DNA of 64,000 bases from Mucilaginibacter sp. PAMC 26640 (GTDB lineage: Bacteria; Bacteroidota; Bacteroidia; Sphingobacteriales; Sphingobacteriaceae), in contig CP014773.1 in NCBI GenBank assembly GCA_001596135.1, positions 1,798,001 to 1,862,000 of the forward strand. The letters run 5' to 3'. This document shows, one piece after another, positions 1 through 64,000 of this stretch. The stretch's first letter is position 1. Every line of letters begins with the position of its first letter. Made by a program: the position numbers and the translations under genes. The notes under the pieces were generated by a model. It saw nothing but the letters and a program-made list of their open reading frames with translations. It was not told the DNA's origin and ran no database searches.

Positions 1-548
1 GTGAAGAAATGGCGCGATACATCCAGCATCATGCCCCTGTAGCCAAACCTGGGTGCGTCGTCAATGGTAACACAGGGCAATTGTACCGTAGCAGAGGGCT
101 GCACCGGGAACAATTGCATCAGCGTTTGCATTCCATAAAACAGGCCCGCACCCTTACCGGTAATAGTGATTTTTTTTGGGGTGATGGTAAGTTTATAACC
201 TTCTGCGGGTAACAGATCTGCCCCGGCAGCGGTAAGCACTAAGCCGGTGGCTGTTTTACTTTTATGATTGTATTTGCTTATCTTATTTTTAAAATGACCG
301 TTACTTTGCAGGAAATCCAATAAGAACAAAACCGTTCTATCCTTTGGGTTATCTGCCTTAATGGTGGTTGCCGAACTGAAAGTAAATGTCCCTGCAGATT
401 GAATAACCGAGGCAGGGGCAGGGATAATTCCTATATAAGGATCGGTTGCGGGTGCCTGCGCATGCAACTGACCAGCGCCCGCTATGAGCATAACTAATAC
501 CTTTAAAGTAATCCGAATAATTTTGTTTTGAGGAATTTTCTCGTTCAT
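1..548 (-). CDS. Beta-N-acetylhexosaminidase, GH20 (N-terminal part, cut by window edge)
   Basis: The gene reads leftwards from the ATG at 548 and runs off the window after 182 codons. Residues 1-29 form a signal peptide ending near LHAQA. The next ~130 residues fit the GH20b domain (IIPAPASV start, then KLTITPKKITITGKGAGLFYGMQ-type strands). The last visible residues, FGYRGMMLDVSRHF, are the hallmark start of the GH20 catalytic barrel. The product should be an exported enzyme removing terminal GlcNAc/GalNAc from chitin- or glycan-derived oligosaccharides. The catalytic Asp-Glu pair lies outside the window. A second, different GH20 sits at 15540. It is divergent from the PfkB kinase gene. Confidence 0.85.
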   Translation of the reverse strand, partial: MNEKIPQNKIIRITLKVLVMLIAGAGQLHAQAPATDPYIGIIPAPASVIQSAGTFTFSSATTIKADNPKDRTVLFLLDFLQSNGHFKNKISKYNHKSKTATGLVLTAAGADLLPAEGYKLTITPKKITITGKGAGLFYGMQTLMQLFPVQPSATVQLPCVTIDDAPRFGYRGMMLDVSRHFF

Positions 549-663
549 TATGAGGTAGATGTAAAATAACAGCCGCCAATTTAAGAATTATGTGTTAACA
601 ATTATATTAAGCTATGGTAACAAATACTCTACAAGCTTATCTTTACACCTTTAATAAAAACGC

Positions 664-1533
664 ATGTTTGATATTTGTTGCATAGGGCATATTACAATAG
701 ATAAAGTAGTTACCACCCGTTCGGTGATGCATATGGCCGGTGGAACGGCCTTTTATTTTTCGCACGCCATGCGTAATATGGATGTGAATTATGGGCTGGT
801 GACGGCCCTTGCCGAAACGGAATTGCAAAGCGTTACGGATCTGCGTGAACTGGGCATAGCGGTAACGGCTTTACCCAGTCAGCACTCTGTTTATTTTGAG
901 AATATTTATGGTGAGAACCAGGATAACCGTACCCAGCGGGTTTTACAGAAAGCGGATGCCTTTAGCATAGCTGACCTGGAAGGGGTGGAGGCCACTATTT
1001 TTCATTTAGGGCCCTTGCTTGCAGATGACATGCCTACCGATCTGATTAAAGACCTGTTCAGCCGTGGTAATGTATCGGTAGATGCCCAGGGGTATTTACG
1101 TGAGGTGATAGATCAGGGCGTACATGCCATTGACTGGACCGATAAAAAAGAAGCCCTGCAGTATGTAGATATTTTAAAAGTGAACGAACACGAGTTGGAG
1201 GTGCTTACCGGGTTTGCCGATATTGAGGAAGGTGCAAAAGTACTGGCCGAATGGGGCGTGAAGGAAGTGGTGATCACATTGGGCAGTATGGGTTCTGTAA
1301 TTTATGCTGATGATATTTTCACAACAATTCCGCCGTATAAACCAGCAGATATTGTGGATGCTACCGGTTGTGGTGATACCTATATGGCCGGCTATCTATA
1401 CCGGCGGATAAAGGGCGATAATGTATCAGATTCGGGCAAATTTGCGTCTGCAATGGCAGGTTTGAAGATCGGTAATGCGGGGCCTTTTAAAGGAACGGAA
1501 GACGATGTTCACGCAATGATGTTGCGGAAATAA
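664..1533 (+). CDS. PfkB-family carbohydrate kinase
   Basis: This 289-residue protein has the ribokinase/PfkB fold. An AGGTAFYFS segment at 25-33 fits the substrate-side glycine motif. TLGSMG lies at 205-210. The C-terminal signature DATGCGDTYMAGY at 232-244 contains the catalytic Asp238 and the anion hole. It should phosphorylate a sugar or nucleoside with ATP in the cytoplasm; the substrate cannot be read from sequence. The start at 664 gives the normal family N-terminus (FDICCIGHITID). It is transcribed alone, divergent from the GH20 gene, with a weak -7-like TATCTTTA about 20 bases upstream. Confidence 0.85.
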   Translation: MFDICCIGHITIDKVVTTRSVMHMAGGTAFYFSHAMRNMDVNYGLVTALAETELQSVTDLRELGIAVTALPSQHSVYFENIYGENQDNRTQRVLQKADAFSIADLEGVEATIFHLGPLLADDMPTDLIKDLFSRGNVSVDAQGYLREVIDQGVHAIDWTDKKEALQYVDILKVNEHELEVLTGFADIEEGAKVLAEWGVKEVVITLGSMGSVIYADDIFTTIPPYKPADIVDATGCGDTYMAGYLYRRIKGDNVSDSGKFASAMAGLKIGNAGPFKGTEDDVHAMMLRK

Positions 1534-1767
1534 TAGTATAGCCGTTGGTTGTATCCAGTTAAATCTGCCCGGTTAATGTTTTGGAGGGTTTTTAATTGAG
1601 GGTTAAATCTGTAGAAATCCGACGTGTCCTCCGCACGCATTGACTTAGCGTTTACGCAAACATTATCAGTGGGTTAAATGAGCGAAAAAATTTTCATTTA
1701 ATTTTCATGTTCGTAAAATATTCCCATATTACTATCGTTATGTATTTAAACAAAAAAACGCTAGCTT

Positions 1768-1965
1768 ATGGGTCAAACCTTTACATCAAATTTTTACGCT
1801 GTCAACAACAAAGCTCAGATGAAAGATTCAGATGTGCATGAAAACCTGGACGCGGATGCAATGATATTTTATCATTCCATTCGTGCTGATTTGGATCTCT
1901 TGAAAAAGAAACCAAAGCTGCAGACCATTCATCACATCCTTGATTATTCAAAGAGCTTGCGTTAA
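1768..1965 (+). CDS. Small hypothetical protein (65 aa)
   Basis: A 65-residue ORF stands alone between the kinase and endonuclease III genes. It has an unstructured N-terminus, an acidic middle (residues 22-35) and a basic, helical C-terminus rich in Leu/Lys/His. There is no signal peptide, membrane segment or recognised domain. ATG start, no clear Shine-Dalgarno, as is normal for this phylum. The 230 bases upstream hold no other gene. I do not recognise the family; the coding call rests on an isolated, plausible composition and could be wrong. Confidence 0.5.
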   Translation: MGQTFTSNFYAVNNKAQMKDSDVHENLDADAMIFYHSIRADLDLLKKKPKLQTIHHILDYSKSLR

Positions 1966-1987
1966 GCCGCACAGCGTCTCCGAAACT

Positions 1988-2038
1988 GGTTCATAGATCA
2001 TGCAGTTTGGCATAAGCCGGCAGTGTGATTTATGAACC
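1988..2038. repeat. Inverted repeat downstream of the small gene
   Basis: GGTTCATA at 1988-1995 is exactly complementary to TATGAACC at 2031-2038, with a 35-base loop. It could be a weak transcript-end hairpin or chance; there is no T-tract. Confidence 0.3.
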
Positions 2039-2164
2039 TTTCTATTTTTAGCCAACCATCTACCCTTAATCTTACATAGTGGAAATGAAACGATTGTTGT
2101 TACTATGCAAAAAATCCAGGATTATTGTACTAACTACAGGCTATTAACTATGCACTTTTAACTA

Positions 2165-2923
2165 ATGCTCAAATCAGAACGTTACAGACACTTTTTAGAA
2201 TACTTTCAAAAAAACCAGCCTGCCCCGGAGACCGAACTTCATTACAATAGCCCTTATGAGCTGCTGGTAGCTGTTATATTATCGGCCCAGTGTACCGATA
2301 AGCGCATCAACCAGGTTACACCAAAACTTTTCGAACGCTTTCCTGACGCTGCTGCACTGGCGGCGTCTGATGCCGACGAGATCTTCAACTATATCCGCAG
2401 CGTAAGCTATCCTAATAACAAAGCCAAACATTTGGCTGGTATGGGCAAAATGCTGATGGAGGTTTTCCATGGCGAAGTGCCATCCGGGTTGGATGAGCTG
2501 CAAATGCTGCCGGGTGTGGGTCGCAAAACCGCCAATGTCATTGCTTCTGTAGTTTTTGATGCCCCGGCTATTGCGGTAGATACACATGTGTTTAGGGTGG
2601 CTAACCGGCTGGGCCTTGTACGTGCGAGTACCCCGCTGGCAGTTGAAAAGCAACTGGTAAAAAACCTGCCCGAAAATACACTGGCCGTGGCGCACCATTG
2701 GCTGATATTGCACGGCCGTTACATTTGCGTGGCGCGGAGCCCTAAATGTGAGATCTGCCCGCTAACCTGGTTCTGCAAATACTACGCCCAGCAAAATACC
2801 GGCGCCGCCTTGCTAAAGGCCGAAGCACTCAAACTGCGTAAAGTTAAAGATGCCAAAAAGAAAAAAGCGCTCAATATTATGGGGAAAGAATTGGCTAAAA
2901 GAGTTGTTGATAAAGATATTTGA
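2165..2923 (+). CDS. nth: Endonuclease III (base-excision DNA glycosylase/AP lyase)
   Basis: Removes oxidised pyrimidines and nicks abasic sites in base-excision repair. The helix-hairpin-helix LPGVGRKTANV lies at 115-125 with catalytic Lys121, followed by the GPD-loop aspartate Asp139 in VDTHVFRV. The 4Fe-4S cluster ligands are all present with standard C-x6-C-x2-C-x5-C spacing at Cys188, 195, 198 and 204. At 252 residues it is about 40 longer than the E. coli enzyme; the excess is a lysine-rich C-terminal tail (about 217-252), which may bind DNA (inference). It lies just upstream of recA in the same direction, but recA has its own promoter. Confidence 0.95.
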   Translation: MLKSERYRHFLEYFQKNQPAPETELHYNSPYELLVAVILSAQCTDKRINQVTPKLFERFPDAAALAASDADEIFNYIRSVSYPNNKAKHLAGMGKMLMEVFHGEVPSGLDELQMLPGVGRKTANVIASVVFDAPAIAVDTHVFRVANRLGLVRASTPLAVEKQLVKNLPENTLAVAHHWLILHGRYICVARSPKCEICPLTWFCKYYAQQNTGAALLKAEALKLRKVKDAKKKKALNIMGKELAKRVVDKDI

Positions 2924-3059
2924 AAGCTGGGTACTCATTAGCTAGCTTTACACAAGCCCCGTGCAATGTACAGCAATCTTCTTTTTATGGGGTAATTTGG
3001 CAGCGGTAATTAATTAAAAATAAATACTAAAATAATTAGCAAACAAATAAAACATTATT

Positions 3060-3067
3060 TATATTTG
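3060..3067 (+). promoter_or_regulatory. -7 promoter element of recA
   Basis: TATATTTG matches the Bacteroidota -7 consensus TAnnTTTG, 20 bases before the recA ATG. No good -33 TTTG is visible. A GTTTCACG segment follows immediately. Confidence 0.55.
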
Positions 3068-3086
3068 TTTCACGAAAAAAACACAG

Positions 3087-4103
3087 ATGAGCAGCAACAC
3101 GAACGCAGATAAAATGAAGGCTTTACAGCTTACCCTTGATAAGCTGGAAAAATCATACGGAAAAGGCACCATCATGAAAATGGGTGATGCCGCTATCGAA
3201 GCAACAGAAGTTATATCAACCGGCTCTTTGGGTTTGGATATAGCTTTGGGCGTTGGTGGCTTACCTAAAGGCAGGGTAATAGAGATCTACGGACCGGAAT
3301 CATCCGGTAAAACAACTTTGGCGATCCACGCAATTGCCGAATCGCAGAAGAAAGGCGGCATCGCTGCATTTATTGATGCGGAGCATGCATTTGACAGGTT
3401 TTATGCCAAAAAGCTAGGTGTTGATGTAGAGAACTTATTGATCTCTCAGCCGGATAATGGTGAGCAGGCTTTAGAAATTGCCGATAACCTGATCCGCTCT
3501 GGTGCTATTGATATATTGGTTATTGACTCCGTTGCTGCATTAGTGCCAAAGGCGGAGATCGAAGGTGAGATGGGTGATTCTAAAATGGGTCTGCATGCAC
3601 GTTTAATGTCGCAGGCATTACGTAAGCTTACCGGTACCATCAGCAAAACCGGATGCTGCTGTATCTTCATCAACCAGTTGCGCGATAAAATTGGGGTGAT
3701 GTTCGGTAACCCGGAAACTACTACAGGCGGTAACGCTTTGAAGTTTTACGCTTCTGTACGTTTAGATGTACGCCGTATCTCTCAAATTAAGGATACCGAT
3801 GAAGTATCAGGTAACCGCGTTAAGGTAAAGATCGTTAAAAACAAAGTAGCGCCTCCGTTCAGAATTGCTGAATTTGATATCATGTTTGGTGAAGGGATTT
3901 CCAAAGCCGGCGAAATTATCGACTTAGGTGTAGAATATAACATTATCAAAAAAGCGGGTTCATGGTTTAGCTATGGCGATACCCGCTTGGGGCAGGGCCG
4001 TGATGCAGTTAAACAACTGATACTGGATAACCCGGAACTGATGGAAGAACTGGAAGTGAAGATCAGAGCTACCGTAACCGGCGAATCGCTGGCTGAAGCT
4101 TAA
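3087..4103 (+). CDS. recA: Recombinase RecA
   Basis: ATP-dependent strand-exchange protein for homologous recombination and repair. The 338-residue length is typical. Walker [10 protein letters not shown] is at 69-77, a Walker B-type [10 protein letters not shown] near 143-152, and the [22 protein letters not shown] stretch holds DNA-binding loop residues (split here only by description). The C-terminus is short, ending SLAEA, rather than the long acidic tail of enterobacteria. No LexA box can be recognised upstream, so SOS control cannot be claimed. It ends before a strong hairpin. Confidence 0.98.
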
Positions 4104-4145
4104 GGTTTAGCTTACTGGTGATTGTTTTTCACCGCTTATATAATG

Positions 4146-4175
4146 ACAATGCCTTCCCAATGTGGAAGGCATTGT
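4146..4175 (+). terminator. Hairpin after recA
   Basis: A perfect 12-bp stem (ACAATGCCTTCC / GGAAGGCATTGT) with a 6-base loop lies 43 bases after the recA stop. The T-run after it is weak (AGTTT), so termination strength is uncertain. Confidence 0.6.
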
Positions 4176-4213
4176 AGTTTAAAGTATTGTGTTATTCGAT
4201 ATTTTGATTTTTT

Positions 4214-4221
4214 TATATTTG
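4214..4221 (+). promoter_or_regulatory. -7 promoter element of the toxin-antitoxin operon
   Basis: TATATTTG fits TAnnTTTG, 19 bases before the chosen ATG at 4240. It lies inside the longer GTG-initiated reading frame that begins at 4189, which argues for the shorter start. Confidence 0.5.
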
Positions 4222-4239
4222 ATTAGTGCATTAAAACAA

Positions 4240-4497
4240 ATGGAAATGGAAGAGATAGCAATGAAAGCAGATCTGTTTGATAAAATAAGTCATTTAGAAG
4301 GTGAACAGCTACAGCAATTATATGGGCTGGTGCTTAACTATTTAAACGGGCAGGAAGATGAGACAGACTGGGATAAATTACCGGAGTATCAAAAGGAGAG
4401 AATAACAGAAAGCTTGAAGCAAGCGGATGAAGGTTTAGGAAGGCCGTTGGATATTGTATTGAAAGATTTAAGGCAAAAGTATGGATTAAATGATTAA
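4240..4497 (+). CDS. Antitoxin of a RelE/ParE-type module
   Basis: This 85-residue protein resembles short addiction-module antitoxins. A helical N-terminal part (KADLFDKISHLEGEQLQQLY) is followed by the typical C-terminal block with QKERITESLKQADEG and a KDLRQKYG end, the part that normally wraps the toxin. The start is uncertain among ATGs at 4240, 4246 and 4261; 4240 was chosen because the -7 element lies just upstream. The stop overlaps the toxin ATG (ATGATTAA), the usual coupling in such modules. It likely represses its own promoter (inference from the family). Confidence 0.7.
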   Translation: MEMEEIAMKADLFDKISHLEGEQLQQLYGLVLNYLNGQEDETDWDKLPEYQKERITESLKQADEGLGRPLDIVLKDLRQKYGLND

Positions 4498-4784
4498 AGA
4501 AATTATACTTAGCTGAAAGATGTCTTGAAAACGTAGTGATATATCTAACAAATGAGTGGGGCGTTGCTACCGCTAATGATTTTGTAGAACGAGTGGAAAA
4601 AGTGTACAAATTTCTTGCTTTATCGCCAACCATTTATCCTTTTGTCAATAAATCTACGAGAGTTCAAAGGTGCATTCTCACCAAACACAATATCTTGTAC
4701 TTTATAGAATACCAAAATAGAATCATGATTGTTGATGTTTTCGTCACAAGGCAAAATCCCAAGAAACTGTCAGGGAGATTTTAA
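4490..4784 (+). pseudogene. RelE/ParE-family toxin, apparently frameshifted
   Basis: The ATG at 4490 overlaps the antitoxin stop and encodes MIKEIILS, the expected toxin N-terminus, then meets TGA at 4514-4516. A different frame, open from 4494, carries AERCLENVVIYLTNEWG and on to TKHNILYF and VFVTRQNPKKL, which are the diagnostic blocks of RelE/ParE toxins in this phylum. One small indel near 4512-4515 therefore separates the first strand from the rest. A GTG at 4536 could start a protein lacking that strand, which would probably be inactive. Alternatives are a sequencing error or programmed frameshifting; no slippery site is evident. Confidence 0.7.
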
Positions 4785-4792
4785 AAGATTTA

Positions 4793-5260
4793 CTACCTCA
4801 ACCTATCCGCAGACCTAACCAACTTCTCGTCACGCTGGATTGCTTTAACTGCAAAAATGATAAGGATGATACTAAGCGAGGTAAGAAACAAGCCAACACC
4901 CATGTTTTTGTATTCCAGCGTAATAGCGCCAACCACTTTTTTAACGGTTTGAGCCATCCAGAAGCTGTAACCTATCAAGATCAGTATTGCTACATAGCAC
5001 AAGGTGATCTGCTGCTTACGATTTTTGTAAAGGAAGATCAAGGCCAGCGGAACCAGTGCCGCTATCACCGTAACAATAGTTAAAGCAGTAAAAACTTCTA
5101 TGTGATTTTCTTGTCCGTTTACTATTTCGTAAACTCCGGTTACCGTTACATTTACCAGTTTGCCGCTCACGTAAATATTATGTGCCAGCGGGAACAGGAA
5201 CAAGCCGAACATTACGATAGAGGCAAACAGGAGGTATATACTTTGTATTCGTTGTAGCAT
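4793..5260 (-). CDS. DUF4293 membrane protein
   Basis: A 155-residue integral membrane protein starting MLQRIQSIYLLFASIVMFG, the characteristic opening of DUF4293, a Bacteroidota-specific family of unknown function. Four hydrophobic segments are visible at about 7-27, 53-75, 82-102 and 118-138, with a charged C-terminus. The frame stays open upstream to 5461, but the extra residues do not look like the family and would cross the truA start, so the ATG at 5260 was chosen. It is divergent from truA. Confidence 0.75.
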   Translation of the reverse strand: MLQRIQSIYLLFASIVMFGLFLFPLAHNIYVSGKLVNVTVTGVYEIVNGQENHIEVFTALTIVTVIAALVPLALIFLYKNRKQQITLCYVAILILIGYSFWMAQTVKKVVGAITLEYKNMGVGLFLTSLSIILIIFAVKAIQRDEKLVRSADRLR

Positions 5261-5373
5261 GTGTATTTTAAAAATTGATTTGCAATTTTGCTGCGCCAAA
5301 TATAACAGATATCCCGCGCTTATATTTTCAACTTTTGCAACATTTTTAAGGCCTGCAAGCTCGTAACAAAACT

Positions 5374-5381
5374 TACCTTTG
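5374..5381 (+). promoter_or_regulatory. -7 promoter element of truA
   Basis: TACCTTTG matches TAnnTTTG and ends only 5 bases before the truA GTG. Transcription would begin about at the start codon, suggesting a leaderless mRNA. Confidence 0.5.
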
Positions 5382-5386
5382 CCCTC

Positions 5387-6184
5387 GTGTCTGCTCAACA
5401 ACGTTATTTTATTGAATTGGCTTATGATGGTACCAAATACCATGGCTGGCAGGTGCAGCAAAATGCGGTAAGCGTGCAGGAGCTAATAAACAAAGCACTA
5501 TCTACTTTATTGCGCCAGGAAATTGAAACCGTAGGCTGCGGCCGGACTGATACCGGCGTACATGCTAAAGAATATTTTTTGCATTTTGCCCCCCAGCCCC
5601 CTGAAGGGGGAGCTGAAGATGCATTGCAAAAGTTCCCCCTTCAGGGGGTTAGGGGGCTCAACGCGCTGCTGCCGCATGATATCGCCATCAAACAAATCAT
5701 TCCTGTTCATCCGGATGCCCACGCGCGTTTTGATGCTACGCTGCGTTCCTATGAATACCATATCCATTTTGATAAGAACCCATTTTTAAACGGGTACTCC
5801 TGGTTGCTGCGCGACAGGCCAGACCTGGATAGGATGAACCGGGCGGCGGCAATCGTCATGGAATATACAGATTTTAGCTGTTTCAGTAAATCAAATACCC
5901 AGGTTAAAACCAATAATTGTAAAATTGTAAATGCGGTTTGGGAACAAACCGAAAATGGCATTGTATTTAAAATTTCAGCCGATCGTTTTTTGAGAAATAT
6001 GGTACGCGCAATTGTGGGTACATTATTAATGGTTGGCAAAGGCGATATGCAACCGGAAGACATCCGGAAGATTATAGAAAGTAAAAGCCGAAGCAATGCA
6101 GGCATGAGCGTACCGGCCTGCGGCTTGTATTTAACGGAAGTAAAATATCCGTATATGCCCCCAAGCCCCCTGAAGGGTAGGTAA
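5387..6184 (+). CDS. truA: tRNA pseudouridine(38-40) synthase TruA
   Basis: Converts U38-U40 of the tRNA anticodon arm to pseudouridine. The N-terminus ELAYDGTKYHGWQVQ and the catalytic motif CGRTDTGVHA (Asp55) are intact, as are the later blocks YEYHI, FSKSN and ADRFLRNMVRAIVGTL. GTG start. Two parts are not normal TruA. Residues about 69-90 (PQPPEGG...LQGVRG) are the in-frame translation of a palindromic repeat, placed between the strand after the catalytic loop and the RLNALLPHDI-type helix. The last residues PPSPLKGR come from a second repeat copy. The frame is open throughout, so the enzyme is probably still made. Confidence 0.93.
   Translation: MSAQQRYFIELAYDGTKYHGWQVQQNAVSVQELINKALSTLLRQEIETVGCGRTDTGVHAKEYFLHFAPQPPEGGAEDALQKFPLQGVRGLNALLPHDIAIKQIIPVHPDAHARFDATLRSYEYHIHFDKNPFLNGYSWLLRDRPDLDRMNRAAAIVMEYTDFSCFSKSNTQVKTNNCKIVNAVWEQTENGIVFKISADRFLRNMVRAIVGTLLMVGKGDMQPEDIRKIIESKSRSNAGMSVPACGLYLTEVKYPYMPPSPLKGR
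5588..5657. repeat. Paired REP-like palindrome (REPIN-like) inside truA
   Basis: Two arms of about 27 bases lie in inverted orientation. The left arm is C-rich and contains GCCCCCTGAAGGGGGAGCT. The right arm (5631-5657) contains TTCCCCCTTCAGGGGGTTA. They are separated by about 16 bases. Each arm is itself palindromic around CCCCTGAAGGGG. Related copies occur at 6157, 13628-13656 and 13741-13772. Confidence 0.85.
6157..6180. repeat. Single REP-like element at the truA 3' end
   Basis: The core GCCCCCTGAAGGG matches the left arm of the element at 5588. It supplies the last codons (PPSPLKG) of truA; the stop follows at 6182-6184. No partner arm is found downstream, so this looks like a half element. 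Confidence 0.75.
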
Positions 6185-6197
6185 AATTGAAAATTAA

Positions 6198-8069
6198 ATG
6201 GCAAAGGATTCAAAAATCGATATAGCAAAAACTCCCACTTCTGGGAGCAAGGCCGCCCCGGCTGCAGGGGCAATTACCGGCAAAGCCTTTGATTGGCATT
6301 TGTTGAAACGCATTATGCACTACGTTAAACCATATACATCGGTTTTTGTGGTTGCAGCATTCCTGACTATTTTTTTGGCGGTAATTGCTTTGGCGCAGCC
6401 TATCCTCATCCAATTAACCCTGGATAAATACATCCTTGCAAACGATTATAATGGGCTGCTATTTATGGTTGAACTGATGATTGGCCAGCTGATCATACAA
6501 ACCATAGCACAGTATTACCAAACCTACCTGACCAACTCCCTTGGTCAGTCTGTTATAAAAGATCTGCGGATTGATGTGTTTAACCACGTAACCAGTCTCC
6601 GTTTAAAGTATTTCGACCGTACGCCAATTGGAATGCTCATTACCCGCACCGTATCCGACCTGGAAACCATAGCTGATATATTTTCGGAGGGATTGATCTC
6701 CATCATGGGCGATATGCTACTGGTGTTTGCGGTGATCGGCTATATGCTTTGGCAGGATTGGAAACTGGCACTCATTACACTTATTCCGATGCCGCTTTTG
6801 TTTGCCTCAACCTATGTGTTTAAAGAGGCTATCAAATCATCTTTTCAGGAGGTGCGTACCCAGGTGGCGCAGCTGAACACTTTCCTCGCCGAGCACATCA
6901 GCGGGATCAGCATCATCCAGTATTTTTCGCGGGAGGATCAGGAGATGCGGAAGTTCCGCGCGGTGAACCAAAAATACCGCGATGCCAATATCCGGTCTAA
7001 CTGGTACTATTCCATTTTTTTCCCGGTAGTGGAGATCTTGTTTGCTATTTGTATGGCACTGCTGGTTTGGTACGGATGTAAACGTATCCTCAGCGATGAA
7101 CAATTACACAGTATCTCAGCATCACCAAACGGTGTTACGCCGGGTGTAATAACGGGTTTTATTGTATTGTTAAACATGCTTTTCCGCCCCATCCGCCAGC
7201 TGGCCGATAAATTCAATACCCTCCAAATGGGTATGGTGGGGGCCGACCGGATCTTTAAAGTGTTGGATACCGACGAGGTAGCCACCGACGATGGTAAACT
7301 TGCCCCTGCTGTTCTGCAAGGCGACATTGAGTTTAAAAATGTTTGGTTTGCTTATAACGATGAGAACTGGGTATTGAAAGATATCAATTTCCATATAAAA
7401 CCCGGTGAAACGCTGGCACTCGTGGGCGCAACCGGCGCTGGTAAATCATCCACCATCAACATCCTTAACCGCTTTTATGATATCGGCAAGGGTACAGTAA
7501 AAGTAGATGGGCACGACATTCGTGAGTATGAAGTGGATTACTTGCGGTCGCGGATTGCAACGGTGATACAAGATGTGTTTTTATTTACAGATACCATCGG
7601 CAACAACATCAGTCTGAACAATACCAATATTACCCGGGAAGAAATCATTAAGGCAGCGAAAGATGTAGGGGCGCATGAGTTTATTGAGCGTTTACCGGGA
7701 GGCTATGATTACAATGTGATGGAACGCGGTGCAACACTTTCCGCAGGGCAGGCCCAACTCATCTCCTTTATCCGTGCGCTGGTATATAACCCGGCCATTT
7801 TAGTACTGGATGAAGCAACGTCATCGGTGGATACCGAGACAGAATTACTGATTCAGCATGCTATCAACAAATTGATGCAGGGCCGTACAGCCATAGTGAT
7901 TGCGCACCGTTTATCTACCATTCAAAATGCGGATAAGATCATTGTGCTGGATCACGGAGAGATCAAAGAAATGGGTACCCACCAAGAATTGCTGCGGATA
8001 GAAGGCGGCTATTACCGCAAACTCTACGATCTGCAATTTAATTCAGCGGGTATCGCCAAATCGATATAA
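6198..8069 (+). CDS. ABC exporter, fused permease-ATPase (MsbA/MDR-like)
   Basis: A 623-residue half-transporter with six membrane segments in residues ~40-330 and a nucleotide-binding domain after ~370. Walker A GATGAGKS is at 410-417, Q-loop VIQDVFLF near 455, Walker B ILVLDEATS near 534-542 and switch AHRLST near 572. The signature is LSAGQ (514-518) instead of LSGGQ, a tolerated variant. The N-terminal 30 residues are Ala/Lys-rich and hydrophilic. It is a homodimeric exporter of lipid or drug-like substrates; the substrate is unknown. It starts 13 bases after truA, so may be co-transcribed with it. Confidence 0.9.
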   Translation: MAKDSKIDIAKTPTSGSKAAPAAGAITGKAFDWHLLKRIMHYVKPYTSVFVVAAFLTIFLAVIALAQPILIQLTLDKYILANDYNGLLFMVELMIGQLIIQTIAQYYQTYLTNSLGQSVIKDLRIDVFNHVTSLRLKYFDRTPIGMLITRTVSDLETIADIFSEGLISIMGDMLLVFAVIGYMLWQDWKLALITLIPMPLLFASTYVFKEAIKSSFQEVRTQVAQLNTFLAEHISGISIIQYFSREDQEMRKFRAVNQKYRDANIRSNWYYSIFFPVVEILFAICMALLVWYGCKRILSDEQLHSISASPNGVTPGVITGFIVLLNMLFRPIRQLADKFNTLQMGMVGADRIFKVLDTDEVATDDGKLAPAVLQGDIEFKNVWFAYNDENWVLKDINFHIKPGETLALVGATGAGKSSTINILNRFYDIGKGTVKVDGHDIREYEVDYLRSRIATVIQDVFLFTDTIGNNISLNNTNITREEIIKAAKDVGAHEFIERLPGGYDYNVMERGATLSAGQAQLISFIRALVYNPAILVLDEATSSVDTETELLIQHAINKLMQGRTAIVIAHRLSTIQNADKIIVLDHGEIKEMGTHQELLRIEGGYYRKLYDLQFNSAGIAKSI

Positions 8070-8072
8070 ACA

Positions 8073-8324
8073 CTATTTGGATTCCAATCCCCGTGCGTCA
8101 TCATCAGCGGCATCCGGCTGATCTTCTTTCGGTGCTTCCTTATTAGGGCTTACAGGTTGTTCCTCGTTTTCGTACCTTTTAGCTATGTTCTCCTGTTGGG
8201 GTTCATCTGCATGGTACTCTTTGTCCTCTTTTTTCACCACGCTCTCGCGGCCGTTGTCCGCAGGCCTTTCGGTTGGCGTGTCAGATGGAGATGGTTTGCT
8301 GTGGTTGTTTGCTGGCGTTGTCAT
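8073..8324 (-). CDS. Hydrophilic low-complexity protein (83 aa)
   Basis: An 83-residue, highly charged protein starting MTTPANNHSKPSPSD, rich in Glu, Asp, Lys, Pro and Asn, with no hydrophobic segment. It looks intrinsically disordered. The frame can extend upstream to an ATG at 8366, but the added residues include Cys-Cys and look unlike the rest. It is convergent with the ABC transporter, stopping 3 bases from it. Function is unknown; similar short acidic proteins are common in related genomes but are poorly conserved. Confidence 0.5.
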   Translation of the reverse strand: MTTPANNHSKPSPSDTPTERPADNGRESVVKKEDKEYHADEPQQENIAKRYENEEQPVSPNKEAPKEDQPDAADDDARGLESK

Positions 8325-8587
8325 AATGGTACAACAGGGCCGGGTGAATTTTGTTGAGCTACCCAACCCTAAATCCTGTTATTAATTGACAATCAGGAAA
8401 CGGATAAGATTATTGGTTGATCTAATTTTAGGCTTTTAGCAATCATAGCCGTTCGTTAATAATTGTTAATTATACGGCATAAACTTTTACCTTTAGGGCA
8501 GGTTTGCTATTTTCGCAAATTGTTATGCGATGTGAATTAGATAGTTTATCTCAATTTTCAAATTTCACATCTCAAATCTAAAACAGT

Positions 8588-9466
8588 ATGGAAGAATTTG
8601 AAGTAAGCGAATCGGCAAAGAAAACGAAAACGATATACATATCTACCGTTTTCGGGATTGCCATGGTGCTGTTAATGATAGGGTTGCTTGGCTTAATATT
8701 AGTGAAAGCTAATAAATTATCCCGTTACGTGAAGGAAAATATTGTACTTAACATTTTTATGGACGACGCCGCACACGAAACCGATGTGCTGCAGTTTCAA
8801 AAGCAGCTGGATGCTAACATAATGGTAAAGCAAACCCAGTATGTAAGTAAAGAATTGGCTGCCCGTAACCTTCAAAAAGATTTAGGCGAAGATTTTGTGA
8901 AGTTCCTGGGTTATAACCCGCTGTCACAATCGCTGGATGTATACCTGAAAGCCGACTATGCAAACAATGCAGGGATCGATAAGTTCAAGGCAGAATTGCT
9001 GAAGAATCCCCTGGTGAAAGAAGTGAAATATCAGCAATCACTGGTAGATCAAATGAACCAGAACTTGAAATCAATCGTACTGGTGATCCTGGCCTTTGCC
9101 GGTATTTTTGTGGTGCTGTCTGTAGCATTGATCAACAATACCATCAGACTGGCTATTTATTCGCAGCGTTTTTTAATTAAATCTATGCAGCTGGTAGGCG
9201 CAACCAAAGGCTTTATCCGGAAACCATTTTTACTATACGGCATCTGGCACGGGCTGTTAGGCGGTCTGATTGCCGTACTAATTTTGATAGGAACGTTATA
9301 TTTAGCGTACCAACAGATACCGGATTTGGTAATTCTACAGGATTACACCCAATTTGGTATTGTATTTTTGGGCGTAATTGGGTTAGGGATGTTCATGTCG
9401 GCAGTGAGTACTTTCCTGGCGGTGAACAAATTCCTTCGCTTAAAAATATACGACCTGTACCGGTAG
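8588..9466 (+). CDS. ftsX: Cell-division permease-like protein FtsX
   Basis: A 292-residue protein with the FtsX plan. A cytoplasmic N-terminus is followed by membrane segment one (~22-43), a periplasmic domain (~44-165) containing QYVSKELAARNLQKDLGEDF, and three further membrane segments (~170-190, 217-240, 258-280) in the FtsX fold of the MacB-like permeases. With FtsE it forms a complex that activates peptidoglycan hydrolases at division. ftsE is not adjacent, as is usual in Bacteroidota. It heads the ftsX-DUF3098-uppP-truB-ribF order. A TATTTTCG -7-like element is present ~75 bases upstream. Confidence 0.9.
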   Translation: MEEFEVSESAKKTKTIYISTVFGIAMVLLMIGLLGLILVKANKLSRYVKENIVLNIFMDDAAHETDVLQFQKQLDANIMVKQTQYVSKELAARNLQKDLGEDFVKFLGYNPLSQSLDVYLKADYANNAGIDKFKAELLKNPLVKEVKYQQSLVDQMNQNLKSIVLVILAFAGIFVVLSVALINNTIRLAIYSQRFLIKSMQLVGATKGFIRKPFLLYGIWHGLLGGLIAVLILIGTLYLAYQQIPDLVILQDYTQFGIVFLGVIGLGMFMSAVSTFLAVNKFLRLKIYDLYR

Positions 9467-9489
9467 TAATAAATTCATTTGTAATTGCA

Positions 9490-9521
9490 AAATCGCTAAT
9501 TCACTAAATCGCTAATTCACT
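9490..9521. repeat. Two tandem 16-bp repeats
   Basis: The unit AAATCGCTAATTCACT occurs twice back to back, directly before the DUF3098 gene. Thirteen bases of it (AATTCACTAAATC) recur at 25753-25765, before parA. Confidence 0.8.
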
Positions 9522-9532
9522 CATTAAAATAT

Positions 9533-9811
9533 ATGGCATTGCAATCAAAACCGGCCGCCCCGGTTAAAACAACCACCCCATTAAAGTCACAGCCGCTAGG
9601 TACTACCACACCCGTGCAGTTTGTGTTTGGCAAAGAAAATTACCGCTGGTTAATTATCGCTATTGCCGTTGTAGCCTTCGGGTTTGTGCTGATGAGCGGA
9701 ACCACCGATATTTACAGTACTACAAAAATTGTTATAGCGCCTATAGTGGTGCTGGCAGGTTTTGGTTTAGGTTTTTACGCCATCCTTAAAAAGCCAGCCG
9801 CTAAAGCATGA
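9533..9811 (+). CDS. DUF3098 small membrane protein
   Basis: A 92-residue protein with a Pro/Thr/Lys-rich N-terminal tail (1-30), a conserved [10 protein letters not shown] block (residues 31-40) and two membrane helices (~41-57 and 66-84). This is the DUF3098 family, found in Bacteroidota next to ftsX and uppP, of unknown function. Its stop overlaps the uppP start by 4 bases (ATGA), so the two are translationally coupled. The context suggests a role in envelope or division work, but nothing in the sequence shows the activity. Confidence 0.8.
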
Positions 9812-10602
9812 ATTTAATACATGTAATTATCCTGGCAATAATTGAAGGCATTACCGAGTTTTTGCCGGTGTCATCAACCGGGCACATGATCATTGCCTCA
9901 TCTATAATGGGTATTGCAACAGAAGATTTTGTAAAACTCTTCACGGTGGCAATTCAACTGGGGGCCATCCTCTCTGTAGTGGTTTTGTATTACAAAAGAT
10001 TCTTACAGTCACTGGATTTTTATGCCAAGCTGATCGTCGCCTTTATACCAGCCGCAGTTTTCGGATTGCTTTTTAGTAAAAAGATAGATGCTTTATTAGA
10101 AAGCGCTTTAACGGTAGGGATTACGCTCTTCATCGGCGGTATTTTTCTTTTGTTTGTTGATAAGCTTTTTAATGAAGGACAGGTTAAAGAAGAAAAGAAA
10201 GTTGATTACTTAACTGCTTTGAAAATTGGTTTTTTCCAATGCCTGGCAATGATTCCGGGAGTTTCGCGTTCTGCTGCAACCATCGTTGGTGGTATGTCGC
10301 AAAAGCTTACCCGCAAAGCAGCTGCCGAATTTTCGTTCTTTTTAGCTGTACCAACCATGTTTGCCGCTACCGCGAAAAAACTTTTAGACTTTTATAAAGA
10401 GGGCCACACCATCACCAGTCAGCAATGGCAGTTTTTGGCAGTTGGGAACGTCGTGGCGTTCATAGTAGCTATGCTGGCTATTAAAACCTTTATTACCTTT
10501 TTAGAAAAGCGGGGCTTCCAGTTATTTGGCTGGTACCGTATTTTAGTAGGTGGGGTGATCATTATCCTATATTTGAGCGGACATAACCTTCAGGTGCTTT
10601 AA
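9808..10602 (+). CDS. uppP: Undecaprenyl-diphosphatase UppP (BacA)
   Basis: An inner-membrane phosphatase that recycles undecaprenyl pyrophosphate to the monophosphate carrier used for peptidoglycan and surface-glycan synthesis; it also gives bacitracin tolerance. The two catalytic motifs are clear: [14 protein letters not shown] at 13-26 and PGVSRSAAT at about 150-158. The 264-residue length and about eight hydrophobic segments match the family. It overlaps DUF3098 by 4 bases and ends in a strong terminator, so the ftsX-DUF3098-uppP unit probably ends here. Confidence 0.96.
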
Positions 10603-10623
10603 CAGCCTTGAACAACATATTAA

Positions 10624-10655
10624 ACAGCGGCAAAGTAGAATTGCCGCTGTTTTTG
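10624..10655 (+). terminator. Rho-independent terminator after uppP
   Basis: Stem ACAGCGGCAA / TTGCCGCTGT (10 bp), 7-base loop, followed by TTTTG and more T's. Confidence 0.85.
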
Positions 10656-10705
10656 TTTGCAGCCGCTTCCAGCGTACTCCGCTAAATTCCCGGCTATAAA
10701 AATCT

Positions 10706-10713
10706 TACCTTTG
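10706..10713 (+). promoter_or_regulatory. -7 promoter element of truB
   Basis: TACCTTTG matches TAnnTTTG. It lies after the uppP terminator and 17 bases before the truB TTG start. Confidence 0.5.
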
Positions 10714-10730
10714 CCGCTTAAATTTTAGTT

Positions 10731-11468
10731 TTGAGCAAGCACTTTACCAACATACAGGAATTTGCAGATGGCCAGCTGTTACTGGTTAACAAGCCCTACA
10801 AGTGGACCAGCTTTGATGTGGTGGGCAAAATTCGCAACGCATTTAAGCCGCTAAAACTGAAGGTTGGCCACGCAGGTACGCTGGATCCTTTAGCTACCGG
10901 TTTGCTCATCATCTGCACCGGTAAAATGACCAAGCAGATCGATACCTTCCAGGCAGAGGAAAAAGAATATACCGGCACCATGGTACTGGGTGCAACAACG
11001 CCCACTTATGATCTGGAAAGTGAGCCGGAAAATATTCTGGATGTCGGCCATTTAAGTGGTGAGGAAATTAAAGCGGCTTGTGCCACGTTCACTGGCGACA
11101 TACAACAATACCCCCCTGCCCATTCGGCCATAAAAATTGACGGCGAACGCCTTTACGAAAAAGCCCGCCGGGGCGAAGAAGTAGAGCTCCGCTTAAGAAA
11201 TGTCACCATCTCTGAATTTGAGATTACCCGGATAGAACTGCCCGAAGTTGATTTCCGGGTGGTATGCAGTAAAGGCACTTATATCCGGTCGTTAGTAAAC
11301 GATTTTGGCGCGGCGCTAAAAGCGGGCGCATACTTGTCCAGGCTCCGCCGTACCCGCAGTGGCAACTATCGGATTGAGGATGCCCACGAAGTGATGGAAT
11401 TAGTGACTACCATTAGGGAGCTGAAATCTGTCGGCCCGGCAGGTGAGGTATCTATAATTGGTGAGTAA
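10731..11468 (+). CDS. truB: tRNA pseudouridine(55) synthase TruB
   Basis: Makes pseudouridine 55 in the T-loop of tRNAs. The catalytic motif GHAGTLDPLATGLL is at 46-59 with Asp52. KPYKWTSFDVV at 21-31 and the later CSKGTYIRSLVNDFG block are also diagnostic. 245 residues. The start is TTG (10731), giving the usual short N-terminal arm; no ATG exists in a sensible place. It is followed after 56 bases by ribF, a neighbour pair common in bacteria. Confidence 0.95.
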   Translation: MSKHFTNIQEFADGQLLLVNKPYKWTSFDVVGKIRNAFKPLKLKVGHAGTLDPLATGLLIICTGKMTKQIDTFQAEEKEYTGTMVLGATTPTYDLESEPENILDVGHLSGEEIKAACATFTGDIQQYPPAHSAIKIDGERLYEKARRGEEVELRLRNVTISEFEITRIELPEVDFRVVCSKGTYIRSLVNDFGAALKAGAYLSRLRRTRSGNYRIEDAHEVMELVTTIRELKSVGPAGEVSIIGE

Positions 11469-11505
11469 AAAAATGAAAAGCATTCTGCATTCTGCTATCT
11501 CCTTT

Positions 11506-11513
11506 TAACTTTG
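11506..11513 (+). promoter_or_regulatory. -7 promoter element of ribF
   Basis: TAACTTTG matches TAnnTTTG and ends 11 bases before the ATG at 11525. It overlaps the alternative GTG at 11513, which would lie upstream of the transcript start; hence ATG 11525 was chosen. Confidence 0.5.
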
Positions 11514-11524
11514 TGAACACTACT

Positions 11525-12475
11525 ATGAAGATATATAGTCACATAGACGAATTTGCGCCGGTAAGCAATGCCGTGGTTACCATCGGCACCTTTGATGGGG
11601 TCCATATTGGGCATCGTAAAATTATCGCACGCCTCAAAGAATTGGCCGTGGCTACCGGTGGCGAAACGGTTATTCTTACCTTTTTTCCGCATCCGCGGAT
11701 GATTTTGCATCCCGAAGACGAGAACATTAAGCTGATCACTACGATAAATGAAAAGGCAGAATTGCTGGAGCAGCTAGGCATAGATCATCTGATCATCACC
11801 CCGTTTTCCCGCGATTTCAGTAACCAATCCGCAGAGGACTATATCCGCGATGTACTGGTGAACAAGATTGGCACCAAAACTATTGTGATCGGGTACGATC
11901 ATCGTTTCGGTAAGGACAGGCAGGGCGGGTTGAACGATCTGCTTCATCTGGCGCCGCGATATAATTTTGACGTATTGGAGATTCCCGAGCAAGACATTAA
12001 TGATGTTGCCATCAGTTCTACCCGCATTCGCGCCGCTTTGCTTGACGGAAATATTTATATAGCCAATGAGTGTTTAGGCTATCCGTTTTTCATCACCGGT
12101 AAGGTAATCCGGGGCGACCAGATAGGCCGGACACTCGGCTACCCAACGGCCAACCTGATGCTGGAAGAGCATTATAAATTGATCCCTTCGGATGGGATTT
12201 ATGCGGTAAGGGTAAAGGTTGAAGGCCTGGAGTATAACGGCATGGCCTATATCGGTCACCGGCCCACGGTAAATGGCATGACGCGTAACATTGAGGTAAA
12301 TATTTTTGATTTCAATAGCGACATCTATAACCAACAATTACGGATGGAATTCCTTCATTTTGTTCGCGAAGATATTCGTTTTTCATCGTTGGATGAGTTG
12401 GTTGTTCAACTAGGAAAGGATAAGAACGATGTGCAATTGCTGCTGGCTTTAGATGATCCGCAATTGAACACCTAG
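11525..12475 (+). CDS. ribF: Bifunctional riboflavin kinase / FAD synthetase
   Basis: Makes FMN from riboflavin and then FAD. The N-terminal nucleotidyltransferase domain shows GTFDGVHIGH at 21-30 and later YDHRFGKDRQG and the ISSTRIR block. The C-terminal kinase domain begins after about 185 and contains GRTLGYPTANL near 200 and DGIYAVRV. About 316 residues, a normal length. The product acts in the cytoplasm. It follows truB in the same direction; a separate -7 element suggests at least partly independent transcription. Confidence 0.95.
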   Translation: MKIYSHIDEFAPVSNAVVTIGTFDGVHIGHRKIIARLKELAVATGGETVILTFFPHPRMILHPEDENIKLITTINEKAELLEQLGIDHLIITPFSRDFSNQSAEDYIRDVLVNKIGTKTIVIGYDHRFGKDRQGGLNDLLHLAPRYNFDVLEIPEQDINDVAISSTRIRAALLDGNIYIANECLGYPFFITGKVIRGDQIGRTLGYPTANLMLEEHYKLIPSDGIYAVRVKVEGLEYNGMAYIGHRPTVNGMTRNIEVNIFDFNSDIYNQQLRMEFLHFVREDIRFSSLDELVVQLGKDKNDVQLLLALDDPQLNT

Positions 12476-12596
12476 TGACCTTTTTCCGGGTGGGTAACGC
12501 ATGTTTAACGCGTAGTCAAATTCATGCGTGTTAATTAAAATTAAATAGCGAAATTCGGTTTGGCTCAATTCCTACAATTGGCTGCATCTGTAACCT

Positions 12597-13646
12597 ATGG
12601 CTAAACTAAACGTGGATCGGCAGGAAAGCGAATTTCTAAATAATACCATCGCTCACTGGGAGAAAAACAACCTGCTCGACTCCGGGCAGGCCGAAAAGCT
12701 ACGCACCAGCTATGAGGTAAAAGGTTTCGACTGGATGCGGCTGGCCAAGTATTCATTTTGGGTTGCGCTTATTTGCGGGGCGGTAGCCGTTGGCTCTTTA
12801 ATTGTTGATGACGCCGTGATCAACTGGATCAAAAAACTTTATGATACCCCCGATATCGTCATCAGCATAATCTCTGCAGCCATGGCGGTAGGTTTATTTT
12901 ACCTTGGCCGCAAAGCAGAGAAACGCTATCCCGAAAAAGTTTTCAGCAACGAGGCGGTGAGCTTTACCGGCGTGCTATCTACGGCATGTTCTATTGCTTA
13001 CCTGGGTAAAACTTTTGATAACGGCTCAGGGCATTATTCGTTACTCTTCCTTATATCAGTTTTCGTTTACGGGTTTTTAGCCTGGAAAATGGGCTCCCGG
13101 CTCATTTGGCTGTTTGCGCTGGTATCGCTGGGCAGCTGGTTCGGTACCGAAACGGGTTACCAGACCAATTGGGCGCTTTACTTTTTCGGAATGAATTATC
13201 CGCTGCGCTTTGTATTGTTCGGTTTATTGCTGGTGGGTGCCTGTTTCCTGCTCAAAAACAAAAAGTGGTTCGGCTATTTTTGGGAGCTTACCTATGTAGT
13301 GGGGATGCTGTACCTGTTCATGTCGCTTTGGCTCTTGAGTATCTTTGGTAATTACGGCAGCCTGGATGCCTGGTGGCATATCACGCAGATTAGTTTATTT
13401 TACTGGGGCATCATATCTGCTTTGGTTGCAGTCGGTTTCCTGCTTTATGGCTTAAAATACAACGATACCATTGCCCGCGAGTTCGGCGTTACTTTTTTAA
13501 TTATTTTCCTGTATACCAAATACTTCGAATATCTGTGGGATCATACCAATAAAACGCTTTTTTTCGGGATTTTGGGTTTATCTTTCTGGCTGATAGGGCG
13601 CAAGGCAGAAAAGATCTGGAATATTAGAAGCCCCCCAACCCCCTGA
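12597..13646 (+). CDS. Polytopic membrane protein, DUF2157-like
   Basis: A 349-residue protein with a short soluble N-terminal helix region (QESEFLNNTIAHWEKNNLLD, residues 9-28) and about nine to ten membrane segments from residue 50 onward, separated by short loops. The N-terminal pattern plus multi-helix body resembles DUF2157-type proteins; function unknown. The last residues SPPTP and the stop codon come from a REP-like element (13628-13656), so the ancestral C-terminus has been replaced or extended. Convergent with the LysE-family gene. Confidence 0.7.
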   Translation: MAKLNVDRQESEFLNNTIAHWEKNNLLDSGQAEKLRTSYEVKGFDWMRLAKYSFWVALICGAVAVGSLIVDDAVINWIKKLYDTPDIVISIISAAMAVGLFYLGRKAEKRYPEKVFSNEAVSFTGVLSTACSIAYLGKTFDNGSGHYSLLFLISVFVYGFLAWKMGSRLIWLFALVSLGSWFGTETGYQTNWALYFFGMNYPLRFVLFGLLLVGACFLLKNKKWFGYFWELTYVVGMLYLFMSLWLLSIFGNYGSLDAWWHITQISLFYWGIISALVAVGFLLYGLKYNDTIAREFGVTFLIIFLYTKYFEYLWDHTNKTLFFGILGLSFWLIGRKAEKIWNIRSPPTP

Positions 13647-13772
13647 AAGGGGAGCTTTTGATAGGCAACTCTATTACTAAGCTAGCGATTCTGTTAGTTT
13701 AGTACCTAACAGGTTTATCTACCATACAAAGGCAGATGAAAAAGTTCCCCTTCAGGGGGTTAGGGAGCTCTT
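13628..13772. repeat. Paired REP-like elements (REPIN-like) between convergent genes
   Basis: The left arm (13628-13656) contains CCAACCCCCTGAAAGGGGAG. The right arm (13741-13772) is its inverted counterpart with CCCCTTCAGGGGGTTAGGGA. About 85 bases of unrelated AT-richer DNA lie between. Each arm provides the stop codon of the gene entering it: SPPTP-stop from the left and SSLTP-stop from the right. Confidence 0.85.
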
Positions 13773-14387
13773 AAAAAATACCAGATAGATCTGCTTAAAA
13801 ATATGGTAAGCTGCAAAGCCAAAGAAAAGGATGGCGATAGCGGTATCGATAACCCTGGTGCTGAGCGCAAATCGCTTTTGAAGAAATTTTGCAAACCTGG
13901 CATAAAGGAATAAGGCAATGAAAGCACCTGCCGCCGAGCCTATGCTGAAAAAAATAAGATCTACAGGTCCGTCATCTATCCATTCATGCGTTATCAGATA
14001 AGTGCCCGTGATCATCCAGAAAGGGATTTGCATCGGGTTAAGAAAACCCAGAAGGATTCCATATTTAATGCTGGCATGTTCGGAATAAGTGGTTTTTGGA
14101 GGCTTATTGCGGTTCATCCAGGTTACGGTGCCCAAAACGCCGAAAAGCACTACCATTACCCAATCGATCACCGTATCCAGCTTCACCTGGGCAGACAGCC
14201 ACTTGGCTCCCAGCATTACCACAAACGTAAAGAAAAACTCCACGCAGGAAAATGCGATGATAAACTGCAGGGCCTGTTTTATCCCCCGGTTTATGGTGAT
14301 CTGTACCAGTGTAAGGTTGATATTGCCCGGAGGTATATAGCCAATAAAGTTGGCGATAACTCCGGCAAGTAGGGTTAGGAATATCAT
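13752..14387 (-). CDS. LysE-family translocator
   Basis: A 211-residue membrane protein with six hydrophobic segments. The N-terminus FIGYIPPGNINLTLVQ carries the conserved Pro-Gly-Asn of LysE/RhtB exporters, and GFLNPMQIPFW near 117-127 matches the second conserved NP block. It should export an amino acid or related small molecule by proton exchange; the substrate is unknown. The final SSLTP and the stop are encoded by the REP-like arm at 13741-13772. Confidence 0.8.
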   Translation of the reverse strand: MIFLTLLAGVIANFIGYIPPGNINLTLVQITINRGIKQALQFIIAFSCVEFFFTFVVMLGAKWLSAQVKLDTVIDWVMVVLFGVLGTVTWMNRNKPPKTTYSEHASIKYGILLGFLNPMQIPFWMITGTYLITHEWIDDGPVDLIFFSIGSAAGAFIALFLYARFAKFLQKRFALSTRVIDTAIAILFFGFAAYHIFKQIYLVFFKSSLTP

Positions 14388-14534
14388 TGCGATAAAGATA
14401 ATACTTTAATGATCAATTAAGATTAAGTCTAAAAAAGTAGCAGGAGTATCATTTGATAACCGTAAGATTTACGATTGCACGCTTTAACCCCATAATTCGC
14501 ATATTTGCAAATCTGTAATCTGCACAGCCAAAAC

Positions 14535-15458
14535 ATGTCTAAAAGAATAATATCACTGCTTCCCGCCGCTACCGAAATAGTTTGTGCCTTAGGTTTAGAA
14601 GAAAGCCTGGTGGGCCGCTCGCATGAGTGTGATTACCCAGAATCGGTAAAAGTACTGCCGGTATGTTCCGAAGCGAATTTTCCGGATGGGATGAGCAGTG
14701 CCGATATTGACATTAAAGTAAAAGAGATCCTGGCAAATGCTTTATCGGTATATACCGTAAAGCGTGAGCTGATCAAAACATTAGATCCCGATGTGGTAAT
14801 CACCCAGGCGCAGTGCGAAGTTTGCGCCGTATCACTGCAGGAGGTGGAAGCCGCGCTTGAAGATTACCTGGATAAATCGGCTGCTGTTATTTCACTACAG
14901 CCAAACAGCCTGACGGAAATTTACGAGAACATAGCAACCGTAGCTAAAGCGATTGATGCTACCCCTGCGGGTGAGCAATTGATTGAAGATCTGGAAGAAA
15001 GGGTAGATATCATTCGCCATAAGCTCAAATTTATTGAGGATAAACCAAAAGTTGCGTGTATAGAGTGGCTGGAGCCGATGATGCTTTCCGGGAATTGGGT
15101 GCCCGAGCTGGTCAGCATAGCTGGCGGCGTATCCATCCTTACACAAGCAGGTTCGCATTCGCCATATGTCAATTGGGAGGAGATCCGGCTGGAGAACCCG
15201 GATATTATAATTCTGATGCCTTGCGGCTTTCCGATAGAACGCACCATGCGCGAGATTGATCTGCTTTTGCAATTGCCAGGTTTCAGCGAGTTAAAAGCCG
15301 TAAAGAATAACCGTGTTTACATTGCCGACGGTAGCCAATACTTTAACCGCCCCGGCCCTAGAATTGTAGACTCCATTGAGATCCTGGCCGAGATCATCAA
15401 TCCAAAGCAATTTATATTTGGTTACGAAGGGGAGGGGTGGATCAAGTTTGCACTTTAA
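14535..15458 (+). CDS. Cobalamin-binding protein, BtuF-like (TroA fold)
   Basis: A 307-residue protein of the periplasmic-binding-protein class III fold. It starts SKRIISLLPAATEIVCALGL, the signature opening of B12/haem-type binding proteins, with HECDYP, the TQAQCEVCAVS block and a C-terminal half containing GGVSILTQAGSHSPYV and IADGSQYFNRPGPRI. No signal peptide is visible, a feature of the unlinked cobalamin-binding homologues in this phylum. An upstream TTG frame to 14505 overlaps promoter-like sequence and was rejected. No transporter genes adjoin it, so cobalamin is inferred from the family. Confidence 0.75.
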   Translation: MSKRIISLLPAATEIVCALGLEESLVGRSHECDYPESVKVLPVCSEANFPDGMSSADIDIKVKEILANALSVYTVKRELIKTLDPDVVITQAQCEVCAVSLQEVEAALEDYLDKSAAVISLQPNSLTEIYENIATVAKAIDATPAGEQLIEDLEERVDIIRHKLKFIEDKPKVACIEWLEPMMLSGNWVPELVSIAGGVSILTQAGSHSPYVNWEEIRLENPDIIILMPCGFPIERTMREIDLLLQLPGFSELKAVKNNRVYIADGSQYFNRPGPRIVDSIEILAEIINPKQFIFGYEGEGWIKFAL

Positions 15459-15539
15459 CGACTATTTTAAAAAGTGAGCTCCACATTTTAAAGCGATAAA
15501 TAATTATATTTACGGTTCTCAACCTGAAAATAATTTTTT

Positions 15540-18107
15540 ATGCGCCGTATACTTACTCCTCTGCTGGTTCTGCTTGCTTTAGTTCAATCTGTAACCGCGC
15601 TGGCTGCAGATCAGCCTAAATTTAATGCACATGATCTGTATATCACCTGGGAGGTTGTAGATAACAACTATCAAAATAAGCAGCAAGCTTTAACGGCGCT
15701 CATCATCACCAATAAAAGCAAAATCGCGTTTCCCGCTGGCGGCTGGAAGTTTTACTTCAACTCATCGCGGGATTTTTTACCCAACGCGGCAAGCGGTAAC
15801 GCTTCCATAGTGCACATCAACGGCGATGTTTACAGCATCAACCCCACTGCACAATTTAGCCAAATCACGCCGGGGGAGAGCGTAAGGATAGAATACGTAT
15901 GCGAATCGCCTGTGGTTAACTTTACCGATGCCATTGAAGGCCCTTATTTGGTTTGGGATGCCGACCCGGAGAAAGGTTATGCGCTCGGTGATTTTATCGT
16001 AAAACCTTATACCCCGCATTACCAGGGATTGATCACACCCGAGATCCTTTTTAATCAAAATAAAATTGTACAGGATATCCCGGCAGATAAATTGCAAAAG
16101 ATCATCCCAACGCCGGTAAGTTACCAGGAAACAGGTGGTACGTTCAACCTAAGCAGCACGGTGGGTATGGTTTATGAGCCCGCATTCAACAAAGAAACTA
16201 ACGGCCTATTTGCCGATCTGGAAAAGCTCTTCGGTAAAAAAGTAACCGGCAAAGGCAATATAGCTGGCAAAGGTATTTTAATTGCTAAAGACCCGGGCTT
16301 AGGCGCAGAAGCCTATCAACTGCAGGTAACGCCAGATAAGATCACCATCAAAGCTTCGACTACGGCTGGGATCTATTATGGTATCCAGTCGCTAAAAACA
16401 TTGATCCCAGCTTCCGCATGGCTAAAATCTCAGTCATCTGTACAAATACCCTGCGTGGATGTAACCGATGAGCCGCGTTTCCCTTATCGTGCGGTGATGC
16501 TGGATGTGGCCCGCAATTTCCAGCCAAAGAAACAGGTGCTTAAACTGATTGAACTGATGTCGCTTTATAAGCTCAATACGCTGCACATGCACCTTACTGA
16601 TGATGAGGGCTGGCGGATAGAGATCCCGTCGTTACCCGAGCTAACGGCTATCGGTTCAAAACGCGGCCATACGCTGGATAGTAAAACACATTTACCTGCT
16701 TCACATGGTTCCGGGCCGGATTTTACAAATACAGCAGGCACGGGTTTTTACACTAAAGCAGACTATATCGAGATTCTGAAATATGCTACTGATCGCCACA
16801 TCACCGTGCTGCCCGAGATTGAAACGCCCGGCCATGCCCGTGCATCCATCAAAGCTATGGATGCCCGTTATCAACGCTTAATGGCCGCAGGTGATAAAGC
16901 TGGTGCGGAGCGTAATTTGCTGCGCGATCTGAACGATAAATCCGACTACCATTCGGTTCAATACTGGAATGATAACGTGATCGATGTATCGCTGCCATCA
17001 ACTTATAACTATATCGAAACCGTAGTTGGCGACCTGTTAGGTATGTACAAAGAGGCTAATGCCCCATTGCCTGCTATACATTTTGGGGGCGACGAAGTGC
17101 CGGCACATGTTTGGGAGCGATCACCTGCTTATTTGGCATTAAAAGCTACACACCCCGAAATCAAAAACACCGGCGACCTGTGGTACTACTTCTATGGCAG
17201 GGTGAACGATATTTTGAAGAAACGAAACATAACCCTTTCAGGCTGGGAAGAAATGGCTTTGCGCAAAACGTTAGTTGACGGCCAAAACGCTTACGTGCCC
17301 AACCCGCAATTTGTAAACGAGGGTATGCAGGTGGATGTGTGGAACAACGTATTAGGCGATGGGCAGGAAGACCTGGCTTACCGTTTGGCTAACGGCGGCT
17401 ACAAGGTGGTGCTTACCTGCGTTACTAACTTATACTTTGATATGGCCAACTACAAATCTTTCGATGAACCGGGATATTATTGGGGCGCTTATTTGGGGAT
17501 AGATAAATTCTTCTCTTTTATCCCGTACGATTACTTTAAAAATGCGGATGTTGATAAAAATGGCTTACCGATCAACCGGAACCTGTTCATTGGCAAACAA
17601 CGGCTGACAGACTATGGCAAGCAAAATATCATTGGCCTGCAGGGTGCGTTGTGGAGCGAAACCGTAAAAACACCGGAGCGCATGGATTATATGATGTTTC
17701 CCAAATTGATCGGACTGGCAGAGCGTGCCTGGGCAAAAGATCCATCATGGGCTACCGAACGCGATACTGCCAAAGCAAGAGTTTTATACAACGACGATTG
17801 GAGCAAATTCCTCAATATCCTGGGCAAACGTGAACTACCGCGACTGGCCTACTTTAACGGTGGCTACAGTTTCCGCATCCCGAAACCAGGCGTTATTGAG
17901 CAGGATGGCAAATACATCAGCAATATTCAATACCCCGGGCTCACTATCCGCTATACGAACGATGGCACAGAGCCAACAGCCGGCAGCAAAGTTTACACCA
18001 AACCGGTGGATGCCAAAGGCATAGTTAAGTTCCGTGCGTTTGATGCAAAGGGAAGAGGCGGTAATGTTGCAGAAGGTACCATGGAAACACCGAAGCCTGC
18101 TATATAG
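15540..18107 (+). CDS. Exported beta-N-acetylhexosaminidase (GH20, chitobiase type)
   Basis: An 855-residue enzyme. A signal peptide (1-22, cleaved near ALAAD) is followed by the chitobiase/hexosaminidase N-terminal carbohydrate-binding-like domain (~25-170), a GH20b domain (~180-310) and the GH20 barrel starting FPYRAVMLDVARNFQ (~316). The catalytic pair is Asp518-Glu519 in HFGGDEVP. A chitobiase C-terminal Ig-like domain (~770-855) ends the protein. It removes GlcNAc from chitobiose and similar glycans in the periplasm or at the surface. It is monocistronic, with a TATATTTA promoter-like element ~25 bases upstream. A second GH20 begins at 548 on the other strand. Confidence 0.95.
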   Translation: MRRILTPLLVLLALVQSVTALAADQPKFNAHDLYITWEVVDNNYQNKQQALTALIITNKSKIAFPAGGWKFYFNSSRDFLPNAASGNASIVHINGDVYSINPTAQFSQITPGESVRIEYVCESPVVNFTDAIEGPYLVWDADPEKGYALGDFIVKPYTPHYQGLITPEILFNQNKIVQDIPADKLQKIIPTPVSYQETGGTFNLSSTVGMVYEPAFNKETNGLFADLEKLFGKKVTGKGNIAGKGILIAKDPGLGAEAYQLQVTPDKITIKASTTAGIYYGIQSLKTLIPASAWLKSQSSVQIPCVDVTDEPRFPYRAVMLDVARNFQPKKQVLKLIELMSLYKLNTLHMHLTDDEGWRIEIPSLPELTAIGSKRGHTLDSKTHLPASHGSGPDFTNTAGTGFYTKADYIEILKYATDRHITVLPEIETPGHARASIKAMDARYQRLMAAGDKAGAERNLLRDLNDKSDYHSVQYWNDNVIDVSLPSTYNYIETVVGDLLGMYKEANAPLPAIHFGGDEVPAHVWERSPAYLALKATHPEIKNTGDLWYYFYGRVNDILKKRNITLSGWEEMALRKTLVDGQNAYVPNPQFVNEGMQVDVWNNVLGDGQEDLAYRLANGGYKVVLTCVTNLYFDMANYKSFDEPGYYWGAYLGIDKFFSFIPYDYFKNADVDKNGLPINRNLFIGKQRLTDYGKQNIIGLQGALWSETVKTPERMDYMMFPKLIGLAERAWAKDPSWATERDTAKARVLYNDDWSKFLNILGKRELPRLAYFNGGYSFRIPKPGVIEQDGKYISNIQYPGLTIRYTNDGTEPTAGSKVYTKPVDAKGIVKFRAFDAKGRGGNVAEGTMETPKPAI

Positions 18108-18192
18108 GTGTAGCAATAGCCAATGTATGATGTCAAAGGTCTCGTCTCTAACTTAAACAGGCGTCATTTTACCGTTTATCAAAATTTATAAA

Positions 18193-19257
18193 TTACTTCA
18201 ACTCCACCTTTTTCTCACCGGCATTAACACCTTTGATGAATTTGATTAACCCCTGCATATAGGTTTGCTGGTCATCGTACATGCTCATATGGCTGCCGTT
18301 TTCACAATAAAGATAGCTGCCGTTTTGAAACTGGGTAGCCATCCATTCCATGTGTTTAGGGTCCATGGTATCATATTTACCACCGATACTTAAGGCAGGT
18401 ACCGTTAAGTTTTTGATCTCTTTTGTGCGATCCCACTTTTCCAGTTTACCGGAGATGCCAAATTCGCTCGGCCCCTGCATCGTAACGTATAACGATTCAT
18501 TTTCTTTGGCTAAGGAGCGGGTGATCGGCTCCGGCCATTTATCTGCCGGAAAACGGATAATGTGTTTTTCGTAAAAGTTTGGCACCAGCAGGCCCATATA
18601 TTCAGGGTTCTTAAAGTCCTTTTTGGCTTCTATATCCCTAATGCGCGCTAAAACTTTTGGGTCGAATTGTTTGGCCAGTACCTGGTTAGCGTACTTGCCA
18701 TATTCAGGGCAGCTCACCATCATATTGGAGATGATCAGCCCCTTTAAGTGTTGCTGGTACTTCAGCGCATATTCGGTAGCCAGTATCCCGCCCCATGAAT
18801 GCCCTAGCAGGTAAAAGTTGTCTTTATCCAGATGCAGCGCCTGCCTTACCTGTTCTACTTCCTCCACATATCGCGGTAGGCTCCACATGGAAGTGTCCTT
18901 TGGGTTATCAGAGTTACCGCAGCCGAGCTGATCGTAGTAGATCAATTCGATGCCTTTAGCTGGTAGATAGCTTTCCATACACTCAAAGTATTCATGGGTA
19001 AGGCCCGGGCCGCCGTTTAACAACAGCAATTTCATTGTGGGGTTATTGCCCAGCTTTTTTGTCCAAACTTTAAACTTGCCTTTTGGGGTAGTAATGGTTA
19101 CCATTTGTATGCCTCCGGTTTTGGGCAAAGCTGTGGTATCTTTAAAATAATCGGCAAGAGTTGGCTCTTCGTACTGTTTGGCAGCCGGACTAACACAGGC
19201 AGAGATGAATGCGGCTGCTAAAATCAGGGCAGATAGGATAACGGTTTTTAATTTCAT
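18193..19257 (-). CDS. Proline iminopeptidase-like alpha/beta hydrolase, lipoprotein
   Basis: A 354-residue protein with a lipoprotein signal (lipobox ISAC, Cys21), so it should sit in the outer membrane or periplasmic face. The body is a peptidase family S33 alpha/beta hydrolase. The nucleophile is Ser154 in GHSWGG, with an acid in GGKYDTMDP and a His in NGSHMSM. The oxyanion-hole motif reads NGGPG (81-85) rather than HGGPG. It likely removes N-terminal proline from peptides or is a related amidase. The start at 19257 was chosen over 19278 because it begins the signal peptide MKLKTV. Confidence 0.85.
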   Translation of the reverse strand: MKLKTVILSALILAAAFISACVSPAAKQYEEPTLADYFKDTTALPKTGGIQMVTITTPKGKFKVWTKKLGNNPTMKLLLLNGGPGLTHEYFECMESYLPAKGIELIYYDQLGCGNSDNPKDTSMWSLPRYVEEVEQVRQALHLDKDNFYLLGHSWGGILATEYALKYQQHLKGLIISNMMVSCPEYGKYANQVLAKQFDPKVLARIRDIEAKKDFKNPEYMGLLVPNFYEKHIIRFPADKWPEPITRSLAKENESLYVTMQGPSEFGISGKLEKWDRTKEIKNLTVPALSIGGKYDTMDPKHMEWMATQFQNGSYLYCENGSHMSMYDDQQTYMQGLIKFIKGVNAGEKKVELK

Positions 19258-19406
19258 GATTAAAGGGCTGATAAACAAATCTAATAAAATTTAAGCCATA
19301 GTTGATTCCCTCTGCGCCTTTGAGAAGCGCACTTGATGAATTTTTTATCCATTTCTTACTCCCGGAAACTAAGGTTGTTGCCATGGCCATTAACCATGCC
19401 CATGGA

Positions 19407-21482
19407 TTAAAACCCTATCCCCAACCCCGCGTAGTAATTTCTTAAAGGCGATGGGTTATAGTACCTGCTGCCGATCGCGTTCAGATCATTCCCTAAGCTG
19501 TACTTTTTATTCAGCAGGTTGTCGCCTCCAACATAAATCTCCAGGCGTGTTTTATGAAGCCGGTGTTGCCAAGATGCTTTGGCTTGCAACAGGTGATAGC
19601 TACCTGCATAAACCGAATTTGCATCATTTAACGGGATTTTTGATGTATAGTTATGCTGAACAAAAAGCGACAGGCTCTGAGGGAATAAAAACTGCAGCGA
19701 TGATACCAGCACCTCGCGCGGTACGCCCGTAAGTCTGTTGCCCGTATAGCTTGCTCCGGCTACATTATAATCCCTGAAGTTGAAGCGGCTAATGCTTACG
19801 GAAGTATTGAATTGCAGTCCGCGCAGAAAATGCGTACTGTTTTGGCGGATGAGCCAATTGGTAAAGGCCAGCTCAAAACCCGGTTGTTTTGTGCCACCGG
19901 CATTAATATAGTATTCTGTTTCGTTAGGATTTAACTGCCGAACAATGGCGTTGCTGATCCGGTAGTAAAACACAGATGCATCCAGCAACATAGTTTGATC
20001 CTGGTTCCTCAGGCGGAAACCGGTTTCGTAATTCCAGCCAAATTGTGCCTGCAGGGCTGTATTTACGATGTTGTCGGTAGGCCTTACTTCTCCTGTGGTA
20101 GGGGTGGAGTAGCCCCGGCTTACCGATGCCCTCCAAATAAAATCATTTGTGATCTGGTAAGAAAGTGCCAATCTCGGCATTAATTGCGCACTAAAATCGC
20201 GGGTAGTAAAATCGGCTTCGCTGAGTGGCGCAATATTACGGAAGTTATAATGATAGTAGTTTAAACTCACCGCTGCTTCGGCGTGTAACCGTTTAAAGAT
20301 ATCGGCTGCATACCTGGCAAAGAAGAAATGCTGGTTGGTATTGATCTTGTCTATCTTTTGCACATTACCCTTTTCGCCCTTGTTGTTATCGTAATTACTG
20401 ATGAGCGAATTGGTTTGCTGCCATTCCAGCCCAACGTTCAGCTTGCCATCAAAATTAGGCGATGCTGTACCCGCAAATTCAAAATAAGTGCGCAGGCCGT
20501 AAGTGTTTTCCTTACGTTGTTCGTAATTAGTGATAAACGGATTGGCAAAATCTACATGGTTGCCAAAAACAGACAAAACATTCCTTACGCCATCGGTTAG
20601 TTGGGCATCATTTGTCAGGCCACCTAAAAGCATTTTAGTGTTGATGCGAATCTTTTGATCAATTGCACCCGGCAGGGTTTTAGTAGCCAGCCTGGCGGAG
20701 CGGGGATCGGCCTGCGTCTGGGCAAGGGTTAAACCACCGGGTGTTTGATAGTCCAGATCTGAGTACAAGGCCGTAGCACGCAATTCGCTGTGTTTTGCAT
20801 ATTGGTAGGCATCACCAGCCTGTAAATAAACACGGTGCATCCGGCTGTTTTGGCGATATCCATCATAGTTTTGGTAGGATTGATTAAAATTGAAACGGTT
20901 ATGCACACCAGCCTTTTGCAGCGAAATCTTCTCATGGAACAGGCCGTAGGACCCGCCGTTAATGCCTGCGGTGAAGTAAGTGCTATCAAACTTGCTTGCC
21001 GGATTAAGCAGGGCAACCCCGCCGCTGTTGGCGCCGAACAAGCTGCCGTCGGGGCCTTTTAAAATTTCAATATGGCGGATGTTGCCAATATCTATGGCAT
21101 TGAGATAGGTATTGCCGCCTGCATCCGTAAGGGGGATCTCATCAAAATAAACCTTTACATCCCTTACACCAAAAGGCGAACGAAGCAAACTGCCCCGGAT
21201 AGATAAACGGTAACTGCCCGGCGAACGTTCTTCAGCGCGGATGCCGGGGATGGTATTCAATGCGGTAACAAAGGAGTTATCAGGCTGGAGCCTTAGCTGG
21301 GCAGCGCTTAGTACCGCTACAGAAGCCGGTACGCGTAGTAATGGCTGATCAGAAAGATAGGCCTTTACCGTAACGGATTGCAATTTGGTTACCGTATCCT
21401 TTTTGGTAAGTGGTTTGTTTTGGGCAATGACATTAACCGTTAGCATGGAAACGGTAAAAAAGACAAGTAGATGTTTGTTCAT
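19407..21482 (-). CDS. TonB-dependent outer-membrane receptor
   Basis: A 691-residue protein. It has a signal peptide (1-20, ending VIAQ), then a TonB-box-like stretch (SVTVKA), a plug domain containing VPASVAVLSAAQL, GIRAEERSPGSYRLSIRG and GPDGSLFGANSGG, then a beta-barrel ending in the aromatic GLGIGF. There is no carboxypeptidase-like SusC N-terminal domain, so it is a siderophore/cofactor-type rather than a SusC receptor. The ligand is unknown; no cobalamin or other riboswitch is visible upstream. It lies between the S33 lipoprotein and the sorbosone-dehydrogenase-like gene, all on one strand, but a terminator separates it from the latter. Confidence 0.93.
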   Translation of the reverse strand: MNKHLLVFFTVSMLTVNVIAQNKPLTKKDTVTKLQSVTVKAYLSDQPLLRVPASVAVLSAAQLRLQPDNSFVTALNTIPGIRAEERSPGSYRLSIRGSLLRSPFGVRDVKVYFDEIPLTDAGGNTYLNAIDIGNIRHIEILKGPDGSLFGANSGGVALLNPASKFDSTYFTAGINGGSYGLFHEKISLQKAGVHNRFNFNQSYQNYDGYRQNSRMHRVYLQAGDAYQYAKHSELRATALYSDLDYQTPGGLTLAQTQADPRSARLATKTLPGAIDQKIRINTKMLLGGLTNDAQLTDGVRNVLSVFGNHVDFANPFITNYEQRKENTYGLRTYFEFAGTASPNFDGKLNVGLEWQQTNSLISNYDNNKGEKGNVQKIDKINTNQHFFFARYAADIFKRLHAEAAVSLNYYHYNFRNIAPLSEADFTTRDFSAQLMPRLALSYQITNDFIWRASVSRGYSTPTTGEVRPTDNIVNTALQAQFGWNYETGFRLRNQDQTMLLDASVFYYRISNAIVRQLNPNETEYYINAGGTKQPGFELAFTNWLIRQNSTHFLRGLQFNTSVSISRFNFRDYNVAGASYTGNRLTGVPREVLVSSLQFLFPQSLSLFVQHNYTSKIPLNDANSVYAGSYHLLQAKASWQHRLHKTRLEIYVGGDNLLNKKYSLGNDLNAIGSRYYNPSPLRNYYAGLGIGF

Positions 21483-21493
21483 AGAGACTATTA

Positions 21494-21529
21494 AACAAAA
21501 ATAGCCCTTTAAATGGCAAAGGGCTATTT
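21494..21529 (-). terminator. Terminator after the sorbosone-dehydrogenase-like gene
   Basis: A 12-bp stem (AAATAGCCCTTT / AAAGGGCTATTT) with a 7-base loop is followed on the minus strand by TTTTTG. It lies between the upstream minus-strand gene and the TonB receptor start. Confidence 0.75.
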
Positions 21530-21552
21530 TCTGTAAAGATTTAAAATGATAT

Positions 21553-22872
21553 TTATCTCGCTGCTACCCGCCAGATGCGGTTACTGGCATCATCAGCTAC
21601 CAACAAGGCACCATCTTTATTAACGGTGACGCCTACCGGTCGGCCATAAACTTCCTGCTTAGCCGAATCGGCCATAAAACCAGTCAAGAAATCTTCCATT
21701 TGGGCACCTGCTTTGTTATTGCTGAAAGGCAAAAACGTAACCTTGTATCCGGATAATGTAGATCGGTTCCATGAGCCGTGCTGGCCTATAAATGCGCCGC
21801 CATTGTATTTGGCCGGGAATTTTTTGCCATCGTAAAAAGCCAGTCCCAATGATGCGGTATGCGCACCCAGGGCAAAATCCGGGGTGATGGTTTTCTTTAC
21901 CATATCCGGCCGTTTTACTTTAAGGCGGGGATCCTCATGCTGGCCGAAATAAGCCCATGGCCAGCCATAAAAACCACCCTCTTTAACGCTGGTCAGGTAA
22001 TCCGGAACCAGTTCATCACCCAGCTCATCCCGCTCGTTAACTACAGTGTACAATAGATCTGTGCCCGGCTGCAGGGCAATACCAACCGGGTTGCGCAGGC
22101 CGCTTGCATAGATCCGTTCGCCGCTGCCATCTGGGTTGATCTCTAGAATATCTGCACGTCGCTTTTCTACTTCCAGGCCCTTTTCTGCTATATTGGTGCC
22201 GGAGCCTACTGATATGAAAATTTTGGTTCCATCGGCATTTGCCAAAATATTACGGGTCCAATGGTTATTATAGCCGCCTGCGGGCAAGGCTAAAATCATT
22301 TTGCCCACGCCGTCAATTTTGGTTTGGCCGGTTTTATAATCATATTTCCAAAGTCCGTCGGTATTCGCCACGTAAAACGAATTGCCGATGATCAGCATCC
22401 CGTAGGGTTGGTTTTGCCCGGTAAGAAAAACAGTTTTCAGATCTGGCTTGCCGTCTCCGTCAGCATCGCGCAGCAATGTAATGCGGTTGGCGCTTTTGCC
22501 TAGATTTTGCGAACCAGCCGCACCAATGATTTTGGCACCTATTTTTTTGACGCCCTTCATTTCCGTATTAGCTTCCGAAATCAAAATATCACCATTAGGA
22601 GCGATATAGATATTTCGCGGATTGGCGAGGCTGTCTGCAAACAGTGTTACGCTAAAACCCGCTGGTGCAACGGGCGTTTTACCTGCGGGCCAGCCTATTA
22701 CTTTGCTATAATTACGTGCAGATTTTGTTTCAAATGGAGCGGGAAGGTCAACAGTTTGTTTGGCCGTTGTAAGTGTGCTGTCCTGTTTGCTCAGGTCGGC
22801 TTTGGGCTGGTTTTGGGAGCAAGCCGATAGGGCCGTCGCTACTAATGCCAGGTATGTTAAGTTAGTTTTCAT
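21553..22872 (-). CDS. Sorbosone dehydrogenase / PQQ-sugar-dehydrogenase-like lipoprotein
   Basis: A 439-residue protein with lipobox LSAC (Cys18). The rest is a six-bladed propeller of the soluble glucose/sorbosone dehydrogenase superfamily: NPRNIYIAPNGDILISEANT, TGQNQPYGMLIIG, YASGLRNPVGIALQPG, GWPWAYFGQHEDPR and GQHGSWNRS. It probably oxidises a sugar or alditol with PQQ or acts as a propeller scaffold; cofactor use is not proven. The frame is open to 23088, but the ATG at 22872 begins the lipoprotein signal and is preferred. Divergent from the T9SS protein gene. Confidence 0.82.
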   Translation of the reverse strand: MKTNLTYLALVATALSACSQNQPKADLSKQDSTLTTAKQTVDLPAPFETKSARNYSKVIGWPAGKTPVAPAGFSVTLFADSLANPRNIYIAPNGDILISEANTEMKGVKKIGAKIIGAAGSQNLGKSANRITLLRDADGDGKPDLKTVFLTGQNQPYGMLIIGNSFYVANTDGLWKYDYKTGQTKIDGVGKMILALPAGGYNNHWTRNILANADGTKIFISVGSGTNIAEKGLEVEKRRADILEINPDGSGERIYASGLRNPVGIALQPGTDLLYTVVNERDELGDELVPDYLTSVKEGGFYGWPWAYFGQHEDPRLKVKRPDMVKKTITPDFALGAHTASLGLAFYDGKKFPAKYNGGAFIGQHGSWNRSTLSGYKVTFLPFSNNKAGAQMEDFLTGFMADSAKQEVYGRPVGVTVNKDGALLVADDASNRIWRVAAR

Positions 22873-22990
22873 CAGGATGTTATTCATTTTATCAAAATAA
22901 CCTGAATTATCGCCTTTTTGTTTGAAAATGGGGAATGTAGTTAAACCAACAGAATAATGATAATTCACAATTATCATTAGGTAAAAACAG

Positions 22991-22998
22991 TATTTTTG
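22991..22998 (+). promoter_or_regulatory. -7 promoter element of the T9SS-sorted protein
   Basis: TATTTTTG matches TAnnTTTG, 29 bases before the ATG at 23028. Confidence 0.45.
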
Positions 22999-23027
22999 GC
23001 TGCAACTGCTTCTGTAGCAGGATAAAC

Positions 23028-24986
23028 ATGCGGCCAATAAAATCAAAGCTATTTTTTTTACTGTTCTACGTCGGCTTTGCTCTGGCAAGTCGCGCTCAAA
23101 GCACCATCTGCACCGGTAGCCTTGGCGACCCGGTTATCAACGAGGATTTTGGATCTGGCCAGGGTAACGGCGGGCCCCTGCCTGCCGGGGTAACAACGTA
23201 CAACTATACTTCCAGCACTTGCCCCAGCGATGGCAGCTATACAATTGCTTCAAACACTAACAATTGCTTTGGCGGCACTTGGTACACGGTGTTGCAAGAT
23301 CATACTAATAACCCTAACGGGCGGATGATGATCATTAATGCCGCTCTTGCAAAAGGAGAGTTCTTTACGCAGATTACAGCCGTTGGTGCCCTTTGCGAAA
23401 ATACTACCTATGAGTTTTCGGCCTACGTACTTAATCTTATCTTGCCATCTACATGCGGTGGGCAATCTTCACAACCCAATATTACGTTCATTATCCAAAC
23501 CACTACGGGGCAGGTGTTGAAAACTTACGAATCTGGTGATATCCCCCCAACCAGCTCCCCGGTATGGGTCCAAAAATTCACGTATTTTACCACGCCACCC
23601 GGCGTGTCTGAGGTGGTGATCAAAATGGTCAACAACGCTCCGGGCGGCTGCGGTAATGATCTGTTGCTGGATGATATTACTTTCCGGGCATGCGGCCCGA
23701 TAGTGCAGGCTGGTTTTGCGGGTACGGCAACTGTTACGCAGCAAAATACTTGTGTTGGGCAGTCCGCATCTTACAAGGTCATTGCTACGCCAGGCCCGGG
23801 TTATAACAATGCCAGTTACCAGTGGCAGCTTAACGCTAACGATGGGCTGGGTTGGCATGACATACCTGATGGAACACAAACTACGCTTGACGTTATTTTT
23901 ATAAAGGCGCAATTAGGTACTTACCAGTACCGCCTGGGGGTGGCGGAAGGTGCAAACATAGCTTCTTTAAATTGCAGGGTATATTCAAACCCGGTTACCG
24001 TTTTTGTTAGCGGCTACCCTGTTGTGCCGGTAATTGCGCCTGTTTCCGTTTGTGAGGGGGAAGTGCTAACGCTCACTGCTTCCGGGGGCGCAGTTTACAA
24101 ATGGAGCGGCCCCAATATGCCGGAAACTACGCAGAATCCTTTAGTAATACCCAATGCAACGCCTGCCGATGCCGGTAAGTATACGGTTATTGTAATTTCG
24201 GCCCAGGGCTGTGAATCGAAAGGCGGAACAGATGTAGTTATCAAGCCTAAAACGGTTATTACGGTGAGTGATGAGCAAACCATATGCCGGGGCAGTAATA
24301 CCAATATCTCCGCTTCGGCAGCTAACGCAGATTCTTACAGTTGGCTGCCAGTAACAGGTCTGTCTGATCCTGCATCGCCCAGCCCTATCGCCGGGCCGGA
24401 TGTTACCACCGTTTACACCGTAACCGTAACTGGCGTAAATGGCTGTACCAGCACTGCGCAGGTAACCGTAAATGTAATCGATGCCCCTGTTGCAAATGCC
24501 GGTAAAGACCGTAAAATGTCTGAAGGGCAATCGATACAATTGGAGGGCAGCGCTACCGGCAGCATTTTAAGTTATCTATGGTCGCCGGCAGATTATCTGG
24601 ATAATCCCAATTCTCTAACGCCAACTGCTTCGCCGGTAAATGATATCACTTACACCCTTACCGTAACTTCGGCTAACAATTGCGGGATAAATACCAGCAG
24701 CGTTTTTATCAGGGTGTACAAAAAGGTGACTATCCCAAATTCGTTTACCCCAAACAGCGATGGTAAAAACGATACCTGGAATATAGAGGCACTGGAAACA
24801 TATGCCCAAAGCACCACCAATGTTTATAACCGGAACGGGCAGCTGGTTTATAACAGTATTGGGTACAGCAAACCGTGGGATGGCACCTTTAATGGCAAAT
24901 CATTAACCTCTGGCACTTATTATTATGTTATCGATCTTAAAAACGGTTCTCCGTTATTCTCGGGCTGGGTTTTGCTGCTGCGGTAG
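23028..24986 (+). CDS. Surface protein with gliding/T9SS type-B C-terminal sorting domain
   Basis: A 652-residue exported protein. The signal peptide is 1-25 (ALASRAQS). Residues ~40-225 form a jelly-roll-like region (NEDFGSGQGNGG, then RMMIINA), followed by several Ig/PKD-like repeats with Cys pairs (~230-560). The C-terminal ~85 residues are the CHU_C/gliding-motility-associated domain: IPNSFTPNSDGKNDTWNI, VYNRNGQLVY, KPWDGTFNGK and GTYYYVIDLKNG. This domain directs export by the type IX secretion system. The likely role is adhesin or surface structural protein. A decayed duplicate of its tail follows at 25033. Confidence 0.88.
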   Translation: MRPIKSKLFFLLFYVGFALASRAQSTICTGSLGDPVINEDFGSGQGNGGPLPAGVTTYNYTSSTCPSDGSYTIASNTNNCFGGTWYTVLQDHTNNPNGRMMIINAALAKGEFFTQITAVGALCENTTYEFSAYVLNLILPSTCGGQSSQPNITFIIQTTTGQVLKTYESGDIPPTSSPVWVQKFTYFTTPPGVSEVVIKMVNNAPGGCGNDLLLDDITFRACGPIVQAGFAGTATVTQQNTCVGQSASYKVIATPGPGYNNASYQWQLNANDGLGWHDIPDGTQTTLDVIFIKAQLGTYQYRLGVAEGANIASLNCRVYSNPVTVFVSGYPVVPVIAPVSVCEGEVLTLTASGGAVYKWSGPNMPETTQNPLVIPNATPADAGKYTVIVISAQGCESKGGTDVVIKPKTVITVSDEQTICRGSNTNISASAANADSYSWLPVTGLSDPASPSPIAGPDVTTVYTVTVTGVNGCTSTAQVTVNVIDAPVANAGKDRKMSEGQSIQLEGSATGSILSYLWSPADYLDNPNSLTPTASPVNDITYTLTVTSANNCGINTSSVFIRVYKKVTIPNSFTPNSDGKNDTWNIEALETYAQSTTNVYNRNGQLVYNSIGYSKPWDGTFNGKSLTSGTYYYVIDLKNGSPLFSGWVLLLR

Positions 24987-25032
24987 AGGTGTGTTTAGTC
25001 GGATTCGGAGCCTAATCCAGACCTTCGAGCTA

Positions 25033-25178
25033 GCATACCAAAGCATTGGCTAAGCCAAACCGTGGACAGGGATTTCGGAAGGCAACCTGCTGCCCGCAGG
25101 ATGTACTATTATGTTATCGACAAAAAGAACGGCACTGCATTTTCGCTACAGTCCGGATGGGTATTTCTTGTTCGCTGA
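25033..25178 (+). pseudogene. Remnant of a second CHU_C sorting-domain tail
   Basis: Reading from 25033 gives AYQSIG, a stop (25051-25053), then AKPWTGISEGNLLPAG, a frameshift, then YYYVIDKKNG and SGWVFLVR with a stop at 25178. These blocks match in order the end of the intact upstream protein (YNSIGYSKPWDGTF, GTYYYVIDLKNG, SGWVLLLR). It is therefore a broken copy, left by a tandem duplication or deletion of a neighbouring gene of the same type. It cannot be translated as one protein. Confidence 0.8.
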
Positions 25179-25180
25179 GA

Positions 25181-25702
25181 TTAGAATTTTATAAATTTAT
25201 CCATCTGCTCATCGGTAAACTTAAGTGTATCGGCTACAAACAGGTTGCCGTTCTCGTCAAACTCTTTATTAATACCCCCAATATGTATTTTGAGCGGCAT
25301 AACATGGAGGTGAACATAATTGCAGATGCCGGTAAAATGGTCCACACCTCTAATATTACCGTATTTACCGGTGGATAGCCCGACCAGTGCAGCCTTCTTT
25401 TCGTAAAAACTTTGCGGAAAGCTGCAGGCATCAATAAATACCTTTAATACGCCGGGGAAGCTTCCGTTATATTCCGGAAGCAAAAAAAGGAATTTATCGG
25501 TATCATCGATCAACTGCTGAATCTTTGTAAATTCCGGACTGCGTTTACCGTACAGGTCGGTTTCTATAATGCATCCCGGTAATTCGGAAAGCGACAGGAG
25601 GGTGGTCTCCAGGCCTTTCTCAGCGAGCCTTTTCTGGTAATATTTACTTAATTTATAAGTAGCGCTGTTTGGGCGGTTTGTGCCGGATATTATGGTTACC
25701 AT
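25181..25702 (-). CDS. NAD(P)H-dependent FMN reductase-like flavoprotein
   Basis: A 173-residue flavodoxin-fold protein. The phosphate-binding loop SGTNRPNSATYKLS follows the first strand (residues 6-19), and LPEYNGSFPGVLKVFIDAC near 75-93 is the second flavin-contact motif of the NADPH-dependent FMN reductase family. It should reduce FMN, quinones or azo compounds in the cytoplasm. Normal length. It is convergent with the pseudogene remnant, only 2 bases apart. ATG start at 25702; no clear promoter element. Confidence 0.85.
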   Translation of the reverse strand: MVTIISGTNRPNSATYKLSKYYQKRLAEKGLETTLLSLSELPGCIIETDLYGKRSPEFTKIQQLIDDTDKFLFLLPEYNGSFPGVLKVFIDACSFPQSFYEKKAALVGLSTGKYGNIRGVDHFTGICNYVHLHVMPLKIHIGGINKEFDENGNLFVADTLKFTDEQMDKFIKF

Positions 25703-25934
25703 ACAGTTAAAGTGATTGAGTGAACGCGAGGAACCCGGATGGTAAAATCATTAATTCACTAAATCAAATATTCTAAATTGCTACCCTACAATGTTTGTAA
25801 GTTGACAAATGCTGTGGAATTCTAATTTATTTAATTACGTATCTTTATCGCGGATAAAAAACAGTGCAAACATAAAAATTATTGTACTTGTTTTGCGTTG
25901 TAATGAACCGCTTAATTAATATTTAATATATAGA

Positions 25935-26738
25935 ATGAGTAAAATTATTGCTTTAGCCAATCAAAAAGGCGGCGTTGGGAAAACTACATCATCTATTAAC
26001 CTGGCAGCAAGTTTAGCTGTGCTGGAGTACAGAACCTTATTGGTTGATGCTGATCCGCAGGCAAATTCTACATCAGGGATCGGTTTTGATCCACGCAATA
26101 TAAAGAACAGCATTTACGAGTGTATCATTAACGATGTTGATGTTCGAGAAGCAATTCAAAAAACCGATACGCCTAATCTGGACCTTTTGCCTGCTCATAT
26201 CGATTTGGTAGGTGCCGAGATAGAGATGATAAACCTGCCCAACCGAGAATACAAGATGAAAGCGGTTCTGGATGGAGTAAGAGATGATTACGATTTCATC
26301 ATTATCGATTGTTCACCATCGCTGGGCTTGATCACCATAAACTCGCTTACCGCAGCAGACTCGGTTATTATACCCGTACAGTGCGAATACTTCGCGTTAG
26401 AAGGCCTTGGCAAACTTTTAAATACCATTAAAATTGTTCAAACCCGTTTGAATACCCGGCTGGAGATAGAAGGTATATTGCTAACCATGTACGATGTGCG
26501 CCTTCGCTTATCAAACCAGGTGGTTGACGAAGTTAAAACGCATTTCGAGGATATGGTTTTTGAAACCATTATACAGCGTAATACCCGCTTAAGCGAGGCC
26601 CCTAGCTTTGGGATCTCCGTGATTATGCACGATGCCAATTGCAAAGGTGCGGTTAACTACCTCAACCTTGCGCGCGAAATTATCCGCAATAACGGCCTGG
26701 TAAAAGATGAAGAACTGGCCACTACAGAAACCGCTTAA
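25935..26738 (+). CDS. parA: Chromosome-partition ATPase ParA (Soj)
   Basis: A 267-residue ParA with the deviant Walker A KGGVGKTT at 11-18, FIIIDCSPSLGLITINSL and PVQCEYFALEGL. It forms ATP-dependent gradients on DNA that move ParB-parS complexes. It starts a tight operon with parB (7-base gap), DUF5683, dapB and lepB, the chromosomal arrangement conserved in Bacteroidota, so it is not plasmid-derived. No palindromic parS was found close by. Confidence 0.95.
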   Translation: MSKIIALANQKGGVGKTTSSINLAASLAVLEYRTLLVDADPQANSTSGIGFDPRNIKNSIYECIINDVDVREAIQKTDTPNLDLLPAHIDLVGAEIEMINLPNREYKMKAVLDGVRDDYDFIIIDCSPSLGLITINSLTAADSVIIPVQCEYFALEGLGKLLNTIKIVQTRLNTRLEIEGILLTMYDVRLRLSNQVVDEVKTHFEDMVFETIIQRNTRLSEAPSFGISVIMHDANCKGAVNYLNLAREIIRNNGLVKDEELATTETA

Positions 26739-26745
26739 TTAAGGT

Positions 26746-27654
26746 ATGAGTTCAGAAAAGAGAAACGCCCTGGGCAAAGGCTTAAGCGCACTGTTAAACG
26801 ATTCGCCAAGTGTTAACCAAAATAAAAACAGCGGGCCATCTGGCTCTGTTACCGAAACCAACAGCCTTGGAGCGATAGGAGAGGTTAAAATAAGTGAAAT
26901 AGAGGTAAACCCATTTCAGCCAAGGTCGGAGTTTGATGAGCAGGCACTTGCCGATCTCAGCGCATCCATCAAATTACAGGGGCTTATACAGCCCATTACC
27001 GTTAGGCGTATAAATTCGCATAGCTTCCAGCTTATCTCTGGCGAACGCAGGTTGCGTGCCAGCAAACTGGCCGGTTTAACGCAGATACCAGCCTATATCC
27101 GCAGTGCCAATGATCAGCAAATGCTGGAGATGGCGCTGATTGAGAACATTCAGCGCGAAGATCTGAATGCTATAGAGGTTGCGCTCAGCTTTCAGCGGAT
27201 GATAGATGAGTTGAAACTGAAGCAGGAAGAGCTTGGAGATCGCGTTAGCAAAAATCGCAGCACTGTTACCAACTATTTGCGGCTGCTTAAACTACCGCCA
27301 ACCATTCAATTATCACTGCGCGATGGCGAGATCAGCATGGGCCACGCAAAGGCTTTACTGGCCGTTGATAACCCCGCTACACAAATATACATTCACCAGC
27401 AAATTTTAAAGCAGGGCCTCTCTGTACGGAAAGTTGAAGAGATGGTACGTGAGATGGCCAGCGCGCCCGATAAACGGGAAGGCAAACAGCCGGAGCAGCT
27501 CACTTTCCAGATGCAAAAGATCCAGGATGACCTGGCTTCCAAATTCAGCACAAAGGTTAAGTTAAAAGTTAATACCCAAGGCAATGGATCGATAGAAATA
27601 CCGTTCCTATCAGATGACGATCTGGGCCGGATACTGGAAATGCTGGATTGGTAA
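26746..27654 (+). CDS. parB: Chromosome-partition protein ParB (Spo0J)
   Basis: A 302-residue parS-binding CTP-switch protein. The N-terminus ALGKGLSALL is the ParA-contact region. NPFQPR at 55-60 and the arginine-rich GERRLRA at 99-105 are the nucleotide-clamp motifs. ENIQREDLNAIEVA and the helix-turn-helix SKNRSTVTNYLRLLKLP follow. The C-terminal dimerisation region ends LGRILEMLDW. It lies 7 bases after parA and 6 before DUF5683. Confidence 0.95.
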   Translation: MSSEKRNALGKGLSALLNDSPSVNQNKNSGPSGSVTETNSLGAIGEVKISEIEVNPFQPRSEFDEQALADLSASIKLQGLIQPITVRRINSHSFQLISGERRLRASKLAGLTQIPAYIRSANDQQMLEMALIENIQREDLNAIEVALSFQRMIDELKLKQEELGDRVSKNRSTVTNYLRLLKLPPTIQLSLRDGEISMGHAKALLAVDNPATQIYIHQQILKQGLSVRKVEEMVREMASAPDKREGKQPEQLTFQMQKIQDDLASKFSTKVKLKVNTQGNGSIEIPFLSDDDLGRILEMLDW

Positions 27655-27660
27655 TAGCTT

Positions 27661-28350
27661 ATGTTTAAACAACTTGTAGTTACTGTGTTTTTTGTGGGTT
27701 TGGCATTCTTTTGCAAAGCACAAAATCCCGATTCGCTCGCAAAAACTAAGGATACTGCCGTTGTAAAACGCGATACCGTTGCGCGCACTTCATTTGCGCC
27801 GAAGATTAAAAAAGATAAAAAATATCACCCGGATAGTACTCATATTCCCAGTCTGGCTGTTAAGCGATCCTTATTAATACCAGGATGGGGCCAGGTATAT
27901 AATCATAAATACTGGAAAGTGCCACTAATTTACGCTGGTCTGGGCTTATTGGGCTCGGCTATTGTAACTAATCAGCGGGAGTTTCAAAGGTTCTTAGCGC
28001 TGGCTAAAATTAGTAAATCGGGTTCGGTGCCCGTTCCCGGCTCTGTTCTTTACGCCTCCTATATCAAATATCAGGCAGATTACAATCGATTCGGAAATTT
28101 AGGCTATCAAACCCTTGCCGATGCCTCAGACGGTTACCTTCGTAACCGCGATATCAGTATCCTGAGTACGTTGGTTGTTTGGGGCGTTCAGGCAATTGAT
28201 GCCTATATTGATGCCAAGTTCATCAGTTCCTACACGGTAGATAATGATTTGAGCATGAAGGTAACGCCCGGCTTTATCCAGCCGCTTTATGCAGCAAATT
28301 ACAGTAATGCGTATATTCCGGGTATAAAAATTACCTTTACGCTAAATTAA
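27661..28350 (+). CDS. DUF5683 envelope protein
   Basis: A 229-residue protein with a signal peptide (1-20, FFCKAQ), a charged linker, then SLLIPGWGQVYNHKYWKVPLIYAGLG with two membrane helices. This is the DUF5683 family, specific to Bacteroidota and nearly always between parB and dapB. Function unknown. Its place in the operon suggests coordination of partition with envelope growth, but this is only context. It begins 6 bases after parB. Confidence 0.85.
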   Translation: MFKQLVVTVFFVGLAFFCKAQNPDSLAKTKDTAVVKRDTVARTSFAPKIKKDKKYHPDSTHIPSLAVKRSLLIPGWGQVYNHKYWKVPLIYAGLGLLGSAIVTNQREFQRFLALAKISKSGSVPVPGSVLYASYIKYQADYNRFGNLGYQTLADASDGYLRNRDISILSTLVVWGVQAIDAYIDAKFISSYTVDNDLSMKVTPGFIQPLYAANYSNAYIPGIKITFTLN

Positions 28351-28372
28351 AAAGCTGTAATAACATATACTG

Positions 28373-29125
28373 ATGAAGATCGCATTATTAGGCTATGGCA
28401 AAATGGGCAAGATCATTGAACAAATAGCCCTGGACCGTAAACACGAGATCGTTTTAAAGATAAACCAAACTAACCTGCACGACCTTACTGCCGAAAACCT
28501 GCAACAGGCCGATGTAGCCATTGAGTTTAGTACCCCCGCCACGGTTTTAGATAATATTGCCGCTTGTTTCGCAGCAGGTGTACCTATTGTGGTGGGCACT
28601 ACCGGCTGGTACAACATGCTTTCCGGCATCAAAGAAAAATGTGAAGCCGGTAATCACTCGCTCCTGTATGGTACCAACTTTAGCGTAGGGGTAAATATTT
28701 ATTTCCATGTAAATAAGGTGCTGGCCAAGCTGATGAATAACTACCCGTACTACGATGTGCAGGTAGAAGAGATCCACCACACCCAAAAGCTGGATTCGCC
28801 AAGCGGAACAGCCATTACTATTGCCGAGGGCGTGATCAACAACCTGGATAGCAAAGCCGGCTGGGTTAATATTTTATCAGGCGATGAATCTGCAGACGAC
28901 AGCAGTGTACCAACTGATCAGCTGCTGATAGAATCGCACCGGATAGAGAATGTACCCGGCACGCATACCGTTATTTACGATTCTGAAGTGGATAGCATTG
29001 AGTTTAAACACACGGCGCATAACCGTAATGGTTTTGCCTTAGGTGCCGTACTGGCGGCTGAGTGGTTAAAAGACAGGAAAGGATGCTATTCTGTTGAGGA
29101 TATGTTTAATTTTAGCAATCAGTAG
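28373..29125 (+). CDS. dapB: 4-hydroxy-tetrahydrodipicolinate reductase
   Basis: Lysine/diaminopimelate synthesis: NAD(P)H-dependent reduction of HTPA to tetrahydrodipicolinate, supplying peptidoglycan precursors. The dinucleotide loop GYGKMGKII is at 7-15 and VGTTGWY near 80-86. The catalytic/substrate block EEIHHTQKLDSPSGTA begins near 132. At 250 residues it is a normal short Bacteroidota DapB. It is in the parAB operon, 22 bases after DUF5683. Confidence 0.95.
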   Translation: MKIALLGYGKMGKIIEQIALDRKHEIVLKINQTNLHDLTAENLQQADVAIEFSTPATVLDNIAACFAAGVPIVVGTTGWYNMLSGIKEKCEAGNHSLLYGTNFSVGVNIYFHVNKVLAKLMNNYPYYDVQVEEIHHTQKLDSPSGTAITIAEGVINNLDSKAGWVNILSGDESADDSSVPTDQLLIESHRIENVPGTHTVIYDSEVDSIEFKHTAHNRNGFALGAVLAAEWLKDRKGCYSVEDMFNFSNQ

Positions 29126-29147
29126 TCACTACCCCAATATTTTAGCA

Positions 29148-30275
29148 ATGAACTGGAAATTCTGGAACAAGAATACGCAAGAGAAAAAAAAGAAAAGTGC
29201 CACACGTGAGTGGACAGACGCGATCATCTTTGCGGTAATTGCCGCTACCCTGATCCGCACCCTGTTTATTGAGGCCTATACTATACCCACACCATCAATG
29301 GAACGTTCCCTTTTAGTAGGGGATTTTTTGTTTGTGAGCAAGGTTAACTATGGTGCACGTACGCCTATGACGCCAATTTCCTTTCCTTTTGCGCATCATA
29401 CCATGCCGCTAATAGGTACCAAGGCTTATTGGGACGGGATTAAATTGCCGTACTACCGCCTGCCGGGTTTAAGCGAAGTTAAAAAAGGTGACGTAGTGGT
29501 TTTTAACTATCCTATGGAGGCCGATTCTCCATATTACAGGCCGGTAGATAAACGGGAAAATTATATTAAACGTTGCCAGGGTGCCCCGGGCGATACCATT
29601 GCCTTACTGAATGCACAGGTATATGTTAACGGCAAACCTGCGCCAAACCCGCCGGGTGAGCAAACGGACTATTCTATCGGGAACAACGGAGTTCCTTTGA
29701 ATCCCGAGATTTTGGACGAGTTAAAGGTTACTACCTACGAAGGGTCTATGTATCCCACCATGACCAAGGAGGCCGCTGCTAAGCTGAAGGGGTACTCTAA
29801 CATTACATCCATCGTACCAAACATCAAGCAAAAAGGATTAGCAGATCCGTCAAGCCCCGTATTCCCTGCGGCTTATCCTAAATATAAGCTTAGCCAAAAC
29901 AACAAAGATTTTGATTGGAATGTAGATAATTTTGGTCCTATCATCATCCCTAAAAAGGGTTGGACGGTTAAATTGGATAGCTTAACCCTGCCGGTTTATG
30001 GGCGTGCTATTGAGGTGTATGAAGGCAACAAACTGCAAATAACCAATGGTAAGGTATTTATAAACGATAAGCAAGCCGATAGCTACACTTTTAAAATGAA
30101 CTACTACTGGATGATGGGTGACAACCGCCATAATTCGGCCGATTCAAGATATTGGGGATTTGTGCCCGAAGACCACATTGTTGGCAAAGCACTATTTATT
30201 TGGATGAGCTGGGATGATAATGGATCGTTTTTAAGCAAGATCCGCTGGAACAGGTTGTTCAGAGGGATTAATTAA
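29148..30275 (+). CDS. lepB: Signal peptidase I
   Basis: Cleaves signal peptides of exported proteins at the inner membrane. A basic N-terminus precedes one membrane helix (~24-44). Catalytic Ser50 is in TPSMERSLLVGD and Lys141 in NYIKRCQGAPGD. The C-terminal box MGDNRHNSADSRYWGFVP is intact. At 375 residues it has a long insertion (roughly 155-330) between the lysine box and the GDN box, as is usual in Bacteroidota. The ATG at 29148 is chosen; an upstream frame overlapping dapB adds unrelated residues. It closes the operon before a strong terminator. Confidence 0.93.
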   Translation: MNWKFWNKNTQEKKKKSATREWTDAIIFAVIAATLIRTLFIEAYTIPTPSMERSLLVGDFLFVSKVNYGARTPMTPISFPFAHHTMPLIGTKAYWDGIKLPYYRLPGLSEVKKGDVVVFNYPMEADSPYYRPVDKRENYIKRCQGAPGDTIALLNAQVYVNGKPAPNPPGEQTDYSIGNNGVPLNPEILDELKVTTYEGSMYPTMTKEAAAKLKGYSNITSIVPNIKQKGLADPSSPVFPAAYPKYKLSQNNKDFDWNVDNFGPIIIPKKGWTVKLDSLTLPVYGRAIEVYEGNKLQITNGKVFINDKQADSYTFKMNYYWMMGDNRHNSADSRYWGFVPEDHIVGKALFIWMSWDDNGSFLSKIRWNRLFRGIN

Positions 30276-30297
30276 CATCCTATACGTTAAAGTTTTA

Positions 30298-30329
30298 AGC
30301 CCCGTCTGGTCCAGACGGGGCTTTTTTAT
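30298..30329 (+). terminator. Strong terminator after lepB
   Basis: The palindrome AGCCCCGTCTGG-T-CCAGACGGGGCT (about 10-11 usable base pairs) is followed by TTTTTATTT. Confidence 0.92.
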
Positions 30330-30496
30330 TTAATGCATTTCGTAAGGTCAGCGACTTTTGATGTTATAACATTATTTTTCGATAATAAAAGCAGTGTTTT
30401 CACCCTAATTTTAGGGTTAAAACAGGGGTTTCTACCTATTTCAAATGCTTAAAACCCGCCCTATATTAGCGGAACCTAATCCTTGTCATTTGAACT

Positions 30497-30527
30497 GTCG
30501 CCGGGGAATCAGTGGTTGCCCGGCGGC
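30497..30527. other. GC-rich hairpin
   Basis: GTCGCCGGG and CCCGGCGGC form a 9-bp stem with one G-T pair and a 13-base loop. No T-tract follows on either strand, so it is not a typical terminator. Confidence 0.5.
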
Positions 30528-30545
30528 AATTTAAAATAGAAGATC

Positions 30546-30578
30546 TTTGATCGTATAAAAATATATATCCTAACCTTG
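30546..30578 (+). promoter_or_regulatory. Promoter-like -33/-7 pair upstream of a hairpin
   Basis: TTTG at 30546-30549 and TAACCTTG at 30571-30578 (one mismatch to TAnnTTTG) are 21 bases apart, within the Bacteroidota spacing. The predicted start falls at about 30583, exactly where the next hairpin begins. Confidence 0.4.
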
Positions 30579-30583
30579 TCCTT

Positions 30584-30616
30584 CGCCCCAATAGTCGGTC
30601 AGCCGGCTATTGGGCG
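30584..30616 (+). ncRNA. Candidate small RNA 5' hairpin (end unknown)
   Basis: CGCCCCAATAGTCGG and CCGGCTATTGGGCG pair around a 4-base TCAG loop, with one bulged C and one wobble. It sits at the predicted start of transcription from the promoter-like pair just upstream. The 3' end of any transcript is not evident; only the hairpin is delimited here. It does not resemble tmRNA, RNase P or SRP RNA. It could instead be the beginning of a long leader for the gene at 30999. Confidence 0.3.
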
Positions 30617-30998
30617 TTGGTAGATAAAAGCAAAACGTTTAAGCATCTTAGCACATTGAAATCGATGGCTTGTTTCAATGCAGCCCCTAAACCCGCTTCA
30701 ATTCATTGAAAATCTCACTACGGGTATTGATAAGTATAATTAAGGCACGAAATGAAGTGATAGGCGGCGAAGGTCATTGAATTCTTTCAATAATTCTTTC
30801 TTCCGGCAAAGATGTTTCTTGATTTAGCTTTTTTTGGTTATTATTTTTTTGCAAGGGAAATAGTAGTTTGCTATCCATGTTCGCGATTGTTTTTGCTTGG
30901 GCTGAAAAGGCGGAGCACGAGCAGATTTTTCACAGGCACAGCGGTTAAATAAAAACCATTACTTATATTCACGCTTCGCTCCTTATCGCATCAACGCT

Positions 30999-33065
30999 AT
31001 GAAAAAAGCACTGTTCATCACCCTAACTATAACTGCCGCTATGGCCGCAAAAGCACAAAAGTTCGATCCGCCCAAAACCAAAATCATTCCGGTTGCAGAT
31101 ACCCTGCACAATGTTATCCTGACGGATAATTACCGCTGGCTGGAAGATAAGAAAGATGAAAAGGTAATAGAGTGGACCAAAAAGCAGCACGACTATGGTG
31201 TGGAATACCTGGCTAAAACGCAAAAGATCCATCCCGAACTGAAGGAACAGATAGCAGCCTACCTCAATATGGATTATGAAGGCCCCTTGACTAACGTAGG
31301 GAAACGGGTTTTCCAAACCGTTAAGCTCAAAGGAGATAAGCAATACAAAACCTACACTATCATGGATGGTAAGAAGGTCCTGATTTGGGACCCGGTGCAA
31401 CTGGATACTACTGGTAAAACATCAACCAGCGGTGTAAACTACACTTATGATGGCGAGCGTGCTGCCGTCAGTGCCCAAAAAAGTGGTGCCGAAGTAAACA
31501 CCGTGTACTTTATAGACACCCGGACCGGCAAACAGATCCATCCGCCAATCACCAATATCTTTGGTTTTCAATGGACCAAAGATCAGCAGCACGCGTACAT
31601 CACCCTGCGCAGCCAGGATGATGTAGATAAGCAGGTGCCGCTTAAAACCTACCTGCTAAAAATAGGCGAGCCGGTAGAAAAAGCCGTTTTTCTGGGCACT
31701 ACCAAAGATGCCAAGAATAATTACAACATCTACGATAACCGTTACAGTGATGTGACCTTTAGCGGCGAGGGAGATTTTTACTCCAATAGCCTGAGGATCC
31801 GCCCGACAGGTAGTTTGAAAGAGGGCAAACTGATCTACGACAGTAAGAAATTTTCGGCTTACCCTGAGGCGATTGGCGATAAGCTTTACGTAATGACCAA
31901 CGATAACGCGCCGAAGTATCGACTAATGGTTGCCGATAAAGCTAAACCCGATTATAAGGATTGGAAAACGCTGATCCCCGAAGGGAAAACGGTGATGGAA
32001 AATTATGTGGTTACCAAAAACAGCATCATCGTACAGGATAAGTTCGACCTGGTTAGCCGTTTGACCATTTACGACCTGAACGGTAAGAAACTGCGTGCCA
32101 TGCCCCTGCCCGAAAAGGGCAGCATCGGTAGTGTGAGCTATGACCGCGAACTGGATTCGGTTTACATTTCGCTGGTTACTTTTACATCTACCCCAAAAAC
32201 CTACGTGGCTTCTCCGTCTAACTATAAATGGCGTTTGTATTACCAAAGGCACTTGCCGGTAGATATGAGCAATATTGTTGGCGAGATTAAATTTTACACA
32301 GGTAAAGATGGCAGCCGTGTGCCGGCATTTGTAGTTCACCGTAAGGATATTAAAATGGATGGTAATAACCCCGTGCTGCTTACGGCTTACGGTGGTTTCC
32401 AATCGGGAATTAAGCCCGGCTATATGGGCTTCTACGCACCTTTTATCAATGCCGGGGGTATTTTGGTCAATGCCGGCATCCGTGGTGGCGACGAATTCGG
32501 CGAACAATGGCACCTGGACGGTATGCTAGCCAAAAAGCAAAATAGTTTTGATGATTTTTATGCCTGTGCCGAGTGGCTGGTGAAGGAAAAGTATTCCAAT
32601 ACAACTAAAATTGTAGCCTTGGGCGGAAGTAACGGGGGGCTGCTAATGGGTGCTGCTGCAACACAGCGACCAGACCTTTTCAAAGCCATTGTATGCGAGG
32701 TACCCTTGCTGGATATGCTGCGTTACCACAAATTTTTGATAGCGCGTTACTGGATTCCGGAGTATGGTGCAGCCGAAGATGCAGAGCAGTTTCAATGGCT
32801 GCTACGCTATTCGCCATATCAAAATATCCGTGCGGGTGTAAATATCCCACCCATGCTGGTAACAGCGGGAGCGAACGATACCCGTGTTGACCCGATGAAT
32901 GCCAAAAAATTTGTAGCGGCTGTGCAAAACAACCCGGGGCAGGTTAGCCCGGTTATACTCCATATGGATTACGATAGCGGCCATGGAAGCGGGCAGGCAA
33001 CTGAGCAAGCCATCACCAACTGGACGTTTATATTTGAATATATTATGAATCAACTGGGAATGTAG
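30999..33065 (+). CDS. Exported prolyl oligopeptidase (S9A)
   Basis: A 688-residue serine peptidase that cuts short peptides after proline. It has a signal peptide (1-19, AAKAQ). A beta-propeller fills ~75-420, opening with VILTDNYRWLEDKKDEKVIEW, the family's N-terminal signature. The alpha/beta-hydrolase domain carries Ser544 in GGSNGG, an Asp in GANDTRVDP and His in DSGHGSG. Periplasmic location is inferred from the signal. It stands alone after a ~700-base gap and ends in a terminator-like hairpin. Confidence 0.95.
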   Translation: MKKALFITLTITAAMAAKAQKFDPPKTKIIPVADTLHNVILTDNYRWLEDKKDEKVIEWTKKQHDYGVEYLAKTQKIHPELKEQIAAYLNMDYEGPLTNVGKRVFQTVKLKGDKQYKTYTIMDGKKVLIWDPVQLDTTGKTSTSGVNYTYDGERAAVSAQKSGAEVNTVYFIDTRTGKQIHPPITNIFGFQWTKDQQHAYITLRSQDDVDKQVPLKTYLLKIGEPVEKAVFLGTTKDAKNNYNIYDNRYSDVTFSGEGDFYSNSLRIRPTGSLKEGKLIYDSKKFSAYPEAIGDKLYVMTNDNAPKYRLMVADKAKPDYKDWKTLIPEGKTVMENYVVTKNSIIVQDKFDLVSRLTIYDLNGKKLRAMPLPEKGSIGSVSYDRELDSVYISLVTFTSTPKTYVASPSNYKWRLYYQRHLPVDMSNIVGEIKFYTGKDGSRVPAFVVHRKDIKMDGNNPVLLTAYGGFQSGIKPGYMGFYAPFINAGGILVNAGIRGGDEFGEQWHLDGMLAKKQNSFDDFYACAEWLVKEKYSNTTKIVALGGSNGGLLMGAAATQRPDLFKAIVCEVPLLDMLRYHKFLIARYWIPEYGAAEDAEQFQWLLRYSPYQNIRAGVNIPPMLVTAGANDTRVDPMNAKKFVAAVQNNPGQVSPVILHMDYDSGHGSGQATEQAITNWTFIFEYIMNQLGM

Positions 33066-33081
33066 GACGGTATTGCCTAAC

Positions 33082-33109
33082 AAGCGCCTACCAATTGGGG
33101 GCGCTTTAC
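33082..33109 (+). terminator. Hairpin after prolyl oligopeptidase
   Basis: AAGCGCC / GGCGCTT stem with an inner CC-AATT-GG pairing, followed by the short TTTACTTTG. A probable moderate terminator. Confidence 0.6.
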
Positions 33110-33163
33110 TTTGCCTGTAAAATCTTTGAAATCACTATTAATGATTGAAATTGTGCAATAAAA

Positions 33164-33193
33164 AAGCGTTCCGTATCTCACCCCGGAACGCTT
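33164..33193 (-). terminator. Orphan minus-strand terminator
   Basis: AAGCGTTCCG / CGGAACGCTT (10 bp) with a 10-base loop. On the minus strand it is followed by TTTTTTATT, a good T-tract; on the plus strand there is none. No minus-strand ORF lies upstream of it, so it may end a small RNA or be bidirectional for the plus-strand gene. Confidence 0.65.
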
Positions 33194-33432
33194 AATAACA
33201 TTATCTCTCAAATAATGTTAATCAACTAAATCTCAGATAACATATTAATTTACCCAAGTTCTTTATTAAGAAACCCTCACCGGGTAGTTAAATGCTTGTA
33301 AAACAATTATTCTATACAGGTAGTAATGCAAATACTGTACCTAAACTTTTTAAAGCAGCCCATTACTGTGTCAAATATACACATCTAATAAAAGCAATTT
33401 TAAAATATCGCGCGCTGTGATATTGAAATGAC

Positions 33433-33455
33433 GTAACATTTATGCTATATGTTAC
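33433..33455. repeat. Palindrome GTAACAT-N9-ATGTTAC
   Basis: Perfect 7-base arms with a 9-base spacer, in AT-rich DNA 400 bases before the acylase gene. It could be an operator or a hairpin. Confidence 0.4.
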
Positions 33456-33858
33456 ACGGATGTAATAATATATCGGTTTTAAAATTACAGATATTATTAT
33501 AAAATAAAACATTATCAGTAGGTTATTAAAACATTAAAATAACACTTAGTGTAAAAAACTTTTTAAACCCAAGGTAATTGTGGCGTTATTCAATTCGTTT
33601 TTGTATTGCGTTTAGTGCGACTGGGCTATCACCATGATATATTGGGCAATGTAAAGTTTGAAAAGGATCTTTATAAATACCGCGCTTAAGTGCATCGTTC
33701 GGCTTGTTCCTTATATTATTGATATTGAGGATGTTTACGCTGAATGTGTATTGTTGCCTGGTTGACTGACTAATTCATTGCCGCTGTTGAATTAGGAAGA
33801 ACAAATAATGCTTCTTAAATTACCCTTGCAAAATTGGATCTGTTTAACTAATCTGTTC

Positions 33859-36042
33859 ATGAAAAAACTATTCTTCATATTTATATTATCATTTCCGGCT
33901 GTTGTGTTGGCCCAGAAATATACAGCTGCAGAGATAGCCCGGTATCAGCGGCAATCTCAGTCGGTTACTATTATCCGGGATAATTATGGTACGCCGCATA
34001 TATATGCAAAAACAGATGCAGCTGTGGTGTTTGGTTTAATGTATACCCAATGCGAAGAAAATTTTAAAGGGATTGAACGCAATTATCTTTATCAAATGGG
34101 CCTGCAAAGCCAGGCGGATGGTGGCGCACCCTTGTACACCGATGTGCAGTTACAGCTTATTGCAGATAGTGCTGATGCCATAACGGACTATAAGTCCAGC
34201 GCACCTTCCTTTAAAAAATTGCTGGATGCTTTTGCAGATGGTGTTAATTATTATTTGTACAAACATCCCGAAGTAAAACCCCTGGTATTTAAAAAGTTTA
34301 AGCCCTGGTATGCATTGATGTTTACCGATGGCAGCGTTGCCGCTACCGAAACAGGCGATATTACCCCAAAGGAAACTGAATTGTTCTATGGCAAGCGGGA
34401 AAACACTGTCGGTGCGGTGTTCAATCCCAATAGCATCATTAATACCCACGAGGATAAGGAAACCGGTTCTAATGGTTTTGCTATCTCCCCATCGCGTACA
34501 GCATCAGGAAATGCTATGTTATACATTAACCCTCACGTGCCTTTTTATTTTCGCAGCGAAGTGGGCCTGCAAAGTGAGGAAGGCTTGCATGCTTACGGCG
34601 CCGTAACCTGGGGTCAGTTTTTTATTTACCAGGGCTTTAATGCGCATTGTGGCTGGATGCATACCAGCAGTTATGCCGATGTGGGTGATATGTATGCGGA
34701 AAAAGTGGTAAAGAAAAATGGTAAGTGGTTTTACGAGTACGATGGTAAATTAAAGCCCGTAACCGAAAAAAAACTGAAGATGCAGGTTAAAAAAGGTGAT
34801 GCGTTGGTACCCGTTGAAATCACCGCCTATTATACGCACCACGGCCCGGTACTTGCCACCCGCGGAGGTAAATGGTTGGCACTTAAACACTATAACCGGT
34901 CATACAAGGCACTGTTAGAATCCTGGCTTATTACGAAGGCTAATAATTATGATGCGTATAAAACGGCCATGAATCTGTTGGCTAATACCAGCAACAATAC
35001 CGTTTATGCGGATGACAAAGGCAATACTGCCTTTTGGTATGGAGACTTTATCCCGAAACGTAACCCAACGTTTAATTGGGCTGTGCCGGTTGATGGCAGT
35101 ACCTCTGCCACTGAATGGAAAGGGCCGCATACGCTGAACGAGTTAGTACAGGTGCACAATCCGGCTACAGGATACATTCAAAATTGCAACTCTACTCCGT
35201 TTACCTCAGCTGGCACTGCCAGTCCCGATCAAACAAAATTCCCATTGTATATGGCTCCTAATGATGAGAACTATCGGGGCATTAATGCCATCAATCTTTT
35301 GAAAGATGCCAAACAGCTCACCCTGGACGGTCTTATCGCCAAAGGATATGATCATTATTTAACCTTTTTTGATGATGTGCTGCCTGCGCTGTTCGCAGCA
35401 TATGATCAAGCGCCAGATACCTTGAAAAGCAAACTTGCGGAACCAATTAGCCTATTGAAACAGTGGGACAGGCGTACAGCGGTAAATTCAGTGCCTTCCA
35501 CTTTGGCGGTTGAGTGGGGCACGCTTATTTTCCGTGCAATGCCGCCAGCCCTCCCGGGAGAAAATAGTTACCAGGTTAAACGGGTAAGGGAATTGCTTAA
35601 AAACCTGCCAGGCCAAACACAATTAGCGATGTTGAGCACCGTTATAAGTGATTTGCAGAGCCGGTTCGGTACCTGGCAAATGGCTTGGGGTGATATAAAC
35701 CGTTATCAACGCCCTCCAGCCGGAACCGGGTTTGACGATGCCGCGCCCAGCCTACCAGTGGGATCAACGTCCTCTAATTTTGGCCAGTTGCCATCTTTCC
35801 AAAGCAAACTTATGCCAGGTACCAAAAAGCGCTATGGCTTCTCGGGTAACAGCTTTATTGCGGCTGTAGAATTTGGGGCGGTAGTAAAGGCCAAATCTAT
35901 TATTACGGGCGGGCATTCATTTGACACCACCTCCCCAAACTTTACCGACCAGGCCCAAGGATATATCGATGGTAACTTTAAAGACGTATTGTTTTACCGC
36001 GCAGATGTATTAAAAAATGCGGTGAAAACTTATCATCCGTAA
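33859..36042 (+). CDS. Penicillin-acylase-family (S45) N-terminal nucleophile hydrolase
   Basis: A 727-residue exported amidase. The signal peptide is 1-18 (VVLAQ). It is made as a precursor that self-cleaves before Ser204 in ETGSNGFAISPSRT; Ser204 would become the beta-subunit nucleophile. INPHVPFYFRSE, the YTHHGPV block and the N of NNTVYADDKGN fit the Ntn oxyanion and substrate sites. Relatives cleave acyl-homoserine lactones, aculeacin or beta-lactam amides; the substrate here is unknown. The frame is open upstream to 33808, but the ATG at 33859 begins the signal peptide. It is monocistronic. Confidence 0.9.
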   Translation: MKKLFFIFILSFPAVVLAQKYTAAEIARYQRQSQSVTIIRDNYGTPHIYAKTDAAVVFGLMYTQCEENFKGIERNYLYQMGLQSQADGGAPLYTDVQLQLIADSADAITDYKSSAPSFKKLLDAFADGVNYYLYKHPEVKPLVFKKFKPWYALMFTDGSVAATETGDITPKETELFYGKRENTVGAVFNPNSIINTHEDKETGSNGFAISPSRTASGNAMLYINPHVPFYFRSEVGLQSEEGLHAYGAVTWGQFFIYQGFNAHCGWMHTSSYADVGDMYAEKVVKKNGKWFYEYDGKLKPVTEKKLKMQVKKGDALVPVEITAYYTHHGPVLATRGGKWLALKHYNRSYKALLESWLITKANNYDAYKTAMNLLANTSNNTVYADDKGNTAFWYGDFIPKRNPTFNWAVPVDGSTSATEWKGPHTLNELVQVHNPATGYIQNCNSTPFTSAGTASPDQTKFPLYMAPNDENYRGINAINLLKDAKQLTLDGLIAKGYDHYLTFFDDVLPALFAAYDQAPDTLKSKLAEPISLLKQWDRRTAVNSVPSTLAVEWGTLIFRAMPPALPGENSYQVKRVRELLKNLPGQTQLAMLSTVISDLQSRFGTWQMAWGDINRYQRPPAGTGFDDAAPSLPVGSTSSNFGQLPSFQSKLMPGTKKRYGFSGNSFIAAVEFGAVVKAKSIITGGHSFDTTSPNFTDQAQGYIDGNFKDVLFYRADVLKNAVKTYHP

Positions 36043-36131
36043 ATTGTGATCGTTGGGTGTAATGAATATTAAACAACTGGTATTTATTTATAGGTGCCAT
36101 TTGGCTTATTAACAAGATATTTAAATTAAAT

Positions 36132-36139
36132 TATATTTG
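36132..36139 (+). promoter_or_regulatory. -7 promoter element
   Basis: TATATTTG matches TAnnTTTG, 15 bases before the ATG at 36155. Confidence 0.5.
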
Positions 36140-36154
36140 TTAAGGATAACATAT

Positions 36155-36640
36155 ATGAAAAAATGTCTTTTAATAATACTGCTCACTGTATTAGGGGTTA
36201 GTTCAAACGCGCAAAGCATCACCTTTTACGACCTTACAAATTTAACCAACTTAAGCGAGGGAGAGGCCCGCCTTTATTTAACGCTCGGCAAGGTTTTTAA
36301 ACACCAGTATATTGACGAAACTAAGGGGCACAAAGAGGAGCATTTTCGTTCTACGAATGCGAAAGAAAAAGAACAGACGGTTACCATAGGCGAAAGCACT
36401 ATTTTATCAAACCATACGGTTTTGCGTTCGGTAACTTATACAACGCGCGATCCACAGCATATCCTGAATTTAATAGCTCAGGCAAAGCGAAGCAAGATGA
36501 CCATGAAATTTCAGGGGTCCGATTCCAATAACAACATCTATATCTTTGATAACGACTTTTATCACGTTGCCATGTACATCAGCACTACCGAAAACAAGGG
36601 ATCGGTGAAAATAGATCAAAAAGAGTTTATTGCAAATTGA
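36155..36640 (+). CDS. Exported hypothetical protein (161 aa)
   Basis: A signal peptide is clear (1-19, SSNAQ). The mature part is ~140 residues of mixed alpha/beta composition, with EGEARLYLTLGKVFKHQYI, RSVTYTTRD and IYIFDNDFYHVAMYIS segments, and no Cys. No domain is recognised. The start at 36155 is preferred over an upstream in-frame start because of the -7 element and the signal peptide. It follows the acylase in the same direction after 112 bases but has its own promoter-like element. Confidence 0.7.
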   Translation: MKKCLLIILLTVLGVSSNAQSITFYDLTNLTNLSEGEARLYLTLGKVFKHQYIDETKGHKEEHFRSTNAKEKEQTVTIGESTILSNHTVLRSVTYTTRDPQHILNLIAQAKRSKMTMKFQGSDSNNNIYIFDNDFYHVAMYISTTENKGSVKIDQKEFIAN

Positions 36641-36847
36641 TATTTTCAAGGGCGATAATTAGCACATTTAATTTGTACGCTCTCCCAAACTTGTACAAAC
36701 ACTGGTAAGCATTGTGCTTTCAAGCTTTGCCGCCTGTGTAAACAGCGCAATTTATCATTTATCGCAAATATTGATGACAACTTCAATGCATCCTGACTTG
36801 GAATCGGATAGATTTGTGTTTGTATGGCTGGCAAAAAAATGCTATGC

Positions 36848-37036
36848 CTACGCGCTTGCCATGCTATTTGTCCCAGCACCAAATACATACGATCTTCGGT
36901 AGCAGCTATTGCATTCGTATCGTTTTATTGGCAGAAAGAACAACAAAGTTTTCATCCAAAGAGGGCGTCTGGCTCTTGTAGTTAAATATCCAATTGTACA
37001 CTTGGGGCATTTGTGTTTTATCTTAATTGTTTCCAT
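36848..37036 (-). CDS. Small zinc-ribbon protein (62 aa)
   Basis: A 62-residue protein with two CxxC knuckles, CPKC (9-12 region) and CNSC (~42-45), about 30 residues apart, separated by a basic stretch (TTRARRPLW) and a short hydrophobic segment (MKTLLFFLPIKRY). This is the pattern of a four-Cys zinc ribbon with a possible membrane-skimming helix. The motif spacing and basic content argue that this ORF is real in an otherwise empty region. Function unknown; nucleic-acid or membrane contact is only a guess. Confidence 0.6.
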   Translation of the reverse strand: METIKIKHKCPKCTIGYLTTRARRPLWMKTLLFFLPIKRYECNSCYRRSYVFGAGTNSMASA

Positions 37037-37078
37037 GGGGTTTCTGAATAACGGTTATAGATTTTCTTACAGCATTAA

Positions 37079-37234
37079 ATTTCGGGAACATATTTAATTG
37101 AAGCCACTGCAATACATGTCGCTACTTTATTCAGCGCATCAACCAGGAACAATATTATACCCGAGAATTTTGCGCGCTTAACTGAAGTGGAATTGCTTCC
37201 CGGATTTTTCATTGGTAATGACGCTAACATGTGA
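37079..37234 (+). pseudogene. Possible remnant of a T9SS-substrate 'coathanger' domain
   Basis: An open stretch without a start reads ISGTYLIEATAI, then NIIPENFARLTEVELLPGFFIG and ends NDANM-stop. The ELLPGF-x-x-G pattern after a GTY opening resembles the beta-helical '3-coathanger' repeats at the ends of some T9SS substrates. It has no start codon and no upstream partner. The match is by eye and weak. Confidence 0.2.
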
Positions 37235-37278
37235 TAAGAGTACAGTAACTTAAAAAGCGAAAAATGGTAACTTATAAT

Positions 37279-37316
37279 TTATTATTAAATGATAGGAAAC
37301 TATTATTTAATAATAA
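37279..37316. repeat. AT-rich hairpin
   Basis: TTATTATTAAAT and ATTTAATAATAA are perfectly complementary 12-mers; three further pairs (one wobble) leave an 8-base loop. Outer sequences AACTTAT / ATAAGTT also pair after a 5-base bulge. Confidence 0.6.
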
Positions 37317-37445
37317 GTTATATAATACTCCGCCTTTAAATATTAATCAAATATAGTATTCGTGGAGATTTTTAGAAAGGCAAGGGGGGTGGACAAAAGT
37401 GAGACAAAGTTGATACGAAATGTACGCCGATGGTATAATCACCAT

Positions 37446-38594
37446 TTAAAGTCCCTTTATAATATCTTCAAGCTCCAAACTTCCTTCGAGCTTGATTTTT
37501 TTGCGGAGGCGCTGTTTCGCCTTTTTTACACCATCGGTAGTTATGCCCAGCATACCTGCCATTTCACGATTGTTGAGGTTGAGTTTTAAAAGAGCGAGTA
37601 AACGTATTTCTGTGCTGGTAACGTGCGGGTATTTGTTTCTTAAATTATATAAAAATGCAGGATGTACATTGCTGAACAATTTTTTGAATTCTTCCCAATT
37701 TTCATCGGTCATGATGTGCAGCTTCATCATGTTGGCAATTTCCCGCGCGCCATCTTCAGCATTGAACTTTCTTTTTAGCTTATCAAGCTCGGTTTTAAAT
37801 TCATCTATCAGCAGATTTTTCTGCGTTAGTTTTTCGGCATATCCGGCTATTGCGAGTTCGGCAGTCCGCAACTGCTCATCTAACCGTACCTTTTCTGAAG
37901 TTAATAGTGCTCTGTCTTTTTGTGCATGAAGGCGTTGACTGTTGAAAATCAACCCACTAATCACCATTATAAGCATCAAGCCAATTATAACGGTATTGCG
38001 CTTGTATATTTCCATTTCGGCCCGCAGTTTTACATTATTTAATTGTGTTTTGCTCCGGTCAAATTCCCATTGCGGCCGGGCGGGTATTATCGATAACGGA
38101 TTATAAAGGCTCTCTAATTTGTTTTCTGAGAAGTTATACCCTACCTGATTTTGCATAGCATCTAAAGTGGCGCTCGCATTTTTATCGATTTCTGATATCT
38201 GTTTATAGCGTTCCGTTCGGGATTTTAACACACCTTCCCGTGTTTTCGATAGTAGCCTGGATGTATTCTCTGAATGGTATTTTACTGTCGACACTAAACC
38301 TGTAGCGATGATAATCCTCGCCAGTTGTAATTGAGTTATTAAGGCATGGTAACCGGCTTTGTAAAACACGCGTGGTTGATCGACCCTTGTATTTTTTTCG
38401 AGCTTTTGTATAGAAGAAAAGATGACAGGTTTGTGGAGCACATTCAGCACAATTGCGCTGCATACCAGGCAAATAGAGGAACTGATCACAATAGCAATTG
38501 AGAAAATTGCACATCGGAATTTGTTTAAACATTCAGGCGACAATGTCCAATACAATTTGCAGGTTATTTTAAGAGTGACAGTTAAAAGTAACAA
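37446..38594 (-). CDS. LuxR-type transcriptional regulator, membrane-anchored, N-terminus degenerate
   Basis: 382 residues. The C-terminal half looks normal for a Bacteroidota sensor-regulator: a membrane helix (~200-222, IIGLMLIMVISGLIF), a coiled coil (~225-285), a region ending with NVHPAFLYNLRNKYPHVTS and a LuxR helix-turn-helix (TEIRLLALLKLNLNNREMAG, then GITTDGVKKAKQRLRKKI). In relatives the N-terminal part is a signal peptide plus tetratricopeptide repeats. Here residues 1-195 show a second hydrophobic stretch (~28-50) and no recognisable repeats. It may be a decayed or frameshifted gene. The start is uncertain. Confidence 0.6.
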   Translation of the reverse strand: MLLLTVTLKITCKLYWTLSPECLNKFRCAIFSIAIVISSSICLVCSAIVLNVLHKPVIFSSIQKLEKNTRVDQPRVFYKAGYHALITQLQLARIIIATGLVSTVKYHSENTSRLLSKTREGVLKSRTERYKQISEIDKNASATLDAMQNQVGYNFSENKLESLYNPLSIIPARPQWEFDRSKTQLNNVKLRAEMEIYKRNTVIIGLMLIMVISGLIFNSQRLHAQKDRALLTSEKVRLDEQLRTAELAIAGYAEKLTQKNLLIDEFKTELDKLKRKFNAEDGAREIANMMKLHIMTDENWEEFKKLFSNVHPAFLYNLRNKYPHVTSTEIRLLALLKLNLNNREMAGMLGITTDGVKKAKQRLRKKIKLEGSLELEDIIKGL

Positions 38595-38670
38595 AATTTT
38601 TTAAAAAAGATGTTTTTTAAGTCACTACCCTACATAACAATTTTTTGAATTTGTGCGTTTCAAAAACAGA

Positions 38671-39990
38671 TCATTCTGTTTTTTCAGCAGCCTCCGGTGC
38701 CTGGATCTGTGATATAGAAAGCGGTAGCAGTTTCCGTGTTTTTAAAAAAGTGATACTTACAATGAGCAGCGTCATGGTGCCGCCAAATAACACGGCAGGG
38801 ATGGTACCAAAGAGTTTAGCAGCCACGCCCGATTCAAAATCACCAATTTCGTTAGATGAGCCGATAAACATGGAATTTACCGCAGATACACGCCCCCGCA
38901 TTTGATCTGGAGTAAGCAATTGCATTAACGTACCCCTTATGATCACGCTCACACTATCAAATGCACCCTGCAAAAAAAGGAATATTAGCGACAAGTAAAA
39001 TATATGGGATAAACCAAAGCCAATGATACACAAGCCAAAACCGGTTATAGCAATTAGCAAATTGCGCCAGGGCCTGTTAAGGGGCGAAAATCTGATCATG
39101 ATGAGCATCGTAAGCGCCGCGCCAAGGGAGGATGCCATGCGCATAGTACCCAGTCCTTCGGCTCCAACTTTTAATATATCCAGCGCAAATACCGGTAGCA
39201 GTGCTACCACGCCACCAAAAAATACCGAAAACAGATCGAGGCTCATTGCGTAAAACATGATCTTGTTGGTAAATACAAAGTTTAGCCCTTCTTTCAAACT
39301 TTTCCAGATGTTTTCTTTGGGGATGAATACCGGCGGAAACTGGCGCAACAGGTAAACCAGCACCAGCGAAATCAGCATAAAAATGAGTATGATACCAAAT
39401 GTTGCCGTTATGCCGCTTAGCCCCGGGATGATGTGAGGCGCAAAGCCATAAACAAAGCCACCAACAAAGGGCCCCAGAATAGAAGCTACCTGCCAGCTGG
39501 AGCTACTCCAGGTACTCCCGTTCGGATATAAATCTTTTGGGATGCTTTGCGCATAAATAGTAAAGGTAGCCGGGCCGTAAAAAGCACGGGCCACGCCATT
39601 GCAGAATATCATGCTGTACAGTATTGGCAGTACCCAGTCTGTTCGTACGTACGCATGAGCACTTTGTAGCGTAACGATAAACATAGTAAGGGCGGCCATA
39701 CAAACGCCGCTAAATATCAGCAGCAGCATTTTTCGTTTTTCATATTTATCAGCAACATAGCCACCGTATAGCGCTATGCCTACAGCAGGTACAGCTTCTG
39801 CAAGCCCAATAAATGCTAATGCAATTTTACTGTGAGTTAGTTCATAAATATAGAAACCCAGCACCGTTGTTTGCATTTGATAAGCAAATGTAAAGAAGAA
39901 GCGCATGCCAATGTAGGATCGAAAATCCTTATACCGCAAGGCTGCAAATGAATCTGGTTTTTGGGGTTGTGGTTGATCTCCGTCTGGCAC
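38671..39990 (-). CDS. MFS transporter (enterobactin-exporter-like)
   Basis: 439 residues with 12 hydrophobic segments. The cytoplasmic loop motif GGYVADKYEKRKML (~75-88) is the major-facilitator loop 2-3 signature. ARAFYGPATFTIYAQSIPKDLYPNGSTWSSS (described only in part: the ARAFYGPA and PNGSTWSSS pieces) and QLLTPDQMRGRVSAVNSMF are typical of the EntS/DUF894-type branch. It probably exports a siderophore-like or drug-like compound; the substrate is unknown. It is read with the M28 peptidase gene but separated from it by a hairpin. Confidence 0.85.
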   Translation of the reverse strand: MPDGDQPQPQKPDSFAALRYKDFRSYIGMRFFFTFAYQMQTTVLGFYIYELTHSKIALAFIGLAEAVPAVGIALYGGYVADKYEKRKMLLLIFSGVCMAALTMFIVTLQSAHAYVRTDWVLPILYSMIFCNGVARAFYGPATFTIYAQSIPKDLYPNGSTWSSSSWQVASILGPFVGGFVYGFAPHIIPGLSGITATFGIILIFMLISLVLVYLLRQFPPVFIPKENIWKSLKEGLNFVFTNKIMFYAMSLDLFSVFFGGVVALLPVFALDILKVGAEGLGTMRMASSLGAALTMLIMIRFSPLNRPWRNLLIAITGFGLCIIGFGLSHIFYLSLIFLFLQGAFDSVSVIIRGTLMQLLTPDQMRGRVSAVNSMFIGSSNEIGDFESGVAAKLFGTIPAVLFGGTMTLLIVSITFLKTRKLLPLSISQIQAPEAAEKTE

Positions 39991-40041
39991 CTGTAGTTGT
40001 TTTGTGGGTCCGCAATTTACAAACCTGTTTTATGAAATAAG

Positions 40042-40067
40042 CAGGGGCGCAAAACATTGCGCCCCTG
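40042..40067 (-). terminator. Terminator-like hairpin after the M28 peptidase
   Basis: CAGGGGCGCAA / TTGCGCCCCTG (11 bp) with a 4-base loop; the minus-strand sequence after it is only moderately T-rich. Confidence 0.65.
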
Positions 40068-40072
40068 TGAAA

Positions 40073-41461
40073 CTATAATCCGTGTTGGTCTATCAGATAT
40101 ACCATTGCCGCTATTGCTGCGGCACCCAGCTCCAGCTCCCGTTTGTTTACGTTTTCAAACACATTGTTTGGTGTATGATGGATATCAAAGTAACGCTGCG
40201 AGTCGGGCCGGAAGCCCATAAGCATCACCGATGGAACAGTCTCCTTTAGCGGGCTAATATCAGTGCCGCCGCCGCCCGCAACCAGTCTGTCTGCCTCATA
40301 TGGTTCCAGCAGTGTTTTCCAATTTCTATTGATCTCTTTAAGTTTTGATGAGGAGGCGCCCTCGAAGCTAAAACCGCGCGGTGTAAAGCCGCCCTCGTCA
40401 GTTTCTATTGCGGCGATGTGTTCTTCTTTATTTTTAGCTGCCAGCTCGGCATATTTCGTCCCGCCTTTGTGGCCATTCTCCTCATTCATGAACAATACAG
40501 CACGTACCGAGTTTTTTGGTTTATAGCCGGTGGCTTTAAAAATACGCAACACTTCTACCGACTGCATTACACCGGTTCCATCGTCATGTGCACCTTCAGC
40601 AAGATCCCATGAATCCAGGTGCCCACCAACAGTAATGTATTTGTTAGGGTTGTCGGTGCCCGTAATTTCGCCAATTACGTTATATGATTTTTCGTCGGGA
40701 AGTAAAGCGCAGCTTTGTTTAAAATAAAATTTGATAAGTGGCAGCTTCCGTAATTTAAGCAGATGGCTTAATTTATTGGCCGCAATGGTTGAGATAGCTG
40801 CCGCCGGGATAATTTTAGTTTTGCCGCTAGTGTCATAAAGTGTAGCGCCGGTATGCGGATAATTATCAAGAGATTCTGTCAACGAGCGTACAATTACCCC
40901 AATAGCGCCGTATCTGGCTGCGGCTGCAGGGCCGGCAAAGCGTTGGTCGCCTGCACTGCCATATGCTGCGCCCGTCTCAATAAAACGGGGATCGAAAGCA
41001 CGATTAAAGAAAACGATCTTGCCTTTTATAACACTTTCGCCTAATGTCTCCAGTTCTTTTAAACTTTTCACTTCAATTACATTGGCAGTAAGCCCCGCTT
41101 TAGGTGTAGCTACCGACATGCCCAAGGCTGCAATGGCCACCGGGATTCGGGTTTTACCATCAATTATAAAAGCTTGCTCTTTTTCTCCCCGCACCCAATG
41201 GGGTACCATTACTTCCTGCAGGTAAACCTTATCAAAGCCGTAAGTATCCATCAACTTCTTGCTCCATTCAACAGATTTTTGTGCATTCAAAGAGCCACTT
41301 AAACGGGGGCCAATACTTTTACACAAATAACGCAGGTTTTCATAGCATTGCCCATTCACCAAAGCCTCATCATAAAGCTTACGAATGATTAGGGAATCCT
41401 GGGCTTTTAAAGTTGTAGCAGCCAGCGAAAAGGAGAGAAGAAGCAGTAAATATTTTTTCAT
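40073..41461 (-). CDS. Exported M28-family metallopeptidase (carboxypeptidase Q-like)
   Basis: 462 residues. A signal peptide (1-20, TTLKAQ) precedes a region with a PA-type insert (~130-240). The co-catalytic zinc site shows GGHLDSWDLAEGAHDDGTG (His and Asp ligands) and NEENGHKGG (catalytic Glu and ligand). Later ETDEGGFTP and a His near DIHHTPNNVFENV complete it. It is a periplasmic amino- or dipeptidase. A -7 element lies just upstream, so it is transcribed separately from recG. Confidence 0.9.
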   Translation of the reverse strand: MKKYLLLLLSFSLAATTLKAQDSLIIRKLYDEALVNGQCYENLRYLCKSIGPRLSGSLNAQKSVEWSKKLMDTYGFDKVYLQEVMVPHWVRGEKEQAFIIDGKTRIPVAIAALGMSVATPKAGLTANVIEVKSLKELETLGESVIKGKIVFFNRAFDPRFIETGAAYGSAGDQRFAGPAAAARYGAIGVIVRSLTESLDNYPHTGATLYDTSGKTKIIPAAAISTIAANKLSHLLKLRKLPLIKFYFKQSCALLPDEKSYNVIGEITGTDNPNKYITVGGHLDSWDLAEGAHDDGTGVMQSVEVLRIFKATGYKPKNSVRAVLFMNEENGHKGGTKYAELAAKNKEEHIAAIETDEGGFTPRGFSFEGASSSKLKEINRNWKTLLEPYEADRLVAGGGGTDISPLKETVPSVMLMGFRPDSQRYFDIHHTPNNVFENVNKRELELGAAAIAAMVYLIDQHGL

Positions 41462-41477
41462 TTAACGGGTGTTTAAG

Positions 41478-41485
41478 CAAAAATA
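41478..41485 (-). promoter_or_regulatory. -7 promoter element of the M28 peptidase
   Basis: On the minus strand TATTTTTG matches TAnnTTTG, 16 bases before the ATG at 41461. Confidence 0.5.
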
Positions 41486-41509
41486 CTATTTGTACCCGGA
41501 AAACCTATT

Positions 41510-43618
41510 TTATGAGATTTTATCCCAGCCTAGCCCGGCATTTGCAGACTTAAATGACTGGTGGAGGATCTGGTGCTCCGGGAGGGCAAGCTGAGGATCT
41601 TGTTCGAAGATTTGTTCTACGCACTTTCGTGCCTGGATCAGTACCTCCTGGTCGGTACTTAAGTTGGCCACTTTCAAATCCAGTATGCCGCTTTGTTGCG
41701 TGCCTTCTATATTGCCTGGTCCGCGTAGCTGCATATCTATTTCGGCTATTTCGAATCCGTTATTAGTTTTAACCATTGTGTTGAGGCGGATCCGGCCGTC
41801 GGCACTTAGCTTGTGACTACTCATTAAAATACAGTAGGACTGCTCAGCACCCCTGCCAACCCGGCCACGTAACTGGTGCAATTGCGAAAGGCCGAAGCGT
41901 TCCGCATTTTCAATGATCATAACCGATGCATTGGGTACATTAACCCCAACCTCAATTACTGTGGTAGCCACCATTATTTGTGTTTCGCCCTTAATGAACC
42001 GCTGCATCTCAAAATCCTTATCCGCGGCAGACATTTTACCATGTACCACACTTATACGATATTGCGGTAATGGAAACTCCCGAGCCATTAGTTCGGCACC
42101 ATCTACCAGGTTTTTCAGGTCCAGCTTTTCACTTTCTTGTATCAGCGGGTATACCACGTAAATTTGCCGCCCCTTCGCAATTTCCTGTTTCATGAAGCCG
42201 AACATTCTTAATCGTTGCGTATCATAAAAATGCAGTGTTTGAATAGGCTTACGCCCTGCAGGCAGTTCATCTATTACAGAAACATCCAAATCGCCATAAA
42301 GCGTCATAGCCAGGGTACGGGGAATAGGTGTTGCTGTCATCACGAGGATGTGAGGTGGTACAATATTTTTGCGCCAAAGCCTGGCCCGTTGCTCTACGCC
42401 GAAACGATGCTGTTCATCAATTACTACCAGGCCCAGGTTTTTGTATTGCACTTTATCTTCTATCAGGGCATGAGTGCCTATCAGTATTTTCAGGCTGCCA
42501 TCTTCCAGTTTTTCGTGGATAATCTGTCTCTTTTTCTGCGGTACCGAGCCGGTTAACAGCGCAACCGCTATAAAATCGTCTCCAACTAAGCTTTTGATAG
42601 TTTGAAAATGCTGATTAGCCAAAATTTCGGTGGGGGCCATAATGCAAGTTTGAAAGCCATTGTCAATAGCTATCAGCATGCTCATTAAGGCAACAACTGT
42701 TTTTCCGCTACCCACATCCCCCTGCAATAGCCGGTTCATTTGTACGCCGCGCTGGGTATCGATCCTGATCTCCTTTAAAACGCGCTTTTGCGAATTGGTG
42801 AGTTGGAACGGGAGTTTATTTTGATAAAACTCGTTAAAACAACTACCAACTGTTCCGAAAGTATTGCCCTTGAACTTTTGCGTGCGGGTTAACTTAGTCT
42901 TTAGCAATTTTAGTTGCAGGAAAAATAGTTCCTCAAATTTTAGGCGCCTGATCGCCTCGTTGAGTTGGTTTTGATTGTCGGGAAAGTGAATGTTACGATA
43001 ACTTTCTGCCCTGTTGGCAAGTTTAAAACGGTTCAGGAGATAGGCCGGGAGATTCTCTTGGATATCCTTAACATGTTGATCCAGTAAAATAGTAACGAGC
43101 TTTTGTAAGCCTTTACTGTCTAAGCTAAACTGTTTTAATTTTTCTGTTGAATTATAAGCAGGTTGGAGCGTGAGGTTGCCGTTTTGTTTAATGGTATTTG
43201 GTGCATAAAGTTCCATATCGGGATGCGCCATCTGGGGTTTCCCATTGAAAGATCCTGGCTTGCCAAAGAGCACATAGACTTTACCCGGAACCAGGCTTTT
43301 TTCAACCCACTTAATGCCCTGGAACCATACCAATTCAATGAAACCGGTATCGTCCTTACATTGTGCAACCAGGCGTTTTGTATGTTTTTCGCCGATAATT
43401 TCTTTAGAGATCAGTCGAGCCAATACCTGAACATATGGCATTTCTGTATTGATATCTCTTATTTTATAGAAACGGGTTCTATCGATATACTTAAACGGGA
43501 AGTGTTTAAGCAAATCATCAAACTTAAAAATGTGCAGTTCTTTTTTAAGCACCTCGGCACGGGCAAGGCCTACGCCTTTTAAATACTCGATGGGTGTTTG
43601 GAAGTGCTGGCTATTCAA
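41510..43618 (-). CDS. recG: ATP-dependent DNA helicase RecG
   Basis: Remodels stalled forks and branched recombination intermediates. 702 residues, normal length. The N-terminal wedge/OB domain spans ~60-160. Walker A is GDVGSGKT at 300-307. Also present are MAPTEILANQHF, a DEQH box (IDEQHRFGVEQR, near 400), MTATPIPRTL and motif VI QLRGRVGRG. Downstream of ridA by 12 bases on the same strand, so likely one transcript with it. Confidence 0.96.
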   Translation of the reverse strand: MNSQHFQTPIEYLKGVGLARAEVLKKELHIFKFDDLLKHFPFKYIDRTRFYKIRDINTEMPYVQVLARLISKEIIGEKHTKRLVAQCKDDTGFIELVWFQGIKWVEKSLVPGKVYVLFGKPGSFNGKPQMAHPDMELYAPNTIKQNGNLTLQPAYNSTEKLKQFSLDSKGLQKLVTILLDQHVKDIQENLPAYLLNRFKLANRAESYRNIHFPDNQNQLNEAIRRLKFEELFFLQLKLLKTKLTRTQKFKGNTFGTVGSCFNEFYQNKLPFQLTNSQKRVLKEIRIDTQRGVQMNRLLQGDVGSGKTVVALMSMLIAIDNGFQTCIMAPTEILANQHFQTIKSLVGDDFIAVALLTGSVPQKKRQIIHEKLEDGSLKILIGTHALIEDKVQYKNLGLVVIDEQHRFGVEQRARLWRKNIVPPHILVMTATPIPRTLAMTLYGDLDVSVIDELPAGRKPIQTLHFYDTQRLRMFGFMKQEIAKGRQIYVVYPLIQESEKLDLKNLVDGAELMAREFPLPQYRISVVHGKMSAADKDFEMQRFIKGETQIMVATTVIEVGVNVPNASVMIIENAERFGLSQLHQLRGRVGRGAEQSYCILMSSHKLSADGRIRLNTMVKTNNGFEIAEIDMQLRGPGNIEGTQQSGILDLKVANLSTDQEVLIQARKCVEQIFEQDPQLALPEHQILHQSFKSANAGLGWDKIS

Positions 43619-43630
43619 TTGATAAGCAAA

Positions 43631-44011
43631 TCAGGACTTAAAGGCGATTACTGAGATCTCGACATTAACCCCCTTTGGAAGAGCCGATACCTGTACGGTT
43701 TCACGTGCCGGGAAATCAGAAGTAAAGTAAGAACCGTAAACTTCGTTTACCTGGGCAAATGTTTGCATATCTGTAAGGAATATGCTGCTTTTGATGATCT
43801 GGTCGAAACCGACACCCGCTTCCGCCAATATAGCTTTTAAGTTCTCCATTACTTGTACGGTTTCATCAGAAATACCAGTGGTGATGATTTCTCCTGTTGC
43901 CGGGTTCATTGGAATTTGGCCGGAAACAAATAACATTCCGTTAACGGAAACGGCTTGGCTGTAGGGACCGATCGGGGCAGGAGCGTTTGTTGTATTAATA
44001 ATGGTTTTCAT
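43631..44011 (-). CDS. ridA: RidA-family reactive enamine/imine deaminase
   Basis: 126 residues, the usual size. It hydrolyses reactive 2-aminoacrylate and related imines formed by PLP enzymes. Motifs IGPYSQAV (~16-23), VSGQIPMNPATGEI, the conserved Arg105 in DFPARETVQV and the VEISVIAF end are all present. The start at 44011 (MKTIIN) gives the family N-terminus; an upstream in-frame start adds unrelated residues. Cytoplasmic trimer (family knowledge). Confidence 0.93.
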   Translation of the reverse strand: MKTIINTTNAPAPIGPYSQAVSVNGMLFVSGQIPMNPATGEIITTGISDETVQVMENLKAILAEAGVGFDQIIKSSIFLTDMQTFAQVNEVYGSYFTSDFPARETVQVSALPKGVNVEISVIAFKS

Positions 44012-44040
44012 GCGGTATATATGTGTACAGGTAAATGTAT

Positions 44041-44187
44041 TTAAACCTTCTTTAAAATGAAGAATTTGATAAGCACCCAAATGATACCTAATAAAAACAT
44101 AATGATAGCTATCGCATTGATGGTATGCATCACCCTAAGATTAAAACTAGTGGGCCTGTTCGGATCTTTTTTTCTGAAGAAATACAT
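44041..44187 (-). CDS. Tiny single-pass membrane protein (48 aa, DUF6728-like)
   Basis: Read from the ATG at 44187: MYFFRKKDPNRPTSFNLRV, then a membrane helix with IIMFLLGIIWVLIKFF and a basic end ILKKV. It lies 29 bases upstream of ridA on the same strand and downstream of the ompA terminator, so it probably opens a small membrane protein-ridA-recG unit. The pattern (basic, Asp-Pro, then one helix) resembles the DUF6728 family of Sphingobacteriaceae; that name is from memory. Function unknown. Confidence 0.65.
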   Translation of the reverse strand: MYFFRKKDPNRPTSFNLRVMHTINAIAIIMFLLGIIWVLIKFFILKKV

Positions 44188-44201
44188 ATTACAAAATTAA
44201 T

Positions 44202-44236
44202 AAAAAAAAGAAAGCTCCGGGTTATCCGGAGCTTTC
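44202..44236 (-). terminator. Strong terminator after ompA
   Basis: GAAAGCTCCGG / CCGGAGCTTTC (11 bp) with a 5-base loop, followed on the minus strand by TTTTTTTTA. Confidence 0.92.
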
Positions 44237-44260
44237 GCATAATATAATTTTAGAAAAATA

Positions 44261-45709
44261 TTATTTTTTAGCGAATGATACACGACGGTTAAGTACGCGA
44301 CCTTCTTCAGTAGAGTTGTCAGCAATTGGGTTAGTTTCACCGTAACCTTTTACTTTCACTTTAGATGCAGTAACACCTGAGTTAACTAAGTAAGTTTTTA
44401 CAGAGTTAGCACGATCACGTGATAAAGACATGTTGTGAGCAGCAGTACCTTCAGATGAAGCGTAACCGTTTACTTGAACAGTTGCAGCTGATGAACGTAA
44501 GTCAGCAGAAGTAGCATCTAATGTTGGGTAAGAAGATGTACGTAAAACTGAGCTATCAAATTCAAACTGGATGTTTGAGTAAGCAGTACCCATGTTTTTA
44601 GTAGAATCAACAGCAGGAGCTGGGAATACGATAACGCAACCAGAACCATCAACTACGCTACCGGCAGGAGTGTTAGGGCATTTATCGAATTGGTCAGCAA
44701 CACCATCACCATCAGAATCTTTCTTCAAATCAGTAACAGCATTTTCAACGCTAGTTACACGAGTTTTAAGAGCAGCAACTTCCTGACGTAATTCAGCATC
44801 GTACAATTCATCGTACATCATAGCTACAGGGTTAACCCAATCTAAATTTGGTTTGCCTTTGCCACCTAAAGTGAACTCTAAACCAGCGTAACCGTAAGAG
44901 AATTTATCTCTAGCTTGTGGTTTAGAAGCGCTGTAAGAAGCATCAAAGTTATTACCATCAATAAAGTTCATGGTGTAACCTAAGTTTAATGCAACCGCAT
45001 CAGCTAATCTGAATTTAACACCTACACCGATAGGGATAACCAATTCTTTAACTGTTTTTTTCTCGGTACCGTTTCCTGGAACACCTGGAGCAACATTGTT
45101 GCCGTTAGCATCTTTAAGGAAGTAGTTGTAGTTACCAGTGTTACCAGCATCAACATCAGCAGCATTTGCAGTGTAACTTGGTTTGTAGAACACTAAACCA
45201 CCACCACCGGTGACGAAGAAGTTGATTGCGTTTTTGCGACGTAAGAAGTCAACTGTTGCAACGTTAACGATACCGCTCAAAGTTACATCATAGAATTTAG
45301 TAGCAAATCCAGCTCTTTGGCCAAATGCTACAGTGTTGCCATTGATGTCTTCGTTTTTACCTTTAACCTGGCCGTAGTGACCATCTAATTGTAAGCCAAA
45401 AGAGTGAGCTAACTGTTTCCTTAACGAAACACCAAATCCGTAAGAGATTTGATAGTTAGTCCATTCGTTTGTACCACCAATAGCTAAAAATGGAGATGTT
45501 ACACCACCATTGATACCAATGCTAAAAGTTTTGTACTGACCAGCTCCGCCAAATACCTTTGGAGTGCCTGCTGCAGATGACATAGTCGTGTCTGACATTG
45601 TTGTTGTGGTCATGGTTTTAGTAGTGTCCGTCTGGGCACTAACCATTCCAGCAGTTAACAAAGCAGCAAACGATAATGCAGCTGTTTTTTTAAGTGTAGA
45701 ATAATTCAT
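44261..45709 (-). CDS. Major outer-membrane protein, OmpA family
   Basis: 482 residues. A signal peptide (1-25, GMVSAQ) is followed by a Thr/Met-rich linker and a beta-barrel region (~55-300). Thrombospondin type 3-like calcium repeats (DSDGDGVADQFDKCPN, ~320-350) and a C-terminal OmpA peptidoglycan-binding domain (~370-482; SSVLRTSSYPTLD, GYASSEGTAAHN, LSRDRANSVK, GETNPIADNSTEEGR) complete it. It links outer membrane to cell wall. Codon choice is unusually uniform (for example GTA, AAC, CTT-poor), as expected for a very highly expressed gene. The upstream frame to 45748 overlaps the promoter, so 45709 is chosen. Confidence 0.92.
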   Translation of the reverse strand: MNYSTLKKTAALSFAALLTAGMVSAQTDTTKTMTTTTMSDTTMSSAAGTPKVFGGAGQYKTFSIGINGGVTSPFLAIGGTNEWTNYQISYGFGVSLRKQLAHSFGLQLDGHYGQVKGKNEDINGNTVAFGQRAGFATKFYDVTLSGIVNVATVDFLRRKNAINFFVTGGGGLVFYKPSYTANAADVDAGNTGNYNYFLKDANGNNVAPGVPGNGTEKKTVKELVIPIGVGVKFRLADAVALNLGYTMNFIDGNNFDASYSASKPQARDKFSYGYAGLEFTLGGKGKPNLDWVNPVAMMYDELYDAELRQEVAALKTRVTSVENAVTDLKKDSDGDGVADQFDKCPNTPAGSVVDGSGCVIVFPAPAVDSTKNMGTAYSNIQFEFDSSVLRTSSYPTLDATSADLRSSAATVQVNGYASSEGTAAHNMSLSRDRANSVKTYLVNSGVTASKVKVKGYGETNPIADNSTEEGRVLNRRVSFAKK

Positions 45710-45745
45710 AGTTTTAAGATTAAACGATTTAATTGTGATTTTTTT

Positions 45746-45753
45746 CAAAATTA
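45746..45753 (-). promoter_or_regulatory. -7 promoter element of ompA
   Basis: On the minus strand TAATTTTG matches TAnnTTTG; a TTGG lies 22 bases further upstream as a poor -33. The leader would be about 35 bases. Confidence 0.5.
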
Positions 45754-45857
45754 GTAATTATGTTTGAAACGAATACCAATTTTTGTTCCAAAATTTATTT
45801 TACCTACTATAAATAATAAAAATAAATTGCTTTTGTTAAAATACACGTAATCTAACC

Positions 45858-47144
45858 ATGAAATATCTACCTGTAAATGAGCGTCTATTTCTAATTAATA
45901 GAAAAAATTTCGTTTCGCGACTAAAGCCAAACGCTATAGCTATATTTCACTCTAATGATGAATTCCCTCGCAATGGTGATCAAAACTTCATTTTTAAGCA
46001 AAATCCCGATTTTTTTTATCTTTCTGGTATTGATCAGGAGCAAAGTGTCCTGATTTTGTTTCCCGATTGTCCTAATCCGTTATACAAAGAAGTACTGTTT
46101 TTAAGACAAACCAGTGAACATATAGCTGTATGGGAGGGGCATAAGTATACAAAAGAGGAGGCAATGGCTGCGTCAGGCATACAAGCTATCTTTTGGCTGC
46201 AAGATTATGACGCGATTTTGCACTCTATAGTTAACTATGCAGAGCATATCTACATCAATAGTAATGAGAATGACCGATATAGCCATACCGTTCCATACCG
46301 TGATATGCGTATGTACGAAACGCTTAAATTAAAATATCCGCTGCATCACTACGAGCGGTCTGCGCTTATACTGCGCGATTTGCGTGTAGTAAAATCAGAC
46401 ACTGAAATTGAACTGACCAGAAAAGCATGCGAAATTACCCGGGATGGGTTTATACGTGTCCTGAAATTCACCAAACCCGGGGTAAGCGAATTTGAGGTGG
46501 AAGCTGAGATTATTCACGAGTTCATCAGACAGCGGGCTACCGGGCACGCCTACAACCCGATCATAGCATCCGGGAATAACGCTAATGTATTACACTATAT
46601 AGAGAATAACCAGGTTTGTAAAGATGGTGACGTAATGTTGCTTGATTTTGGTGCCGAATATGCTAACTACAACGCCGACATGACCCGCTCCATACCTGTA
46701 AACGGACGCTTTACCGCACGACAGCGACAGGTATATGATTCCGTTTTGCGTGTACTGAAAGCTGCAACCGCTATGATCGTTGCCGGTACCGTATGGAATG
46801 ACTACCATGAAGAGGTTGGAAAAGTGATGACATCGGAACTGATTGGTCTTGGTTTATTGGATAAACATGATGTAGAGAAGCAGGACCCCAAAGCACCTTT
46901 ATATAAGAAGTATTTTATGCATGGCACCTCGCACCATTTGGGCCTCGATGTGCATGATTATGCCAGCCGGTACAAACCGTTTGAGGTAGGTAATATCTTA
47001 ACCTGCGAACCCGGTATTTATATACCTGCCGAAGGTTTGGGCATCAGGTTGGAAAATGATATATTAATAACTAAAGAAGGTAATATCGACCTAATGGCGG
47101 ATATACCCATAGAAGCAGAACATATTGAAGAGATAATGAATTAG
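45858..47144 (+). CDS. pepP: Xaa-Pro aminopeptidase (M24B)
   Basis: 428 residues; removes N-terminal residues preceding proline. The N-terminal creatinase-like domain (FHSNDEFPRNGDQNF, FFYLSGIDQ) is followed by the pita-bread domain. Its five metal ligands are visible: Asp ~263 in LLDFGAEY, Asp ~274 in NADMTR, His ~357 in HGTSHHLG, Glu ~384 in CEPG and Glu ~399 in RLEND. No signal peptide, so cytoplasmic. It is divergent from ompA and convergent with meaB. Confidence 0.95.
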   Translation: MKYLPVNERLFLINRKNFVSRLKPNAIAIFHSNDEFPRNGDQNFIFKQNPDFFYLSGIDQEQSVLILFPDCPNPLYKEVLFLRQTSEHIAVWEGHKYTKEEAMAASGIQAIFWLQDYDAILHSIVNYAEHIYINSNENDRYSHTVPYRDMRMYETLKLKYPLHHYERSALILRDLRVVKSDTEIELTRKACEITRDGFIRVLKFTKPGVSEFEVEAEIIHEFIRQRATGHAYNPIIASGNNANVLHYIENNQVCKDGDVMLLDFGAEYANYNADMTRSIPVNGRFTARQRQVYDSVLRVLKAATAMIVAGTVWNDYHEEVGKVMTSELIGLGLLDKHDVEKQDPKAPLYKKYFMHGTSHHLGLDVHDYASRYKPFEVGNILTCEPGIYIPAEGLGIRLENDILITKEGNIDLMADIPIEAEHIEEIMN

Positions 47145-47159
47145 CTCTTTAACAGATTT

Positions 47160-47188
47160 CCCCTCTCCTCAGGGTGCGGTGGGGGCTT
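47160..47188. repeat. Diverged REP-like element at the meaB 3' end
   Basis: On the minus strand AAGCCCCCACCGCACCCTGA followed by GGAGAGGGG. This parallels the REP arms (CCCC-rich, ACC-CCC-TGA, then G-run) but is imperfect. It encodes the last residues (APTAP) and stop of meaB. Confidence 0.5.
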
Positions 47189-48071
47189 GATAATCTGCTA
47201 TAAACTTGTATAGGTTAAACCCGTCCTCTTTAAAAGCTTCAGCAATATCCTGCTGAAGCTTTTTTTTATTTATCCCAACCATTCGGTTTTGTTGGATGAG
47301 GCTGTAAGCCTTTTGCGCCAGCAAAAGTTCTTTGCGATCGTTGCTTCTTTTTTGCGGCAGTAATATCAGGTCTGCCACTTTATCTATTCCTTCGTTTTGT
47401 GAAGCTATGGTTCTCAGTATGGGTATTTGCTCCCCTGGTTTCTGGTGAATAATCTTTTTTAGATTGTTGATGAAAAGGTCGGCACCTTCACGGTCGGCTT
47501 TGTTGATGATGAAGGCATCGGCAATTTCCATCAGTCCCGCTTTGATATTCTGGATCTCGTCGCCGGCTTCGGGCACCAGTACAACGAATGTAGTATTGGC
47601 AAGCCCGGCTATTTCAACTTCAGATTGGCCCACGCCTACCGTTTCAACAATAACATGGTCGAAACCGGATGCACGCAGCACATCTGTCATTTCAATAGTT
47701 TTAGCAGACAAACCGCCCAGTGAACCCCGTGTAGCCAGCGACCGGATAAACACGTTGGGATTATTGAAGTGTGCCGCCATCCGGATCCTGTCGCCAAGCA
47801 ATGAACCAAAATTAAATGGCGAGGTTGGGTCTATAGCCAGTATGGCTATCTTTTTATCTTTCGCCAATAGTTTAGCTATTATAGCATTTACCAGTGTGCT
47901 TTTGCCGGCTCCGGGCGGGCCGGTAATGCCGGTTACCGGTATATTACTATAAGGAAGCGATTTTAAAATTTCTACGGCTCCTTGCAGGTTATTCTCAACA
48001 ATAGTGAGTTTCCGCGCAACCGAGCGGAAATCTATCTCTCCATTGTTAATATGTTGCATTGCGTTTTCCAT
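47169..48071 (-). CDS. meaB: MeaB/ArgK-type GTPase, methylmalonyl-CoA mutase chaperone
   Basis: About 300 residues. G1 loop GPPGAGKST is at 51-59. DPTSPFNFGSLLGDRIRM, IVETVGVGQSEVEIAG (the G3 region) and NKADREGAD (G4) are hallmarks of MeaB, which protects and reloads adenosylcobalamin-dependent methylmalonyl-CoA mutase. The mutase genes are not in the window. Start uncertain among 48086, 48071 and 48059; 48071 is chosen because the -7 element ends at 48094. Its APTAP tail appears to be REP-derived. Confidence 0.9.
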   Translation of the reverse strand: MENAMQHINNGEIDFRSVARKLTIVENNLQGAVEILKSLPYSNIPVTGITGPPGAGKSTLVNAIIAKLLAKDKKIAILAIDPTSPFNFGSLLGDRIRMAAHFNNPNVFIRSLATRGSLGGLSAKTIEMTDVLRASGFDHVIVETVGVGQSEVEIAGLANTTFVVLVPEAGDEIQNIKAGLMEIADAFIINKADREGADLFINNLKKIIHQKPGEQIPILRTIASQNEGIDKVADLILLPQKRSNDRKELLLAQKAYSLIQQNRMVGINKKKLQQDIAEAFKEDGFNLYKFIADYQAPTAP

Positions 48072-48093
48072 TTGCCGGTAGCCCATAAAGTAA

Positions 48094-48137
48094 CAAAAAT
48101 AGAAGTTAATTAAACAACTGGCAGATGAGTATATTTG
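48094..48137. promoter_or_regulatory. Divergent promoters of meaB and the GT2 gene
   Basis: TATTTTTG on the minus strand (48101-48094) faces meaB, and TATATTTG on the plus strand (48130-48137) faces the glycosyltransferase. Both match TAnnTTTG. Their -33 regions would overlap, so the two transcripts may compete. Confidence 0.5.
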
Positions 48138-48157
48138 CCGCAAACACTATTTGCTGA

Positions 48158-49036
48158 ATGAAAGTATCCGGTTTTACGTTTATCCGCAACGCAGTTAAAA
48201 ACGATTATCCTGTTGTGCAGGCCATTATTTCCATACTGCCCTTATGCGATGAATTTATTGTGGCGCTGGGAGATAGTGACGACGGTACTGCCGATCTGAT
48301 CAAAAGTATCGGCTCTGCCAAAATACGCATCGTAGAAACCGTTTGGGATAGCAGCGAGCGCAATGGCGGAAAGGTTTTTGCCGACCAAACCGACATCGCC
48401 TTTAAAGCTATAGCGCCAGATAGCGACTGGGCCTTCTATATCCAGGGCGATGAATGTGTGCATGAGCAATATTTGCCGCTGATCAAAAAGGAGATGGCGG
48501 ATAATTTAACGAATGCCAATATCGAAGGGCTGTTATTTAAATACCTGCATTTTTATGGCTCTTTTGATTATTACGGGCAATCGCGCAGGTGGTACAGAAG
48601 GGAGATCAGGATTGTGCGGAACAATACGGCGGTACACGCGTACAGGGACGCGCAAGGTTTTAGGTGGGATGGCCGCAAGCTTAACGTTAAACTGATAGAC
48701 GCCTATATTTACCATTACGGATGGGCAAAACCCCCGGCCGGACTAAATAATAAGATACGCAACTTTAACAAGTTTTATCATAATGATGAATGGCTGGCAC
48801 AAAATGTCCCTGATACCTACCAGTTTGATTATAGCAATGCCGACCGGTTGCTGCCATTTACCGGCACACACCCGGCAGTAATGCAAAAGCGGATAGATGC
48901 CACCCGCTGGAATATTGATCTTGCGGACAAGCAATTAGATAAGAGTATGACCTTTAGGCGGAGGGCGCTGCAGTTTATTGAAGACCTTACCGGCTGGCGA
49001 ATCGGAGAGTATAGGAACTACAAAATAGTGAAATAA
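48158..49036 (+). CDS. Glycosyltransferase family 2
   Basis: 292 residues. The GT-A nucleotide-sugar fold starts directly (SGFTFIRNAV), with ALGDSDDGTADLI after the third strand and an acidic metal-binding motif in FYIQGDECVHE (~108-118). Later YYGQSRRWYRREIRIVRN and a C-terminal segment rich in aromatic residues follow. It is similar to lipid-A/core-type family 2 enzymes. There is no membrane helix, so it is cytoplasmic or peripheral. It begins the glycan locus that continues to 56345. Confidence 0.85.
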   Translation: MKVSGFTFIRNAVKNDYPVVQAIISILPLCDEFIVALGDSDDGTADLIKSIGSAKIRIVETVWDSSERNGGKVFADQTDIAFKAIAPDSDWAFYIQGDECVHEQYLPLIKKEMADNLTNANIEGLLFKYLHFYGSFDYYGQSRRWYRREIRIVRNNTAVHAYRDAQGFRWDGRKLNVKLIDAYIYHYGWAKPPAGLNNKIRNFNKFYHNDEWLAQNVPDTYQFDYSNADRLLPFTGTHPAVMQKRIDATRWNIDLADKQLDKSMTFRRRALQFIEDLTGWRIGEYRNYKIVK

Positions 49037-49066
49037 CCGCGATTGGGGAGTCTGAATTGGACAGGC

Positions 49067-49285
49067 TGTTTCACTTTGTGAATGCGAATCGGGTGAAACA
49101 GTATTGTTTCTGATTATTAGATAGTTGCATTTTTTTGTGAATCACTTTGGAGCAGCCTTATTGTTGAGTGTAACAGCGTAAATGACTATTAGTCAGCAAA
49201 ATAAGGAAATACGGGTTAGGTTAGTAAAACACCATGAAACAACTTCGTGAAACACTTTTGAAACAACAAACAGGTTAATGAAACA
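49067..49285. promoter_or_regulatory. Cluster of TGAAACA repeats upstream of the GT9 gene
   Basis: TGAAACA occurs at 49094, 49235, 49248, 49259 and 49279 (the last covers the start codon), with an inverted TGTTTCA at 49067. Two copies are GTGAAACA and the inverted one is TGTTTCAC. The three central copies are spaced 13 and 11 bases, close to one helical turn. This could be an operator array; no regulator is identified. Confidence 0.4.
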
Positions 49286-50261
49286 TATATTGATCAGTCG
49301 TACGGATGCCATTGGCGATGTGGTTTTGACGCTGCCTATGGCCGGTTATTTACGTCTCCTATATCCTGCTGCCAAGATCTTGTTCCTGGGCAGAACTTAT
49401 ACCGGGCCGGTGATTAGGTGCTGCACCAGTGTTGACGAGTTTATAGATTATAACGACCTGTTAAAACTGGATGAAAAACAACAAATTGCTTTTTTAAAGC
49501 ACAAGCACATCGACACCATTATTCATGTGTTGCCCAATAAGCATATCGCGGCTTTAGGCAAACGGGCCGGCATCAAGACCAGGATAGGTACCCGAAACCG
49601 TGTTTTTCATTGGTTTTCATGCAATGTTCTGGTAAAACTGAGCCGTAAAAAATCTGACCTGCACGAAGCGCAGTTAAACCTAGTATTATTAAAGCCACTT
49701 GGGCTGGAGTCGGTTCAAACCATTCCGGCCATTGTAAATCATAACGAATTTAAGCCGACCATCGCAATACCAGCCAGGTTAAATGAATTACTGGTAAAAG
49801 ATCGGTTCAACCTTATCCTTCATCCAAAATCTCACGGTAGTGGGGTGGAGTGGGGACTGGACAAATTCAAACAACTGGCAGAGGCATTAGCTGCCTCCGG
49901 TGTTAGGATCTTCATTACGGGGTCCGACAAAGAGCAGGCCTTATTGGCAGACTGGGTAAAAACCCTCCCCGCAAATGTAACTGATGTAACCGGGCAATTG
50001 ACACTGGATGAACTGATCGCTTTTATTGCGGCATCCGATGGTTTGGTGGCATCCGGTACCGGTCCGCTGCATTTGGCTGGGGCTTTGGGTGTGCATACTT
50101 TAGGTTTATTCCCGTCATCGCGCCCCATCCATCCCGGCAGGTGGGCTCCAATTGGGAAAAAAGCCGAATATTTGGAAAGTGACGGCGGTGATTTGCGAAG
50201 TATAACGGTGGATATGGTAGCTAATAAAATTAACACCTGGCGCAGTGGATGTCGGCCATAA
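49278..50261 (+). CDS. Glycosyltransferase family 9 (heptosyltransferase-like)
   Basis: 327 residues of the GT-B fold. It opens ILISRTDAIGDVVLTLPMAGYLR, the conserved heptosyltransferase N-terminus with the catalytic-type Asp. HPKSHGSGVEW starts the C-terminal half. FITGSDKEQ, TLDELIAFIAASDGLVASGTGPLHLAGALG (quoted only as its ends TLDELIAF and GTGPLHLAGALG) and LGLFPSSRPIHPGRW are the nucleotide-sugar site. It adds a sugar to lipopolysaccharide core or a related surface lipid. It lies 55 bases before the ABC transporter, which has its own -7 element. Confidence 0.9.
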   Translation: MKHILISRTDAIGDVVLTLPMAGYLRLLYPAAKILFLGRTYTGPVIRCCTSVDEFIDYNDLLKLDEKQQIAFLKHKHIDTIIHVLPNKHIAALGKRAGIKTRIGTRNRVFHWFSCNVLVKLSRKKSDLHEAQLNLVLLKPLGLESVQTIPAIVNHNEFKPTIAIPARLNELLVKDRFNLILHPKSHGSGVEWGLDKFKQLAEALAASGVRIFITGSDKEQALLADWVKTLPANVTDVTGQLTLDELIAFIAASDGLVASGTGPLHLAGALGVHTLGLFPSSRPIHPGRWAPIGKKAEYLESDGGDLRSITVDMVANKINTWRSGCRP

Positions 50262-50292
50262 ACGAGTGTTAATATACATCAGCTAAATTGTA

Positions 50293-50300
50293 TAATTTTG
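50293..50300 (+). promoter_or_regulatory. -7 promoter element of the MsbA-like gene
   Basis: TAATTTTG matches TAnnTTTG, 16 bases before the ATG at 50317. Confidence 0.45.
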
Positions 50301-50316
50301 TAAATTAATAATTTAA

Positions 50317-52143
50317 ATGAAGACCTACTTTCGTCTGCTATCTTATGCAAGGCCAATTGGAAAATTTGCAGTCCCTTATATAATTTGCACGGTACTATAT
50401 GTGATTTTCAGTACAAGCGTGATCGTGTTGATCGGCCCTCTTTTAAATACGCTTTTCCACATTGGAGGCCCGGTGTCGGGTGCAGCAAATGTGGCTAACC
50501 CGGGAGCGCTCGATCTTTCGGGCTGGTTTCAGCATTACCTCCAGTATTTTTTACATACTTACGATGAATGGACGGCTTTAAAGTTTGTTTGTGCAGTATG
50601 CGTTGCCTCGGTGTTTTTAGGAAACTTTTTCAGGTATCTGTCGCAGCGTATTATGGAAAACTTGCGTGTCTACACCCTATTGAACCTGCGCCGCTCGGTG
50701 TTTGATAATGTAATGAACCTACACCTCGGTTTTTTTAATAACGAGCGTAAAGGAGACATCCTGACGAAGGTTGCATCTGATGTTCAGGTGGTGCAATTCT
50801 CAGTAACCAGCACTTTACAGGTTGTTTTTAAAGAACCGCTACAACTTATTGGGTTTTTAGTGGCGCTTTTCTCTATCTCCGTAAAACTCACTTTAATTTC
50901 CTTACTGGTATTACCGCTATCCGGCTTTATTATCTCCCGCATCGTAAAACGGCTAAAGGCACAGGCTATAGCAGGGCAGCAATCCTATAGCAATATGATC
51001 AGCTACCTGGACGAGGCTCTTTCCGGTATTAAAATCGTGAAAGGTTTTAATGCTACAGATTTTGTTAAAGATCGCTTTAACGCCGAGAACGAGCGCTACT
51101 CTAAGATTTCAAAATCGATAGCCAAAAGACAGCAATTGGCGTCTCCAGTGTCCGAGGCATTATCTATTACTATGGTAGCTTTTATCATGCTCTATGGTGG
51201 TTACATGATCTTTCATAAGTCATCAGAATTATCTCCTGGTAGTTTTGTGGCTTACATTGCTTTGTTTTCGCAGTTAATGCGCCCGGCAAAGGCAATAACG
51301 GATGCGTTCAGTAATATCCATAGCGGTATCGCAGCGGGCGAGCGTGTGCTGGAACTAATAGATCAAAAGCCAGCTGTTACAGACGCGCCATGTGCAAGTA
51401 CGCTCGACGTTTTTAGTGAATCAATGCGTTTTGAAAATGTGTCGTTTGCTTATGAGGAAAAGCAGGTCCTGAAAAATGTAAGCATAACGGTGCCAAAAGG
51501 CAAAACAGTGGCGTTAGTCGGCCCATCCGGCGGTGGTAAATCTACCATGATGGATATGATCCCTCGTTTTATGGATCCACAGCAAGGTAAAATAACTGTT
51601 GATGGGCACGATATCAAAATGGTTACTGCCAGTTCGCTGCGTGCATTGATGGGCATAGTTAACCAGGAATCAGTATTGTTTAATGATTCCATTTATAATA
51701 ACATTGCCTTCGGTAAAAAAGGGATAAGCCGCGAGGAGGTAGAAGCAGCAGCCCGCATAGCAAATGCCCACAACTTTATTTTGGAGACGGAAAAAGGATA
51801 TGAAACCAACGTCGGGGATCGTGGCGCAAAATTATCTGGCGGACAAAGACAAAGGATCTGTATCGCTCGCGCGGTGCTAAATAACCCGCCTATTATGTTG
51901 CTGGACGAAGCCACATCGGCCCTGGACACAGAATCGGAAAAGCTGGTGCAGGATGCTTTAAACAACCTGATGAAGAACCGCACCTCCCTGATCATCGCGC
52001 ATAGGTTAAGCACCATTCAAAATGCCGACTTGATCATTGTGCTGGAAAGCGGTAAAGTGGCCGAGCAAGGCACCCATCAACAATTACTAAAGCAAAACGG
52101 AGTTTACCGCAAGCTGATAGATATGCAAACCTTTAACGATTAA
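50317..52143 (+). CDS. ABC exporter, MsbA-like lipid/glycan flippase
   Basis: 608 residues. Six membrane helices lie in ~15-330. The nucleotide-binding domain starts ~365: Walker A GPSGGGKS 402-409, signature KLSGGQRQRICIARA, Walker B IMLLDEATSALDTESE, switch AHRLSTIQNAD. Position between glycosyltransferases suggests it flips lipopolysaccharide or another lipid-linked glycan across the inner membrane; this is inference from context. It overlaps the convergent glycosyltransferase by 4 bases. It is not closely similar to the exporter at 6198. Confidence 0.9.
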   Translation: MKTYFRLLSYARPIGKFAVPYIICTVLYVIFSTSVIVLIGPLLNTLFHIGGPVSGAANVANPGALDLSGWFQHYLQYFLHTYDEWTALKFVCAVCVASVFLGNFFRYLSQRIMENLRVYTLLNLRRSVFDNVMNLHLGFFNNERKGDILTKVASDVQVVQFSVTSTLQVVFKEPLQLIGFLVALFSISVKLTLISLLVLPLSGFIISRIVKRLKAQAIAGQQSYSNMISYLDEALSGIKIVKGFNATDFVKDRFNAENERYSKISKSIAKRQQLASPVSEALSITMVAFIMLYGGYMIFHKSSELSPGSFVAYIALFSQLMRPAKAITDAFSNIHSGIAAGERVLELIDQKPAVTDAPCASTLDVFSESMRFENVSFAYEEKQVLKNVSITVPKGKTVALVGPSGGGKSTMMDMIPRFMDPQQGKITVDGHDIKMVTASSLRALMGIVNQESVLFNDSIYNNIAFGKKGISREEVEAAARIANAHNFILETEKGYETNVGDRGAKLSGGQRQRICIARAVLNNPPIMLLDEATSALDTESEKLVQDALNNLMKNRTSLIIAHRLSTIQNADLIIVLESGKVAEQGTHQQLLKQNGVYRKLIDMQTFND

Positions 52144-53393
52144 TCAAAATTGTTGCTTTTTATGTAGTTGATCATCTTATTAAACTTATTAATGACCGTT
52201 TCCCAGGTGTAATTTTTGGCAACGTATTTTTTAGCGTTGCTGCTTAACAGAGCAACATCAGTTTGTTGTTTAATGATCTTATCTGCGGCTGTTTTAAAAC
52301 CAGCATAATCATGGTAAACAAAACCGGCCTGGCTTTTATCTATATGATCTTTTAAAACCTCGCAGCCTTCATTGGCAATTACCGGAATACCATAAGCCAT
52401 ACTCTCCAGCGTTACCATTGACAGACTTTCGTAGAACGACGGCATTAAAAGAGCCTGGGCATTTTGTAATAGGTTTATTTTGACGTCCTCATCCACAAAA
52501 CCCATTTCAATAATAGCAGGGTGCCGCGGGATTTTCATGAAAGCCTGCCCTACCAACACCAATTTCACATCGGTTGTGGTAGCTTTTACATATGCCAAAA
52601 AATGATCGAACATTACTTGGCAACCTTTGCCACTATCTATCCGACCAATGTAAATGAAATAAGGTGCATCGGTTTTCAGCAAAGTTTTTACATCGTGTTT
52701 TACCGCAGGCTCGGTGGCTTCTACACCAACACCGGCAATGTTGCTGTAGATATCGCCATTATTAAAAAGAGTGTTCACGAAGCTTTTCTCGCTTTCGGTA
52801 TTGTACATGATCGCCTTGGGCGTTTTAAAAAAGGGCTTAAAAAAGGGAAAGTAAATGGGGGCTTCGTCGTGAGCAGTTGGGATCAGTATCGATTTTTCGG
52901 GCGCTACTTTTATACCGAAAATGGTGGGGTGATATAAATAAGTGAAAAAGATCAGAGCATGATATTGCTGTTGATTTTCTTCCAGGTAATTTATAAGGCC
53001 CGGCAAATAAGGCCCTTGTTCTTTCACCCAGTTGTCGTTATCCTCCTGCGTAATGTTAGAGGGGACGAGCTTTTCGTAAAAATCAAGCAAGCCCAAATAG
53101 CGAAGCACTTTTTGATAGGGTTTACGCTTTTTAAATTTGCGGTTTAGCACCCGGAACTTTTTACGATCGCGCATGGTGTTCGTAGCGAAGCGGATCACTT
53201 TAATATCGTTGATTAGGGTTTCACCTTCCGCGTATTCATCCGCCCAGGTAAGGTAATTTTTGGCGCAGGAAGTTAATACTGTTACATCATAGGTGTCTTT
53301 CAAATGCTCGGCCAGAATGCGGCAATGAAATTCGGCTCCGCCGTTTACCTCCAGGCCGTAGCGTTGAACTATAAAGGCTATTTTCTGTTTCAA
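52140..53393 (-). CDS. Glycosyltransferase family 4 (last gene of a four-gene operon)
   Basis: 417 residues of GT-B fold. The N-terminus KIAFIVQRYGLEVNGGAEFH is a typical acceptor-side opening. The C-terminal half has IYIGRIDSGKG, a region with MPSFYESLSMVTLESMAYGIPVIAN-type donor-site residues (Glu of the EX7E motif near E348-E356 by eye) and a Trp-containing end YTWETVINKF. Its start overlaps the upstream gene's stop by 4 bases. It likely adds a hexose to the surface glycan. Convergent with the MsbA-like gene. Confidence 0.88.
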   Translation of the reverse strand: MKQKIAFIVQRYGLEVNGGAEFHCRILAEHLKDTYDVTVLTSCAKNYLTWADEYAEGETLINDIKVIRFATNTMRDRKKFRVLNRKFKKRKPYQKVLRYLGLLDFYEKLVPSNITQEDNDNWVKEQGPYLPGLINYLEENQQQYHALIFFTYLYHPTIFGIKVAPEKSILIPTAHDEAPIYFPFFKPFFKTPKAIMYNTESEKSFVNTLFNNGDIYSNIAGVGVEATEPAVKHDVKTLLKTDAPYFIYIGRIDSGKGCQVMFDHFLAYVKATTTDVKLVLVGQAFMKIPRHPAIIEMGFVDEDVKINLLQNAQALLMPSFYESLSMVTLESMAYGIPVIANEGCEVLKDHIDKSQAGFVYHDYAGFKTAADKIIKQQTDVALLSSNAKKYVAKNYTWETVINKFNKMINYIKSNNFD

Positions 53394-54076
53394 ATGCTTG
53401 CTGGCTTTTTATTATCGTCTGTTGAAAGGCTGTCGTAAAACTCGTTTTGCTTTTCTTGCCGTACTATTTCCTTAACGTGTACAAGGCAAAACTCTTCTGA
53501 TTCTGCGGGCAGGTGAAAAGATTTTTTAAAGCCGCACAACTTTTCGTGCACTTTATAGCGCCATTTAATTTTTCCATTCAGCCTGAATAACCTGAACTGG
53601 TAATCTGGGTAGTTTACCCGGTTCTGCTCGTCGCGGGTCCAGTTCCATTTCGTTATGTGCTCGTCGGTTAGCCCGTTTACAATATTAATGCGGGGCACCA
53701 AAAAACACTCAGCTTTTACTTTCCTGCGCACAATGCGTTTTATGTTTTTTATTAATGATGGCTTCGGGATCTCATCGGCATCTATCTGGAAAAGATAGCT
53801 ACCCGTTGCCTCGGCTATCAGTACGTTTTTAAAAGTAGCAAAATCGCCATCCAGTTTGGCTCTAACATGTTTAATGCTTACTTTATATTTAGCAATAATT
53901 TCGTTCACTGCGGCATATTCCTGGGTTGTATCCTGTAACACAAGGACACTGTCGCGTTTACCAATCAGTGGGATCAGTGTACTTAGTAACTCATCCAATT
54001 CGCGCGCCTCGTTGCATACGGTTATGCCGTAAGTGATGCGGATCTGTTTAAACAAATTATAAAATATGCTCATCAT
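53390..54076 (-). CDS. Glycosyltransferase family 2 (third of four)
   Basis: 228 residues. ITYGITVCNEARELDELLSTL is the GT-A opening. The DXD metal site is IDADEIPKPSL (~97-107). The tail YQFRLFRLNGKIKWRYKVHEKLCGF is typical of WaaE/KdtX-like core-type enzymes. Both ends overlap neighbours by 4 bases (ATGA), so translation is coupled. No membrane helix. Confidence 0.85.
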   Translation of the reverse strand: MMSIFYNLFKQIRITYGITVCNEARELDELLSTLIPLIGKRDSVLVLQDTTQEYAAVNEIIAKYKVSIKHVRAKLDGDFATFKNVLIAEATGSYLFQIDADEIPKPSLIKNIKRIVRRKVKAECFLVPRINIVNGLTDEHITKWNWTRDEQNRVNYPDYQFRLFRLNGKIKWRYKVHEKLCGFKKSFHLPAESEEFCLVHVKEIVRQEKQNEFYDSLSTDDNKKPASI

Positions 54077-55251
54077 TTACGGTAGTTATAAATCAACTCG
54101 GCTTCGTGCGTTGTTGATTGCTGTACCTCGAATTTTAATGCGCGGTGCTTAAAACTGGTTTTAGTTTCCCCTATAATTTTTTTCAACAGGGGCACTTCGC
54201 TATTTAAATGTTCTGTTATCACCTTGCTCAAATTTTCGATAACATGATACGATTTATGATTGAAGATTTCGCCGTTGATAGCTATTAAAACACCGTTAGT
54301 TTTTGGGGCATCATATGGCTTTATTTTATCGGCCAGGGCGAACGCCGTATTCGGTTGTTCATTGGCGATGTAAGGAGCGCAATCAAAATCGGTATACAAG
54401 GTACTGCACCAGGGCTCCAATTTATATAGAAGGTCGTCGGTCATGTTGGTTATGCAAAATCCAATATCGTAACGCTTTTTCACCGGCGAAAAATTAGCGA
54501 AGCCCCACTTACGTACAAAGTTACGGTTAGAATTTACTTCGATGCGTTTGGTAGTGGCCTGGTATTCTGCCGAAAAGCGGGACGTTTTACTTACAAAATG
54601 GTAAGCAATGGCATCCAGCGCCGTAAAAAATTTGAGGCCCGATAACTTTAGGCGCAGTAAAAGGTCGTCGTCTTCGCAAAACATGGGTTTAAAAAGCGGG
54701 TCGAGGCCGCCTATTTTCAAGAGTTTATCTCTATCGGCACATAAAAAAAATGATACATCGTCTAGGTGGGTAGTGCCGGCGGCTCTTTTGCTTGTTTCTT
54801 CGGCGAAGCTATACAGGTCGTTTAGCCTGAGGTTATCCAAGCTCTCTCCAAAGTCCTTAACAATTTTGCCTGGCCTTACATGGTCCGAAAATATCGGGGG
54901 CTCGATAGTAGTATAATAAACCACGTTTTGCGGCCCGGCATGCTGCAGTATATTTTGTATAAAGCCGGGCGTAAGCACCACGTCGTTATGGGCAAATGTC
55001 ACATACGGTCTGGTCGCCAGCTCGGTACATTTATTATAGGTTTGGGCAAAAGTTTTATTCTCTGCCGAGTGAAAAGCAATGAGGTTTTTGTCGTCCAGTG
55101 AGTCGAGCCATTCGTGTGTGCCGTCGGTGCTGTTATAGCTGACGAATACGATCTCTACATCGGGATACAGCGCCCGGGTAGTCGCATAAAAATGCTTGCT
55201 GTAATCCAGGTTGTTCTTCAATCCAACTAAAAGCGATACATTGTAACTCAT
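54073..55251 (-). CDS. Glycosyltransferase family 2-like with extra C-terminal region (second of four)
   Basis: 392 residues. The N-terminal GT-A domain (1-~240) has FVSYNSTDGTHEWL, TFAHNDVVLTPGF (a HND in place of a DXD) and a catalytic-side MFCEDDDLLLRLKLSG. Residues ~250-392 form a second part beginning FSPVKKRYDIGFCITNMTDD, not recognised. It overlaps both neighbours by 4 bases. The altered metal motif is common in this family and does not imply inactivity. Confidence 0.8.
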   Translation of the reverse strand: MSYNVSLLVGLKNNLDYSKHFYATTRALYPDVEIVFVSYNSTDGTHEWLDSLDDKNLIAFHSAENKTFAQTYNKCTELATRPYVTFAHNDVVLTPGFIQNILQHAGPQNVVYYTTIEPPIFSDHVRPGKIVKDFGESLDNLRLNDLYSFAEETSKRAAGTTHLDDVSFFLCADRDKLLKIGGLDPLFKPMFCEDDDLLLRLKLSGLKFFTALDAIAYHFVSKTSRFSAEYQATTKRIEVNSNRNFVRKWGFANFSPVKKRYDIGFCITNMTDDLLYKLEPWCSTLYTDFDCAPYIANEQPNTAFALADKIKPYDAPKTNGVLIAINGEIFNHKSYHVIENLSKVITEHLNSEVPLLKKIIGETKTSFKHRALKFEVQQSTTHEAELIYNYRK

Positions 55252-56345
55252 GCTGATGCTCCCGTTTTGGCTATTGTTTCGCTTAACAATTCCTGGTACA
55301 ATCCTAAATAATTAAACGCTGTTTTATCCCAGGAAAATTGTGCCGCTCTTGCTATGCATTTGCCCGCCATCTGCTCTTTCTCAAATTTGTCCATCCCGTT
55401 TTTAAAAACGCTTTGCATATCCGCGGGCTCAAAGCTTTTAAAGTAAAACGCCTCATCGCCGCCAATTTCCGGCAGCGATGTTTTGTCTGATAAAAACACA
55501 GGCTTGCCAAACGCCATCGCTTCTAAAACCGGCAGGCCAAACCCTTCGGCCAGCGAGGGGAACAAAAAGGCACTGCAGTTTTTATAGTACCAGGCTTTTT
55601 CATCGTCGCTTATCGGCCCGGTAATTTGGATGCGGTTAGACGCACCATATTTTTCGGCTTCTGCCAAAAGTAATTCTTTATAAGCTAATACAGGTGTGAT
55701 ACCTGATATCACCATTTCGTAGTCATTATCCTTTAAAAGCGACGGTAAAACATGGAAGTTTTTTTTCTCGTTAAGCGGCCCCAGCGTAAAAAGAAATTTT
55801 TTTCGAGGAATGTAGGCAGGCTTAAAATCCGGTGCCACGGTAAGATCATCGGCTCCGTTATAAATTACACTTATCTTATCCGCACTTTCCGGGAAATTTC
55901 GCCTCACATCATCTGCTACAAAGTTTGATATTGCTATTACCTTATCGCAATATCTAATGCATTTTGCTAATTTCAATTTATACTTCTTTTTAAAATCATC
56001 ACTGTAACCGGGTTGGTGCAGCTGGTTAAGATCATGTATGGTTAGTACCTTTTTCCCGAGTACTTTCCATGGCCGCAGGCGGCAATTTTGGTCGCTAAAA
56101 TGTACGATATCGAAACGATAAAAAAAAGGGAAAAAAACTTTATGGAACTTGTACAGGTGGTATAACGCTAAGCCTTTAGAAAAAAATCCTGACTTGTCTT
56201 TTATATAATAATTTAGTTTAAATCTGCCCTGATTATGCTTATTTATATGTCCAAACAGTGCTTTCCCGAAATAATAGAAACCTGTATTGGGATCTTTCAT
56301 CGAATCAAGCGTTAATAGCAGTTCGGGCTTTTTTATTCTCATCAT
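55248..56345 (-). CDS. Glycosyltransferase family 4 (first of four)
   Basis: About 365 residues, GT-B fold. VLTIHDLNQLHQPG and CDKVIAISNFVADDVRRNFPE form the N-terminal half. FLFTLGPLNEKKNFHVLPSLL and FPSLAEGFGLPVLEAMAFGKPVF (donor-site EX7E motif) lie in the C-terminal half. It opens the operon; the start is taken at 56345 (or 56342) since upstream residues are not family-like. No -7 element is evident upstream. AT-richer, with many AAA and TTT codons near the start. Confidence 0.87.
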   Translation of the reverse strand: MMRIKKPELLLTLDSMKDPNTGFYYFGKALFGHINKHNQGRFKLNYYIKDKSGFFSKGLALYHLYKFHKVFFPFFYRFDIVHFSDQNCRLRPWKVLGKKVLTIHDLNQLHQPGYSDDFKKKYKLKLAKCIRYCDKVIAISNFVADDVRRNFPESADKISVIYNGADDLTVAPDFKPAYIPRKKFLFTLGPLNEKKNFHVLPSLLKDNDYEMVISGITPVLAYKELLLAEAEKYGASNRIQITGPISDDEKAWYYKNCSAFLFPSLAEGFGLPVLEAMAFGKPVFLSDKTSLPEIGGDEAFYFKSFEPADMQSVFKNGMDKFEKEQMAGKCIARAAQFSWDKTAFNYLGLYQELLSETIAKTGASA

Positions 56346-56415
56346 ATACTTACAGAGTTGTAAAGATACCAAACTTACAATAATGCCCTGAAAGTAATTT
56401 TGCTACGTCGCATTT

Positions 56416-56452
56416 GTAAAAAAATAAGGCCATCCTGATTGGACGGCCTTAT
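56416..56452 (-). terminator. Terminator after the outer-membrane barrel gene
   Basis: ATAAGGCC-A-TCC / GGA-C-GGCCTTAT stem with one mismatch and a 5-base loop, followed on the minus strand by ATTTTTTT. Confidence 0.85.
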
Positions 56453-56472
56453 CTGTGTAGCAAAAATTCTTC

Positions 56473-57159
56473 TTACTGAAACTTAAACCCAATTCCCACC
56501 TGGAACACCTGGTTTCGGAAATCAGGCAAACTAGAGTTATCGTCGCCACGGTTTTGGCTCAGATCCAGCGCGTAGCGGAAACGGAGTTCGGTATTGCGGT
56601 TGAGATCAATGCCCAAACCTATGAGGCCGGATATATAGCTTTTATCCCGCAGGTTATCGTAGTTGTCACGGTAAATGGTGTTGAAGCCATTATCATAAGT
56701 ATTGCGTGTGGAAGTTTGGAACGTTAGCTGCGGGCCCACTACAAAGTTAAGTCCCCGTGTAACGCGGAACTTGGCCAGTAAAGGGATATCGATGAAGTTG
56801 GTACGGGAACGGAATGTACCGTCGACAGTTTCGGCTTTATAGCCCTTTTGCGAAAACAAAAATTCAGGCGCGAAAGATAGGGGATAAACGATAGGCAGCT
56901 CGAAAGTAAGCCCCACATGTGCGCCGGCGATGCTGCTGGTACTAAAATCGGAGTTATAGGCGTCAACCGTATTGCTGATATTTAACCCGCCCGCGACCCC
57001 TACTTTAGGGCGATACCAATCGTCCACCTGGCGTTCCCGCTGCTGATTGGGTAAGTGCCTGACTATGCGGCGCGGATAACGGCGGGGGCCATATTGCGCA
57101 CTTGCAGTACCCGCTAAAGTTAACAGGCCCAGGGCTAAAAAAAGAAGTTTTTTCATCAT
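56473..57159 (-). CDS. Outer-membrane beta-barrel protein (PorT/OMP_b-brl_2-like)
   Basis: 228 residues. The signal peptide is 1-22 (GTASAQ). An Arg-rich stretch RRYPRRIVRHLP follows, then alternating strands of an eight-stranded barrel (GVAGGLNIS, GAHVGLTFELPI, FAPEFLFSQKGY, FIDIPLLAKFRVT, FVVGPQLTFQ) ending in the aromatic VGIGFKFQ. This is the general outer-membrane barrel family of Bacteroidota; function unknown. It is separated from the glycosyltransferase operon by a terminator and is divergent from the GH3 gene. Confidence 0.88.
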   Translation of the reverse strand: MMKKLLFLALGLLTLAGTASAQYGPRRYPRRIVRHLPNQQRERQVDDWYRPKVGVAGGLNISNTVDAYNSDFSTSSIAGAHVGLTFELPIVYPLSFAPEFLFSQKGYKAETVDGTFRSRTNFIDIPLLAKFRVTRGLNFVVGPQLTFQTSTRNTYDNGFNTIYRDNYDNLRDKSYISGLIGLGIDLNRNTELRFRYALDLSQNRGDDNSSLPDFRNQVFQVGIGFKFQ

Positions 57160-57338
57160 GCTTGTTGTTTAATGGTTAAGAAGCCCACAGGGGTTTTACC
57201 CGGGCCGGTAGGCCTCTGTTGTAAATTTTTATAGCTTATAGAATGTTTTTTTTCGCCAAGGTTTATTTAGGTTTACAAAAAATTGGTACGTGTAACAAAA
57301 CAATTACCCGCACCGCTTATTAAGCTACAATTACTACA

Positions 57339-59057
57339 ATGCGATATAAACTACACTTTATCTACAGCCTGCTTTTGTTGATGGCTGGCACAGCCACCTC
57401 CTTCGCGCAAAAAGCAGCGTTCATCAGCTCTTTGTCCGAGCAAAACAAATGGGTAGATTCTGTTTATAATAAGCTTAACAGGCGCCAGCGTGTAGGGCAG
57501 TTGTTTTTTGTACGGGCGCATACCAATAAGGGGCAGGCCTATGCAGATTCGGTAGCGGATGTGATTAAAGATGAGCATGTTGGCGGACTGGTTTTTTTCC
57601 AGGGTGGGCCGGGCAGGCAGGCTAATCTCGTCAACTATTACCAGTCGGTTACCCGGGTGCCCCTGCTGATCGCTATGGACGGGGAGTGGGGCCTGGGCAT
57701 GCGGCTGGATTCTACCGTTTCTTACCCGTACCAGATGACTTTAGGCGCTATACAGGATAATAACCTGATCTATAAAATGGGGGAGATGGTGGCCTATGAT
57801 TTTAAACGCCTGGGGGTACAGGTTAATTTTGCGCCCGATTTCGACGTGAATAATAACCCGGAGAACCCGGTGATCAACTACCGTTCTTTTGGTGATAACA
57901 AGTTTAACGTGGCCCGTAAGGGAATTATGTATATGAAGGGGATGCAGGACGCGGGACTCATCGCGATAGCCAAACATTTTCCGGGCCATGGTGATACCAA
58001 TGTAGATTCGCACTTTGATCTGCCTTTGCTGCCCTTCACCCGCGAACGGCTGGATTCGCTGGAAATGTACCCTTTTCGCGAGGCTATTAATGCCGGTATA
58101 GCAGGGGTGATGATAGCGCACATGAACATTCCGGCGCTGGATGCTACAAAAAATTTACCGTCTACATTATCCCGCCCCGTAATTACCGGTATCCTGAAAG
58201 ATTCGCTGGCTTTTAAGGGGATAGTGGCATCTGATGCGATGGAAATGAAAGGTGTTACCAAGTATTTCCCTAACGGAGAGGCCGATTTGAAGGCCTTTTT
58301 GGCGGGGATGGATCTGATCGAACTCTCTACCAACTCAAAAAACGCAGCTAAGCTGATCCGCAAGGCGGTGCGTCACAACCAAATCTCGGCAGGAGAATTT
58401 GAAGTCAAAGTGAAGAAGATCCTGGCGGCAAAATACTGGGCCGGTTTGAACAACAAAGCGCACATTGCGCCCGGGGGCCTGGTGCAGGACCTTAACCGCC
58501 CGGCCGCCGCCGAACTGGTGCAGCAGCTGAGCGATGCCGCCGTTACCATGCTGAAAGGCGACAGCAGGACGATTAAACAGGATACCACCAAAAAAACCGC
58601 CATCATCAGCATAGGCGTTTCGGAATATACCACCTATCAAAAAGAACTTTCCAAAAGCTATCCCAACAGTAAAATGTATACGGTGGCAAAAAATGCCACA
58701 GCTACCAGTTTAAATAGCATGCTGGCCATGTGGAAACAATATGATCAGGTGATCATCGGTATTCACGATGCCCGCCTGCGCCCCCAAAGCAAACTGGATT
58801 ACAGCAGCGATGTTAAATTGCTGATTGCGGATCTGGCCTCAAAAAATAATTCGGTAATCAGTGTATTTGCCAACGCCTATACCATTGCCGGTTTGCCTGG
58901 GATAGAAAAGGCAGGTGCCTTGCTGGTTTGCTACCAAAAGGATGATGCCCTGCAGCGCGCAGCGGTGAAAGTGATCACCGGTAAAATTAAGCCCACAGGT
59001 AAACTGCCGGTAAGCGTAAATACTTTCTTTACTACCGGGGCAGGTGTAAGCCTTTAA
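57339..59057 (+). CDS. Exported GH3 beta-N-acetylglucosaminidase, NagZ-like
   Basis: 572 residues. Signal peptide 1-23 (TSFAQ). The GH3 barrel (~30-370) has the NagZ catalytic loop KHFPGHGDT at 212-220 followed by DSH, and nucleophile Asp299 in ASDAMEM. A GH3 C-terminal alpha/beta domain (~400-572) is present, unlike the single-domain cytoplasmic NagZ. It should release GlcNAc from muropeptides or chitin oligomers in the periplasm. The larger family version fused to a beta-lactamase domain is not seen here. It converges with the S41 protease gene, 8 bases apart. Confidence 0.92.
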   Translation: MRYKLHFIYSLLLLMAGTATSFAQKAAFISSLSEQNKWVDSVYNKLNRRQRVGQLFFVRAHTNKGQAYADSVADVIKDEHVGGLVFFQGGPGRQANLVNYYQSVTRVPLLIAMDGEWGLGMRLDSTVSYPYQMTLGAIQDNNLIYKMGEMVAYDFKRLGVQVNFAPDFDVNNNPENPVINYRSFGDNKFNVARKGIMYMKGMQDAGLIAIAKHFPGHGDTNVDSHFDLPLLPFTRERLDSLEMYPFREAINAGIAGVMIAHMNIPALDATKNLPSTLSRPVITGILKDSLAFKGIVASDAMEMKGVTKYFPNGEADLKAFLAGMDLIELSTNSKNAAKLIRKAVRHNQISAGEFEVKVKKILAAKYWAGLNNKAHIAPGGLVQDLNRPAAAELVQQLSDAAVTMLKGDSRTIKQDTTKKTAIISIGVSEYTTYQKELSKSYPNSKMYTVAKNATATSLNSMLAMWKQYDQVIIGIHDARLRPQSKLDYSSDVKLLIADLASKNNSVISVFANAYTIAGLPGIEKAGALLVCYQKDDALQRAAVKVITGKIKPTGKLPVSVNTFFTTGAGVSL

Positions 59058-59065
59058 ATCTTAAA

Positions 59066-60646
59066 TTAAAGTGTCATTGCTTTTTTAAAGGTGTTGTCAT
59101 CCTGGTTAAGCACTTCATAGTAAACGCTGTTGCCCCATTTAAAACGGGCAGCATTTGCTTTGATCAGTGTTTTGATGAGCCCCTCAGAGATCTTCATATC
59201 CTTTGCGCTGATCTCCTGGATGGTTTTTGCGGCATATTGCACAAAGGCCTCCAGTTCGTTGCTGGTAACGTTATATTGTTTCAGGAAGTCGGCCTTCGAG
59301 TTGTATTTTTTGAGCAGCGGCTGCAGCCGGTCAATCACGTAGGCGGTGAAAAGTTGTTTATCCGTTAGGTCCTCCAGCAACTGCGTGTTCTGCGAGGTAT
59401 CTGCAGGCACAAAAACATCCGGCATAATACCGCCCGAGCTAAACACTCTGCGGCCGTTGGTGGTATGATAGGTGGATGCGCCAATAAAAGCGCTATCCGC
59501 CAGGCTGCTGCCAGCTGATAGCAGCTCGCCTTTTCTAACGCGGTCGGCCAGTTCATGGCGGTAGCTTTGCGCCCCGTTTTTGTAAGATTTTTGGATGGAG
59601 CGGCCCGATGGCGTATAATACCTGGCCACGGTTAAATTAATGGCGGTACCATCTCCAAAGGGAAACTGCTGCTGAACCAACCCCTTGCCAAACGACCGGC
59701 GGCCCACCAGGGTGGCCCTGTCCAGGTCCTGCAGCGCGCCGGCCAGGATCTCGCTTGCGCTGGCAGAGTATTCATCTATCAATACCGTGAGTTTTCCGTT
59801 TTCGTACAGGCCCGAATCGGTGGCGAAATAGTCGGTACGCGGTTCGTGCACGCCTTTGGTGTAAACGATGAGTTTGCCTTTACTTAAAAATTCATCGGCC
59901 ATTGCCGTTGCGGTGTTTAAATAACCGCCACCGTTACCGCGCAGATCAAGCACCAGGTGTTTCATGCCATCAACCTTTAAATAGTTAAGGGCCGTTCTGA
60001 AATCTTTGTTGGTTGTGGAGGCGAACTTGCTTATTTTAATATAGCCCGTTGTGCCGGTTAGGTACGATGCATCCAGGCTGCTCAGGGCCACGCGGCCGCG
60101 TTTGATGAGGTAATTTTTACCGGGTTGGTTATTCCGCCGGATATTGAGTGTTACCTCTGAATCCTTTTCGCCGCGAAAGGTTTTACCGATGCGCAGGGGA
60201 GTTAGTTTTGTGCCCGAGAAGGGTTTATTGTCAACCAGCACCACTTTATCACCTGTCATTAAACCGGCTTTTGCGGCTGGTCCGTCCGGATAGATCTGGG
60301 TGATCACCAACGTATCGCGCAGTAACTGGTACTCCAGCCCGATGCCGTTGAAACCGCCACCGAGTCGCTCGTTTATATTTTGGGCCTGCTGGGCGGGCAG
60401 GTAAATAGAATGCGGATCGAGGCTTTGCAGCATATCGTTTACCGTTACGCCTTCAATGCTATCTGTGTTTACCGAATCTACGTAGTTGTTATTTACCAGG
60501 TTGAGCACCCTTGAAATTTTATCGCTTTGGGCAGGGGCGCCAAAAATTGTATGGCCATTAAAATCGCGGGTCATCAAAATCCCGATAGTAACGCCGATCA
60601 GTATCAGTAATATAGTTCTTAAAATAACCCCTGCAGCCTGTTTCAT
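59066..60646 (-). CDS. S41 C-terminal processing protease
   Basis: 526 residues. A membrane anchor/signal helix (8-25) is followed by an N-terminal helical part, a PDZ domain (~85-170; IYPDGPAAKAGLMTGDKVV) and the catalytic core: LDLRGNGGGYL, SASASE at 294-299 and Lys321 in RRSFGKGLVQ, the Ser-Lys dyad. A C-terminal helical extension (~440-526) follows. It trims or degrades envelope proteins in the periplasm. ATG 60646 is chosen because it begins the signal helix; upstream codons lack a counterpart. Confidence 0.92.
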   Translation of the reverse strand: MKQAAGVILRTILLILIGVTIGILMTRDFNGHTIFGAPAQSDKISRVLNLVNNNYVDSVNTDSIEGVTVNDMLQSLDPHSIYLPAQQAQNINERLGGGFNGIGLEYQLLRDTLVITQIYPDGPAAKAGLMTGDKVVLVDNKPFSGTKLTPLRIGKTFRGEKDSEVTLNIRRNNQPGKNYLIKRGRVALSSLDASYLTGTTGYIKISKFASTTNKDFRTALNYLKVDGMKHLVLDLRGNGGGYLNTATAMADEFLSKGKLIVYTKGVHEPRTDYFATDSGLYENGKLTVLIDEYSASASEILAGALQDLDRATLVGRRSFGKGLVQQQFPFGDGTAINLTVARYYTPSGRSIQKSYKNGAQSYRHELADRVRKGELLSAGSSLADSAFIGASTYHTTNGRRVFSSGGIMPDVFVPADTSQNTQLLEDLTDKQLFTAYVIDRLQPLLKKYNSKADFLKQYNVTSNELEAFVQYAAKTIQEISAKDMKISEGLIKTLIKANAARFKWGNSVYYEVLNQDDNTFKKAMTL

Positions 60647-60792
60647 GTAGATAGTGATGGCAAATTTAAACAATAGCCACAATAGCGTATAATTTATATC
60701 ATCTTCGTTAAAGGAGTTTTCGCTATTGTCAAACTGTTATCATAATGATGGCCTGAGATATCTTTAAGGCACTTACTTGCGTATCTAAATTG

Positions 60793-61410
60793 ATGAAGAA
60801 AATATTTTTATTTGCTGCGTTTCTGATTATTTCGGGTGTCGCCGTTTTTGCAAAAAGCAATCCGGTGCCTAAAAAACCGGTGCTGGATACGGCCACATTT
60901 GCTACAGGCTGCTTTTGGTGTACTGAAGCAAAATTTAAACAATTAAGGGGTGTAAAGTCGGTCGTGTCCGGCTTTAGCGGAGGTACAACCGTAAAACCCA
61001 CTTACAAAGAAGTTTGCACCGGCAAAACCGGGCATGCCGAAGCTTGTAATATCGTTTACGACCCGAAGGTGATCTCATACGATGAGCTGATAGCGGCCTT
61101 TTTTGTAGCACATGACCCAACCCAGTTAAACAGGCAGGGGAACGACATCGGCACACAATACCGCTCGGCTATATTTTACCATAGCTTGGCGCAAAAGCAA
61201 AAAGCTGATTATTACATCGCGAAGCTGAACACCGAAAAAGCTTATCCGGCTAAAATCGTAACCCAGGTGGTGCCCTACAAAGTGTTTTATAAGGCGGAAG
61301 ATTACCACCAGAATTATTTTGCACTGAATGGCAATCAGCCCTATTGCAAATCGGTTATCCAGCCGGAAGTAGAGAAGTTTAAAAAGATATTTAAAGATAA
61401 ACTGAAATAA
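60793..61410 (+). CDS. msrA: Exported peptide-methionine (S)-S-oxide reductase MsrA
   Basis: 205 residues. Signal peptide 1-20 (AVFAK) then MsrA with catalytic Cys40 in GCFWC (39-43), SGFSGG, AEACNIVYDP, FFVAHDPTQLNRQGNDIGTQYRS and DYHQNYF. It reduces the S-epimer of methionine sulfoxide in periplasmic proteins. Most MsrA enzymes are cytoplasmic, so the signal is notable. Its stop overlaps the msrB ATG by one base (TAATG). The TTG at 60790 directly before the ATG is an unlikely start. Confidence 0.93.
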   Translation: MKKIFLFAAFLIISGVAVFAKSNPVPKKPVLDTATFATGCFWCTEAKFKQLRGVKSVVSGFSGGTTVKPTYKEVCTGKTGHAEACNIVYDPKVISYDELIAAFFVAHDPTQLNRQGNDIGTQYRSAIFYHSLAQKQKADYYIAKLNTEKAYPAKIVTQVVPYKVFYKAEDYHQNYFALNGNQPYCKSVIQPEVEKFKKIFKDKLK

Positions 61411-61931
61411 TGAAGAGTTTGATCATGATGCTGGTAACGGTTTTGTCTCTGGGTGCAAGCGTCAACGCACAGCAGTTGAAATCACCTGCGGGGCATCAGA
61501 ATAATCCTTATTATTCCAATACGGATACTAAGCATTTAAACGTAACAAATGACGAATGGAAAAAGATATTGCCTAACGACCTGTATGCCACTGCGCGCGA
61601 GCAGGCTACCGAGCGACCTTTTACCGGCCAATACTGGAATAAAAATGCAAAGGGAACCTACTATTGCGCCGTTTGCGGTAACAAGCTGTTTCGGTCGGAT
61701 GCCAAGTTTTCGAGCAATTGCGGCTGGCCCAGCTTTTACGAACCGGTGCGCAAAAATAGTGTGATCTATAAAGAAGATAATTCCGTTGGCATGAAACGCG
61801 CGGAGGTGATCTGTGCGCGTTGTGATTCGCACCTTGGCCACATCTTTAACGATGGCCCTCCGCCAACCCACAAAAGGTTTTGTATGAATTCCGTTTCGCT
61901 GGATTTTCAACCGGACGGTTTGGGGAAATAG
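61410..61931 (+). CDS. msrB: Exported peptide-methionine (R)-S-oxide reductase MsrB
   Basis: 173 residues. Signal peptide 1-21 (VNAQQ). Zinc ligands Cys86, Cys89, Cys135 and Cys138 (two CxxC) and catalytic Cys158 in RFCMNS. NCGWPSFYEP and HLGHIFNDGP are signature blocks. It handles the R-epimer, complementing MsrA. The one-base overlap with msrA indicates a two-gene operon acting together on oxidised envelope proteins. Confidence 0.94.
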   Translation: MKSLIMMLVTVLSLGASVNAQQLKSPAGHQNNPYYSNTDTKHLNVTNDEWKKILPNDLYATAREQATERPFTGQYWNKNAKGTYYCAVCGNKLFRSDAKFSSNCGWPSFYEPVRKNSVIYKEDNSVGMKRAEVICARCDSHLGHIFNDGPPPTHKRFCMNSVSLDFQPDGLGK

Positions 61932-62114
61932 TTATTTGGACCGAATTCATAATAGTGAGATTTTCACGCTCTTTGCGCTTGAGTAGAAAGTTCGCGCTTT
62001 GAGTGCCTCGGGGTGAGTCGCCTTTGCGGGCGAGATAAAATTCCAAGCCCAATCCAAACACTTTTCTTTGCTTTGCTGATTTTTGCTCAATTTTGTAAAA
62101 ATCAAATAGCCTTA

Positions 62115-62927
62115 ATGGAAAGAACTACCGAAAAGGACTCTAAATACAACGGCCTGGAAACAATGTCGTTGCTGGAGATCCTTACCAATATCAATAAAGA
62201 AGATCAAAGTGTACCCTTGGCCGTTGAACAGGCCCTGGAGCAGATAGAGGACCTGGCCACCATCGTATCCGAAAAGATGCGGATTGGCGGCAGGTTATTT
62301 TACATCGGCGCTGGCACCAGCGGCAGGCTGGGCGTGGTTGATGCATCAGAATGCCCGCCTACCTTTGGCGTGCCCTTTGATTTAGTGGTGGGCATCATCG
62401 CCGGGGGCGATCGCGCTATCCGCAGGGCCGTAGAGTTTGCCGAAGATGACCGCGAGCAGGCCTGGAAGGATCTGCTGGAATTTGATATCAACGAAAAGGA
62501 TGTGGTTGTAGGGATAGCAGCTTCGGGTACTACGCCTTACGTTATCGGTGGTTTGCAAATGGCTAATGAGCAAAATATTGCAACAGGCTGCATTGTATGT
62601 AATGCCAAAAGCCCGGTGGCGGCAGAGGCGCAATACCCGGTTGAAGTAATTGTAGGCCCCGAGTTTGTAACCGGCAGCACCCGCATGAAAGCCGGCACAG
62701 CGCAAAAACTGGTTTTAAACATGCTGAGCACAAGCGTAATGATTCGCCTGGGCCGTGTAAAAGGTAATAAAATGGTGGATATGCAGTTAAGCAATAACAA
62801 ACTGGTAGCGCGCGGCACCAAAATGGTGATGAGCGAAACCGGCCTGGACGAAAAAACGGCAGCTGCTTTACTGAAACAGCACGGAAGTGTAAGGAAAGCG
62901 GTGCATTTCCATACAGCCAATAAATAA
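62115..62927 (+). CDS. murQ: N-acetylmuramic acid 6-phosphate etherase MurQ
   Basis: 270 residues with a SIS fold. Splits lactate from MurNAc-6-phosphate to give GlcNAc-6-phosphate in cell-wall recycling. YIGAGTSGRLGVVDASECPPTFG is the signature; Glu79 and Glu110 (31 apart) match the two catalytic glutamates of E. coli MurQ. GIAASGTTPYV and GSTRMKAGTAQK bind phosphate. The frame is open to 62013, but the ATG at 62115 gives the normal family length. Fits the secreted GH3 and GH20 enzymes nearby, which would feed the pathway. Cytoplasmic. Confidence 0.94.
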   Translation: MERTTEKDSKYNGLETMSLLEILTNINKEDQSVPLAVEQALEQIEDLATIVSEKMRIGGRLFYIGAGTSGRLGVVDASECPPTFGVPFDLVVGIIAGGDRAIRRAVEFAEDDREQAWKDLLEFDINEKDVVVGIAASGTTPYVIGGLQMANEQNIATGCIVCNAKSPVAAEAQYPVEVIVGPEFVTGSTRMKAGTAQKLVLNMLSTSVMIRLGRVKGNKMVDMQLSNNKLVARGTKMVMSETGLDEKTAAALLKQHGSVRKAVHFHTANK

Positions 62928-62931
62928 GCAT

Positions 62932-63579
62932 ATGCGATTTATTCCAATCCTATTAATTTTTCTGACTCTTGTTAACATTGGCTGTTCGCAGCCTTCTGGT
63001 AAGTCGACAGTGGCTCCATCTGCTGCATTTAAAAAAAGTATTAAAATGGATGACGCTGAATTTTGGAAAATTATCGATTTTGCTTTTAAGGTTGCCGGAG
63101 AAGATCAGGAAAAAGAACAAAAAATTATAACTGAGAAATTATCAATGTATACTGCTGAGCAAATAATAGCGTATGAATTGATATTTAGCAAAAAACTTAT
63201 TGAAGCTAATGATTTTAAGATGATTGCTGCAGCCCGGATAATTGACGGTTCGGTTACTGATGATGGCTTTTTGTATTTTAGGTGTTGGTTAGTAAGTCGC
63301 GGTAAAAATACATTTGAAGGGGCCATGAAAAATCCTGATTATTTGGCGCAGGTGACTGACCGAGGAGTTGTTGCCGATTTTGAAAGCATGTTGTATGTTT
63401 CAACCGAAGCTTATAAGACCAAAACCGGGAAAAAAGAGGAGGATGATTCCTTTCCTCGCAACGTCGCTTACAAAACAGGTTTGAATTATGAAATGGGCGG
63501 ACAGCCAACCGCTGGCGAAGATTGGAAAGAAGAAGACCTGCCTAAGTTATATCCAAAACTCTGGAAGAAATTTAATTAA
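62932..63579 (+). CDS. DUF4240 lipoprotein
   Basis: 215 residues. A lipoprotein signal with lipobox NIGC (Cys18). The rest begins MDDAEFWKIIDFAF, the DUF4240 opening, with EQIIAYELIF and DDGFLYFRCWLVSRGKNTFEGAM, typical of this domain (function unknown). It starts 4 bases after murQ, so it is probably co-transcribed. The membrane-anchored form is unusual, as most DUF4240 proteins are cytoplasmic. Confidence 0.8.
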   Translation: MRFIPILLIFLTLVNIGCSQPSGKSTVAPSAAFKKSIKMDDAEFWKIIDFAFKVAGEDQEKEQKIITEKLSMYTAEQIIAYELIFSKKLIEANDFKMIAAARIIDGSVTDDGFLYFRCWLVSRGKNTFEGAMKNPDYLAQVTDRGVVADFESMLYVSTEAYKTKTGKKEEDDSFPRNVAYKTGLNYEMGGQPTAGEDWKEEDLPKLYPKLWKKFN

Positions 63580-63591
63580 GAAAGCAACTCA

Positions 63592-64000
63592 ATGCACGCA
63601 ATAGAACCCTACTATAAATGGCGCGATGATTACATAGCTGCAGAGGACGAGTACTCGCCCTTTTACGCTACGCAATACAACGAGTTTGAATTTGATAAAC
63701 AGATCTATAATTACCTGCTGCATCCGCAGTGGGATTCGTTCGGATCTAACACGCTGTATATGAAAGTGCTGTTTGTTGATTACGACAAAGGGTACAGCAT
63801 TATTGAATTTATTGGCGAATGGAACGATGCCATCAACAACGATATCATGCTGCTGAAGCGGGAGATCCTGGAGCTGATGATAGATCAGGGCGTTACCAAA
63901 TTTGTGCTGATAGGCGAAAACGTGCTTAACTTCCATCACTCAGATGATAGCTACTACGAGGAGTGGTTCCAGGATGTGGAGGATGGCTGGATTGCCGGCA
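63592..64000 (+). CDS. Conserved hypothetical protein (N-terminal part, cut by window edge)
   Basis: The first 136 residues of a gene starting with ATG 63592 and running off the window. It opens MHAIEPYYKWRDDYIAAED and continues as a soluble alpha/beta protein with many acidic and aromatic residues (SPFYATQYNEFEFD, GWIAG at the cut). Similar opening sequences occur in Bacteroidota proteins of unknown function, from memory. No signal peptide. It follows DUF4240 by 12 bases and may belong to the murQ transcript. Confidence 0.75.
   Translation, partial: MHAIEPYYKWRDDYIAAEDEYSPFYATQYNEFEFDKQIYNYLLHPQWDSFGSNTLYMKVLFVDYDKGYSIIEFIGEWNDAINNDIMLLKREILELMIDQGVTKFVLIGENVLNFHHSDDSYYEEWFQDVEDGWIAG

Follow-up and report, generated by a model that had tools for sequence, protein, structure and literature searches.

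In the 64,000-nucleotide stretch of Mucilaginibacter sp. PAMC 26640 analysed here (the window), positions 13630-13768 hold an inverted pair of 24-nt arms of the consensus GCCCCCYARCCCCCTGAAGGGGGA, which separates a membrane protein gene from a LysE-family gene. The membrane protein gene (12597-13646, forward strand), whose match to DUF2157 is weak and falls below the Pfam cut-off, ends in NIR-SPPTP-TGA with its final five codons inside the left arm (13630-13653, forward strand; GCCCCCCAACCCCCTGAAAGGGGA, one mismatch to the consensus). The gene for a LysE-type translocator (PF01810; 13752-14387, reverse strand) ends in FFK-SSLTP-TGA, and its final five codons lie inside the right arm (13745-13768, reverse strand; GCTCCCTAACCCCCTGAAGGGGAA, two mismatches). 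Both stop codons, at 13644-13646 on the forward strand, central in the hairpin, and at 13752-13754 on the reverse strand, occupy nucleotides 15-17 of their own arm. An earlier note on this DNA had claimed that a REPIN-like pair provides the stops of both convergent genes and does so in the same relative frame, and both points hold at this junction, although one frame out of three common to two genes is unremarkable alone.

The spacer, or loop, between the arms (13654-13744, no strand) is unlike the spacers of M. pedocola and M. gilvus in both sequence and length and contains a weak terminator-like hairpin (13690-13713, forward strand; TCTGTTAGTTTAGTACCTAACAGG followed by TTTATC). RNA folding predicts a single long hairpin for the transcribed 13630-13768 pair (-72.5 kcal/mol, z -9.3).

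A second inverted pair of the window, at 5588-5657 (arms at 5588-5611, forward, and 5634-5657, reverse), lies in frame inside truA (5387-6184) and is translated as APQPPEGG...FPLQGVRG. A similar insertion occupies the same truA loop in four congeners (L182, L193, L194 and L195) and is lacking in three others (L179, L183 and L184). The C-terminal tail of truA, PPSPLKGR, is encoded by a decayed arm (6157-6180, forward strand) that precedes the TAA stop at 6182-6184; truA orthologs end either natively, in ...YPYI or ...YLYL, or in PLTP from an arm. The gene downstream of truA in L180, L183 and L184 has an arm that is apparently translated as an N-terminal linker, e.g. APPSGGGGGSV.

A dispersed palindromic family

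The genome of this soil bacterium (5.6 Mb, two contigs) carries approximately 85-100 dispersed hairpin arms. A 19-nt arm pattern searched with up to three mismatches gave 83 matches and the reversed-pattern control gave none, therefore chance is excluded; the 24-nt arm pattern gave 85 matches. The 24-nt consensus is composed of a GCCCCCYAR foot and a CCCCC-TGAA-GGGGG hairpin, and among 90 arms, 72 have the core loop TGAA and 12 have TAAA, while arm positions 7-9 are mostly TAA, CAG, CAA or CGG. Of the three frames in which an arm can be entered from outside, two contain a stop codon, namely TGA in the hairpin loop and, if position 7 is T, TAA or TAG in the foot. The core was present in nearly all sampled Mucilaginibacter genomes, with dozens of copies in many, and was mostly absent from other families of the same class.

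The arms share the main properties of REP and REPIN sequences, in that a short palindromic unit (24 nt with a hairpin core, within the 20-40 nt of such elements) is repeated many times, and the copies are mostly extragenic, occurring singly or as inverted doublets that flank a variable spacer and can be folded into one long hairpin. The GTAG or CGTC end tag was sought and is absent, the arm ends being GCCCCC... and ...GGGGGA. A genome-wide search for a cognate RAYT gave six Y1_Tnp matches, none flanked by arms, with a smallest arm-to-Y1 gene distance of about 0.9 kb, and three RAYT-like genes of the genome bear palindromes different from the arms. The Y1 transposase-like genes L085, L067, L086, L087 and L088 are adjoined by their own distinct palindromes or hairpins.

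When the arms were compared to MITEs, the spacers were found to vary in sequence and length across copies and orthologous sites, and the relatives are too diverged for target-site duplications to be read. A search against Rfam returned only sub-threshold miRNA look-alikes, due to the truA hairpin. Literature searches gave no match to the core sequence and nothing relevant on palindromic intergenic repeats of Mucilaginibacter.

Stop codons at the arms

Gene calling relied on a home-made codon-pair model and covered 53 arm-bearing stretches (0.68 Mb in total); the starts so obtained are approximate and the stops exact. A gene 3' end is faced by 40 outward arm edges, 34 of which overlap the stop codon or lie within 8 nt of it (median 3 nt); at random intergenic positions, only 4% lie within 8 nt of a stop and the median distance is 167 nt (p about 1e-41). 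Because element-bearing gaps may be short, each actual gap was kept in a second test and the element was slid within it; where the gap left 40 nt or more of slack, 14 of 18 edges were within 8 nt of the stop against 1.4 expected. The same distance was found for 24 of the 30 stop-facing arms of M. pedocola (G024) and for all 14 of a third congener (G055), the tests in the three genomes being not fully independent as some junctions are common by descent. The copies are hence located immediately 3' of stop codons, and the non-random placement anticipated in the earlier note is borne out in all three species. Most arms follow an intact native stop. Arms that face a start codon cluster too, 2-19 nt before the start. 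Arms are found at the same junctions in several species and occupancy is patchy, with 30 of 38 orthologous junctions scored as empty in one relative (G004) by a simple pattern that overlooks degenerate arms, which makes the occupied and empty counts rough.

Seven genes of this genome end at an arm TGA (arms with up to four mismatches) and one at an arm TAA; one gene, truA, reads through an arm in the third frame, and five stops share their last one or two bases with the first bases of the arm. The corresponding counts are four in the TGA frame, four in the TAA frame and one read-through for M. pedocola, and, for the third congener, one TGA-frame stop, one TAA-frame stop and two genes that run through T-less arms in the TAA frame. 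Across the three genomes, the TGA frame was used 12 times, the TAA frame eight times (six stopping at the arm TAA) and the third frame twice, a departure from uniform use with p about 0.03 (chi-square by hand). An enrichment of one frame over the other two, as proposed earlier, is therefore found only in part: use is skewed and TGA is commonest, but the TAA frame is used as well. The frames that hold an arm stop are used and the stop-free frame is rare; no special role of the TGA frame is needed, and selection against long tails would give such a pattern.

Relatives that lack the element at the 13630-13768 junction have LysE proteins ending in ...FFKH, KHH or KHR and membrane proteins with native, varied tails, and the gap at their empty junctions is -4 to 14 nt in several species and exceeds this in others. 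M. pedocola and M. gilvus carry the element; in both, the membrane gene stops at the arm TGA (after ...PSPPAP and ...GRPTP, respectively) and LysE retains its own stop a few nucleotides before the arm. The LysE gene of this strain no longer has the codons that followed FFK, and its reading frame continues into the arm. The native C-termini in element-free relatives (KH, KHH, AETAS, TEKEII and NTKTTETEV before the stop) may be set against the arm-encoded tails where the element is present (SPPTP, PSPPAP, GRPTP and VAPAP).

This strain, M. pedocola, M. gilvus and M. psychrotolerans form a clade with support of 100/99. M. psychrotolerans lacks the junction element despite its position inside the clade, therefore either a loss or separate gains are required. 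In the simplest history suggested by these sequences, the element would have been gained once and lost again in M. psychrotolerans, and a small deletion would have followed in this strain; separate gains are the alternative. Acquisition of the element probably dates to the ancestor shared by this strain, M. pedocola and M. gilvus, in which the membrane gene would already have used the arm TGA; LysE of this strain would later have been stripped of its native ...KH(H)-stop and come to rely on the arm. Sites 1389381, 2476220 and 2709446 likewise have element-supplied stops here and native stops in relatives. Comparison with relatives at several junctions shows that, once a native stop has been removed by a small deletion or by insertion of the element itself, the gene runs on for a few codons and then ends at a stop provided by the arm.

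Relation to published repeats

For REP-rich genomes, Di Nocera et al. 2013 (PMC3733652) report that most REPs of the convergent type are separated by under 20 bp from the 3' end of each of the two flanking ORFs. GTAG REP termini often supply TAG stops, and REPs are also found inside ORFs, including the tRNA pseudouridine synthase A gene of S. maltophilia (PMC3733652). The Mucilaginibacter arms are like GTAG REPs and their dimers (REPINs or BIMEs; PMC3733652) in being short palindromes, single or as inverted dimers, that hug convergent ORF ends, donate stops and have copies within ORFs. They differ in having neither a GTAG/CGTC tag nor an adjacent RAYT gene found, and in supplying the stop mainly as the loop TGA or the foot TAA. 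The pair at 13630-13768 is probably a single member of a REP/REPIN-like family of palindromes dispersed in Mucilaginibacter and no new kind of system, which is the best explanation of the whole. The family works like a REP family, with the same habits as published REPs, and lacks the tag and the adjacent RAYT that would place it among the RAYT-linked REPINs. The earlier suggestion that portable gene ends of this kind had not been described for this group may hold for Mucilaginibacter; the same habit has, however, been published for GTAG REPs (PMC3733652).

In E. coli, REPs within 15 nt of a stop codon have been reported to stall ribosomes (PMC12306157). The arms resemble these in placing a hairpin directly after the stop codon, although the sequences are unrelated, and most stop-facing arms are so placed, compared to about 11% of predicted E. 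coli REPs within 15 nt of a stop. Rickettsia palindromic elements and in-frame bacterial MITEs (PMC2229807) are likewise palindromic repeats translated inside protein genes, as in truA, but the Mucilaginibacter arms are 24 nt long, mostly extragenic and abut gene ends. The inverted uptake-signal pairs of Neisseria and Pasteurellaceae (PMC1852404) are also enriched between convergent genes; these, however, lie no more than about 10 nt apart and form a terminator hairpin, whereas the Mucilaginibacter spacer is long and terminator-like sites are mostly outside the arm.

Explanations for the attachment to stops

The earlier note had proposed that such repeats could act as portable gene ends, combining a stop codon with a bidirectional hairpin terminator. 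On this reading, the element would be a mobile module with an intrinsic terminator that is kept because it ends genes cleanly. The supply of stops at many gene ends in several species agrees with this, as does the short T run after the hairpin in some arms (at least five T in the 8-nt window in 33 of 84 arms, GCTTTTGATT type). The terminator half of the proposal is not supported, however. Sites with a hairpin and a T run were found at 15 of 37 arm-bearing gene ends, compared to 51 of 138 convergent controls and 65 of 212 well-spaced tandem control ends, and only four of the 15 overlap the arm, most lying beyond it; a bidirectional intrinsic terminator gains no support from these counts. Native-looking terminators persist between the arms or downstream of a single arm at 2709446, 1451586 and 2129069, where relatives without arms can hold a terminator in the same gap, and the intact native stop before most arms also speaks against a portable gene end. 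The repeat itself is probably not the transcription terminator, though the subset of arms followed by TTTT may have this role, and the portable gene end is an improbable explanation.

Two further explanations, each possible but less likely than not, concern why the arms lie at stops, where they may have arrived by targeted insertion or been kept by selection. According to one, a hairpin directly after the stop has a selected function, such as 3'-end protection or control of ribosome release, for which arms would be sent to stops or preserved there, and stop donation is a by-product. The tight spacing in three species, which persists when gap length is conditioned on, the arming of the same junctions in several species and the E. 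coli precedent (PMC12306157) argue for this; the patchy occupancy, rough as its counts are, argues against it, and the arms before starts and inside truA would be left unexplained by a 3'-end function. According to the other, the element is neutral and mobile, compact genomes tolerate copies at gene edges only, and the stops are accidents of insertion. The empty orthologous junctions of several relatives are short, therefore any insertion there must hit gene ends, and the copies within truA or at a neighbouring gene's N terminus resemble tolerated insertions; yet most arms stay next to the stop even where the gap leaves them ample room. A fail-safe gene end, for which copies of a REP-like family would be brought to stops or kept there so as to place a hairpin a few nucleotides past the native stop and reserve stops in two frames, appears unlikely; if true, a native stop could be lost without long read-through.

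For the REP-like family as we interpret it, the likeliest effect in the cell, by analogy to the stop-proximal REPs of E. coli, would be that of a stable 3' hairpin at the stop codon which modulates translation termination or mRNA 3'-end stability. The hairpin would not be the primary transcription terminator. The placement data quantify an extreme stop-codon attachment of a dispersed palindrome in Bacteroidota, and the orthologous junctions with and without the element provide a set in which one can follow how new C-termini arise and what a hairpin close to the stop does. For genome annotation, C-terminal tails such as SPPTP, SLTP and PPAP should be recognized as repeat-encoded.

Other short repeats were seen alongside this family. 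In a genome from another family (G061; contigs C13, C16, C41, C50 and C68), CCCCTCAAGGGG pairs have a nearly constant spacing of 60 nt and look like a separate MITE-like family. Arm-free junctions (L163, L157, L257, L166 and others) often carry repeats of the CAGTTTGCAGTT, AGATGTGCAGATG and GTCGGAAGTCCG types, which start directly after the stop codon.
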